Shown piece by piece: positions 1 through 42,371 of a stretch of 42,371 nucleotides of DNA. A program made the position numbers and the translations under genes. Within the stretch, counting starts at the first letter, position 1, and each line of letters begins with the position of its first letter. The notes below the pieces were generated by a model. That model was not told the origin of the DNA. It searched no databases and was given only the letters and a program-made list of their open reading frames with translations. The DNA lies in NCBI GenBank assembly GCA_022826305.1, contig JAJDVC010000250.1:1-42371 (forward strand), given 5' to 3'. The DNA is from Gammaproteobacteria bacterium (GTDB taxonomy: Bacteria; Pseudomonadota; Gammaproteobacteria; Arenicellales; Poriferihabitantaceae).

Positions 1-492
1 GACCGGCAGGCGGATTACGTCATTGACTGCAGGGGATATGCTGCCCGGGACACGCTCGGGGAGCTGCGGGGGGTAAGGGGAGAGATGATGATCCTGCAGA
101 CCGGGGAGTTGACCCTGGCCCGCCCGGTCAGGCTGCTGCACCCCCGGCATCCCGTGTATGTCGTCCCGCGCGGTCACGGTCGTTTCATGCTGGGTGCGAC
201 GGTGATCGAGAATGACGAGAGGAGGCGGGTAAGCGTACGCTCGGTACTGGACCTGCTGAATGCCGCCCTGCTGCTGGAACCCCGTTTCGGCGAGGCGGAG
301 GTGGTCGAGGTCGGTGTTGACGTCCGCCCGGCTTTCGATGACAACCTGCCGAAACTGATGCGCCGGAACAACGTGATATACATGAACGGGTTGTTCCGGC
401 ATGGTTTCCTGCTGAGCCCGGCGATGGCGGCACAGGTTGCCGAGGCGCTCCAGGATCGGGAACAGTTCAGGGCATTGCCATTATGCGCATAA
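1..492 (+). CDS. thiO: Glycine oxidase ThiO, C-terminal part (5' end outside window)
   Basis: The reading frame is open from the first base, so the gene begins upstream; the track's ATG at 85 is internal. ThiO is an FAD-dependent oxidase that converts glycine to the dehydroglycine used by ThiG for the thiazole ring. The visible part is the C-terminal substrate and FAD-binding region of the D-amino-acid oxidase fold: a VIDCRG stretch, then RPVRLLHPRHPVYVVPR, then GVDVRPAFDDNLP, and the FAD-contacting NGLFRHGFLL segment close to the end. The protein ends 10 bases inside thiS, so the two are probably translationally coupled. Any TPP riboswitch would lie upstream of the window. Family assignment is firm from the motifs and from the thiS-thiG neighbours; the N-terminal Rossmann motif cannot be checked. 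Confidence 0.93.
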   Translation, partial: DRQADYVIDCRGYAARDTLGELRGVRGEMMILQTGELTLARPVRLLHPRHPVYVVPRGHGRFMLGATVIENDERRRVSVRSVLDLLNAALLLEPRFGEAEVVEVGVDVRPAFDDNLPKLMRRNNVIYMNGLFRHGFLLSPAMAAQVAEALQDREQFRALPLCA

Positions 493-680
493 TCGTCAAT
501 GGCGAAGAGAAGGACGTGGACGGCCCCGGGCTGGGAGATGTCCTGCGCCAGTGCGGATACGACAATGAGCATGTTGCTACCGCACTCAACGGAGAATTCG
601 TGCACAGGCATCTGCGCGAGGATACCCGCATCCGTCCGGGGGACCGGATTGAAGTGGTGTCCCCCATAGCCGGCGGGTAG
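483..680 (+). CDS. thiS: Sulfur carrier protein ThiS
   Basis: A 65-residue ubiquitin-like protein that carries the thiazole sulfur as a C-terminal thiocarboxylate and delivers it to ThiG. It starts MRIIVNGEE, contains the ALNGEFV strand seen in ThiS proteins, and ends in the diagnostic Gly-Gly (SPIAGG). Length is normal for the family. It overlaps the end of thiO by 10 bases and is followed 11 bases later by thiG. No thiF adenylyltransferase is in the window, so activation of ThiS must rely on a gene elsewhere or on a MoeB-type enzyme. Confidence 0.95.
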
Positions 681-691
681 GCCGATGTGTC

Positions 692-1465
692 ATGGTTGAA
701 TTCTACGGAAAGACCGTCTCGAATCCGCTTCTGCTCGGTACGGCGCGCTACCCGTCTCCGGCCATCATGGCCGAGGCGGTCAGGGCTTCGGCCGCAGAAA
801 TCGTGACGGTTTCCCTGCGTCGGGAAGCGGGCGGCAGTTCCGCCGGGCAGAAATTCTGGCAGCTGATCAGGTCGCTGGATGTCGCCGTGCTGCCCAATAC
901 CGCGGGCTGTCACTCGGCCAGGGAGGCGGTCACCACCGCACACATGGCCCGGGAGATATTCCAGACCGACTGGATCAAGCTTGAGGTCATCGGTCATCAG
1001 GATACCCTTCAGCCGGACGTGTTCGGGCTGGTCGAAGCCGCCAGGATCCTGGTCGAGGACGGTTTCCGGGTATTTCCGTATACGACCGAGGATCTGGTGG
1101 TTGCCGAAAGGCTGCTGCATGGTGGTTGCGAGGTACTGATGCCCTGGGGGTCCCCGATAGGAACCGGACGCGGGATCAACAATGAATACGGCCTGCGGTC
1201 ACTGCGGACGCATTTCGACACGGTGCCGATCGTGGTCGATGCCGGCATCGGCCTGCCTTCGCATGCAGCCCGGGCGATGGAGATCGGCTGCGACGCCGTG
1301 CTGCTCAATACCGCCGTGGCCCGTGCCGCGGATCCTGTCGCCATGGCACAGGCATTCTGCGAGGCGGTTGCGGCCGGGAAGAAGGCCTGGGAAGCCGGAC
1401 CGATGGAACCTTCCGGATTCGCCCATCCTTCAACCACCGATGCCGGCAGGGGGCAGTTCGTCTGA
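692..1465 (+). CDS. thiG: Thiazole synthase ThiG
   Basis: A 257-residue TIM-barrel enzyme that joins 1-deoxy-D-xylulose 5-phosphate, dehydroglycine and ThiS-thiocarboxylate into thiazole phosphate. The Schiff-base lysine is visible in [10 protein letters not shown] (about Lys96). Other family signatures are the N-terminal GTARYPS segment, [10 protein letters not shown], the [10 protein letters not shown] phosphate-binding loop and [11 protein letters not shown]. Its stop codon shares one base with the start of thiE (TGATG), a strong sign of coupling. Length and all key residues are normal. Confidence 0.96.
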
Positions 1466-2094
1466 TGCGGTGGGATCCGTTCTATCCTGTCCTTGACAGC
1501 CCCCATTGGCTGGGTCGGCTGCTGCCCCTGGGTATCCGGATGGTCCAGATCAGGATCAAGGACACGGATCCGGAACAATTGCGCGATATCCTGTTGCGTT
1601 GCCGGGACCTGTGCCGCGAGGCAGGCTGCCAGCTTGTCGTCAACGATTACTGGGAACTTGCCATTGAACTCGGCTGCAATGCGGTTCATCTGGGCCAGGA
1701 GGACCTGGACGATGCGGATCTTGCCGCCATATCCGGTGCTGGACTGGACCTTGGAATCAGCACGCATTCCGATACGGAACTCGAGCGTGCCCTGTCCTGT
1801 GATCCCGTCTACATCGCACTGGGGCCGATTTACCCCACGCGTCTGAAGAAGATGCCCTGGGGACCGCAGGGACTGGAGCGCATCAGGCAATGGAAGGACC
1901 GGATCGGAACGCTCCCACTGGTAGCCATTGGCGGCATGAGTCCCGCGCGTGCGCCGGGAGTATTCGAGGCTGGTGCGGACATCGTGTCCATGGTTACCGA
2001 TATTACCCTTGATCCGGAACCGGAGCGGCGAACCCGGCAATGGATCAGTCTGACCGACCCTTTTCGAAGCATTCCCTGTAACACGCAATCCTGA
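1465..2094 (+). CDS. thiE: Thiamin-phosphate synthase ThiE
   Basis: A 209-residue TIM-barrel enzyme that couples hydroxymethylpyrimidine diphosphate and thiazole phosphate to thiamin phosphate. Visible motifs are MVQIRIKD near the start, LVVNDYWELA, GCNAVHLGQEDL, ISTHSDTEL, the ALGPIYPT strand and VAIGGMSP with the C-terminal phosphate-binding region. The ATG overlaps the thiG stop by one base. The end is 4 bases before the next gene. The substrates come from ThiG and from a hydroxymethylpyrimidine branch that is not in the window except for the salvage genes downstream. Confidence 0.94.
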   Translation: MRWDPFYPVLDSPHWLGRLLPLGIRMVQIRIKDTDPEQLRDILLRCRDLCREAGCQLVVNDYWELAIELGCNAVHLGQEDLDDADLAAISGAGLDLGISTHSDTELERALSCDPVYIALGPIYPTRLKKMPWGPQGLERIRQWKDRIGTLPLVAIGGMSPARAPGVFEAGADIVSMVTDITLDPEPERRTRQWISLTDPFRSIPCNTQS

Positions 2095-2098
2095 AGCC

Positions 2099-3037
2099 AT
2101 GAAGAAGATCCTGCTTGTCCTTGTCGCCCTGCATGCCGGAACCGTCCAGTCCGATGACCGGCTGACCCTTGTCCTGGACTGGTTCGTCAACCCGGACCAC
2201 GGGCCCGTCATCATTGCCCGGGAAAAGGGCTATTTCTCCGAGCAGGGGCTGGAAGTCGAGATCGTGCCGCCTGCCGACCCGTCGGACCCTCCGAAGATCG
2301 TTGCGGCCGGTGGCGCGGAACTCGCGATATCGTACCAGCCCCAGCTGCATCTTCAGGTCGCGGAGGGGCTGCCGCTCGTGCGGGTAGGCACCCTGGTTGC
2401 CACTCCCCTGAACTGCCTGCTGGTTCTCGAGGACGGCCCGATCAGGTCCATCGCCGACCTCAGGGGCAGGAAGGTCGGGTTTTCCGTGGCGGGGGTCGAG
2501 GAGGCCCTGCTCTCGGCCATCCTCAGGCCCCATGGCCTGGGCATGGATGATATTGATCTCGTCAACGTGAACTGGTCGCTTTCCCCCTCGCTGATGTCGG
2601 GGCAGGTCGATGCCGTGATCGGGGCGTTCCGCAACTTCGAACTCAACCAGATGGAGATCGAGGGCGTGCCCGGGCGATGCTTTTATCTCGAAGAGGAGGG
2701 TCTGCCGCCCTATGACGAACTGATCTATGTCGCCAACCGCGATTCGATGAACCGTGATCTTGTCGCCAGATTCCTGGCCGCAACCGAAAAGGCTACCCAG
2801 TTCATCGTCAATCACCCGCAGGAAAGCTGGGAGATCTTCTCTGCAACTTCCAGGGAACTTCAGGATGAACTGAACCGCCGGGCCTGGGTCGATACCCTGC
2901 CCCGGTTCGCACTGCGGCCTGCGGCGTTCGATGCGGGACGCTATGCCGGCATGGAAGCGTTCCTGAAGGCGTCCGGACTGCTGGAAGGCATCAGCCCGGT
3001 CGGGCGTCTGGCCGTGGACGTCACGCAGGACCTGTAG
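2099..3037 (+). CDS. thiY: ThiY-like pyrimidine-precursor-binding protein (NMT1/THI5 family)
   Basis: A 312-residue periplasmic binding protein of the NMT1/THI5-like family. Residues 1-18 look like a short signal peptide (MKKILLVLVALHAG, then VQS). The mature protein opens with the family motif LVLDWFVNPDHGPV and continues with AREKGYFSEQGLEVEIV and GAELAISYQPQ. In the known ThiYXZ system the ligand is formylaminopyrimidine from thiamin breakdown, which is later hydrolysed by TenA. The next genes here are tenA, an ATPase and a permease, so the same role is inferred. Ligand identity is by context; a related pyrimidine is possible. Confidence 0.87.
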   Translation: MKKILLVLVALHAGTVQSDDRLTLVLDWFVNPDHGPVIIAREKGYFSEQGLEVEIVPPADPSDPPKIVAAGGAELAISYQPQLHLQVAEGLPLVRVGTLVATPLNCLLVLEDGPIRSIADLRGRKVGFSVAGVEEALLSAILRPHGLGMDDIDLVNVNWSLSPSLMSGQVDAVIGAFRNFELNQMEIEGVPGRCFYLEEEGLPPYDELIYVANRDSMNRDLVARFLAATEKATQFIVNHPQESWEIFSATSRELQDELNRRAWVDTLPRFALRPAAFDAGRYAGMEAFLKASGLLEGISPVGRLAVDVTQDL

Positions 3038-3046
3038 GGCAGGATC

Positions 3047-3778
3047 ATGGGCGCCCGCAAATTCCCGGAGACCGCGACCACGACGGCAACCGATTACGGC
3101 AGTGCGCTGTTCGGCGCGCTGCGGCAGCACGCCGACTGCAACTGGATGAAGTACATCCGGCATGAATTCGTCTGCCGGCTCGGTGACGGCTCTCTGCCCC
3201 GTTCCGCATTTCTCGCCTATCTGGAGCAGGACTACCTGTTCCTGCTCCATTATGCCAGGGCCTGGGCGATGGCGGTGGTGAAGTCTGAAACGGCCGGGCA
3301 GATGCGCATGGCCGCTGCCACCGTCAATGCGCTGATCAACGAGGAAATCAGCCTGCATGTGCGGGTATGCGAACGCGAGGGAATCACGGAGGAGGCGTTG
3401 CTCAATGCGCGGGAAGCGCCGCAGAACATTGCCTATACCCGCTACGTCATGGATACCGCACTTGGCGGCGATCTGCTTGACCTGCTGTGCGCCATGTCGC
3501 CTTGCGTGTTCGGATACGGGGAGATCGGCTGCCTGCTGGCCGATGCGGACACCGAGCCTGTCTACAGGGAATGGATTGATGCCTACTGCGGGGAGCCGTA
3601 CCAGGAGCTGTGCCGGAGCGTTGCCGGGCTGGTCGAGGAGGTTCGTCTCGCAAGGCTTGGCAGCGATTTCATGGGCAGTCCCAGGTGGGAATCCCTTTGC
3701 AGCCGCTTCAGTACCGCCGTCGAGCTTGAGGCGCAGTTCTGGTCGATGGGAATGGATCTTGGCAAGCCCGGCGCCTGA
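3047..3778 (+). CDS. tenA: Aminopyrimidine aminohydrolase TenA (thiaminase II)
   Basis: A 243-residue all-helical TenA-family enzyme that hydrolyses aminomethylpyrimidine from degraded thiamin to hydroxymethylpyrimidine for reuse. Features include the N-terminal YIRHEFVCRLGDGSLP segment, YLEQDYLFLLHYARAWA with the acidic residue and aromatic residues of the pocket, and the catalytic cysteine in SPCVFGYGEIG (about Cys153). This makes it the TenA_C type rather than the cysteine-less TenA_E type. It lies between the binding protein and the ATPase of the same uptake system, which links uptake directly to processing. The next gene appears to start inside its 3' end. Confidence 0.93.
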   Translation: MGARKFPETATTTATDYGSALFGALRQHADCNWMKYIRHEFVCRLGDGSLPRSAFLAYLEQDYLFLLHYARAWAMAVVKSETAGQMRMAAATVNALINEEISLHVRVCEREGITEEALLNAREAPQNIAYTRYVMDTALGGDLLDLLCAMSPCVFGYGEIGCLLADADTEPVYREWIDAYCGEPYQELCRSVAGLVEEVRLARLGSDFMGSPRWESLCSRFSTAVELEAQFWSMGMDLGKPGA

Positions 3779-4493
3779 TACGCCTCCCGGACTGTTTCTC
3801 GAGGGCAGTTTCTCCTATGGTGACAGGCCGCTGTTCTCGGATATATCCCTGTGCCTTGACGCGGGCAGATGGACATGCATGCTGGGACCTTCAGGCTGCG
3901 GAAAATCCACGTTGCTGCGCCTGATGGCGGGATTGCGTACAGACGGGGCATTCACCGGAAGCCTGGGTGCCAGCGATCATCATCCGGTGGCCGGGCGCAT
4001 TGCCTACATGGCCCAGGACGACCTGCTGTTTCCATGGTTGACGGTTGCACAGAACGTGTCGCTCGGCGCCAGGCTGCGCAGGGAATCCCCGGATTCGACC
4101 AGGGTCGGGACACTGATCCGCGAGGTTGGACTGGAAGACCATGCGACGAAGAAGCCGGGCCAGCTCTCGGGAGGAATGCGCCAGCGCTGTGCGCTGGCCA
4201 GGACCCTGATGGAGGGGACGCCCGTGGTGCTGCTGGACGAGCCGTTTTCGGCGCTTGATCCGGCGACGCGCCGGCAGATGCAGGAACTGTCATGCCGGGT
4301 CCTGTCCGGAAAGACCGTGCTGCTGGTCACCCACGACCTGGCCGAGGCGCTGCGCCTCGGCGACAGACTGTACACGATGTCGGAAAAGGGGCTGGAGTGT
4401 CATTCACTGGCGCCCAGCGACGCGATCCGCTCCCTCGAGGATCCCTGCGTGATGGCGATCCAGACCAGCGTGTTCACGGCGCTCAATTCCTGA
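3759..4493 (+). CDS. thiZ: ThiZ-like ABC transporter ATPase
   Basis: ATP-hydrolysing subunit of the pyrimidine-precursor importer. The open frame extends far upstream through tenA, but the ATPase fold begins only at GLFLEGSFSYGDRPLF. A TTG at 3759, overlapping the end of tenA by 20 bases, is the most plausible start and gives 244 residues. Visible motifs in order: Walker A GPSGCGKST, Q-loop MAQDDLLFPW, signature LSGGMRQRCALAR, Walker B VVLLDEPFSALD and H-loop LVTHDLAEAL. The start codon is uncertain; the function as ABC ATPase is not. Confidence 0.88.
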   Translation: MASPAPDTPPGLFLEGSFSYGDRPLFSDISLCLDAGRWTCMLGPSGCGKSTLLRLMAGLRTDGAFTGSLGASDHHPVAGRIAYMAQDDLLFPWLTVAQNVSLGARLRRESPDSTRVGTLIREVGLEDHATKKPGQLSGGMRQRCALARTLMEGTPVVLLDEPFSALDPATRRQMQELSCRVLSGKTVLLVTHDLAEALRLGDRLYTMSEKGLECHSLAPSDAIRSLEDPCVMAIQTSVFTALNS

Positions 4494-4509
4494 GTCGGGA
4501 CGGGATTCG

Positions 4510-5268
4510 ATGCGCCTGGGCCAGCTGCCTGATATCCTGGCTACCGTTGCCTGCCTCATCCTCGCGTGGCAACTGGTCGTGTGGCTTACCGGCGTTCCGG
4601 CCTTCATTCTTCCCGGTCCCGTACGCGTCATGTCGGCGCTTTACGACAATGCCGGCCTGATCATGTGGCATACCCTGATCACGGCAACGGAAGTGGTGAT
4701 CGGGCTGGTACTGGGCACGGCCTGCGGAATATCCACTGCGCTGTATCTCATGATGTCCGACCGCGCCCGCCGCCTGCTGCTGCCCGCCCTGGTTCTCAGC
4801 CAGACCGTGCCGGTTTTCGCCCTGGCCCCGCTGCTGACGCTGTGGCTGGGCTACGGGTTGGCATCGAAAATCGCGATGACGGTCCTGATCATCTACTTTC
4901 CCGTCACCTCGACCTTCTTCGACGGGCTGCGCACCACCCCGGGCGGCTATCTGGACCTGGCGCGGACGCTGCGCAGCCCGCACCTGTCCACGCTGCTCCA
5001 GGTACGGCTGCCCGCCGCGCTTCCTTCGCTCTCTTCGGGAGTGCGGCTGGCGGCTGTCTATGCCCCGATCGGGGCAGTGATCGGGGAGTGGGTGGGCGCC
5101 TCGAACGGACTGGGCTACCTCATGCTTCTTGCAAACGGCCGGGTAAAGACGGACCTGATGTTTGCCGCGCTGATTGTCTTGTGCGTGCTGACCATCACGC
5201 TTCGTTTCGCGGTCAGTGGACTCTGTTCCGGCATGACCCGCTGGGCCGGATACCCGGAGCAGGCCTGA
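4510..5268 (+). CDS. thiX: ThiX-like ABC transporter permease
   Basis: A 252-residue integral membrane permease with about six hydrophobic segments (for example ILATVACLILAWQLVVWL, then VVIGLVLGTACGISTALYL). The cytoplasmic coupling helix is the EAA-like stretch ALPSLSSGVRLAAVYAPIGA, followed by IGEWVGASNGLGYLM, typical of the SsuC/TauC/ThiX permease group. It follows the ATPase by 16 bases and completes the binding-protein/ATPase/permease set with thiY and thiZ. The general family also imports sulfonates and nitrate; the thiamin context gives the specific name. Confidence 0.88.
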   Translation: MRLGQLPDILATVACLILAWQLVVWLTGVPAFILPGPVRVMSALYDNAGLIMWHTLITATEVVIGLVLGTACGISTALYLMMSDRARRLLLPALVLSQTVPVFALAPLLTLWLGYGLASKIAMTVLIIYFPVTSTFFDGLRTTPGGYLDLARTLRSPHLSTLLQVRLPAALPSLSSGVRLAAVYAPIGAVIGEWVGASNGLGYLMLLANGRVKTDLMFAALIVLCVLTITLRFAVSGLCSGMTRWAGYPEQA

Positions 5269-6480
5269 GTGGACGCCCGCGCCTTCCTCACGGCATGCTG
5301 GTCGGCAGGCGTCGAGCGGGTGCGGGGAGAGCACACGGTCCGCAGCGCCCTGGAGGAGTCGGGCCCTGACCGCATAGACAACCTGCTCGCAGTCGGCAAG
5401 GCGGCATCCTCCATGTGCCTGGGCGCCCTGGATCGCCTGCCTCCCCGTGCAAGGGGCCTGCTGATCACGAAATACGGTCACGTTGATGCGGGGTTGCAGG
5501 AGGCGGGCAGGATGGAGATCCTGGAGGCCGCGCATCCCGTTCCCGACCTGCACAGCCTTGCCGCAGGTCGGCGCGCGGTGGATTTCGTCGAATCCGTGCC
5601 GGAAACGGAGAATCTTGTCATGCTGGTGTCCGGCGGCGCCTCTGCACTGGTCGAACTCCTGCCGGCGGGGTTCGGATTGCCGGAACTGGAAAGGATGACC
5701 GGAGACCTCCTGTCCCGTGGTTTCGATATCACCCGGATCAACTCGGTCAGGCGGTGCATGTCGGGAATCAAGGGCGGCAGGCTGCTGGCCCGGAGCAGGA
5801 CGGAATTCCTGTACGTCTACGCCATCTCGGATGTCCCGTCCGATGATATCGCGGTCATCGGTTCCGGCATCGGCGCAGTCGGTCCGGTTTTCGAGGGTTC
5901 ACGGGACATCCCGGCGGAATTCTCCGATCTTGTCCGGGTATCGGCGTGGGACGGGCTGGAGCATGCGCGGTCGGACCGTTGCCGGGTCACGCAGCGGGTT
6001 ATCGCGTCCAACACCCTGGCGCGCAAGGCCGCTGCACGGTATGCGGCGCAACGAGGATATCGCGTGGTGACCAACGAGGAATCCCTGCATGGTCCGGTCG
6101 AGGAAATCTCTGCCCGGATTCATGATGTGCTGGCAGGCGGTGTCAGGGGCGTGTATGTCTGGGGCGGAGAGCCGACCGTGGTGCTGCCGACGGCCCCCGG
6201 GCGGGGTGGCCGCAATCAGCATCTGGCCCTGTGCATGGCAAGGCGGCTCAGGGGAGTGCGGAACATCTCGCTGATCGCGGCGGGCACGGATGGCACGGAC
6301 GGACCCACGGACGCTGCCGGCGGCGTGATCGATGGCCGGGTTTTCGATTCCCTGCCGGGGGGCGATGACGCCCTTGCCGCCGCCGATTCGGGATCCTTTC
6401 TGGAAAGAACCGGGGCCCTGTTCATGACCGGGCCGACCGGGACCAATGTCATGGACCTGGTTATCGCGGTAAAATCCTGA
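5269..6480 (+). CDS. Glycerate 2-kinase (DUF4147/MOFRL family)
   Basis: A 403-residue kinase that phosphorylates D-glycerate to 2-phosphoglycerate. It begins at a GTG immediately after the stop of thiX. The N-terminal DUF4147 domain shows [20 protein letters not shown] and the glycine-rich [16 protein letters not shown]. The C-terminal MOFRL domain shows [24 protein letters not shown] and [16 protein letters not shown]. Length is slightly below the usual 420-450. The zero-base junction suggests it is co-transcribed with the thiamin genes although no direct metabolic link is known. Glycerate arises from glyoxylate, hydroxypyruvate or tartronate semialdehyde. Confidence 0.9.
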
Positions 6481-6508
6481 ACGGTATTGCCCGAGATCGG
6501 GGTTTGCG

Positions 6509-7588
6509 TTGAGATCGTCGAAACTGATCCATGTTGTCGGTTGCCACGCCGAAGGCGAGGTGGGCAACGTCATTGTCGGAGGGGTTCCCCCGCCGCCCGG
6601 GGACACGTTGTGGGAGCAGTCCCGCCATATCGCGCGCGATGGCGCCCTGCGCGACTTCCTGCTCCATGAACCCAGGGGAGGCGTCCATGGTCATGTGAAC
6701 CTCCTGGTTCCGGCGATCAGCCCGCAGGCGGACACCGGATGGATCATCATGGAACCGGAGGACACGCCTCCCATGTCGGGTTCGAACGCGATGTGCGTCG
6801 CGACGGTCATGATCGAGACGGGCCTGGCGGCAATGCAGGAACCGTATACGGACCTCGTGATTGAGGCACCGGGCGGGCTGGTCAGGGTGCGGGCGGCCTG
6901 CCGTGATGGACGGGTCCGGCACGTCACGGTAACCAGTGTCCCGTCTTTTGCGGATCGGCTCGATGCAGATCTCGAGGTGGAGGGCATGGGCACGCTCAGG
7001 GTGGATATCGCGTTCGGAGGTGACAGCTTCGTCATCGTGAACCCGGGCGCAGTCGGCCTCGAGATCGTGCCGGACCAGGCCAGGGATCTGGTCGAGGCCG
7101 GACGGCGGATCACCCGTGCTGCAAACGAGCAACTGGGATTCACGCACCCGCGCATGCCGGAGTGGTCTCACGTATCCTTCACCCAGTTTGCGGATCCCCT
7201 GTTCCGGGAAGGAGGCGCTTTGGTCAGCCGCAACGCGGTGGTCGTGCAGCCCGGAAAGCTGGACCGTTCCCCCTGCGGTACGGGGTGCTCGGCGAGAATG
7301 GCGGTTCTCCATGCCCGGGGGCAGCTCGCTGCCGGAGAACGGATGGTCGGACGGTCCATCATCGGATCCCGCTTCGACTGCCGGATAGAGGAAGAAACGG
7401 ATCTGGACGGCCTGCCGGCCATTGTCCCGAGCCTGACCGGCAGGGCATGGATTACCGGCTCTTTCCAGTTCATGCTGGATCCGGATGATCCGTGGCCCGG
7501 CGGTTACAGGCTTTCGGACACCTGGCCCGAAGTGCTGCAAGGCAGGCCGTCGCATGACCGTGCCGGGAACGGTTTCGCCCGGGACTGA
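6509..7588 (+). CDS. Proline racemase family enzyme (Ser/Cys type; likely hydroxyproline 2-epimerase)
   Basis: A 359-residue member of the proline racemase superfamily, starting at TTG. The first catalytic position is serine, in [10 protein letters not shown] (Ser90), where classical proline racemases have cysteine. The second is cysteine, in [13 protein letters not shown] (Cys256). [15 protein letters not shown] start and SFVIVNPG are also typical. Within the family, Cys/Thr pairs mark trans-3-hydroxyproline dehydratases, while Cys/Cys and Ser/Cys pairs are reported for 4-hydroxyproline epimerases, so an epimerase is the better guess. It follows the glycerate kinase by 28 bases in the same direction. 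No other hydroxyproline genes are visible nearby. Confidence 0.85.
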
Positions 7589-7687
7589 TGCCGGGTCCGT
7601 TGACCCGGCTGTCCGGGCTGATGCAGAATCCGGCTGTGCATGCGGATCGTGCGGTCCGCCCTGATCAATCCACCGGGTTCTTGACAA

Positions 7688-8320
7688 ATGGTTTCAGGCA
7701 GGCCGGATATTCACCGATTCGATGATCGACTGGCTGCAGTCTATGGGGACGCAGGGAACAAGGAGCGGCATTACGACGAGTGGGCGTCTTCCTATGACCA
7801 TGACCTGGTGAAGGATCTGGGCTATGTGGCGCATCGCGAGGCGGCCGACATCTTCATGGAACTGGTGGCCGACACCTCGTCCGGCATTCTGGACGTGGCG
7901 TGCGGTACGGGTCTGGTGGGCAGGTATCTTCGGGAACACGGCTACCGGACGCTTGATGGTGCGGATTTTTCCGCCCGGATGCTTCACGAGTCGGGGAAAC
8001 TCGGGATATACCGGGCACTGTGGAAGCATGATTTCACGCAACCGGCGTCCCCGCCCGACTCCTATGACGCATTGATCTGCGTCGGCATGTTCTCCTATTC
8101 CCTGCCGGGGATCGTTCACATGCATCACGTGGTGAATTGTGTCCGGCCGGGAGGCTTGTGCGTGATCACGGTCAACGGTGCGGCCTGGCGCGATCTGGAC
8201 CTGGAATCTGCAGTGCGGCAGGAATCCGGGAAGCACGGCTTCGCCATTGAGCAGACAAGGACCGCAGGCTATATCGTCAAGGAGGATATTGATTCGCGGG
8301 TACTTGTGATCAGGCGCTGA
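7688..8320 (+). CDS. SAM-dependent methyltransferase (METTL27-like)
   Basis: A 210-residue class I methyltransferase. Motif I is ILDVACGTGLVGRYL with the SAM-binding glycines; the acidic end of strand two is in LDGADFSARML; motif post-II and III regions include YDALICVGMFSYS and VRPGGLCVITVNG. The N-terminal KERHYDEWASSYDHDL resembles the METTL27/Williams-Beuren group, whose substrate is not established. It is separated from the upstream enzyme by 99 bases, which hold nothing I can identify, and is convergent with the efflux genes. Confidence 0.8.
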   Translation: MVSGRPDIHRFDDRLAAVYGDAGNKERHYDEWASSYDHDLVKDLGYVAHREAADIFMELVADTSSGILDVACGTGLVGRYLREHGYRTLDGADFSARMLHESGKLGIYRALWKHDFTQPASPPDSYDALICVGMFSYSLPGIVHMHHVVNCVRPGGLCVITVNGAAWRDLDLESAVRQESGKHGFAIEQTRTAGYIVKEDIDSRVLVIRR

Positions 8321-8328
8321 GGTATCCG

Positions 8329-8343
8329 GATCCGCAACGGATC
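8329..8343. terminator. Small hairpin in a convergent 21-base gap
   Basis: GATCCG-CAA-CGGATC forms a perfect 6-bp stem with a 3-base loop exactly between the ends of the methyltransferase and the RND pump gene, overlapping the last codon of the latter. There is no T run on either strand, so it would be a weak or Rho-assisted terminator at best. Confidence 0.35.
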
Positions 8344-11300
8344 ACTCCGGTACTGCTTCTGCTTCCGTACTGGAGCGTTTCCGGTAGCGGCCTTCAAGCG
8401 GAGCCATCAGCAGCGCCATCATCGGCGGCACGATTACCAGCGTGATCACCGCGGACAGGCTGAGTCCTCCCACGACGACGCTGCCGAGCCCCCGGTACAG
8501 TTCCGACCCGGCTCCCGGGAACAGGACGAGCGGCAGCATGCCGAACACGCTTGTCAGCGTGGACATGAAAATGGGCCGGATCCTGTGCCGGGTGGCGGTC
8601 CTGATCGCCTCGTCCGGCGCCATGTCCTCCCGGCGTATGTGGTGCAGGGTCTGGTGAACCAGCAGTATCGCATTGTTGACGACGATGCCGACGAGAATGA
8701 TGAAGCCCAGCATGGTCAGCATGTCCAGCGGCTGATAGCCGACCTGGTTGAGCAGTGCAAGGCCGGCGAAACCGCCCGCCGCGGCGACCGGAACCGACAG
8801 CATGATGATCAGCGGATAGACGAAGCTCTCGAACAGCACCGCCATGACCAGGAATATGATGATGAGGGCCAGGATCAGGTTGACCGCCATGGCATTGCGG
8901 GTCTCGACGAGCTTGTCCGCCGTGCCGGAAATGTTCAGCTTGATGCCATCGGGCAGGCCCTGTTTCTCCAGCGGTTCCACCACCCCGGTCCGGAGCTGGT
9001 CGATGGCGGTTTCAAGCGGTATGCCGGGATTCGGCCGCACCTCCAGGGTGATGGTGCGGAAACGTTCGCGATGACGTATCTCGGTGGGACCGGAGGTCAG
9101 CACAATTTCCGACAGGGATGAAACGGGCACGATATGGCCCTGCGGGGTGACGATGGGCAGATTGTCTATTCCCTGCGTCTGCATCACGGCGCTGGCATGA
9201 CCCTTGAGCATCACGTCCATCAGCTTGCCGTCCACGGTCGACTGGCTGACACGCAGGCCGTCGTTGAAGGAGTCGATCGTCTGGGCAAGCTCGGTGGCGT
9301 TCAGCCCGCTGTCGCTCAACCGCAGCTGGTCCGGTATCACGCGCACCTCCGGGGCGCCGAGTTCAAGCCCCGGAACCGGTCTCCATTCATTGCCCTCCTC
9401 GCGGGGGAACTGCGAGGCCACGAGTCCGAACGCCTGTCCGGCCACCTGGATGATCCGTTCAATGTCAGCACCGGAGATGTCCAGTTCGATCTTGCGGCCG
9501 CCGCCGATGCCGCGACCAAAGATCGATGGTTGTGTAATGAAACCGAATGTGCCGGGTTCCCGGAACACTGGCCGGCTCAGTATGGGTTTCAGTTCGGCCA
9601 CGCGTTCGGGCTGGACGGCGACTGCACCGAGAAAGGTGCGGGATGGCGTCGCAACGAAGAAGAACCGTTCTATCTGCGGCGGGGAATCAGGCTCTGCCCC
9701 GGCGGGATTTTCCGAAGCCCATAAGTGCCGCGTCGCGGACTCGATGCCTTCGGCGATATCCGTCATTGTCCGGAGGTTGTATCCCGGTGGCGGGATGATG
9801 ATGCCGAACAGGAGGTTGCGGTTGCCTTCCGGCAGGTACTCGAGTTTCGGCACCATCCTGTATGCGCTGTACGATGCCAGCGCAGTGACGCAGCACACTA
9901 CCAGCAGCGCCAGCATCCGGCTGCGGGTAACGGAACCGGCAAAGCCCAGTATCGCCCGAACGAACAGCGCACCGCACCAGTCCATGATCGGCAGACGGAG
10001 GCGTTTTCCCGGTCGCCGACCGCCCAGCAAGGCGTTGGACAAGGCCGGGATGACGCTGACGGACACCAGCAGGGACAGGATCACGGATACGGAAATCGCC
10101 ACCGCGATATCGCGGAACAGCTGTCCGGCCTCCAGTTCCATCACCAGAACGGGAATGAATACCATGATCGTCGTCAGCGCCGAAACCAGGACGGCCCCCC
10201 ATACCTGCTGTGCACCGAGGTAGGCTGCGCGCAGGGTACTGTGTCCGGATTCCCTGAGCCGGTAGATGTTCTCCAGCACAACGATTGCGGCATCGACCAC
10301 CATGCCGACAGCGAAAGCCAGCCCCGCCAGGGAAATCACGTTGATGGACCGGCCCAGCGCCGCCATCGCCACGAAGGCGCCGATTACCGAGACCGGGATT
10401 GCCATGGAAATGATGATGGTGGCGCGGGCGGAGCGGAGAAACAGCAGCAGGATGAGTGCCGCCAGGGAACCGCCGACCCAGATGTTCTGCTGCACCAGGT
10501 CGATCGCCGAATTGATGTATACGGTTTCATCGTAGACCTGCTGCAGTTGCAGCCCGGAATCGGGTATCACGTGAAGGTTGAGTTCGTCAACGGCGGATCG
10601 CAGTCCCTGCATGGTTTCGATGACATTGGCGCCGGTCTGCCGTTCGGCGCTCATGGCCAGGGCGGCATCGCCAAGCAGCCGGATACTGGCTCTCGGCGTC
10701 TCGTAGCCGAATTCCACCGTGGCGATGTCATCGAGGCGTACCCGTCCCAGGGAACCCCTGCCGTCCGTGCTCCGGATCATCACTTCCCGGATTCGGTCGA
10801 GCGTGTTCAGTTCCCCTTGCGTGCGTACCACGTACCGGCGCTTGCCTTCATCGATGTTGCCGGCGCCGATCGAGATGTTCGCCGTACGCAGGGCTCGCGT
10901 CACCTGGCCGATCGTCAGCTGGTAACGCGCCAGGAGGCTGGGCTCGATCTGGATGTGGATCTGGCGTTCGCTGACACCGTATACATTGATCCTGCCGACG
11001 CCCGGGACGCGTTCCAGCCTCTCCTTGACGATATCGTTGACAAAGTCGCCGAACTGGTGGATCGGACGTTCGATGCCGTCCTGCCGGGTCAGGATGAACC
11101 ACGCGATCGCCGTGTCTTCACTGCCTGCGATTTCCAGCGTCGGTTGCTCCGCTTCGTCGGGATAGCCGGTTACACGGTCCAGCCTGTTTGCCACCAGCAG
11201 GAGCGCCCGGTCCATGTTGTTGCCGACCTTGAACTCCAGCGTGACCCGTGCCTGGCCGGACTCGGCCTGGCCGGTAATCGATTTCAGCCCCTCCAGACCG

Positions 11301-11515
11301 GCCAGCTTGTCCTCCTGAAGGTTGAGGATTTCCCGCTCGACTTCCGCCGGGGCCGCCCCGTGCCAGGTCGTGGTAACCGTGATGACCGGGCGGTTGACGT
11401 CCGGGGCCAGCTGTATGGGGATGGTCTGCAGGGCCACCAGGCCGAACAGGATCACCAGCAGTACGGCTGCGGTGACCGCGATCGGTCGTTGTATTGAAAT
11501 GCCGATAAGGTTCAT
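8342..11515 (-). CDS. RND multidrug efflux transporter (HAE1 family, AcrB/MexB-like)
   Basis: A 1057-residue inner-membrane proton-driven pump. It begins MNLIGISIQRPIAVTAA, the usual cytoplasmic N-terminus and first membrane helix, followed by a large periplasmic loop with PGVGRINVYG, then membrane helices around 335-550. GMVVDAAIVVLENIYRLR holds the TM4 aspartate of the proton relay. A second periplasmic loop and a second membrane block (VMAVLFESFVYPLIIMLSVPVA, GIVVNNAILLVHQ) follow. Size is normal for HAE1 pumps. The start is 10 bases after the stop of the fusion-protein gene. The substrate cannot be deduced. No outer-membrane factor gene is in the window. Confidence 0.95.
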   Translation of the reverse strand: MNLIGISIQRPIAVTAAVLLVILFGLVALQTIPIQLAPDVNRPVITVTTTWHGAAPAEVEREILNLQEDKLAGLEGLKSITGQAESGQARVTLEFKVGNNMDRALLLVANRLDRVTGYPDEAEQPTLEIAGSEDTAIAWFILTRQDGIERPIHQFGDFVNDIVKERLERVPGVGRINVYGVSERQIHIQIEPSLLARYQLTIGQVTRALRTANISIGAGNIDEGKRRYVVRTQGELNTLDRIREVMIRSTDGRGSLGRVRLDDIATVEFGYETPRASIRLLGDAALAMSAERQTGANVIETMQGLRSAVDELNLHVIPDSGLQLQQVYDETVYINSAIDLVQQNIWVGGSLAALILLLFLRSARATIIISMAIPVSVIGAFVAMAALGRSINVISLAGLAFAVGMVVDAAIVVLENIYRLRESGHSTLRAAYLGAQQVWGAVLVSALTTIMVFIPVLVMELEAGQLFRDIAVAISVSVILSLLVSVSVIPALSNALLGGRRPGKRLRLPIMDWCGALFVRAILGFAGSVTRSRMLALLVVCCVTALASYSAYRMVPKLEYLPEGNRNLLFGIIIPPPGYNLRTMTDIAEGIESATRHLWASENPAGAEPDSPPQIERFFFVATPSRTFLGAVAVQPERVAELKPILSRPVFREPGTFGFITQPSIFGRGIGGGRKIELDISGADIERIIQVAGQAFGLVASQFPREEGNEWRPVPGLELGAPEVRVIPDQLRLSDSGLNATELAQTIDSFNDGLRVSQSTVDGKLMDVMLKGHASAVMQTQGIDNLPIVTPQGHIVPVSSLSEIVLTSGPTEIRHRERFRTITLEVRPNPGIPLETAIDQLRTGVVEPLEKQGLPDGIKLNISGTADKLVETRNAMAVNLILALIIIFLVMAVLFESFVYPLIIMLSVPVAAAGGFAGLALLNQVGYQPLDMLTMLGFIILVGIVVNNAILLVHQTLHHIRREDMAPDEAIRTATRHRIRPIFMSTLTSVFGMLPLVLFPGAGSELYRGLGSVVVGGLSLSAVITLVIVPPMMALLMAPLEGRYRKRSSTEAEAVPE

Positions 11516-11525
11516 CGGCGGGGTG

Positions 11526-12650
11526 TCACTGGCTCCACTGCGACTGTCCGACCGTGACGGCCTGCCCGGGAGTCAGCCGTTCGTTGCCCCGGATGATCAC
11601 CTGGTCGCCCTCGGACAGGCCGCCAAGCACTTCCACCCGATCGCCTATGGCTTCTCCGGTAACGATTGTACGAAGGAGCGCCTGACCTTCTTCGGCGACA
11701 TAGACAAGCGTCTGGTTGCCCCGCTGTATCAGGCCATCCTTGTGAGTGGAGAGAATCTGACGCGCCTGCCCGGCCGGCAGTTCGACGACGACGCTCTGCT
11801 CGGTGGCCAGTATGCCGCTGTCTTCCTGCCAGGTTATCGAGAAGCGCACGCGACGGGTCCGGGTCCGGGGATTCTCCTGGGGCACCACGGCACGGACATG
11901 CGCAGTGTGTCGGCTGCCGTTGTCCAGCACCACGGATACCTGCGTGCCGGGAGGAATCCCCGCAATCTGCCTGTACGGCACATCCGCCTCCAGTTCGAGT
12001 TCTCCGTCGGAAACCAGGGAAACCACCGCCTGGCCTACCCGCAGGTAGCTGCCGATCTCGGTATCCTTGCCTACCACCGTACCACCGTAGGGCGCCAGGA
12101 CCTCGCTGTACCGGAGCTTCAGGTCTACCAGGGCGATGCTCGCCTGCGTGCTGGCGACGGCGGTTTCGGCTTCCTCTACCCGTGCGCTTGCAATGGTCTG
12201 CTGCTGCTGCGCATCGTCATAGGATGCCTGGCTGACGGCTGCCGAGCTTTGCAACCGTGCAAGCCGGTCAACTTCCTGGCTGGCCAGCTTGAGCAGGGAC
12301 CGCGCCACGTTCAGGCGCGCCCGGGCCTCCTTGCGACGGACCGTGGCCTGGGCCTTTTCCAGTTCCAGTTCGGTCGTGTCAATGCGTGCCAGCAACTGGC
12401 CCTTGTCAACCCGGTCGCCAATACGGACCAGCAGTTCCAGGACCGGTCCTTCCACGCGCGATGCGACAGTGCCCGCGTATCTCGCCACCAGGCGGCCGAT
12501 TACCGGGGCGGTCTGGCCGAACTGCTGCCTGATTACCCCGTCGACCGATACCGGTGCGGCATGTTGCGCCCAGGAACCGGATATCGCAACCAGCAACATG
12601 CACAGCCCCGCTACCCAGGCATAAGTCCAGTATGTGTTCGTGCGCACCAT
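11526..12650 (-). CDS. RND efflux periplasmic adaptor (membrane fusion protein)
   Basis: The annotated start is the internal ATG at 12650, because the protein then opens with a clear signal peptide (MVRTNTYWTYAWVAGLCMLL, cleavage probably after SWA) and is 374 residues. The track's longer form adds 49 unrelated residues. Domains in order: barrel-sandwich part (GRLVARYAGTVASRVEGPV), a helical hairpin rich in Ala/Gln/Glu, the second lipoyl half (VLAPYGGTVVGKDTEIG), then beta-barrel and membrane-proximal domains ending LTPGQAVTVGQSQ. It links the pump to an outer-membrane channel. It is the first gene of a two-gene operon with the RND pump. Confidence 0.93.
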   Translation of the reverse strand: MVRTNTYWTYAWVAGLCMLLVAISGSWAQHAAPVSVDGVIRQQFGQTAPVIGRLVARYAGTVASRVEGPVLELLVRIGDRVDKGQLLARIDTTELELEKAQATVRRKEARARLNVARSLLKLASQEVDRLARLQSSAAVSQASYDDAQQQQTIASARVEEAETAVASTQASIALVDLKLRYSEVLAPYGGTVVGKDTEIGSYLRVGQAVVSLVSDGELELEADVPYRQIAGIPPGTQVSVVLDNGSRHTAHVRAVVPQENPRTRTRRVRFSITWQEDSGILATEQSVVVELPAGQARQILSTHKDGLIQRGNQTLVYVAEEGQALLRTIVTGEAIGDRVEVLGGLSEGDQVIIRGNERLTPGQAVTVGQSQWSQ

Positions 12651-12783
12651 GTCTGACGGATCGGCTTGTCTGAACCGTCTATTGTACCAGCGGAAGCCGG
12701 CGATACCGCCCTTCAGAAAGTAAAGACCATGGAGATTGACAAGGAAAACCGCGATCCGATGGTTGCCGCGGATGCCCGCACAG

Positions 12784-13050
12784 CCGTTGCCCTGCATGCT
12801 CTCCCCTGGTCACGCACACGACGCGACCCGCCAACTGGTCCGGGCGCGGGGTTTCAGGCCGGTGGTGCCGCCGAAGCGCAATCGGTGCGCACCCCGGCAA
12901 TACGACGAGGCATTGTACCAGCGGCGCAACGAGATCGAGTGCCTGTTCCGACGCCTCGAGGGCTTTCGCAGGGTCTGATCGCGCTTCGACAGGCTTGATG
13001 TCATCTTCCTCGGCTTCGTTACCTTCGCACTCATCATCGAATTCCTGAGC
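12784..13050 (+). pseudogene. IS5-family-like transposase remnant, C-terminal part
   Basis: Frame 1 reads LSPGHAHDATRQLVRARGF, then PVVPPKRNR, YDEALYQRRNEIECLFRRLE and, after an in-frame TGA at 12976-12978, SRFDRLDVIFLGFVTFALI. These are the C-terminal DDE segments of IS5-type transposases, including the NxIExxFxRLExFRR signature with the catalytic glutamate. The junction HD|ATRQ looks like an internal deletion, and the N-terminal half is missing. No inverted terminal repeats could be found. It is a dead element lying against the 3' end of the broken ATPase on the other strand. Confidence 0.72.
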
Positions 13051-13062
13051 TTGCGGCAACAA

Positions 13063-14221
13063 GCCCTGGCCGGACTGGACTTTTTCCATCAGTTTCGGCA
13101 GGAAGATAGCCGTGACGCCATTCCCGGCCGGGAACTCATCTTCGCCGCTGTACACAATGAACCTGCGCGTGGCGCCGACGTCTCCGCAAGTCTGGCTGAA
13201 GCGCTTTCCCGGCCTGGGTGCGACACCGTGCCTGATTTCCGAGGACGGCATCCTGATGACAAGATCAATTTCCGCACCGGCAGCCGTGCGGTAACAACGG
13301 GTTTCTGCAAGGCACGGCAGGACAGAATGAATATTCTCCACCACGAAACCTTCCCAGCCTTTCCCCAGTAAGGGACTGGAAAGCAATGCGTCATGGCTGC
13401 CTATGCCGAGCAACCTGTGCTGGATACCGCTATCCCGAATATGGTAGCGCGGTGACTTCACCGGTCGTTTCCCGACATTGGCATGCCACGGCTCCAGACG
13501 CCTGACCAGCAACAGGCCGGCGAGAATGTCGATTTAGTGGTTGACGGCGGGGCGCTGTATTTCCAGGTTGCCTGCAAGCCTGCTGGTATTCACGGGCTCG
13601 CCCTGCAGATGCGCCAGCATCGTCCACAACCGACGCAACCGGCCGGCGGGGACCCGGAAATCCATCTGGGGAACGTCACGCTCAGCATAGGTACGGACCA
13701 GATCCTCCAGCCAGTACATGGCCATGTCATCAGTATCGGCGAGGTAGCTGTCTGGAAAGCCGCCACGCAGCCAGAGCCTGTTCAGGCATTCTCGACCATG
13801 GCCGGATTCAAGCATGTTCAATCCACCCATCTCGACATGGCTGATACGCCCTGCGAGGCGCTCCGATGGCTGGCGGAGCAGGTCCATCGATGCTGATCCC
13901 AGCAACAGAAACTGTGCGGTTTTCCTTCCTTCCTGCCTGTTCTCGTCAATCAAGCCGCGCAGAACCATGAACAGGTCCGGGCTACGCTGTATTTCATCCA
14001 GAATGATCAGCTTGTCCTTGTACGAACCAGGATAACTTTCCGGATCGCTCGGTTTCAGCAGGTCTCCCGGAACCTCCAGATCAAGGTAGACCGAGTCCGT
14101 GCCTGCTGCCAGGGTCCTGGCAAGCGTTGTCTTGCCTGCCTGCCGCGCACCCCGCAGTGCAACTGGTGGGTGCGCGCTCGAGATTCTCCCGTAGCTTGCC
14201 TGTAATCCATCGAGCAATCAT
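13063..14221 (-). pseudogene. DUF4143-type AAA ATPase, inactivated by a frameshift and a stop codon
   Basis: The ATPase core is clear: RGARQAGKTTLARTLA (Walker A), KLIILDEIQRSP (Walker B) and FLLLGSASMDLL (sensor I). The protein is broken twice. First, an ATG at 14221 opens MIARWITGKLRENLERA, the normal family N-terminus, but in a different frame from the rest; losing one GC from the run at about 14171-14177 would explain it. Second, a TAA at 13534-13536 interrupts PAVNH*IDILAGLLLVRRL, where the family has tyrosine. The DUF4143 half continues in frame to EDEFPAGNGVTAIFLPKL. The track start at 14217 is only a TTG preceded by a stop. The lower end is approximate. Confidence 0.82.
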
Positions 14222-14551
14222 GCCTTGTAATCTGTATCGAAAATATTCAACATGCAAGGCATGAATCCTGATCTTCCTCAGCTGACCGGAATATGGAGCC
14301 TTGCGCCCCGAAAGATCGAATCCGGCAGATCAGGTCAATACCGAAGGATTCCCGTCGTGCCATGAGCATGACATCCGATACAGCGCCAGTACCGTGTACT
14401 TGACTCCGTGGATGGGAACTCATACAGTCAACCCCCTTGGCTGATGCCTGTATTCCACCAAAAGACGTTCGGTTGCCCTGAATGAAGTGTGCGTGCGGAT
14501 GGGGAGAGGTGCTCAGGCATTGTTCCACCTTCATGACGAACGAGAATCACC
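14222..14551. other. Non-coding 330 bases between ATPase pseudogene and SDR gene
   Basis: No convincing gene. The 95-residue minus-strand ORF in the track has no recognisable features. The left edge holds an inverted repeat, CATGCCTTG (14219-14227) and CAAGGCATG (14255-14263), which overlaps the ATG of the broken ATPase and could be an old operator or leader hairpin. The remainder shows nothing I can name. Confidence 0.4.
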
Positions 14552-15151
14552 ATGAGGATAATCATCATAGGGGCCGGCGGTTCCGTCGGCAGCACGGCGG
14601 CAGAGGCGCTTGAAGGCCGGCATGAACTGATCCGTGTCGGTCGGCAATCAGGCGACATCCAGGTGAATATCGGCGATATCGGCAGCATCCGGGACATGTA
14701 CCGGCAGACCGGAAAGGTCGATGCCGTGATCGTCGCGGCAGGACACGGTCATTTCGGCCCGGTGGCGGAGATGAGCGGAGAGCAATGGATGAAGGGTATC
14801 TACCACAAGGCGCTGCCCCAGGTGAATGTGGTACTGGAGGGTATTCCATTTGTCAACGACGGCGGTTCCTTTACCCTGACCAGTGGCGTACTGAACCGTG
14901 ATCCGATTTCCGGGGGGACATGTTCCGCATCGGCAAACGGCGCGATTGACGGTTTCGTGCTGGGCGCTGCGGTGGACATGCCGCGAGGAATCCGGATCAA
15001 TTCCGTAAGTCCGGGATTGCTTCAGAATTCGGTGGAGCGGTTCAGGGGAAAGTTTCCGGGACACGATCCGGTATCCTCCAGGCGCGTCGGACTGGCGTAC
15101 TGCAAGAGTGTCGAGGGCGTGATCACCGGGCAGACCGTCCTCGTGGATTGA
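14552..15151 (+). CDS. Short-chain dehydrogenase/reductase family protein without the YxxxK motif
   Basis: A 199-residue Rossmann-fold protein of the compact SDR group that NCBI lists as PRK07578-like (recognised from memory). The nucleotide-binding glycines are in IIIIGAGGSVGSTAAEAL; DAVIVAAGHGHFGP corresponds to the NNAG region, and FTLTSGVLNRDP holds the catalytic-serine strand. The usual YxxxK is replaced by CSASANGAIDGF, although GIRINSVSPG follows as normal. Related short members also lack the tyrosine, so this is a family trait rather than decay. Reaction unknown. It is intact and of normal length. Confidence 0.8.
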   Translation: MRIIIIGAGGSVGSTAAEALEGRHELIRVGRQSGDIQVNIGDIGSIRDMYRQTGKVDAVIVAAGHGHFGPVAEMSGEQWMKGIYHKALPQVNVVLEGIPFVNDGGSFTLTSGVLNRDPISGGTCSASANGAIDGFVLGAAVDMPRGIRINSVSPGLLQNSVERFRGKFPGHDPVSSRRVGLAYCKSVEGVITGQTVLVD

Positions 15152-15183
15152 GGCGGCCTGCCCCCGGAACACGGAGACCGGGA

Positions 15184-15564
15184 CTACAGCATTTCGTTTT
15201 CTTCCAGCACCCTGCGGGCCACCCTGAAGCATTCGAGTGCCTGCGGCACGCCGCAGTAGATGCCCACGACATGAACGATACCCCGGATCTGCTCCCTGGA
15301 GACACCGTTGCGGATTGCCCCCCGGCAGTGTATTTCCCATTCGTGCATTTTTCCGAGTGCTCCGATCATCGCCAGATTCATCATTGAGAGGGTCTTGGGG
15401 TCGATTGCGTCGTCTCCCCAGCCGAATCCCCAGCACCATGCGGTCATGGCTTCCTGGAAGGGGCGGGTGAAGTCATCCGCGTCGGCCAGATTCTTCTCCA
15501 CGTACTCTGCGCCGAGTGTTGCCTTGCGCTGGGCAAGCCCCTTGTCGAACAGGTCATTGTCCAT
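15184..15564 (-). CDS. Carboxymuconolactone decarboxylase family protein
   Basis: A 126-residue protein of the CMD/AhpD-like all-helical family, close in layout to 4-carboxymuconolactone decarboxylase (PcaC). The family signature is MHEWEIHCRGAIRNGVSREQ, with the conserved glutamate and histidine, followed by GIVHVVGIYCGVPQALE. The cysteines do not form a CxxC pair, so a peroxidase role is unlikely. PcaC acts in the protocatechuate branch of the beta-ketoadipate pathway, but no other pca genes are present, so the substrate is unknown. The gene is convergent with the SDR gene. Confidence 0.83.
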   Translation of the reverse strand: MDNDLFDKGLAQRKATLGAEYVEKNLADADDFTRPFQEAMTAWCWGFGWGDDAIDPKTLSMMNLAMIGALGKMHEWEIHCRGAIRNGVSREQIRGIVHVVGIYCGVPQALECFRVARRVLEENEML

Positions 15565-15884
15565 AGCGTGTCTCCGGTAGAGATGGTCTTGGTAAAATGG
15601 ATCATGGAGTATATAGCCGATCCGGAAATAATCCTATTCAGAGCGTTGTTCATCTGCAATTCCCGCTGGCGGTGGATAATGGCTGTTCGGGGATGTGTTA
15701 GCAGGGTTTTCCCCGCGTACAGGACTGTTCAGGGAACCGGAATCTGACTTGCAGGGTGAACTGCAGTGATCGTTGCTTCCGATTTGGACTATGATATGAT
15801 TTATGGTAGCTGTAGAAAAAGATCGCTGAATTATGCTGTTGACCAATTACCCGGTGGTAGAAATTCCTGATTCGTCCGTTGATC
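15565..15884. other. Non-coding 320 bases before the toxin-antitoxin pair
   Basis: No gene can be supported; the short minus-strand ORFs of the track look like shadows. The only feature I see is a possible promoter near 15773-15800 (separate entry). Base composition drifts to lower GC than the genes to the left, consistent with the edge of an acquired segment. Confidence 0.4.
15773..15800 (+). promoter_or_regulatory. Possible sigma70-type promoter of the toxin-antitoxin pair
   Basis: TTGCTT at 15773-15778 and TATGAT at 15795-15800 are separated by 16 bases. The likely antitoxin start lies about 85 bases downstream. This is a pattern match only. Confidence 0.3.
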
Positions 15885-16145
15885 ATGAGGTCGGTTTCCC
15901 GGGGAACGATGAAAGCCTGTAAAGCAAGGGAGAAATCCGTTGTGGTCCGGCAAGGAAAAAACGCACTGCAACCCCCCGATATACATGGTTTTCCAAAGGA
16001 TTGGCGCGATCGGATCAGGGCGGATCTGTCGGCACAGCTGGAGGCTGGTGGAACCCTTTATGGAGTACGGTCAGACGGGGCCTACATTGCACGCACCCGG
16101 GGTGGAGACAGGGTTCTCAGACCACCTGACAGGAAATCCTCCTGA
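15885..16145 (+). CDS. Small protein upstream of zeta-type toxin, probable antitoxin
   Basis: Up to 86 residues from the ATG at 15885; a second ATG at 15909 (MKACKAREK) is also possible. The conserved-looking part is HGFPKDWRDRIRADLSAQLEAG followed by GTLYGVRSDGAYIART, which resembles small proteins encoded immediately before zeta-toxin-like kinases in many Proteobacteria (recognition from memory). It is 24 bases upstream of the toxin on the same strand, the usual antitoxin-first order. It shows no helix-turn-helix. Assignment as antitoxin rests mainly on position. Confidence 0.6.
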   Translation: MRSVSRGTMKACKAREKSVVVRQGKNALQPPDIHGFPKDWRDRIRADLSAQLEAGGTLYGVRSDGAYIARTRGGDRVLRPPDRKSS

Positions 16146-16169
16146 CCTGCCGGTACCGGACCTGCGACC

Positions 16170-16730
16170 ATGCCTACTCTGCATGTGGTTGCCGGCCCCA
16201 ACGGTTGCGGCAAGTCAACATTGACTCGCATGAAGGGGTTTGATGGGCTGGAACCTATTGACCCTGACAGGATTCTGCGCGGTATGGTGTCCGGCACACC
16301 TCCACAAGCAGCCCGGAAGGCGTTACGCCTGAGATGGGTGGCGCTTGTTGAAAGAAAGTCATGTCTGGTGGAAACCACTCTCGCCGGTTTGGGTATTTTG
16401 AAACATATGAAAGATGCGCGGCGAAAGGGCTACCGGATTATCCTCCACTATATCTCCGTCGATTCCCCGGAACAGGCGCTTGATCGTATCCGCAACCGCG
16501 TCGCACTCGGTGGTCATGGTGTACCAGAGGCCGATGTTCGGCGGCGCTTCACCCGCTCATTGATCAATTTGCATGCAGCGGTCGAACAAGCGGATGAGGT
16601 ACTACTATATGACAACACGGACCCTGACCATCCGCACCGTGAAGTCGCGGTTCGCTGGACAGGGAATTGGTGGGTTGCAGAAGTTATTCCTGGCTGGGCT
16701 GATGCGGTCTTGGTTAATGCGTTTCGATGA
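16170..16730 (+). CDS. Zeta toxin-like P-loop kinase
   Basis: A 186-residue P-loop protein with Walker A VAGPNGCGKSTLTRM near the N-terminus, an acidic-basic PIDPDRILRG segment, SCLVETTLAG and the characteristic NRVALGGHGVPEADVRRRF. Zeta toxins phosphorylate UDP-N-acetylglucosamine and block cell-wall synthesis, but many chromosomal members have untested substrates. Length and motifs are complete, so it may be active. The stop overlaps the ATG of the AT-rich pentapeptide fragment (ATGA), although that downstream DNA is clearly of different composition. Confidence 0.85.
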   Translation: MPTLHVVAGPNGCGKSTLTRMKGFDGLEPIDPDRILRGMVSGTPPQAARKALRLRWVALVERKSCLVETTLAGLGILKHMKDARRKGYRIILHYISVDSPEQALDRIRNRVALGGHGVPEADVRRRFTRSLINLHAAVEQADEVLLYDNTDPDHPHREVAVRWTGNWWVAEVIPGWADAVLVNAFR

Positions 16731-17020
16731 TGTTTATAACGATATCGGATGTTTTCACGAACTCAGACGGATCAGCCACTTCAATGAACGAATGTTTTAA
16801 GTCGAGTGATCGGGTAGTTCTATTGGATCAGGCCATAGTCCAGGACATGGAAGAAGTGCAATTCGTTAATCATCAATTCCAACGTCTAGTGGCCATAAAT
16901 AAACGGTTTGTTAGCTGCAATTTTAGATACTCGGAATTTGATGCTGCATATATCAGGAAGTGCATATTCGATTCATGCGATTTCACGAGGTGTAGATTTA
17001 CTAATTCCAATTTCCGTTGA
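16727..17020 (+). pseudogene. Pentapeptide-repeat protein, 5' fragment
   Basis: A 97-codon frame in strikingly AT-rich DNA. Its C-terminal half has the alternating pattern of pentapeptide repeats, with F/C/N at every fifth position: FVSCNFRYSEFDAAYIRKC, then IFDSCDFTRCRFTNSNFR, after which it stops. Such proteins normally continue for many more repeats. Here the DNA switches directly into a different gene family in another frame at about 17015-17020, so this looks like the left side of a deletion junction. The first ~20 residues may not be original; an ATG at 16787 is an alternative start. Function unknown. Confidence 0.55.
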
Positions 17021-17605
17021 TTCAGACATTGATCTATTAGCTTTAGTTGAAGTTGAAGGATTTGATCAAAATATCGATCCCGATAAATTTTCGATCTATT
17101 CGTACAAACGAATTCAGGAACTATGGACCGCAGGAAATGCATTTGCATGGCACCTATCACTAGAGAGTAAGCTAATTTTACAGAGAGTGGAGAAGACTTT
17201 TTAAAAAGTTTAGGCCGGCCTTCCAGATACGCCAGTGCAGTCAACGATTGTTACAGATTTTTTGAGATTTTCGAGTCAGCTTGCTTGGCCATCAAACATG
17301 GAACGCCAAGTCTAGTATTTGAACTATCGACGGTGTTTTTAGCTATAAGAAACATTGCAACATGCTATTCGTTAGCAAGTATGCGGAAGCCGATATTTGG
17401 AAGGGATTCCGCTCGCATGATCGGTTCAAAAAGTATCACTATATCGGAACACACTTATTCGATATTAATGCGTTCAAGACTGCTTTCAACTCGAGGCTTG
17501 GGTGACGATGTCTCAAATTATGATCTGTGCAACCTGTTGTCAGAACTTGAAGTATGTAGGCAGTGGATGAACAACTTGTGTACGGAGATTAAAAATCATG
17601 GATGA
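17019..17605 (+). pseudogene. Nucleotidyltransferase-like protein, 5'-truncated and frameshifted
   Basis: Reads VDSDIDLLALVEVEGF, like the SDxDL strand of polymerase-beta-type nucleotidyltransferases, then FSIYSYKRIQELW and AFAWHLSLESKLIL. The frame then fails in the AG run at 17182-17187, and the rest of the protein continues two bases out of phase as SGEDFLKSLGRPSRYA to the stop at 17605 (IRNIATCYSLASMR). Removing one AG would restore SKLILQSGEDFL. The start and the GSxxxG strand are missing. The family name is from memory of the motif; substrate unknown. GC is far below that of the flanking genes. Confidence 0.55.
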
Positions 17606-17900
17606 ATTCGTAAATAGAATGAATACACAGAGGCATGTGTTAAATCTTGTAAATGGAAAAATTGACTTATCCGAGAAACTTTTTGGACTTTCATATAGTG
17701 CGATTCAACGATGGGCTTCAGCTAATCAACTGGACCTGTCTTCGGAAATAATATGTTTTCTGAGACAAATTTCATCAGATTTATTTTTCATTGCAACGCG
17801 TAGTCAAGAGCCCGTAAGTGCAGAATATAGATTTCGACGCCAACAGATCATTGGTTCAGTTTCTTCTCTTGAGCGTGCTTTACAAAATGAACCAGATTGA
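17598..17900 (+). CDS. Hypothetical 100-residue protein in AT-rich islet
   Basis: An intact frame overlapping the end of the nucleotidyltransferase-like gene by 8 bases, so it was probably translated with it. I do not recognise the family. It looks soluble and mostly helical (LSSEIICFLRQISSDLFFI), with no signal peptide, no membrane helix and no obvious catalytic motif. Low GC like its neighbour suggests the two arrived together. The pairing of a nucleotidyltransferase-like gene with a small helical partner recalls HEPN/MNT-type modules, but the HEPN RxxxxH motif is not seen. Confidence 0.5.
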   Translation: MDEFVNRMNTQRHVLNLVNGKIDLSEKLFGLSYSAIQRWASANQLDLSSEIICFLRQISSDLFFIATRSQEPVSAEYRFRRQQIIGSVSSLERALQNEPD

Positions 17901-18224
17901 CTCCCATGCCTGTCCCAAGCCACGCTCGAAGCCATCGCCTCTGTTCCGTTTCGGATTTTAATGATCTGCTGTCTTTGGTCTTTATACTAACCTCCAGCTG
18001 AATTCCGCCGTGATGTAGTCGTACTGCTTACTATTCATAAATACTTATCGTTTTAATACGTGACTTATCTGTAACAGGATTCTAGACACTTCCACATGTT
18101 TTCCATATTGGATTTGTGCTGTTAGCCGGGGTCTGGCAAATGACCATTCTCTGTACTCCGGAAATCAGGTCCACAAAATGATCATGTTATCATGCCTTCA
18201 ATCTACGTGATCTATCTCTGATTC
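17901..18224. other. Non-coding 324 bases before the frameshifted AAA ATPase
   Basis: AT-rich and without any credible reading frame. It contains ATGATCATGTTATCATG near 18179, a short dyad-rich patch about 40 bases before the ATPase start, which could be regulatory. Nothing else is identifiable. Confidence 0.35.
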
Positions 18225-19441
18225 ATGGCCGAAATCGACCTGTTAAATCTTTTCCATCCAGGTACAGGAAGTATTCCCCCGCACCTTGCGGGTCGTGATA
18301 CAGAGAAATCGTTTTTTCGAAATCAATTCAGCAACCTGCATTGCGACATTCAGTCGATCAGGACATGATTCTCTACGGGCCGCGCGGCAACGGCAAGACA
18401 TCGATGCTCCGTCATTTCACAATTAACTGTGAATGTGACGGTGTACTGCCTGCCATCATGTGGATGACGCCGAATCGCATGCGTTCCCTGAAAGACATGA
18501 CTACGGCAATTGCCAGTCAGGACAAGAGCCTCCTGCATGAATTTTCTCCTGTTGCCGCGTCGATTGATGTGGGGATCGCCAAGCTTGGTACCGAAGTTGA
18601 AATTGCTGAAAGATCGTCTTTCTTCAAGGACATTCTGGCGGCCACATGTTCCAGGAAGCCTTCTGTCCTGATCGTCGATGAAGCACATGAATTGGAACCG
18701 GGTATCGCCAACGACCTTCTGAATGCAAGCCAGGAACTACGGTCGAGTCCTGATACGCCTTTTTTTCTCGTGCTGGCGGGCACACCTGGCCTTGTAGGCC
18801 TGCTTCAACAGGCGCATTCAAGCTTCTGGGAAAGGAATGCTGTTTTTCAGGTTGGTCGCCTTTCCGCAGAGGATGCCGCGGATGCCTTGACACGGCCATT
18901 GACTTCCGCAGGCATCGCTTTCGACGGCGATATTGCAGCGGCCGTCGTCGATGGGTCTCACTGCTACCCGTATTTTATTCAGATATGGGGGCAGCAGATT
19001 GCCTTCGACTTGCACGATACCGGGGAGCGTTCTGTGTCCAGCAACACCCTTGCACGGATTGAGCATAAAGTCATGGACAGTATCAATGACTTGTACTCTC
19101 TGCGTTACGAAGAGTTATTCAATGCAGGTTTACTTGATACCTCTGAGCATATCGCCCTGTTTTTCGATGATTCCGGCGCGGAGGATATTACGCTTTCTGA
19201 TATCACATCTGTTGTAAGACATTCACACGGCCATCAGGGGGGCGATACGGCAGATACTTCCATCAAGAATACTATAGACAAGCTTTCCTCCACTGGCTTT
19301 ATCTGGCGGGTTCGCCCAAAAGGTTCCAAGTTCGCCTATTATGAGCCAGGCATTCCCAGCCTGATGAATTATGTTCTGGATAACATGCATCACAACAGGG
19401 AATTGTCACGCATCCCTCAAGGCCACAAGATAAAACCGTAA
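18225..19441 (+). pseudogene. AAA ATPase, frameshifted near its N-terminus
   Basis: The track shows only a TTG-started ORF from 18341, but an ATG at 18225 opens MAEIDLLNLFHPGTGSIPP, then HLAGRDTEKSFF, the usual N-terminus of these ATPases, and then dies at a stop. The main frame has Walker A MILYGPRGNGKT, Walker B SVLIVDEAHELE, FFLVLAGTPGLVGLL (sensor) and a C-terminal winged-helix-like part ending in YEPGIPSLMNYVL. Adding one T to the TTTTTT run at 18312-18317 joins the two frames. A C-terminal fragment of a relative lies at 35.4-35.8 kb. Role unknown; a sequencing error in the T run is possible. Confidence 0.72.
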
Positions 19442-19677
19442 CCCGTTCATCATATGTGACGGTTGTCATGGCGGCTCGCCTGTCGTACTCGATGCGGGTC
19501 CGCCCGTGCACGGTTCTGACGAAAGCCCGCATTCGGGTTTGCGTGCAGTCTTGCCAACCGTTGCCGCAACCAGTCCAGCAAGTTCCCGCCGGTCGGAAAG
19601 TTCACCGCCTTTCCTGCACCGGGCTGTCTGGCGTTATCTGCCTGAAGTCCGGTTTCCTTATGGTCCCGTTGGTCTGT

Positions 19678-22134
19678 TCAGGGATTCTTGCCAGCCAGAT
19701 TCGTTCGGGGCAGCCGGTTATCCGGATCCCGGACCGCGCCTTCCACGACCACAGCCCGCCTGGGATGACCGAGCACCAGCACGGTGACTTCCGTCCCCTG
19801 CCTGGCGATAGCCGGAGGCAGGTAGCAGAATGCCAGGTAGTGCCCGATGGCGTATCCGAATCCGCCGGAAGATACGTGTCCGGCGGGCTTCCCCTGATAC
19901 AGGACGGTTTCCGATCCAAGCGGGTCCGCCGCCGGTTCTCCGGGACCGGGTTCATCCAGTTGCAGGCAGGCAAGTTTCCAGTGTTTCGCCGGGCGGGTGG
20001 AGATTTCAGCTCCCTGGAATCCGCCTTTCCGGGAGAAACGCATGACGTCGGCCTCGGCCAGGGTCACTTCATTGGTGATCTCGTGTCCGGAACGATAGGC
20101 CTTTTCCATTCGCATGGCGTTAAGTGCTGCAGCTCCCACATGCACCGGCCGTGTCCTGCCCGGCACCGACATCAGTGACCGGTACACTGCCTCCATCCCT
20201 GCCATCGGCACATGCAGTTCCCAGCCGAGCTCGCCGGTATAGGTCACGCGAAGCGCCCGGACATTGCGCACCGCCCCGACGGCAATGTTCTGCACCGAAA
20301 GCCAGGGGAAGCTGGTGTTATCGAGGCCCGTGCCGGTACAGGATGCCAGGATTTCGCGGGATGCGGGGCCGGCCAGCATGATGACCCCGTATTCCTGCGA
20401 GACGTTGGCAATGGTCACCTTCTCGTACTCCCGTATCTGCCCGGTCAGCCAGTCCAGCAACGACGCTTCCCTCGCCGCCGCATAGACCATGTAGTAACCG
20501 CCGTTGTCCAGTCTGGCGAGGGTCGCCTCACCCTCGATCCGCCCGCACTCCATGACCAGGTATGTCAGGCTGATGCCGTCCGGTTTCCGCGGCAGGCGGT
20601 TGGACGATACGCGCTCAAGGAACGGCCCGGCATCCGGGCCGGTGATTTCAAGCTTTGCGAAGGCACTGAGATCGGCTATCCCGGCATGGGAGCGCAAACC
20701 GCCGACTTCCGAACCGACAATCGCATGAAGCGGTGACCGGACAAAGCTTTCAGCATGTTCGCGCGGGGTATTTCCGGTCGCGTACCAGAAGGGGCGTTCC
20801 CAGCCGAAAATGTCCTGATAGACCGCGCCCTCGGCTTTCAGGATGTCGTAAAGCGGGGAGCATCTGGAATGGGAGGGACGGCATGCCGGGCGATCCTTGG
20901 CGGGGTACGGAATCTCGTGCCTGAGCAGGTAGTCCTCCCGCGCCTTCGCGAGCCGGTAGTTCCTGTCGATCCGGGCGCCGAAACGCCTGGGATCGAAACT
21001 GCTCATGGAAATGTCGGCGGCCCCGTGGGTCATCCACTGGGCCAGGTACCGTCCCGCACCCGGCCCCCAGGCGATGCCGACCTGGGAACCGCAGCACAGC
21101 CAGAAATTCTCGATGCCGGACGGTCCGAGCAGCATGTTGCCATCCGGCGGATGAGTGATGGCTCCGTGGACGATGCGCCGGATGCCGAGCGAAGAAAGGA
21201 CCGGCATGCGCTCCATGGCATTCTCCAGCCAGGGCATGATGCGTTCCAGTTCCGGCTCGAACAGGGTGTTCTCCGCCTCCCAGGGAGTCCCGTCGTCCCA
21301 GACCGTCCGTTCATTGGCCTTTTCATAGATCCCGATCAGGCCGGATTTCTGCTCCATGCGGATATAGCCTGAAACCTGCCGGTCATCGCGTACAACCGGC
21401 AGTTCATTCTCCAGTTCCTGGAATTCCGGCACGCTGTCCGTCACGACGTAATGGTGCAGCATGTTGGCGATCGGCAGGTCGAGTCCGAGCCATTGACCGA
21501 TCTGCCTGGCGTAGGCGCCTCCGGCGTTGACCACCCGTTCCGCTCCGATGTCTCCCTGTTCGGTATGGATCGTGAATGCGCCATCTGCGGCGAGCGTGAT
21601 GCCGGTTACCCGGTTCTGCCGGATCACCATTCCGCCCATCTGTCTCGCACCCCTTGCCATGGCAAGGGTGACTCCGGCAGGGTCCACATGGCCGTCATGA
21701 GGAGTGTGAAGGGCAGCCTTGATGCCCTCGGTATTGTAGAAGGGATGGAGTTTCCGGATCCGCTCCGGATCGACGATTTCCATTTCGTGGCCCAGGCCGC
21801 ATCCGATGGAGCAGGTGTATTTCAGCCAGTCCACCTCGGCGTCCTCGTATGCGACCCTCAGGCTCCCGCAGCCGTGCCAGGAGCAGGACTGACCGGTCTC
21901 TTCTTCCAGCCGGGGGTAGAGCCCGGTACCGTACGAGGCCATCCTGGCAAGGCCGTAATGGCTGACCGAGTGCGTTATCTGTCCTGCGGCATGCCAGGTG
22001 GAACCGGAGGTCAGTTCCCCCTTTTCCAGCAACAGGATGTCCGCATCGCCTTCCTTGCACAGGTGATAGGCGAGGGAACAGCCCATGACCCCTCCGCCAA
22101 TGATGACCGTTCTTGCCTGGGTGGGTAGTGTCAT
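19678..22134 (-). CDS. FAD-dependent oxidoreductase fused to GcvT-like domain (dimethylglycine/sarcosine dehydrogenase family)
   Basis: 818 residues from the ATG at 22134; the track's 905-residue form adds unrelated sequence. The N-terminal DAO fold begins TVIIGGGVMGCSLAYHL. ELTSGSTWHAAG carries the histidine (about His48) that binds FAD covalently in dimethylglycine dehydrogenase. The middle and C-terminal parts are the aminomethyltransferase-like domains (SHAGIADLSAFAKLEITG, TYTGELGWELHVP, GHEITNEVTLAEAD) that pass the oxidised methyl group to tetrahydrofolate. It probably demethylates an N-methyl amine, but the substrate cannot be read from sequence. It is divergent from the RpiR regulator, with a dyad between them. 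Confidence 0.88.
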   Translation of the reverse strand: MTLPTQARTVIIGGGVMGCSLAYHLCKEGDADILLLEKGELTSGSTWHAAGQITHSVSHYGLARMASYGTGLYPRLEEETGQSCSWHGCGSLRVAYEDAEVDWLKYTCSIGCGLGHEMEIVDPERIRKLHPFYNTEGIKAALHTPHDGHVDPAGVTLAMARGARQMGGMVIRQNRVTGITLAADGAFTIHTEQGDIGAERVVNAGGAYARQIGQWLGLDLPIANMLHHYVVTDSVPEFQELENELPVVRDDRQVSGYIRMEQKSGLIGIYEKANERTVWDDGTPWEAENTLFEPELERIMPWLENAMERMPVLSSLGIRRIVHGAITHPPDGNMLLGPSGIENFWLCCGSQVGIAWGPGAGRYLAQWMTHGAADISMSSFDPRRFGARIDRNYRLAKAREDYLLRHEIPYPAKDRPACRPSHSRCSPLYDILKAEGAVYQDIFGWERPFWYATGNTPREHAESFVRSPLHAIVGSEVGGLRSHAGIADLSAFAKLEITGPDAGPFLERVSSNRLPRKPDGISLTYLVMECGRIEGEATLARLDNGGYYMVYAAAREASLLDWLTGQIREYEKVTIANVSQEYGVIMLAGPASREILASCTGTGLDNTSFPWLSVQNIAVGAVRNVRALRVTYTGELGWELHVPMAGMEAVYRSLMSVPGRTRPVHVGAAALNAMRMEKAYRSGHEITNEVTLAEADVMRFSRKGGFQGAEISTRPAKHWKLACLQLDEPGPGEPAADPLGSETVLYQGKPAGHVSSGGFGYAIGHYLAFCYLPPAIARQGTEVTVLVLGHPRRAVVVEGAVRDPDNRLPRTNLAGKNP

Positions 22135-22170
22135 GATTCGGGTGGGTTGAGTGCCTGTTCCGGGCGATGA

Positions 22171-22186
22171 TGATACACTTGTATCA
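22171..22186. promoter_or_regulatory. 16-bp dyad between flavoprotein and RpiR genes, candidate RpiR operator
   Basis: TGATACA-CT-TGTATCA is a perfect 7-bp inverted repeat with a 2-base centre in the 73-base gap between two divergent starts (22134 and 22208). A close relative stands before the Rieske gene at 24577. Position next to a regulator gene and symmetry support an operator; binding is not shown. Confidence 0.65.
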
Positions 22187-22207
22187 AAATACCATTCAAG
22201 TGTGCAT

Positions 22208-23098
22208 ATGTCACAACAGGGGTTGCCCCCCGCTACCCAGGAAGCAGTGGTTGACGCCTTGATCGGGATCCATGACCGGTTGCCGACCCAGCTCCGGATT
22301 GCGGCACGGTATGTAATCGACCATCCCGTCGAGGTTGGCGTACAGACCATGCGGACGCTCGCCGCCAGGGCGGGAATACACCCGAACAGCTTCATTCGTC
22401 TGGCCCGGCAGCTCGGTTTCGATGGTTTCGAGTCGATGCGGGAGCGGTTCAGGGACTTTGTGCGAAGCGGCGCAGGCAGTAGCGAAAGCAGGGCGCTGTG
22501 GCTGCAGCAGATGGCCGGTCAGGGCGGCATGTCCAGCGTGGTTGCACGGATGGCGACATCCACGATGGCGAATCTGGAGCAGATGGTGCAGTCGCAGGAC
22601 ATCGAGCGGCTGGAGAATGCCGTGTCGAGAATGCTCGGCAGCCGCCGTGTCCTTGTCCTCGGAGTGGGGGCGGGTTATGCGCCGGCCTACAATTTCTGGT
22701 ATGTCGCCAGGATGATATGTGACCATTTTTTCCTGGTTCCGCATCATGGCAGTCTCCCCATGGACGACATTGTCACCGCCAGCGCATCCGACACGCTTTT
22801 CTGCATGACATTCCAGCCCTATCGCAGGGATATTCTCCAGGCCATGCAGTATGCGCGCCAGCGCGGGACCTACGTGATCGGCCTGTCCGACAGCCCCGCG
22901 GCCCGGGTATGCCGGGAAGCCGACCTGGGATTGCATGTGCCAACCCATACGCCCCAGTTCTTCCACAGCAACACGGCCGTGTTTTCGCTGCTTGAAACGC
23001 TCTGTGCACTGTTGGCGGCCAGTGGCGGAGATGATGCGGTCAGTCGTGTAGAGCGGTTCAGCAGGTTGCGCTGGGAATCCGGAACGTACGAGGAATGA
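22208..23098 (+). CDS. MurR/RpiR family transcriptional regulator
   Basis: 296 residues from the ATG at 22208; the longer GTG start at 22151 in the track would place the dyad inside the gene. The N-terminal HTH_6 domain has YVIDHPVEVGVQTMRTLAAR and NSFIRLARQLGFDGFESMR. The C-terminal SIS domain has VLVLGVGAGYAPAYNF, SASDTLFCMTFQPYRRD and YVIGLSDSPAARVCREAD. The family senses phosphosugars or related small molecules. The divergent flavoprotein gene and the repeated dyad suggest control of methyl-amine breakdown; several RpiR proteins do regulate non-sugar catabolism. Effector unknown. Confidence 0.9.
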   Translation: MSQQGLPPATQEAVVDALIGIHDRLPTQLRIAARYVIDHPVEVGVQTMRTLAARAGIHPNSFIRLARQLGFDGFESMRERFRDFVRSGAGSSESRALWLQQMAGQGGMSSVVARMATSTMANLEQMVQSQDIERLENAVSRMLGSRRVLVLGVGAGYAPAYNFWYVARMICDHFFLVPHHGSLPMDDIVTASASDTLFCMTFQPYRRDILQAMQYARQRGTYVIGLSDSPAARVCREADLGLHVPTHTPQFFHSNTAVFSLLETLCALLAASGGDDAVSRVERFSRLRWESGTYEE

Positions 23099-23158
23099 CT
23101 GGCGGTATTCCGGGGTTGGCCGTGGCCGGTTGCAAGGGAGACTCGGTCCCGGCGCTGA

Positions 23159-23176
23159 CCGGGAGCACGCTCCCGG
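23159..23176. terminator. Hairpin between convergent rpiR-type and AI-2E genes
   Basis: CCGGGAGC-AC-GCTCCCGG is a perfect 8-bp stem with a tiny loop, in the 154-base gap between two converging genes. There is no T run, so classical intrinsic termination is doubtful. A stem with the same GGGAGC/GCTCCC core lies in another convergent gap at 30692-30710. Confidence 0.45.
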
Positions 23177-23252
23177 GTTCTGCCCCCGACTGCCGACAGC
23201 ACCATGCATCATCTCACCGACACCGGAGACAGTGAGCCGGATAACGCCCGGA

Positions 23253-24374
23253 TTACACTATCTGTCGGATGTATTTCTGCCTGACGAGCCGGTACACCAC
23301 CACGACGAACGCCGTAAGCGGTATGGCCAGGATAATACCCAGTACGCCATCCAGGGCGGCGCTCCAGAAAAATATCCCGACGATGATTGCCATGGGGGGC
23401 AACCCGATGGCGTCGCCCAGGATTCGGGGCGTCAGCAGGTAGCTCTCCATCAGTTGAACCAGAATGAAGATCACGAGCACCAGGGCAAGCAGGGAACCAC
23501 CTCCGCCATCCTGGAACCAGGCTATGGGCAGGCATACGGCCAGACCGATGATGCTGCCGAGATAGGGAATGATGTTCAGGAGTCCCAGCATCAGCCCGAG
23601 TACGATTCCATACTTGAGACCGATCAGGCTGAAACCGATCGCGAACATGCCTCCCTGGATCAGGGCGATGATGACCTGGCTGCGAAAGAAAATGATCACC
23701 AGACTGAAGAACTCCTGTATCAGGTAGATCACGTCGGCTGCGGTGCCGGTTTTCAGGAACGGCAGGTGATCGGGTTCCAGGGAACCCGGTCGCAGCTTCG
23801 GCATTACCAGGAAGTAGGCCAGATAGACGGGCAGTATGGCCCATCCGAGCAGGGCAACCATGCTGGAAGTGATGCTGGCCCCGGCCCGGGTGAGGTAGTT
23901 CATCAGGTGCTGGGCGAAGGCGATCACGGGTTCCCAGCCCAGGTTTTCCTCGATGGACCTGCCTATCCCATCGGTCTGGAAGTACTCCAGCAATCCTGAA
24001 TGGTGCTCCCAGACCCAGTTGTACATCGCCTCCCATAGTGCCGAAATCTGTTCGAGCAGAGCCATCAGCTGGGTCATGATCAGTGAACCGAAAACCAGAA
24101 TGATCAGGACAATGGGTGCCAGTATCGACAGATAGACCAGTAGAAGGGCCGCGACGGCAGGAAGCCTGCGTCTCAGAAAGGCGTACCACGGATCAAGCAT
24201 CGTGGCCAGTACTCCCGCGACAGCCAGCGGCAGAAAGACATGCCAGAAAGCCTGAAAGAACCGGGACAGGTAGACCAGGGCGACTATCGTGGCGAACATC
24301 ACCACCGCCCCCGCCAGGATGGTCATGGCGGTGCCCAGCACCTTCTTCTGGTAGTCGGACAGGTTTACATCCAT
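23253..24374 (-). CDS. AI-2E family transporter (PerM-like membrane protein)
   Basis: A 373-residue inner-membrane protein with about eight hydrophobic segments, including TILAGAVVMFATIVALVYL near the start, LLLVYLSILAPIVLIILVF, and the conserved C-terminal block IPYLGSIIGLAVCLPIAWF followed by YLLTPRILGDAIGLPP, typical of the AI-2E/PerM family. Members export autoinducer-2, act as sodium-proton antiporters or have no assigned substrate. It is not in an obvious operon. It lies between the regulator and the Rieske gene, transcribed towards the regulator. Confidence 0.9.
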   Translation of the reverse strand: MDVNLSDYQKKVLGTAMTILAGAVVMFATIVALVYLSRFFQAFWHVFLPLAVAGVLATMLDPWYAFLRRRLPAVAALLLVYLSILAPIVLIILVFGSLIMTQLMALLEQISALWEAMYNWVWEHHSGLLEYFQTDGIGRSIEENLGWEPVIAFAQHLMNYLTRAGASITSSMVALLGWAILPVYLAYFLVMPKLRPGSLEPDHLPFLKTGTAADVIYLIQEFFSLVIIFFRSQVIIALIQGGMFAIGFSLIGLKYGIVLGLMLGLLNIIPYLGSIIGLAVCLPIAWFQDGGGGSLLALVLVIFILVQLMESYLLTPRILGDAIGLPPMAIIVGIFFWSAALDGVLGIILAIPLTAFVVVVYRLVRQKYIRQIV

Positions 24375-24576
24375 CGGCTGGTCATTCCCGGTGGGTCGGG
24401 CGTTACGGAAATTCGGCTGAACGGGTTTTCCATACCCGGAGTATAGTCCATCGGATTCGGGACTGCCGGGCGTTCGGTCAGCGCTGTTTCGTCCGATTTG
24501 TCAGGATGAAGTGGGACAGGGTCGACACGATTTCGTCCTGATCTGGAAAGCACATCTGTTTCATTATTCGGAAATA

Positions 24577-24592
24577 TGGTACAAATGTACAA
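24577..24592. promoter_or_regulatory. Second copy of the RpiR-type dyad, upstream of the Rieske oxygenase gene
   Basis: TGGTACA-AA-TGTACAA has the same length, centre and half-site as the dyad at 22171 (consensus TGRTACA-NN-TGTA), with two mismatches in the outer right arm. It ends 44 bases before the Rieske start codon, a sensible place for an operator or activator site. Confidence 0.55.
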
Positions 24593-24636
24593 GATTTTCG
24601 TGTTCAACCCTTTCGAGCACCGAGGAGGATGCGACC

Positions 24637-25740
24637 ATGGGAAACCGGAATGCGCCTTCAATGACCGGCATGGACCGGGCCGGGCCTGTCCGGGGTTTGC
24701 CGGCACGCTACTTCACCGATCCGGGGATTCACGAACAGATAAAGCAGAAGGTCTATTTCACCACCTGGCAGTTCGCCTGCCACGCAAGCCAGGTTTCGCG
24801 GCCCGGGGATTTCCTTGCTTTCCCGCTCTTCGAGCAGGATATCCTGGTCGTCCGTTCGCGGGACGGACTACGGGCCATGTTCAATGTCTGCCAGCACAGG
24901 GGACACAAGCTGGTGGAGGGGCAGGGAAGCCGATCCCGGATTACCTGCCCCTACCATGCCTGGACCTATGATCTCGAGGGTCGCCTGGTGGGTGCGCCGA
25001 ACTCGGGATGCGTCGAGGGCTTCGATGCCGGTTGTATCCGGATCCCACAGATCCGGGTCGAGGAATTCCTGGGTTTTGTCTTTGTCAACCTGGATCATGA
25101 GGCGCCCACAATGGAGCAATGCTATCCGGGCGTGGCGGAAGCGGCCCTGGAATTGTGTCCCGACATGGAATGCAGGAAGTTCGCCCATGAGCATGCCGCA
25201 GACGAGGGATGCAACTGGCTGACGGCGGTAGAAAACTACAATGAGTGCTATCACTGCAAGGTGGCCCATGCCGAATTTGCAAAGGGGGTGATCGACCCGG
25301 ACAGTTATCGTATCGCGCCCTTCGGCGGGGGGAAGGTGCTCAGGCATACTTCGCTCGCCACGCAAGGACCGGATGCCTGGTACGATGTCGCCGGATCGGA
25401 TTACGGAAGCTTCTTTCTGTGGCCGGCAACGGCAATCCAGATATACCCCGGCGGCCTGCTGAATACCTACCACTGGCGCCCCCTTGCCGTGGACGATGTC
25501 CGGGTTCACCGGGGCTGGTACTCTGCAGACGGACAGGTGGATGATACTCTTCGCAGGGTCATTGACCTGGACCGTGACACGACGTTTTCCGAGGATCTCG
25601 AACTGGTGAAGAACGTCCAGCGGGGGCTGGGCTCCCTGGGCTACCGTCCGGGCCCCCTGATACTCGATCCCGACGGCGGCATCGACAATGAACTGTCGAT
25701 TGCGGTGCTGCATCAGTGGCTGCGCCAGGCGGTCGACTGA
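24637..25740 (+). CDS. Rieske non-heme iron oxygenase, betaine/carnitine demethylase type
   Basis: 367 residues from the ATG at 24637, preceded at 8 bases by a strong GAGGAGG ribosome site. The Rieske cluster ligands are in NVCQHRGHK (Cys85, His87) and CPYHAW (Cys104, His107). The iron site is ENYNECYHCKVAH with His206 and His211. The residue three before the first histidine is Glu203, as in carnitine oxygenase CntA, where ring dioxygenases have aspartate. The third ligand lies in FSEDLELVKNVQRGLGSLG, a phrase common in glycine betaine and stachydrine demethylases. The reductase partner is not in the window. The aminotransferase gene follows. Confidence 0.9.
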   Translation: MGNRNAPSMTGMDRAGPVRGLPARYFTDPGIHEQIKQKVYFTTWQFACHASQVSRPGDFLAFPLFEQDILVVRSRDGLRAMFNVCQHRGHKLVEGQGSRSRITCPYHAWTYDLEGRLVGAPNSGCVEGFDAGCIRIPQIRVEEFLGFVFVNLDHEAPTMEQCYPGVAEAALELCPDMECRKFAHEHAADEGCNWLTAVENYNECYHCKVAHAEFAKGVIDPDSYRIAPFGGGKVLRHTSLATQGPDAWYDVAGSDYGSFFLWPATAIQIYPGGLLNTYHWRPLAVDDVRVHRGWYSADGQVDDTLRRVIDLDRDTTFSEDLELVKNVQRGLGSLGYRPGPLILDPDGGIDNELSIAVLHQWLRQAVD

Positions 25741-25794
25741 ACAGCGCATGACCGGGCGATGTGATACGACCTTTGTCATGACGCGGAACCAGGC

Positions 25795-27090
25795 GTGAAA
25801 ACCGAATCGGAACGGATGTTTGAAACGGCCGGACGAACCCTGCCCGGTGCGGGCCTGGGCGGATATTCCCTGCCTGAATCGGTCCGCCTGATCTTCAGTC
25901 ATGGCAAGGGATCCCGCATGTGGGATGTGGACGGGAACGAGTACATCGATTTCGTCGGGGGCGCCGGGGCGCTGATACTGGGGCACTGCCACCCGGCCGT
26001 GGTCGATGCCGCAAACGAGCAGACGACCCGGGGAGGGCACATGTTCGGGTCCCTCAACGACAGGGCCGTGGAGCTTGCCGACAGACTGGCAAGGGATATA
26101 CCCTGCGCGGAAAAGATCGCCTATGCCACGACCGGGTCCGAAGCCACGGCCTATGCCATGCGCCTTGCGCGCGCTTTCACGGGACGCGACCGGATACTCA
26201 AGTTCGAGGGGGCCTATCATGGCAATCACGACTATGCGATCGTCAGCACCTTCCCTCGTGAAACCGGTCACTATCCGCAGGGCGTCGCGGATTCCGGCGG
26301 CCAGCCGGACGCAACGGTTTCAACCATGCTGGTCTGTCCGTACAACGATCTGGAAACCCTGAAGCGGATAGTGGCCGAGCATGTCCGCGAGATCGCCGGA
26401 ATCATCGTCGAACCGGTACAGCGGATCATTCCCGCCAGGCCCGGATTTCTTCATGGTGTGCAGGAAATCTGCCGGGCCAACGATATCGTGTTCATTCTGG
26501 ATGAAGTGGTGACCGGTTTCCGCCTGAGCTACGGAGGCGGGCAGGAGTGGTTCGGGGTGAGCCCCGATCTGGCAGCCTATGGCAAGGTGATCGGTGCTGG
26601 CGGTCCGCTGTCCTGTGTTGCCGGACGGGCCGAGATCATTGACCTCGGGGATCCCCATCGAAAGGGGCAGGAGCGTTATACCTACCTGAACGGCACGCTT
26701 CATGGCAATCCGGTTGCCGCCGCGGCGACCATGGCCATGCTTGATGAGTTGTCGAGGCCGGGGGTTCATGTCCGGATGAACGATTACACCCGGGAACTCG
26801 GTGCGGCCTGCCAGAAAATCCTGGACAGATACGATATCCCCGCGATAGTCCAGAGCACCGGTTCCCTGTGGCAGATCCTCTTCATGGACAGGACGCCGCT
26901 TGACATGACCGATATCCTCAACTCCGACCAGGCGGCCATGCGCCGACTGGACATGGAACTGATGCGTAACGGACAGTATGTCCTGCCCGGTGTGCGCAGA
27001 TTCATCTCGACGGTCCATACGGATTCGGATCTGGAGGATACGGTCCGGGGACTGGATGACGCCTGCCGTGCGTTTAACAGGACAGGGTAG
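25795..27090 (+). CDS. Class III PLP aminotransferase (glutamate-1-semialdehyde aminomutase-like)
   Basis: 431 residues from a GTG at 25795; an ATG at 25816 is the alternative start. A fold-type I PLP enzyme: TTGSEATAYAMRLARAFTG binds the cofactor phosphate, AYHGNHDYA stacks on the ring, ILDEVVTGFR holds the ring-nitrogen aspartate (about Asp236), and AAYGKVIGAG holds the Schiff-base lysine (about Lys264). It resembles HemL but sits beside a Rieske oxygenase, so it is more likely a catabolic or modifying aminotransferase than the tetrapyrrole enzyme. It starts 54 bases after the Rieske stop, probably in the same operon. Confidence 0.85.
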   Translation: MKTESERMFETAGRTLPGAGLGGYSLPESVRLIFSHGKGSRMWDVDGNEYIDFVGGAGALILGHCHPAVVDAANEQTTRGGHMFGSLNDRAVELADRLARDIPCAEKIAYATTGSEATAYAMRLARAFTGRDRILKFEGAYHGNHDYAIVSTFPRETGHYPQGVADSGGQPDATVSTMLVCPYNDLETLKRIVAEHVREIAGIIVEPVQRIIPARPGFLHGVQEICRANDIVFILDEVVTGFRLSYGGGQEWFGVSPDLAAYGKVIGAGGPLSCVAGRAEIIDLGDPHRKGQERYTYLNGTLHGNPVAAAATMAMLDELSRPGVHVRMNDYTRELGAACQKILDRYDIPAIVQSTGSLWQILFMDRTPLDMTDILNSDQAAMRRLDMELMRNGQYVLPGVRRFISTVHTDSDLEDTVRGLDDACRAFNRTG

Positions 27091-27157
27091 CTGGATGCTG
27101 CTTGCCTGGAGATTACTGCCGGATTGCTCGCCTCAGGTATGCATCTGCAAACAAAAA

Positions 27158-27216
27158 AGCCTTCAGGTTCTGTTTATCCGCCCAAAAGTAATGGGATAAG
27201 CGTACTGCTGAAGGCT
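27158..27216 (-). terminator. Two-tier stem-loop with T run, minus-strand terminator or small-RNA end
   Basis: Read on the minus strand, AGCCTTCAG and CTGAAGGCT enclose an inner stem (TTATCC/GGATAA) and are followed by TTTTTTG. This fits an intrinsic terminator for minus-strand transcription, such as that of the small ORF at 27325-27618. It does not have a T run for the aminotransferase on the plus strand. Confidence 0.5.
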
Positions 27217-27324
27217 CCGAACGGTCTTATTGTATAACAATATCTCCTAACTGTTCCATTGTCGTTGGATTTTGTGCTGATCGCTCCGGGATAGCGGCGG
27301 GTGTTGCGCCCCGGGGTGGGGGGG

Positions 27325-27618
27325 TTATTGGTTCTGCATGTTCATAACAATTCCTTCTTGCTCTGCCCTGTTTAGCAAGCCAACCAGAATCATGCTTTGT
27401 TTTTCAGAAGGTATTTTCCTTGGAATCTGGGTGGCGATCTGTAATATCCCCATTTCCTTTGGTGAAAATAGACCTCTGTCTCGGGCTTTTTGTAACAGAT
27501 TGCGCCATTCATCGCCAGAAAATTGCAGCACCATTTTCTGGGATTCTATACCATTGTCAATTCTCTGAATCTTCGTGGCAGTTTTATTTTCTTCGTCGAC
27601 GACACTCTCTGAAATCAA
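27325..27618 (-). CDS. Hypothetical protein, probably the C-terminal remnant of a larger gene
   Basis: A 97-residue frame of lower GC than its surroundings, with no good ribosome site (TTG start) and an in-frame stop shortly upstream. The sequence MVLQFSGDEWRNLLQKARD, then GLFSPKEMGILQIATQIP and SEKQSMILVGLL, resembles the C-terminal tail found on several large accessory proteins of the abortive-infection (AIPR) kind. That resemblance is from memory and weak. There is no signal peptide or membrane helix. The minus-strand terminator-like stem at 27158-27216 would end its transcript. Confidence 0.4.
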   Translation of the reverse strand: MISESVVDEENKTATKIQRIDNGIESQKMVLQFSGDEWRNLLQKARDRGLFSPKEMGILQIATQIPRKIPSEKQSMILVGLLNRAEQEGIVMNMQNQ

Positions 27619-27683
27619 CTCTGATTTGAATTCTTCTGGCTACTGGTTGCTGCTAACCCGTTTCTTCCAGGGTCAGTCATGAG

Positions 27684-28490
27684 CTACCTGCCCTTCCAGA
27701 CCGGCTTGCGCTTCTCCGCAAACGCCCGCCCGCCTTCCATGAAATCTTCCGAATACAGCATTTCCTGATATGCCGGAAATGCCCGGTTCCCGGGCTTGGT
27801 GGCGGCAAAGGCCTCGCGGATCGGCAGTCCCTGGATGCGAGGCATCACTTCCTTGAGCGCCTGCAGGGCAAGCGGGGCGCCTTCGGCTATATCCGCTGCC
27901 AGTTCCCGGGCGCGCTCCGGCAGTGCGGATCCGGGCAGAACCTCGTTGACCAGGCCCCATCCCAAGGCCTCCTGTGCACTGAGCCGTCTTCCGATCAGGA
28001 GCAGTTCCATCGCCACGTTGTACGGCAGTTTCCGGGGCAGGTGCTGGATGCCCCCGACATCCGGCAGGAACCCCCGCTGCAGTTCCGGAAAGAAGAATTC
28101 CGTCGTGTCCGAACACAGGATCAGGTCGCAGGCCAGGGCGATTTCAAACCCGCCACCAACCGCGATTCCGTTGACTGCTGCGACAACCGGTTTCCTCAGA
28201 TCCCAGAATTCGGTTATTCCGGCAAATCCGCCGGGACTTGCCAGCGATTCCGACAGGGCCGTTTCGTTGGAGTCCATCGCGGCAAGTTCCTTGAGGTCCC
28301 ACCCGGCACAGAAGATTCTTCCGGTGCCGCCGCTGATGATGCCGCACTGCAGTTCGGGGTCGGCTTGCAGTTGCGACAGGGCCGCATGTATGGATTCCGA
28401 AACCGAACGGGTGATAGCATTGGCCGGGGGACGATCAAGCGTGATTTCCATGACCTTTCCGGTGGTGGTTACCCTGACTTGTGTGCTCAT
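27684..28490 (-). CDS. Enoyl-CoA hydratase/isomerase family protein (crotonase, CaiD-like)
   Basis: 268 residues from the ATG at 28490 (MSTQVRVTTTGK); the longer track form is not supported. The oxyanion hole is built by KPVVAAVNGIAVGGGFEIAL and the upstream RIFCAGWDLKEL. The segment FPELQRGFLPDVGGIQHLPRK, with a glutamate in the catalytic region, and ALGWGLVNEVL are reminiscent of carnitinyl-CoA dehydratase CaiD. It acts on a CoA thioester; the partner may be the divergently encoded acyl-CoA ligase 43 bases away. The exact substrate is not determined. Confidence 0.85.
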   Translation of the reverse strand: MSTQVRVTTTGKVMEITLDRPPANAITRSVSESIHAALSQLQADPELQCGIISGGTGRIFCAGWDLKELAAMDSNETALSESLASPGGFAGITEFWDLRKPVVAAVNGIAVGGGFEIALACDLILCSDTTEFFFPELQRGFLPDVGGIQHLPRKLPYNVAMELLLIGRRLSAQEALGWGLVNEVLPGSALPERARELAADIAEGAPLALQALKEVMPRIQGLPIREAFAATKPGNRAFPAYQEMLYSEDFMEGGRAFAEKRKPVWKGR

Positions 28491-28533
28491 GATGTGATCG
28501 ATATGGTAGTGATGTGAGTCAGCGCAAACTGTA

Positions 28534-30648
28534 ATGAACACGCCCTGGCCGCACAAGCGGAAAACGTCCGTCGGCACGCCTGACGGTCACTGGATGCACA
28601 GAATGCTGAATCCGGCTTCGATCGCGCTTGTCGGCGCTTCGGCCAGACCGGGCGCTCTCGGCCGTTCCGTGCACGATCTGCTTCGGCATGGCGGTTTCCC
28701 CGGGGTGCTGTATCCGGTCAATCACAAGTATCCGCAAATCCACGGCGCCCCGTGCTATCCGGATCTCCGCTCGTTGCCGGAGGCGCCCGACCTGGTCGTG
28801 ATGGTGGTCGGAAGCCGATCCGTGGAATCGGTCGTGCGGGACGCGATGGATGTCGGTGCCGGCGGTATCGTGATCTTCGCCAGCAACTACCTGGAGGACG
28901 ATACCGAGCCCGCGTTGCTGTGCCGGCTCAAGGACCTGTCGGCAGCGGCAGGCATTCCGGTCTGCGGAGGGAACGGCATGGGGTTCTACAACTATGCTGC
29001 ACGGGCACTGGTCAGTTTCGACACGCCGCCGGAGCGTCCCGGAGGGAATATTGCGTTGATCGCCCACTCCGGATCGGTGATGACCTACCTGGCCAATACG
29101 GATCCCCGCATGATGTTCAATCTTGTCGTGTCGCCTGGTCAGGAAATCAACGGCACGGCCGCGGATTACATGCACTATGCCCTGGCGATGCCCGACACGC
29201 GCGTGATAGCCCTGTTCCTGGAAACGGTCAGGGATCCGGAGGGATTTTGTGCTGCGCTGTACGAGGCGCGGCAGCGGCGGATTCCCGTGGTGATCGTCAA
29301 GGTCGGCGCTACCGAGCAGAGTGCGAGACTGGCGGCCAGCCATTCCGGCGCGGTGGCAGGCAGGGACAGCGCATTTCAGGCGATCTGCGACCGTTACGGG
29401 GCGATCCGGGTGCGGGACATCGATGAATTGTCGGCGACGGCGCTACTGCTTTCCCATGTCGGGGTGCCGGGTCCAGGCGACTTGTCCGGAATCCTCGATT
29501 CCGGCGGACTGAGAGAGCAGATGATAGACCTGGCCCCGGCGGCAGGGGTGCGGTTTGCCCGACTGACCGAAACATCACGTGCAGGACTTGCCGAGGTGCT
29601 GGAGCATGGTCTGGTTGCGGAAAACCCGGTTGACGCGATGGGAGCGATCAACGTGGATGTCGGATCGTTGTTTTCCCGCTGTCTCGGGATACTCGGCGAT
29701 GACCCGGGCACGGCCATGGTTTCGCTTGAATTCGAGTTTCGCGACGGCTTCAGCCAGTACCCGCAATTACTCGAGGTGGCGCGTGACTGTGCGAACCGGC
29801 TGCCCAGGCCGCTTGTCGTGATCAACAGTACCGCGAGTGTCGGCAACAGCCGGGAGGCAGCGGCCTTGGGCAGGCACGGCATACCGGTGATCAATGGCAT
29901 TTCCAACGCCCTGGCGGCAATCGGGAATGCGTTCAGGTACCGGGACAACAGGCTTTTCCCCTGTCCTGAAAGACCTGCCGGTTCTCCCGATCTGTCAAGG
30001 TGGAGAGCCCTGGTGAGGGGTCGCACTTCCCTGGAGGAAGCCGATGCGCTGGAACTTGTGCGGGACCATGGATTGCCGGTTGCTCCGTTTGCCGTTGCCG
30101 ATTCGCTGGAAGCGGCCTGCAGCGCAGCGTTCGATCTTGGATATCCCGTGGTGCTCAAGTCCGCCCGGCCGGGCTTGAAACACAAGAGCGACCAGGGCGG
30201 CGTCAGGACGGATCTGCGTGACCGGGAGAACCTGGTACAGGCCTATGCCGAAATGGCCGCATCGCTCGGCCCCCGCATGCTGATCGCTTCCATGGCTGGC
30301 CCAGGCGTTGAACTCGGTTTCGGCATGATCAATGACGGGCAGTTCGGTCCTGTCCTGATGCTCGGTGCCGGAGGCATACATGTTGAATTGTTCAGCGAGC
30401 GCCAGTACGTGCCGGCTCCATGTTCCGGGCAGGAGGCCCTGCACGCGCTGAGAAAGCTCAACGTCTCGAAACTGCTCGAGGGGGGCCGGGGTCGCGCACC
30501 ATGCCGAATCGACCTGGTGGCGGAGACGGCATCCCGGTTCTCGTGGCTTGCCCACGACCTTCGTGGCTGCTGGTCTGAAATGGATCTCAACCCGGTCATC
30601 GTGACGCCGGATGCCTGCACGATCGTGGATGCGCTGATCATCACGTGA
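28534..30648 (+). CDS. NDP-forming acyl-CoA synthetase (acetate-CoA ligase family, fused subunits)
   Basis: A 704-residue fusion. The CoA-binding domain starts MLNPASIALVGASARPGALG; next come the two succinyl-CoA-ligase-like domains, with the phosphorylatable histidine in RLAASHSGAVAGRD (about His270); the C-terminal ATP-grasp domain has GYPVVLKSARPGLKHKSDQGG, then PGVELGFGMINDGQFGPV and a SEMDLNPVIV ending. It makes or breaks acyl-CoA with ADP/ATP. Many members in this group act on unusual acids. It is divergent from the crotonase gene, so joint regulation from the 43-base gap is likely. Confidence 0.9.
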   Translation: MNTPWPHKRKTSVGTPDGHWMHRMLNPASIALVGASARPGALGRSVHDLLRHGGFPGVLYPVNHKYPQIHGAPCYPDLRSLPEAPDLVVMVVGSRSVESVVRDAMDVGAGGIVIFASNYLEDDTEPALLCRLKDLSAAAGIPVCGGNGMGFYNYAARALVSFDTPPERPGGNIALIAHSGSVMTYLANTDPRMMFNLVVSPGQEINGTAADYMHYALAMPDTRVIALFLETVRDPEGFCAALYEARQRRIPVVIVKVGATEQSARLAASHSGAVAGRDSAFQAICDRYGAIRVRDIDELSATALLLSHVGVPGPGDLSGILDSGGLREQMIDLAPAAGVRFARLTETSRAGLAEVLEHGLVAENPVDAMGAINVDVGSLFSRCLGILGDDPGTAMVSLEFEFRDGFSQYPQLLEVARDCANRLPRPLVVINSTASVGNSREAAALGRHGIPVINGISNALAAIGNAFRYRDNRLFPCPERPAGSPDLSRWRALVRGRTSLEEADALELVRDHGLPVAPFAVADSLEAACSAAFDLGYPVVLKSARPGLKHKSDQGGVRTDLRDRENLVQAYAEMAASLGPRMLIASMAGPGVELGFGMINDGQFGPVLMLGAGGIHVELFSERQYVPAPCSGQEALHALRKLNVSKLLEGGRGRAPCRIDLVAETASRFSWLAHDLRGCWSEMDLNPVIVTPDACTIVDALIIT

Positions 30649-30691
30649 CCTGCCCGGAGGCACTGTGATCAGTTGTGCGGACCGGGATCAG

Positions 30692-30710
30692 CGGGAGCAT
30701 GGTGCTCCCG
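30692..30710. terminator. Hairpin between convergent acyl-CoA ligase and glyoxalase genes
   Basis: CGGGAGCA-TGG-TGCTCCCG gives an 8-bp stem with a 3-base loop, in a 68-base gap between converging genes. No T run follows on either strand. The core matches the hairpin at 23159-23176, suggesting a shared terminator type. Confidence 0.5.
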
Positions 30711-30716
30711 GCCGGA

Positions 30717-31142
30717 TCAGGATTTCGAGATCGGCTCGTTCAGTTCGATGGGATAGCCGTCCGGATCCCTGATGAATGCGATGACCCGGGTTCCGCCCTT
30801 CATCGGGGAGGGCTCCTTGGTGAATTCCACGCCGTGTCCCTTCAGGTATTCGCTGGTCGCGTACACATCGGAAACCTTGAGCGCGATATGTCCCCAGCCG
30901 TTTCCCCTGTCATAAGGCTCCTCCTGATCCCAGTTGTAGGTCAGCTCCAGTGTCGTGCCGGCGTCTTCGTCCTGGTATCCCACGAAGGTGTTGGTGAATC
31001 GTCCTGCCGGGTATTCGTTCTGTCTCAGGACATGCATGCCGAGCACATCCACGTAGAAGTGCAGGGATTTCTCCAGGTTCCTGACGCGCAGCATGGTGTG
31101 GTCGATCCTGAAATCGGGTCTTTCTTCCTGGGTGGTGTTCAT
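30717..31142 (-). CDS. Glyoxalase I-like VOC protein (lactoylglutathione lyase family)
   Basis: A 141-residue vicinal-oxygen-chelate protein with two beta-alpha-beta-beta-beta units. The four metal-ligand positions of GloA are present: histidine in IDHTMLRVRNL, glutamate in TTLELTYNWD, histidine in GWGHIALKVSDV and glutamate in DGYPIELNEP. GMHVLRQNEYPAGRFTNTFV is also very GloA-like. It would isomerise the methylglyoxal-glutathione adduct, or serve a related step for the Rieske pathway. It lies 23 bases after the second Rieske gene, so the two are probably co-transcribed. Confidence 0.86.
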   Translation of the reverse strand: MNTTQEERPDFRIDHTMLRVRNLEKSLHFYVDVLGMHVLRQNEYPAGRFTNTFVGYQDEDAGTTLELTYNWDQEEPYDRGNGWGHIALKVSDVYATSEYLKGHGVEFTKEPSPMKGGTRVIAFIRDPDGYPIELNEPISKS

Positions 31143-31165
31143 CGGTTATCTCTCCGGTCGGTAGC

Positions 31166-32272
31166 TCATTCGGTTGCAGGGGCCACGGATTCCACCAGCA
31201 GTTCCTGGAAGCGTCGCACGCTGTCCTCCCAGTATGGTGAAAGCAGACCGCCTTCCGCCACGCTCCGGGACAGCCTGCCGAGCTGCAGGCGTTCGCACAT
31301 CTCATGATCCTCCTTGTGTACTTCATACCAGAGTTTGCGGGTCTGTTCAATTTCCTGCTCGGAAAGAACCGCTTCCCGGTGGACATAGATCACGCGTTTC
31401 TGATGCGTTCGTGCGACGCCGTCCGGCGTGTTCAGGTGAACGCCAACCTGGTTGGGTGCGTAGGTTCCGAGGACAAAGTTCGGGAACAGGGTCAGGAATC
31501 TGGAGGATACCGCCAGGGTATTCTTTCCGGTTCCGGCCGCGCCGTCGTCGATATCACACTTGCTGCCCAGGCAGTGCTCGTCGAGAACCGTCGAATGGCT
31601 GACCAGCGGCTGGTCCGTGGTCGTCCTGTGCACGAACTGCACGTGGTACGGCTCGATGAAATTCTCCATCAGCGCCTTCCAGTTTGTCCGGACGGTCCCG
31701 AACTCCAGGGTGGCAACCGGTTTCAGGTCGTCCAGGGGCAATGCGCCAAGTTGCCGCCTGAGCGGCGCCACATGCTCGTCCAGCGGCGGCGCCTGGCCGT
31801 CCAGATTGACGAATACCCAGTCGTGCCAGGTCTCGCAGCGAATGGGAATCAGGCCCAGTTCGTCGACGGGAAATGATTCGGGTGGAGTCTGGTTCCGGCC
31901 GCAGAAGTAGGGCGCGGCCTTGAGTGTGCCGTCCAGCGCGTATGCCCATGAATGATAGGGGCAGCGTATCAGCCTGCCATGGTTGGCGGGCGTTTCCACC
32001 AGCTTCAGGCCACGGTGGCGGCAGGCGTTGTGATAGGCGCGCAGGTTTCCGGATTCGTCCCGCGCCAGCAGGATGGGCTGTCCGGCTATGGTGACGGGCC
32101 TGAGATCCCCCGGGCGTTCCTGCTCATGGGAGAATCCGGCAAAGACCCAGTTGCTCCGGAACACCGTGCGGTTCTCGAGCGCGTGGAAATCGGGATCGGT
32201 ATAGACCGCAGCGGGCAGTCCGGAACGAAAAGCAGGACCAGTGTCCAGAAATGTCTCGAAGCTGATCTGCAT
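31166..32272 (-). CDS. Rieske non-heme iron oxygenase, second paralogue
   Basis: 368 residues from the ATG at 32272 (MQISFETFLDTG); the track's extra 36 residues are not supported. Rieske ligands are in HNACRHRGLK (Cys84, His86) and RCPYHSWAY (Cys104, His107). The mononuclear iron site is ENFIEPYHVQFVH with His210 and His215 and again glutamate (Glu207) at the bridging position. It differs clearly from the first Rieske protein and is not a recent duplicate. The N-terminal CRHRG type suggests dealkylation or hydroxylation of a quaternary amine or aromatic acid. No ferredoxin or reductase gene is nearby. Confidence 0.88.
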   Translation of the reverse strand: MQISFETFLDTGPAFRSGLPAAVYTDPDFHALENRTVFRSNWVFAGFSHEQERPGDLRPVTIAGQPILLARDESGNLRAYHNACRHRGLKLVETPANHGRLIRCPYHSWAYALDGTLKAAPYFCGRNQTPPESFPVDELGLIPIRCETWHDWVFVNLDGQAPPLDEHVAPLRRQLGALPLDDLKPVATLEFGTVRTNWKALMENFIEPYHVQFVHRTTTDQPLVSHSTVLDEHCLGSKCDIDDGAAGTGKNTLAVSSRFLTLFPNFVLGTYAPNQVGVHLNTPDGVARTHQKRVIYVHREAVLSEQEIEQTRKLWYEVHKEDHEMCERLQLGRLSRSVAEGGLLSPYWEDSVRRFQELLVESVAPATE

Positions 32273-32290
32273 GAATGCTCCCACAGATGT

Positions 32291-32336
32291 CCTACAGGCC
32301 CCGGATTTGCCGCTGTCCGCGAAAATCGTCTGTAGG
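32291..32336. repeat. Spaced inverted repeat upstream of second Rieske gene
   Basis: CCTACAG at 32291-32297 and CTGTAGG at 32330-32336 are inverted copies (wider match TG-CCTACAG) with 32 bases between them, centred about 40 bases before the Rieske start at 32272. It could be a two-site operator; 7-bp arms this far apart can also arise by chance. Confidence 0.3.
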
Positions 32337-32439
32337 CACGGGATTCTATCACAGGGCTGCTTCGGGAAATCAAGATGCAACGGGGAATCCGCACTGCCGA
32401 TCCTGCCGGAACCTGTCGGCGGGAGGCTGTGGGGGACAT

Positions 32440-33405
32440 TTACCGGGAAGGGGCTGCCGTATTGCCGATGTGCCTGGCAAACAGGGTCTCTCCTTCGCCG
32501 GAGATGAAGCGGCTGTGCATGACGTCCCGCGTGAACCGCAGTTCAAGAAAACCGTACCGGGAGGCGGCGAATTCGGCGTCGTGTTCGGGCAGTACGCCGT
32601 ACAGGACGCCACCGCCCGCCCCGGATATCAGGTGCGCCATGCTGCAGGATTCGAGGTCATCGTATTCAAGATGATGGTTGTGCCCCGCGATGTAGGCGTC
32701 CACCTCTCCACAGAGCAGGTAGCGCAGCATCCAGCTCCGCACATTCCTTCCCCGGCGCGACGGTCCGCGGTTGCTGACGGATATCATGGGATGATGCCCG
32801 ATGGCAATCGTCCATGGCGTCGTGCTGTCTCCGAAACTCCGGATGCCCTGGCTGGTGATCTGGAACGGAAAATTGGTGTCAAGCGCATAGATCGTCAGGA
32901 GGTCCGGAACGACGATGGAATAATGCCGGGACGGGAAGTTCCAGCGCGGATGCCTCTTGTCGATTTCCATCCAGCTGCGGATGTTGCCGTCGTAGTCATG
33001 GTTCCCGAGCACCGGAAAGAGCGGTACATCGGCGAGGCATTCCCCGCCGTAGACGGAGAAGACCTTGTCCTCCCATTGCGGATCTTCCACGGATCTCGCG
33101 CCGCTCGGATAGATCACGTCCCCGACGAACAGGATGCCATCCGGCCTGCGGTTCCGGCACTGCTGTTCCATGCTCTGTGCCACCTGGTGCTGGGCAGCTT
33201 TTCCGGAACCGGAGTCGCCCAGCACGAAAAAGCCGACATCCTGCGACCGATCCAGGATGATCCGGCTTTCCGCCTTGACCAATCCGGTAATCGGTGCGAT
33301 GGATGAGCGGTATTCGACAACAATGCCCGTCGATGCGGCAACGACTGCTCCAAGACAAAGGAGTGCCAGTATCCGTGGAATTGACAGCCCGGGTTTTCTA
33401 GACAT
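32440..33405 (-). CDS. Calcineurin-like metallophosphoesterase, exported or membrane-anchored
   Basis: 321 residues from the ATG at 33405. An N-terminal hydrophobic stretch (ILALLCLGAVVAASTGIVV) acts as signal peptide or anchor, so the enzyme is periplasmic. The dimetal motifs are in order: FFVLGDSGSG, LFVGDVIYPSG, PVLGNHDYDG, IGHHPMIS and AGHNHHLEY. The layout matches purple-acid-phosphatase-like enzymes of about 300 residues. Substrate unknown (phosphomonoesters are likely). It is divergent from the truncated haemoglobin gene, with 116 bases between starts. Confidence 0.85.
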   Translation of the reverse strand: MSRKPGLSIPRILALLCLGAVVAASTGIVVEYRSSIAPITGLVKAESRIILDRSQDVGFFVLGDSGSGKAAQHQVAQSMEQQCRNRRPDGILFVGDVIYPSGARSVEDPQWEDKVFSVYGGECLADVPLFPVLGNHDYDGNIRSWMEIDKRHPRWNFPSRHYSIVVPDLLTIYALDTNFPFQITSQGIRSFGDSTTPWTIAIGHHPMISVSNRGPSRRGRNVRSWMLRYLLCGEVDAYIAGHNHHLEYDDLESCSMAHLISGAGGGVLYGVLPEHDAEFAASRYGFLELRFTRDVMHSRFISGEGETLFARHIGNTAAPSR

Positions 33406-33521
33406 GGATGTTTTCTGATGGACCTGCCGAGGCGCAACCAACCGGGTGGATGCTCGTGCGCTCTCCGATATCCCGTATGGATGATGTCGTTTTGGCATCG
33501 TATCGGTACAATCGATGATAC

Positions 33522-33995
33522 ATGATAACCCACCAGAATGTTTTGAAAGACAGCGCACAGTACGGCACCGGCGACGCATCCTACAGGGCCGCTGGCGGAC
33601 GGGAAGGGATTCGGCAACTGGTCGATCGTTTCTACGACTACATGGAAGCGTTGCCGCAGGCCCGCAGGATCCTGCACATGCATCCGGACGACCTGTCGGA
33701 GTCCCGGGACAAGCTGGCGCGGTTCCTGTGCGGCTGGCTGGGCGGGCCGAAGCTTTACAACGAGAAGTACGGACCAATCCGGATTCCCGCGGCGCACATC
33801 CACCTCGAGATCGGGGAGGCCGAGCGGGACGCCTGGTTGCTGTGCATGGAAAAGGCAGTCGGCGACCAGCCCTACAGCCCGGCGTTCCGGGACTACCTGC
33901 TGCGCCAGTTGTTCATACCCGCAGAACGGATTCGGGTCGTGGGGACTGCGCGCCGGGAGAAGCAGCACCGGGACACGGACTGCGCTGGGAACTGA
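33522..33995 (+). CDS. Group II truncated haemoglobin
   Basis: A 157-residue 2-on-2 globin. Evidence: ASYRAAGGREGIRQLVDRFYDYM with the B-helix aromatic residues, RRILHMHPDDL, FLCGWLGGPKLYNEKYG, and the proximal region IPAAHIHLEIGEAERDAWLLCM with His and the group II tryptophan of the G helix. Members bind oxygen or nitric oxide in redox or stress roles. It is a single gene with its own promoter region. Length is slightly above the usual 130 because of a polar C-terminal tail. Confidence 0.9.
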   Translation: MITHQNVLKDSAQYGTGDASYRAAGGREGIRQLVDRFYDYMEALPQARRILHMHPDDLSESRDKLARFLCGWLGGPKLYNEKYGPIRIPAAHIHLEIGEAERDAWLLCMEKAVGDQPYSPAFRDYLLRQLFIPAERIRVVGTARREKQHRDTDCAGN

Positions 33996-34086
33996 AGTAG
34001 CGATCTGTCAGGCCATGGGGCTCATCGCCATGACTGCCTGCACTGGACGACACTGTTATCCGGGATGCCTGTCAATACCCGTGGCG

Positions 34087-34110
34087 ATGCCGACGCTGAT
34101 CAATCGGCAT
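34087..34110. terminator. Possible hairpin between convergent trHb and Fic genes
   Basis: ATGCCGA and TCGGCAT flank a 10-base loop in the 169-base convergent gap. The stem is modest and no T run follows, so it may be only a weak terminator. The rest of the gap shows nothing else. Confidence 0.3.
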
Positions 34111-34164
34111 GCTGTGTTGACAAGGGATCATGAAACTCCGTGAATGTCGCCAGAACGCGCATTG

Positions 34165-35307
34165 TCATCGCGTGCTTGCCATTCCTGGTACTCCACTGCC
34201 TGCCGGCATTTCCGGTATCTCCATGAAGATACTCATCAACGGCCGGTTGACGTAGTAGTTGTAGCGCCCGATCTTGTGTTTCTCGATGAATCCCCTTTCT
34301 GTCAACAGCTCCAGATACTTGACTGCGGTCAGCCTCGAGACGCCCAGGTCGGTCCGTAGAGATTCGATCTTGGTGTAGGGGTGCCGGAATAAGTTGTTGA
34401 GCAGATCCTGGCTGTAGATCTTTGGCAGTTCTGCGCGGATGCGGTGCTTGTACTCCAGCATGATTTCCTTGATCTTCCGGATGATCCAGATGGTCTGGCG
34501 AGAGGTGAATTCGACGCCTGCCAGCATGTAGAGGATCCAGGGATCCCAGTCACCGGTATCCCGCGTGTTCTGCAACAGGCGGTAGTAGCCCGCTTTGTTG
34601 CGGATGATATATCGGCTGAGATAGAGTATCGGGATATCGAGTAGCCCTTTTGCCACCAGGTAGAGGATATTGATGATGCGCCCGGTACGGCCGTTGCCAT
34701 CATAAAATGGGTGGATGCTCTCGAACTGGTAGTGGATCACCGCCATCTTGATCAGGGGATCGACATCGCAAAGCGTGTCATCATTAATGAATTTTTCCAG
34801 GTTGTTCATCAGGCGCACAATTTCCCTGTAATCTTGCGGTGGTGTATAAACAGCCTCGCCGGTATGATCGTTCTTGAGCACTGTACCCGGAAGTTTGCGG
34901 ATGCCGGCCCTGTTCTGTTCCAGTGTCTGGTGGATTCCGACGATGCGGTTGGCAGTGAGCAATCGGTCGTGTCTCACCTGCTCGAAGGTGACCTTCAGGG
35001 CGGTGGCGTAACGACTGACCTCCTTGGTGGCTGGGTTCTTTATATAATCCGCGAACAGATCGAACTGGTAGAGATCGTCATGGGTGGTGATGATGTTCTC
35101 GATCTCGGAACTGTCCTTGGCCTCCTGCAGGGTAAGGGTGTTGATCAGGATGTGCTCGTTGGGGATGGTGGTTGCCATGCCCTTGAGTTCGGCCAGATAG
35201 CGGTGGGCCTGGGCAAGGCCTTTCAACACCAAGCGGGATTCCAGTCCTGCAGTGGGTGGCAACAGTGAGATGGTGTTCTGAGTCGTCAAGGCGCCCATGT
35301 CAGCCAT
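34165..35307 (-). CDS. Fic family protein (class II AMPylator with winged-helix tail)
   Basis: 380 residues if started at 35307 (MADMGALTTQNT); starts at 35298 or 35373 are possible, and no clear ribosome site settles it. The track's 532-residue frame is too long because it runs antisense to a neighbouring fragment. The catalytic motif HPFYDGNGRTGR is complete (His about 199). The inhibitory helix motif DSSEIENI precedes it (about 66-72), which marks class II Fic proteins. A C-terminal winged helix (YTKIESLRTDLGVSRLTAVKYL) follows. Fic proteins transfer AMP to hydroxyl groups; the target is unknown. It stands alone. Confidence 0.9.
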   Translation of the reverse strand: MADMGALTTQNTISLLPPTAGLESRLVLKGLAQAHRYLAELKGMATTIPNEHILINTLTLQEAKDSSEIENIITTHDDLYQFDLFADYIKNPATKEVSRYATALKVTFEQVRHDRLLTANRIVGIHQTLEQNRAGIRKLPGTVLKNDHTGEAVYTPPQDYREIVRLMNNLEKFINDDTLCDVDPLIKMAVIHYQFESIHPFYDGNGRTGRIINILYLVAKGLLDIPILYLSRYIIRNKAGYYRLLQNTRDTGDWDPWILYMLAGVEFTSRQTIWIIRKIKEIMLEYKHRIRAELPKIYSQDLLNNLFRHPYTKIESLRTDLGVSRLTAVKYLELLTERGFIEKHKIGRYNYYVNRPLMSIFMEIPEMPAGSGVPGMASTR

Positions 35308-35397
35308 ACGTGTATAGAAAACAGTTGCTTTGTATACATAATCTTTTCTCGTGTCAATAAAATCTTGTTTCATATACATGAGTGGAAGTCGGGAAAC

Positions 35398-35784
35398 ATG
35401 TATAGGGTGCGGCTGGATGAGCTTGACAAAATCGGCTTGTTCGAGACTGCCGTACAGGTTGCTAGGTATTTTCTGGAGAACGGCAAGGACCGGGTATCGT
35501 ACATCGACATGAAGACCATCATTCGTCAGGCCCACATCGGTCTCGGCATGGATGCCGGGGACTCTTCTGTCGCGGAAACCAGAATCGGACTTGTCTCCAC
35601 CGGTTTCATATGGAAAACGAATCCTGCAGGTTCCATGTCCGCCTGGTACGAACCGGGCATTCCCAGCCTGATGAATCATGTTGTCAACGAATCCCGGAAG
35701 GTGGATGAGGGGTTCACGAAAAAACTGTTGTCCAGACCACAGGCCCCTCCAAGAGGCGCCCATGAACAGGGTTTTCCTTGCTGA
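35398..35784 (+). pseudogene. C-terminal fragment of an AAA ATPase related to the one at 18.2-19.4 kb
   Basis: About 128 residues from the ATG at 35398. MYRVRLDELDKIGLFETA aligns with LYSLRYEELFNAGLLDTS of the 18.2-kb ATPase, STGFIW is shared, and YEPGIPSLMN is identical in both. The P-loop half is absent, and the reading frame starts just beside the divergent Fic gene. It is therefore the leftover of a second family member, or a stand-alone winged-helix protein, which seems less likely. The tail after NESRKVDEGF is unrelated and basic. No ribosome site is evident. Confidence 0.65.
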
Positions 35785-36024
35785 CGCCGCGACTAGGCTG
35801 GTTAGGCTTGCAGCACCGCCTTCACGCCAGCATCAGGCCACTCGGATTTTGCCGGGAACTGGTCCCGATGTCTTTGCAGCCAGCCCGATTTGTATCCTTA
35901 TTCTGCAATCAGTGCGTTGTTTCCCCAGGCGGGCTTGAGGGCGAACTCCCAGCCGGAATTGTCCTGATTCCATGGCAAGGCCCTAATCCGAACAGGTTTT
36001 CATGGGCGGGATATCCGTTACGGA

Positions 36025-36420
36025 TCAGTGTGTCTGTCGGCTCTGCACCGTGAAGGTCCCTGGAGGATGCTTGAAATAGCTGTCCCGGGAAATATCACGG
36101 ATTTCCACCGTGATCTGGAGATCGAAAGCCTCTTCGGCGTGGGAGAATTCCTGTTTCAGGATATCCAGTATCTGTTCGCCGATGGCCTGCTTGACAGCCG
36201 GTGTCCGCCCCTCGAGCAGCCGGATGTCGAGATGCAGGAAGGCGCCGTCCTGCTGGCCGTTCGCGATATGGAAGATGTCCGAACCGCGTACCCGGCTCTT
36301 GCAGTTCGCGATGTTGATGCCGCCGACCTGGTGGAGTATCTGGTGAATGGATTCAAGCATTCCGGCAAGGTCTGCGGGCGGCGGCAGGTTTTCCGTGTAT
36401 TCCAGCGTCAGTTGCGGCAT
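36025..36420 (-). CDS. 5-carboxymethyl-2-hydroxymuconate delta-isomerase family protein
   Basis: A 131-residue protein of the CHMI group in the tautomerase superfamily. The catalytic proline follows the initiator methionine (MPQLTLEYTENL). RVRGSDIFHIANGQQDGAFLH and LLEGRTPAVKQAIGEQILDIL are typical. CHMI works in homoprotocatechuate breakdown, but no hpa genes are here, so the true substrate may differ. It follows the aquaporin gene by 32 bases on the same strand and may be the last gene of the arsenic operon. Confidence 0.84.
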   Translation of the reverse strand: MPQLTLEYTENLPPPADLAGMLESIHQILHQVGGINIANCKSRVRGSDIFHIANGQQDGAFLHLDIRLLEGRTPAVKQAIGEQILDILKQEFSHAEEAFDLQITVEIRDISRDSYFKHPPGTFTVQSRQTH

Positions 36421-36452
36421 GGATCGGTTGTCCGGTCAGGCAGAGGGAGCAG

Positions 36453-37154
36453 CTAGTCGACCTGTACGATAGCCGATTTCTTCTCCCGCGGAAAGAGGCA
36501 GTAATCGACAACCAGCCAGGCGCATGCCGCACCGGTCAGCTGCGCGGCAATGAACGCCGGCATGTGATGGGGCAGGATACCTGAAAACGTGTCGGTAAGG
36601 CTTCGCGCCACGGTGACCGCCGGATTGGCGAAGGAAGTGGATGCCGTGAACCAGTATGCGGCGGTAATGTAAAGGCCCACCGACATGGCGACGGCCTGCG
36701 GCCTTGACCGGATCGTCGCGAGAATCGTCAGCACCAGTCCGAAGGTGGCGACCCATTCCGCAAGCCACTGGGCGCTGCCGGTGCGCGACTTTTGCGATGC
36801 CTGCAGTACGTCGAGTTCGAACATGGCATGCGCCATGAAGACGCCGAGCAGGCCGCCCAGCACCTGCAGCAGCATGTAGGCGGCGCTGTCCTTCCGTGAA
36901 ATCTCCCGTCTCAGGGCGAACACGAGGGTCACGGCCGGATTGAAATGCGCCCCCGAGACCGGTCCGAACATGGTGATCAGGACCACCAGTATTGCCCCGG
37001 TCGGGATCGTGTTGCCGAGCAGGGCCAGGGCGACATTCCCGCCAGCCAGGCTTTCCGCCATGATGCCGGAACCGACTACCGTCGCGAGCAGGAATGCGGT
37101 TCCGATGAATTCTGCAAGATACCTGCAGCAAGGAGAGGCGCCCATGACGGTCAT
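36453..37154 (-). CDS. MIP family aquaporin/aquaglyceroporin in an arsenic gene cluster
   Basis: A 233-residue channel with six membrane helices. Both asparagine-proline-alanine half-helices are present: GAHFNPAVTLVF and SFANPAVTVAR. It begins immediately after the arsI-like stop (an ATG 9 bases further in is also possible). In several ars clusters an aquaglyceroporin (AqpS) replaces the efflux pump and lets arsenite leave the cell by its gradient; here it is placed between ArsR/ArsI and the isomerase. Pore selectivity residues cannot be judged by eye. Confidence 0.88.
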   Translation of the reverse strand: MTVMGASPCCRYLAEFIGTAFLLATVVGSGIMAESLAGGNVALALLGNTIPTGAILVVLITMFGPVSGAHFNPAVTLVFALRREISRKDSAAYMLLQVLGGLLGVFMAHAMFELDVLQASQKSRTGSAQWLAEWVATFGLVLTILATIRSRPQAVAMSVGLYITAAYWFTASTSFANPAVTVARSLTDTFSGILPHHMPAFIAAQLTGAACAWLVVDYCLFPREKKSAIVQVD

Positions 37155-37583
37155 TCAGCAGCAGGATTTCCCCGAACCTTCCGCGTCCTCAAGCAGGTGC
37201 GTTCGATCCGTTCCGTATTCCGCACCGTCATGGCGGTGCGTGAGAAAACCCTCCCAGGGCTCGTCTGCGGCGCCGCGAACCCATGCCTTGTCCGATACCG
37301 CGTAGCAGCAGGTAGTGTGTTCGACGTCCAGATAGGCGTGTCCGGACTCCTGCATCCGTCCGGTGACTTCCCGGAGTTGCTGTTCATTGTCGACCTGGAT
37401 GCCGAAATGATCGAATCCCGTGCCCTCGCGCCCGGATTCGACCACGAAGTTCACGGCAGGGTCATCGACGTCCCATTTGGCGTAGTCCTCGCGGACAATG
37501 ACCGGCTTTTCACCGAACAGGGTTGAGTAGAACGTGATGGCTCTTTCAAGATCGGCTACGCGCAGGGATACATGCAGTTTCAT
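37155..37583 (-). CDS. arsI: ArsI/CadI-family dioxygenase (C-As lyase-like)
   Basis: 142 residues from the internal ATG at 37583 (MKLHVSLRVADLE). A VOC-fold iron enzyme; ArsI cleaves the carbon-arsenic bond of methylarsenite and roxarsone-type compounds. The diagnostic vicinal cysteines are in EHTTCCYAVSDKAWVRG, and the metal-site histidines in HVSLRV and DHFGIQV. The end GSGKSCC adds a further cysteine pair, as in known ArsI proteins. The preceding ArsR gene and the following aquaporin gene support the function. Confidence 0.88.
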   Translation of the reverse strand: MKLHVSLRVADLERAITFYSTLFGEKPVIVREDYAKWDVDDPAVNFVVESGREGTGFDHFGIQVDNEQQLREVTGRMQESGHAYLDVEHTTCCYAVSDKAWVRGAADEPWEGFLTHRHDGAEYGTDRTHLLEDAEGSGKSCC

Positions 37584-37618
37584 GATGTGTTCTCCGGATG
37601 ATGGTTTGGGGTTGTCCG

Positions 37619-37951
37619 TCAGGGGCATGATCGGTCACTGGCTTCCGGACTGTCCACGCAACACTCGCTCAGCAGGTAATCGGCAAGTTTCCTGATCTTC
37701 GGAAAATTTGCACAGCTGATGATCTGTCGGCCCTGCCTTTCCTGGTCGATCAGCCCGCATCCGGCAAGATGCCTGAGATGGTGCGACAGGGTGGATGCCG
37801 GGATATCGAGCCGGTCCTGCAGGTCTCCGACCGTCAGCCCGGCCGGACCTGCCCTGACCAGGGTACGCAGTACGGAGAGCCTTGGGACGGATCCCGTTGC
37901 GGCGAATCCACGGGCAGCCTGTTCGATAGCGAGCATTGCGAAAAATATCAA
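37619..37951 (-). CDS. arsR: ArsR family metalloregulator
   Basis: A 110-residue winged-helix repressor. LQDRLDIPASTLSHHLRHLAG is the recognition helix-turn-helix, followed by the wing LIDQERQGRQIIS. Cysteines in LLSECCVDSPEASDRSC at the C-terminus are candidates for the arsenite site, as in C-terminal-type ArsR proteins. A start at 37936 (MLAIEQAARGF) is possible. It is the first gene of arsR-arsI-aquaporin and probably represses its own operon from the AT-rich region just upstream. Confidence 0.9.
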   Translation of the reverse strand: MIFFAMLAIEQAARGFAATGSVPRLSVLRTLVRAGPAGLTVGDLQDRLDIPASTLSHHLRHLAGCGLIDQERQGRQIISCANFPKIRKLADYLLSECCVDSPEASDRSCP

Positions 37952-37965
37952 ATATCTATAAAACT

Positions 37966-37995
37966 AGAATAATGGAAATATATCAGGCTTGTCAA
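37966..37995 (-). promoter_or_regulatory. Promoter of the arsR operon
   Basis: On the minus strand, TTGACA (37990-37995) and TATTCT (37966-37971) are 18 bases apart and lie just before the arsR start. The AT-rich stretch from here to the ATG, with GATATTTGATATTTTT, is the likely ArsR operator, although I cannot define a clean dyad. Confidence 0.6.
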
Positions 37996-38206
37996 GCATC
38001 CGCAAGCAGCGGATGTTCCGTTTTCCGGGCCGGATGACCGCAGGCGCATGTCGTGGATGTGCCTTGCTGTCCGGCATGTGCAGGCAGCCGCGAGCACAGG
38101 CTGTCTGCCGGTCCGTTCTTGAATTACAATGGAGACAGCTTGTTTCAGTTTTCCTGCTTCTGCGGGCATGTCCCGGGGAAGCGGACCAACCGGGAGAAAT
38201 CATCCG

Positions 38207-38971
38207 ATGTCAGTACACGCAGTGGAATCCCCGCAGGCCCCCGATCCGGTGCTGCAGGCCAAGACAGATCTTTGTGCAGCCCTCCGGCTCGCGGTCCATC
38301 ATGACCTGGAGGAAGGCATCGACAACCACTTCACGGTCACGGTACCCGGTTGTACCGACCGGTACCTGGTCCTGCCGTTCGGACTCCACTGGTCGGAAGC
38401 CCGGGTCAGTGACCTGATCGTGTTCAACGAGTTGGGAGAGACGCTGGAAGGCAGCGGCATGGTGGAGCTGTCCGCGCAGTGCATACACGCACCCATACAC
38501 CGGATAACCGGTGCCCGGGTGGTGCTGCATACGCATCAGACCTGGGCACTCAGCCTGAACCTGCTGGCCGACAACCGGCTTGTTCCGGCCTGCCAGACAG
38601 CCGCATTCCTTGATGGCAGGATCGCCTACGACGACGATTACCAGGGGACGGCGGATTCCCTGGAAGAGGGGGAGCGGCTGGCGCGCATTCTGGGCGACAA
38701 GCCTGTCCTGTTCATGAAGAATCATGGTGTTCTCGTGGCTTCCGACAGCATGGCCAGGGCGTACCAGCTGCTGTATCTGCTGGAGCGGGTCTGCCGTACA
38801 CAGATCCTGGCAATGGGGACGGGCCGGGCGCTGCAGCCTATCGACCGGGAAGTGATTGCCAGGGTCCAGGCGCCGGATTCGGGAGACCGCCACCGGGGCC
38901 AGCGCGACTTCCTGTTCTTCGAGGCCATGAAACGGGTTCTGGACAGGGTCAACCCGGGATACCGGGACTGA
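38207..38971 (+). CDS. Class II aldolase/adducin family protein
   Basis: 254 residues from the ATG at 38207 (MSVHAVESPQ); the longer track start is unlikely. Zinc-binding histidines are in VVLHTHQTWALSL and LFMKNHGVLVAS, and the fold markers NHFTVTVPG and LPFGLHWSEARVSDLI are present. The family cleaves or isomerises sugar phosphates such as fuculose 1-phosphate, or decarboxylates hydroxy acids. Its specific substrate is unknown. It is divergent from arsR, separated by 255 bases that hold the arsR promoter. Confidence 0.85.
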   Translation: MSVHAVESPQAPDPVLQAKTDLCAALRLAVHHDLEEGIDNHFTVTVPGCTDRYLVLPFGLHWSEARVSDLIVFNELGETLEGSGMVELSAQCIHAPIHRITGARVVLHTHQTWALSLNLLADNRLVPACQTAAFLDGRIAYDDDYQGTADSLEEGERLARILGDKPVLFMKNHGVLVASDSMARAYQLLYLLERVCRTQILAMGTGRALQPIDREVIARVQAPDSGDRHRGQRDFLFFEAMKRVLDRVNPGYRD

Positions 38972-38986
38972 ACGGGTCCTGCCCGG

Positions 38987-39406
38987 TTGAGCCCGGTGCG
39001 GATCAGGGGTACGACTGCTGCGAAAAGGCGGCTGCTTGCCTATGTCGTGGTGCCGGTCGCCATGTTCGCGCTGGGATACGGCGGGGCGTTCCAGTGGGCC
39101 GGCAAGGGTCTGACCCTGTTTTTCAAGCACTATACCGAGGCCGAGCTCAGGAAGCTTGAGGCAGGCGGTTTCATCAACTCCGATGGTGAGGCCGAGTATG
39201 TTGTCGGGGTGAGGTCTGAAGAACTGGATACTCCCGGGTCTTTCCTGCAGCGCCAGACCGGAGTCGTGAAGGTTCGGGAGACGGCTTTTTCCGACTGGTT
39301 CATCGTGACGGTTGATGCGGAGCGTCCGGATATTATCCCGCGTATCCGGGAATTGCCGCAGATACAGTTCGTCCTGCAGAATCGCGGGTTGTGGATTTGC
39401 CACTGA
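38987..39406 (+). CDS. Hypothetical membrane-anchored protein
   Basis: 139 residues from a TTG 15 bases after the aldolase stop; a GTG at 38996 is an alternative. Basic residues are followed by one hydrophobic helix (LLAYVVVPVAMFALGYGG), then a soluble domain of about 100 residues (AELRKLEAGGFINSDGEAEY, FSDWFIVTVDAERPD). I do not recognise the family. The single helix suggests an inner-membrane anchor with a periplasmic domain. Close spacing suggests co-transcription with the aldolase. Confidence 0.65.
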   Translation: MSPVRIRGTTAAKRRLLAYVVVPVAMFALGYGGAFQWAGKGLTLFFKHYTEAELRKLEAGGFINSDGEAEYVVGVRSEELDTPGSFLQRQTGVVKVRETAFSDWFIVTVDAERPDIIPRIRELPQIQFVLQNRGLWICH

Positions 39407-39461
39407 CCGACATTCATGCTGCGGGCCAGCGTGATTCCGCCATGACAAGAGGCATCATGAA

Positions 39462-40523
39462 ATGAAGTTCAGCATACAGCTATCCGCCTACTATCCCAAC
39501 CACGATCTCGGCGGCCGACAGTTGTACCGGAACATGCTTGATCAGGCGATCCTGGCCGATCAGCTGGGCTTCGATGCGGTGTCCATTACGGAACATCATC
39601 TGATCAACATACTTCTCATGCCGGCGCCCCTGCAGTTTGCGGTAAAGATAGCCAGCCTGACGGAATCCGTGACCATCATGACCAGCGTTGTCGTGCTGCC
39701 CATTCACGACATGCGGGTTTATGCCGGCGAGGTGGTCTGCGCCGACATCTTTACGGATGGCAGACTGATGCTGGGAGTGGGAAGAGGCGCATTCCGGTTC
39801 GAAATGGATCGGCTGGGGGTTCCGATGGAGACCAGCCGGGTCAGGTTCGACGAATCCCTGGCTGTTCTGCAGGCGTTGCTGAGCGAGCATGAGGTTTCCT
39901 GGGACGGTGAGTTCTACCGGTTCGATCCGTTGACCATCATGCCCCGGCCGGATACCCCGGGTGGACCGCCGATCATGATTGCGGCGCTGGCGCCCGAGGC
40001 CATCTACCACAGCACGAAGAGAGGGTTTCACATACAGACGACACCCTTGTCGGGCACCCATGAGCACATGCTCGAGCAGGTGAATGCCTTTCACCGGGCA
40101 AGGGATGAAATGGGAAAGGCCGGGCAGGGGCTGACCCTTTCGCTTTCCAGGGTCGCGTTTCTTGCCCGTGATGAACGGGACCGGCGGGAAAAAATTGCCC
40201 TCGCGCATCATTACTACGGCCAGTTCGACAATGTTTTCACCGGCGACGGTATCGTCGAGGACGGACTGATCGCGCCCGTGCCAAGAAAGGTGTCGATCGA
40301 CAGGACCGAGGAGAATCTCCATGTCTGTACCACGCAGCAGATGATCGACGAGTTCGCACCCTATGCCGAGGCGGGGGTGGACCGTTTCATCCTGAACGTG
40401 AACTTCGGCGTGAACCAGCAGGAAACCCTGGACTGCATCCAGCGTATCGCAGAAGAGGTGATGCCGGCGTTCGGCGATGGCTCCCGGGAACCGGTCCGGT
40501 CCGGCGTCAGTGGCTGCTGTTGA
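39462..40523 (+). CDS. LLM class flavin-dependent monooxygenase (luciferase-like)
   Basis: A 353-residue TIM-barrel flavin monooxygenase that uses reduced FMN or F420 from a partner. Evidence: LADQLGFDAVSITEHHL, the TIMTSVVVLPIHDM strand, GRLMLGVGRGAFRFE (flavin phosphate loop) and PPIMIAALAPEAI. Substrate and reductase are unknown. Its last 17 bases overlap the convergent EamA gene. Length is normal. Confidence 0.88.
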   Translation: MKFSIQLSAYYPNHDLGGRQLYRNMLDQAILADQLGFDAVSITEHHLINILLMPAPLQFAVKIASLTESVTIMTSVVVLPIHDMRVYAGEVVCADIFTDGRLMLGVGRGAFRFEMDRLGVPMETSRVRFDESLAVLQALLSEHEVSWDGEFYRFDPLTIMPRPDTPGGPPIMIAALAPEAIYHSTKRGFHIQTTPLSGTHEHMLEQVNAFHRARDEMGKAGQGLTLSLSRVAFLARDERDRREKIALAHHYYGQFDNVFTGDGIVEDGLIAPVPRKVSIDRTEENLHVCTTQQMIDEFAPYAEAGVDRFILNVNFGVNQQETLDCIQRIAEEVMPAFGDGSREPVRSGVSGCC

Positions 40524-40971
40524 CTGCCAGCAGGATCATGCCGAGCAGCGAGAACCCGACGCCAGCCCACTGGCCGCGGGTCAGGGTTTCCCGGAACAGG
40601 ATCCAGGAAAGGGTGACAGCAATGACGATGGTGCCCCCCACGACGAAGGGAATGGCGGTACTTGCGGAAATCTGTCTTTCGTTCCCGAATCCCCTGAAGA
40701 GGTAGAAGTACAGGACTTCGGCGATGCCGATGCACAGTCCGGCGCCAGCGCCCCACAGCCAGGCCCGGGTCGGCAGGGCGATACTGACGGACTGTCTGCC
40801 GAGAAAGGCCAGGTAACTCAGGGAAACCAGCAGGGCGGTCACCTGCAGGGATATGGTGGCCAGGATCGGCGGCGTGTCGGAAGAGGCGATATGGGAGGTG
40901 GACACCTTGACCAGCAGGTTGTAGGCCGCATAGCACAGGGTAACCAGGATAAGCACGGTGAATGTCTTCAT
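40507..40971 (-). CDS. Half-size EamA-family membrane protein
   Basis: 154 residues from the ATG at 40971; the track's start at 41121 lies inside the MFS gene frame region and is rejected. Four or five membrane helices with GLCIGIAEVLYFYLFRGFG and the EamA ending LTRGQWAGVGFSLLGMILLAV. Standard EamA permeases have ten helices in two repeats; this has one repeat, so it would work as a dimer, like SMR proteins. It follows the MFS gene by 25 bases in the same direction. Substrate unknown. Confidence 0.78.
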   Translation of the reverse strand: MKTFTVLILVTLCYAAYNLLVKVSTSHIASSDTPPILATISLQVTALLVSLSYLAFLGRQSVSIALPTRAWLWGAGAGLCIGIAEVLYFYLFRGFGNERQISASTAIPFVVGGTIVIAVTLSWILFRETLTRGQWAGVGFSLLGMILLAVNSSH

Positions 40972-40996
40972 GGCTGGGTCTGATCGGGAACGTTTG

Positions 40997-42184
40997 TCAG
41001 GGACTATTGTAGCCTCTCGACATGCGATAGGAAGACAGGTACAGGACCAGGCCGGCAAGCAGCAGGATGACAAGCCCGTCAAGCACCAGCGGATATCCGC
41101 CGACGCGCCAGGCAAGCGCACCCAGAAACGGTGCGGCGGCGGCGCCGTAAAGATACAGCATGGTCAGGACGCCATGTTTGGTTCCGAAACGCTCCTCGCC
41201 GAGAATATCCCGTGTGATCACCGGGCGGACGATGCAGATCAGCCCGTAGCTGCTACCGTAAAGCAGCACGAAGACCGCTACCCACCCGGTCCAGGACGCC
41301 GTCCAGACAAGCGCCAGGATGGATGCCGCCATGAGCAGGAAACAGCACACCCCGACGAGATGATTCGACATGAATTTCTGTACGTACATCATGGCAAGCC
41401 TGCCGACAACCTGCATGGGGCCGATCATCGACGCCGCCAGGACGGCGATCCCGGGCTCGACGTTGCGGTCCCGGAGAATTGGCAGCAGGTGCGGCAGGGT
41501 TACCCCATGGACCATGGCGATCAGGGAAAACCCGATGCCCAGGCACAGGAACATGGGGGAGGTGAAATATCCCGGGTTGTATCGTATGGAGATGGTGCCT
41601 GTCGTTGCCGAGGGTACATGACGGCTCTCGATTGCCTGTGCGCCCAACAAGGTTACCGGTATCGCGAACAGCAGTATGGCAACCGCGAAGACCTGGACCG
41701 TAATGCGCCATCCGATCGCGTCGGAAAGGTAGTGTGCACAGGGGAAACTGATGGTTCCGGCGAATCCCGCGATCAGGGTAACCCGTATGATGTAGCGCTT
41801 TGCCTGATGCCCGAGACCTCTTGTGATCAGGGCGAAGCATGGATCGTACAGGCATCCCGACAGGCATGCCCCGATGATCGACCAGGCCAGGTAGAAGACG
41901 ATCAACTCCTCCACCCAGGCGAGACAGAACAGACTGATGCTCCCGACCGCCGCGCACACGACGATCATGACCGGCCCTTTCCCGAGATCAATGATCCGGC
42001 CGGTGACAGGGGAACTGATCGCCGAGAGGAATATGCAGAGCGTCAGGGCGCCGGCAAGGTCCACCCTCGACCACCCCAGATCAGCTTCCCAGATCAGGAT
42101 CAGGGCAGGAAACAGATAGAAAAGCCCGGCCCAGATGATCGTCTGTCCGAGCGCCAGCAAGATGATTGCCCGGTCAATCTTCAT
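40997..42184 (-). CDS. MFS transporter
   Basis: A 395-residue transporter with twelve predicted membrane segments, starting MKIDRAIILLALGQTIIWAG. MFS-type loop features are ISSPVTGRIIDLGKGPVMI between helices 2 and 3 and GPMQVVGRLAMMYVQKF in the second half; GSSYGLICIVRPVITRDILG resembles monocarboxylate-type MFS proteins. Substrate unknown. It is the first gene of a pair with the half-size EamA protein. The gap to the next gene upstream is 31 bases. Confidence 0.86.
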   Translation of the reverse strand: MKIDRAIILLALGQTIIWAGLFYLFPALILIWEADLGWSRVDLAGALTLCIFLSAISSPVTGRIIDLGKGPVMIVVCAAVGSISLFCLAWVEELIVFYLAWSIIGACLSGCLYDPCFALITRGLGHQAKRYIIRVTLIAGFAGTISFPCAHYLSDAIGWRITVQVFAVAILLFAIPVTLLGAQAIESRHVPSATTGTISIRYNPGYFTSPMFLCLGIGFSLIAMVHGVTLPHLLPILRDRNVEPGIAVLAASMIGPMQVVGRLAMMYVQKFMSNHLVGVCCFLLMAASILALVWTASWTGWVAVFVLLYGSSYGLICIVRPVITRDILGEERFGTKHGVLTMLYLYGAAAAPFLGALAWRVGGYPLVLDGLVILLLAGLVLYLSSYRMSRGYNSP

Positions 42185-42215
42185 CGGTCGGGTATTACAT
42201 CGGTCGGCCGGCGTT

Positions 42216-42371
42216 TCAGGCGGGTACGCCGAGCAGGTCCCGGACTCCCGGAACCTGCTCGAGGGCCCACCTGAGATTGCTCTTGAGAGCCGGCCTCAAC
42301 TTGTCGGGTTCTATACGGTTCGACAGGCTGATCCCGTGCTCGATGTCGTAGAGTTGCTGCTTCAGGATCGC
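42216..42371 (-). CDS. Unidentified protein, C-terminal 51 residues (gene continues past the window)
   Basis: The minus-strand frame is open from the window end to a TGA at 42216-42218. It reads KQQLYDIEHGISLSNRIEP, then LRWALEQVPGVRDLLGVPA. The spacing recalls the C-terminal substrate-binding domain of DUF294-type putative nucleotidyltransferases, but the piece is too short to decide. The MFS gene starts 31 bases later in the same direction. Confidence 0.5.
   Translation of the reverse strand, partial: AILKQQLYDIEHGISLSNRIEPDKLRPALKSNLRWALEQVPGVRDLLGVPA

Follow-up and report, generated by a model that had tools for sequence, protein, structure and literature searches.

Paired palindromic sites point to a two-operon RpiR-family regulon for putative methylated-amine breakdown in gammaproteobacteria

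Introduction

Do two similar palindromes, one beside the gene for an RpiR-family regulator and the other before a Rieske oxygenase operon, place both transcription units under that one regulator? The question arises from a gammaproteobacterial contig, of which the whole stretch analysed here (42,371 nucleotides) is called the window. Most of what is known about RpiR regulators concerns sugar-phosphate metabolism, and the effector bound at the SIS domain of RpiR/MurR proteins is usually a sugar phosphate. A sequence-only reading of the window had proposed that a shared 16-bp dyad puts both operons under one regulator and that their enzymes serve one pathway. Here we add to that reading a weak dyad at a fixed distance of 29 bp from each strong one, a displaced carboxymuconolactone-decarboxylase-like (CMD) gene and a repressor-like promoter geometry. 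We conclude with good confidence that the dyads are operators of an RpiR-family repressor (22208-23098), probably tetrameric, controlling genes for putative oxidative N-demethylation and transamination.

Results

Two strong dyads flank the target operons

The flavoprotein gene (start 22134, minus strand) and rpiR (start 22208, plus strand) are divergent, and the 73-bp gap between them contains the strong, or primary, dyad TGATACACTTGTATCA (22171-22186). The other strong dyad, TGGTACAAATGTACAA (24577-24592), lies before the Rieske operon and ends exactly 44 bases upstream of the Rieske ATG at 24637. Both positions agree with the sequence-only reading. The first site is a perfect match to TGRTACA-NN-TGTAYCA, and the second is off that motif by one base.

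The regulator, encoded on the plus strand at 22208-23098, carries an N-terminal HTH and a C-terminal SIS domain according to domain profiles and predicted fold. Its SIS domain (PF01380) scores 42.8 bits against a cut-off of 25, while HTH_6 is detected under its curated cut-off (22.0 versus 28.3 bits). The predicted structure (mean pLDDT 86) matches RccR best, matches Vibrio vulnificus NanR, Streptococcus pneumoniae NanR and MurR as well, and aligns with RccR and NanR over the full length with a loose domain arrangement (TM about 0.5-0.6). The SIS domain and the predicted fold thus support membership of the RpiR family, for which the HTH_6 sequence match alone falls short. Palindromic candidate operators in the regulator's own promoter region and at its predicted targets, a feature of the RpiR/MurR family, are also present here.

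Position and conservation, not motif counts, carry the evidence

A scan of the whole 3.03-Mb genome at no more than one mismatch returned the two strong dyads only, and the reversed-pattern control returned one match, with about one match per genome expected by chance. Across 24 genomes of the family, 33 real matches stand against 33 reversed-pattern matches at the same threshold. Because the real counts equal the control, genome-wide counts prove nothing and were dropped as evidence, leaving position and conservation to carry it. The sequence-only reading had named frequent random matches as an observation that would speak against a regulon; the counts do equal those of the control, but the dyads are kept in place in relatives. 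Within the window, four matches at no more than three mismatches are ordinary (2.35 expected), whereas the two best copies are unusual. None of 1,000 dinucleotide shuffles of each of the two window gaps reached so good a dyad. Among 34 distinct genomes (five in the second genome set apparently duplicate first-set genomes, having identical coordinates), all 11 perfect motif matches lie at this locus. Two-mismatch matches in the window's own genome numbered 20, versus 33 for the reversed control, and further regulon members are therefore unsupported; inspection of the contexts of C5:2264 and C45:2973 gave no lead either.

Searching for RpiR relatives in the family genomes and in public gammaproteobacterial genomes, we found that the near clade (RpiR about 56-62% identical) carries the dyad in the flavoprotein/rpiR gap with zero to two mismatches, and that the flavoprotein-promoter dyad is conserved in 18 near-clade loci, the window included. 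Wherever the Rieske and aminotransferase genes form a separate unit (the window, L017, L018, L031, L019, L059 and L125), a second dyad of their own precedes the Rieske gene, whereas in loci where the Rieske gene directly follows rpiR (L020-L030) a single dyad remains and the second one is gone. L019 has its flavoprotein gene moved some 3 kb away from rpiR, and the flavoprotein and Rieske genes there each keep their own dyad. One genome, G014, has rpiR without the flavoprotein gene on a short contig (L016/L060), and the 588 bp upstream hold no dyad; despite this, its Rieske promoter (L059) has one.

We compared these loci with four control genomes (G023, G007, G005 and G006) that have no RpiR match at the cut-off used or, in G006, a remote one (29%). 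All four encode Rieske orthologues that are 60-72% identical, and none of their Rieske promoters has a dyad, the best candidates showing five to six mismatches, apart from a two-mismatch match over the Rieske start in L121, and pair-test p values of 0.035-0.94. In gaps with RpiR the pair test gives p <0.001, except in the distant L127 (0.057), which has weak dyads only. Overall, the dyad is missing upstream of the flavoprotein, aminotransferase and Rieske orthologues of genomes without this RpiR. The retention of the motif before both transcription units in relatives is what the sequence-only reading had put forward as a check, and its proposal of one regulator for both operons gains support from the restriction of the second dyad to loci with a free-standing Rieske operon and from the dyad-less target orthologues in genomes without this RpiR.

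A weak dyad recurs at a fixed spacing

Each strong dyad in the window has a weak, or secondary, companion. On the minus strand, TGTGACATATGCACAC (22200-22215) lies 29 bp start-to-start from its primary dyad and ranks first among the 75 positions of the 90-bp flank (p about 0.004); AAGCACATCTGTTTCA (24548-24563) lies 29 bp upstream of its primary dyad and likewise outscores the rest of its 75 positions (p about 0.002). Both are poor matches to the motif, with four to five mismatches. In an offset scan, promoters were aligned on the strong dyad and the flavoprotein and Rieske sets were scored independently; -29 was the top offset in both, with mean scores of -1.7 versus -34.1 ± 7.2 and -2.4 versus -33.4 ± 6.0, respectively. 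Column information in the flavoprotein set amounts to 1.76 bits in the primary dyad and 1.44 bits in the secondary dyad, against 0.37 bits far upstream. In 24 of 25 promoters the weak dyad ranks first to third among 75 positions, although, the promoters being kin, these 24 cases are not independent events; it is missing from the Rieske promoter of L019. In a distant clade (RpiR 33-40% identical, mostly from other families), dyads are again paired, here at a distance of 30 bp, and most of the gaps contain TTGAC.

In the window and in most of the L020-L030 relatives, the rpiR start codon (ATG/GTG/TTG TCA CAA) falls inside the weak dyad, an overlap that could explain part of the weak-dyad conservation at the flavoprotein/rpiR gap. 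It is not the whole reason, since the weak dyad persists in four loci whose rpiR start is at least about 110 bp away from the strong dyad (L017, L018, L031 and L032), and is also kept in L019 and at Rieske promoters, where it has no coding role. With the start codon inside the weak dyad, RpiR may in addition occupy the region where its own translation begins.

Promoter geometry suggests repression

On the minus strand, a -35-like box, TTGAAT (22194-22199; consensus TTGATT in relatives), lies between the two dyads of the flavoprotein promoter, followed after an 18-bp spacer by a putative -10 box, TATCAT (22170-22175), that overlaps the primary dyad. Read by eye, the boxes of the relatives are TTGATT-18-TATCAT for the flavoprotein gene and TTGATT-18-TATATT for the Rieske gene; those before the Rieske gene of the window itself are poor. 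The strong dyad thus lies between -35 and -10, partly over -10, and the weak dyad adjoins -35. A strong dyad over the -35/-10 space and a pair that brackets -35 make up a repressor geometry.

For E. coli MurR, one report (PMC12713135) describes a proposed tetramer that bridges two sites over -35 and -10, 47 bp in total. The present arrangement is comparable, with dyads 29-30 bp apart that span 45-46 bp and a -35-like box, recognised from the DNA alone, in the gap between them. By analogy, RpiR would bind two dyads per target promoter, the strong one over the -35/-10 space and the weak one 29 bp upstream; the 13 bp that separate them include the -35-like box. A tetramer made of two dimers would probably span both dyads, about 45 bp, and block RNA polymerase, and it would come off the DNA once a pathway metabolite bound to the SIS domain. 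Such a regulon would be small, comprising the flavoprotein gene together with its usual partner, the CMD gene, then rpiR by way of the shared gap, and the Rieske-aminotransferase operon.

Four other explanations of the dyads were weighed. Coincidence, in which two look-alike palindromes merely lie near each other, can appeal to the roughly one match per genome that chance allows and to totals that equal the control, but it fails to account for dyads kept in place in many diverged genomes and never matched by shuffles, and we regard its probability as negligible. A reading of the flavoprotein/rpiR symmetry as back-to-back extended -10 elements (TGATACACT and TGATACAAG) instead of a regulator site draws on the overlap of the primary dyad with a -10-like box on each strand. 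We rejected it, and judge it very improbable, because the dyads of L019 are symmetric at one-way promoters, whose upstream neighbours are co-directional so that no divergent promoter is needed; moreover, orthologous promoters without RpiR have no dyads and the second dyad recurs at a fixed spacing.

If the dyads are true operators of one regulator, this could be another protein than the present RpiR, given that the link between the two is drawn from sequence, that the HTH_6 match falls below the Pfam threshold and that L019 and L016 have no dyad directly 5' of rpiR. Against this, the dyads track the presence of rpiR, are absent from RpiR-less targets and mostly occur in rpiR's own promoter gap, the recognition-helix region of RpiR is strongly conserved, and the fold is predicted to be that of an RpiR protein; a different regulator therefore seems improbable. 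An activator acting at the same sites would have precedents in S. pneumoniae NanR and Lactococcus lactis GlaR, both activators of this family (PMC12713135, PMC6528599). The strong dyad over the -35/-10 space and the pair bracketing -35, however, occupy positions that normally block polymerase, and the extra half-site of NanR is reported beside an alpha-CTD element, which makes activation by RpiR unlikely. Repression by RpiR bound at paired dyads is accordingly the reading that we carry forward.

The predicted target genes encode putative demethylation and transamination enzymes

The flavoprotein (19678-22134, minus strand) is a fusion of an FAD oxidoreductase with GcvT (DAO + FAO_M + GCV_T + GCV_T_C), and its domain architecture and closest solved structure, dimethylglycine dehydrogenase (DMGDH; E 1e-152), suggest a DMGDH-like enzyme. 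The Rieske non-haem iron oxygenase (24637-25740, plus strand) is of the CntA/GbcA type with Glu at the bridging position (NYNECYHC); CntA is its best PDB match (E 4e-57) and the bridging Glu is present, but the match is distant, and the protein stays under the GbcA NCBIfam equivalog cut-off (139.5 versus 670 bits). The second gene of this operon, conserved after the Rieske gene, encodes a glutamate-1-semialdehyde aminomutase-type class III aminotransferase (25795-27090, plus strand) that stays under the HemL NCBIfam equivalog cut-off (336.5 versus 527 bits). An AI-2E-family transporter (23253-24374, minus strand), found between the two target operons in the nearest relatives only, is probably a bystander. 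The regulon itself contains no Rieske reductase and no transporter.

The CMD-like gene (15184-15564, minus strand) normally lies directly 3' of the flavoprotein gene, an order kept almost without exception by near relatives with long enough contigs, and CMD-like proteins at the flavoprotein operon or cluster of relatives are 74-88% identical (76-88% in the near clade). In the window the two genes are separated by a 4.1-kb stretch (15565-19677) in which GC drops to 39-53% for much of the length, versus about 60%, and which carries genes for a zeta-toxin-like protein (16170-16730) and an AAA ATPase (18341-19441). The flanking genes are adjacent in relatives, and the stretch is probably an insertion that severs the CMD gene from its operon promoter. 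Elsewhere in the window are a second Rieske oxygenase (31166-32380), which is 31% identical to the first and has counterparts nearby in two relatives (L018 and L031; identity about 61-62%), and a SoFic-type Fic-domain protein (34165-35763; PADLOC SoFic model, E 9e-118).

Operon orders vary among relatives: CMD-aminotransferase-flavoprotein in L127, rpiR-Rieske-CMD in L128, and all enzymes without RpiR in L124. That the enzymes stay clustered under several orders, even without RpiR, supports the proposal of the sequence-only reading that the enzymes of both operons serve one pathway. A formate-tetrahydrofolate ligase near the cluster in L123 and L124 fits one-carbon disposal, and mandelate-racemase-type genes recur nearby. 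Genomes lacking this RpiR also encode a homocysteine S-methyltransferase/methyltransferase fusion near the aminotransferase gene (L124:2248-4014 and L122:10765-12555). From the gene families, the pathway is likely oxidative N-demethylation and transamination of a betaine or N-methylated amine, in which the Rieske enzyme would attack a quaternary compound, the DMGDH-like GcvT-flavoprotein would pass the methyl carbon to tetrahydrofolate and the aminotransferase would take off the amine.

In L028 (822-2210), the usual post-Rieske aminotransferase is absent, and the flavoprotein gene is directly followed by a different class III aminotransferase that most resembles taurine:2-oxoglutarate aminotransferase. 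This swap is a hint at taurine, weak given the distribution of Xsc, which occurs in most regulon genomes but is common in RpiR-less relatives too, while at least two regulon-bearing genomes yielded no Xsc; its presence does not discriminate for a taurine betaine route. A homarine pathway was also considered and set aside.

Discussion

The likeness to E. coli MurR extends to family, fold and two adjacent sites over -35/-10 (47 bp there, 45-46 bp here), yet the gap is 17 bp there and 13-14 bp here, and MurR, crystallised with MurNAc-6-phosphate, responds to an amino-sugar phosphate, in contrast to the amine pathway suggested by the present genes. S. pneumoniae NanR (PMC12713135) also combines a strong site with a degenerate half-site at a distance of 23 bp, which the tetramer is proposed to hold, but it is an activator of the sialic acid pathway with only a half-site, downstream of the strong one. 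Pseudomonas RccR, the best fold match, and HexR likewise use palindromes (TGTAGT/ACTACA and TTGT-N7-8-ACAA, respectively), but with other half-sites and spacing, and they sense KDPG and act in primary carbon metabolism (PMC5489143). On the enzyme side, the pairing of a CntA/GbcA-type Rieske oxygenase with a DMGDH-like enzyme recalls the demethylation of glycine betaine (GbcA and dimethylglycine dehydrogenase) and of carnitine (CntA), from which the present cluster differs in missing the GbcA cut-off, in its added class III aminotransferase and CMD-like protein, and in its RpiR regulator. In the open-access literature searched we found no paper combining RpiR with dimethylglycine and sarcosine, and a single one combining RpiR, glycine betaine and Rieske.

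The two-operon regulon very likely adds a fairly ordinary member to a known regulator family. More tentatively, and with less than even confidence, we suggest an RpiR subfamily that senses a non-sugar ligand (a betaine, an N-methylated amine or a breakdown product) and, through paired operators, represses an undescribed demethylation-transamination pathway, for example for taurine betaine or beta-alanine betaine. The previously unassigned cluster of Rieske oxygenase, DMGDH-like flavoprotein, aminotransferase and CMD-like protein becomes one testable regulon with a defined operator in several gammaproteobacterial families, and the constant distance between strong and weak dyads offers a clear test for the MurR-type tetramer model. 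If true, the tie between RpiR and methylated-amine breakdown would widen the range of ligands of the SIS domain.
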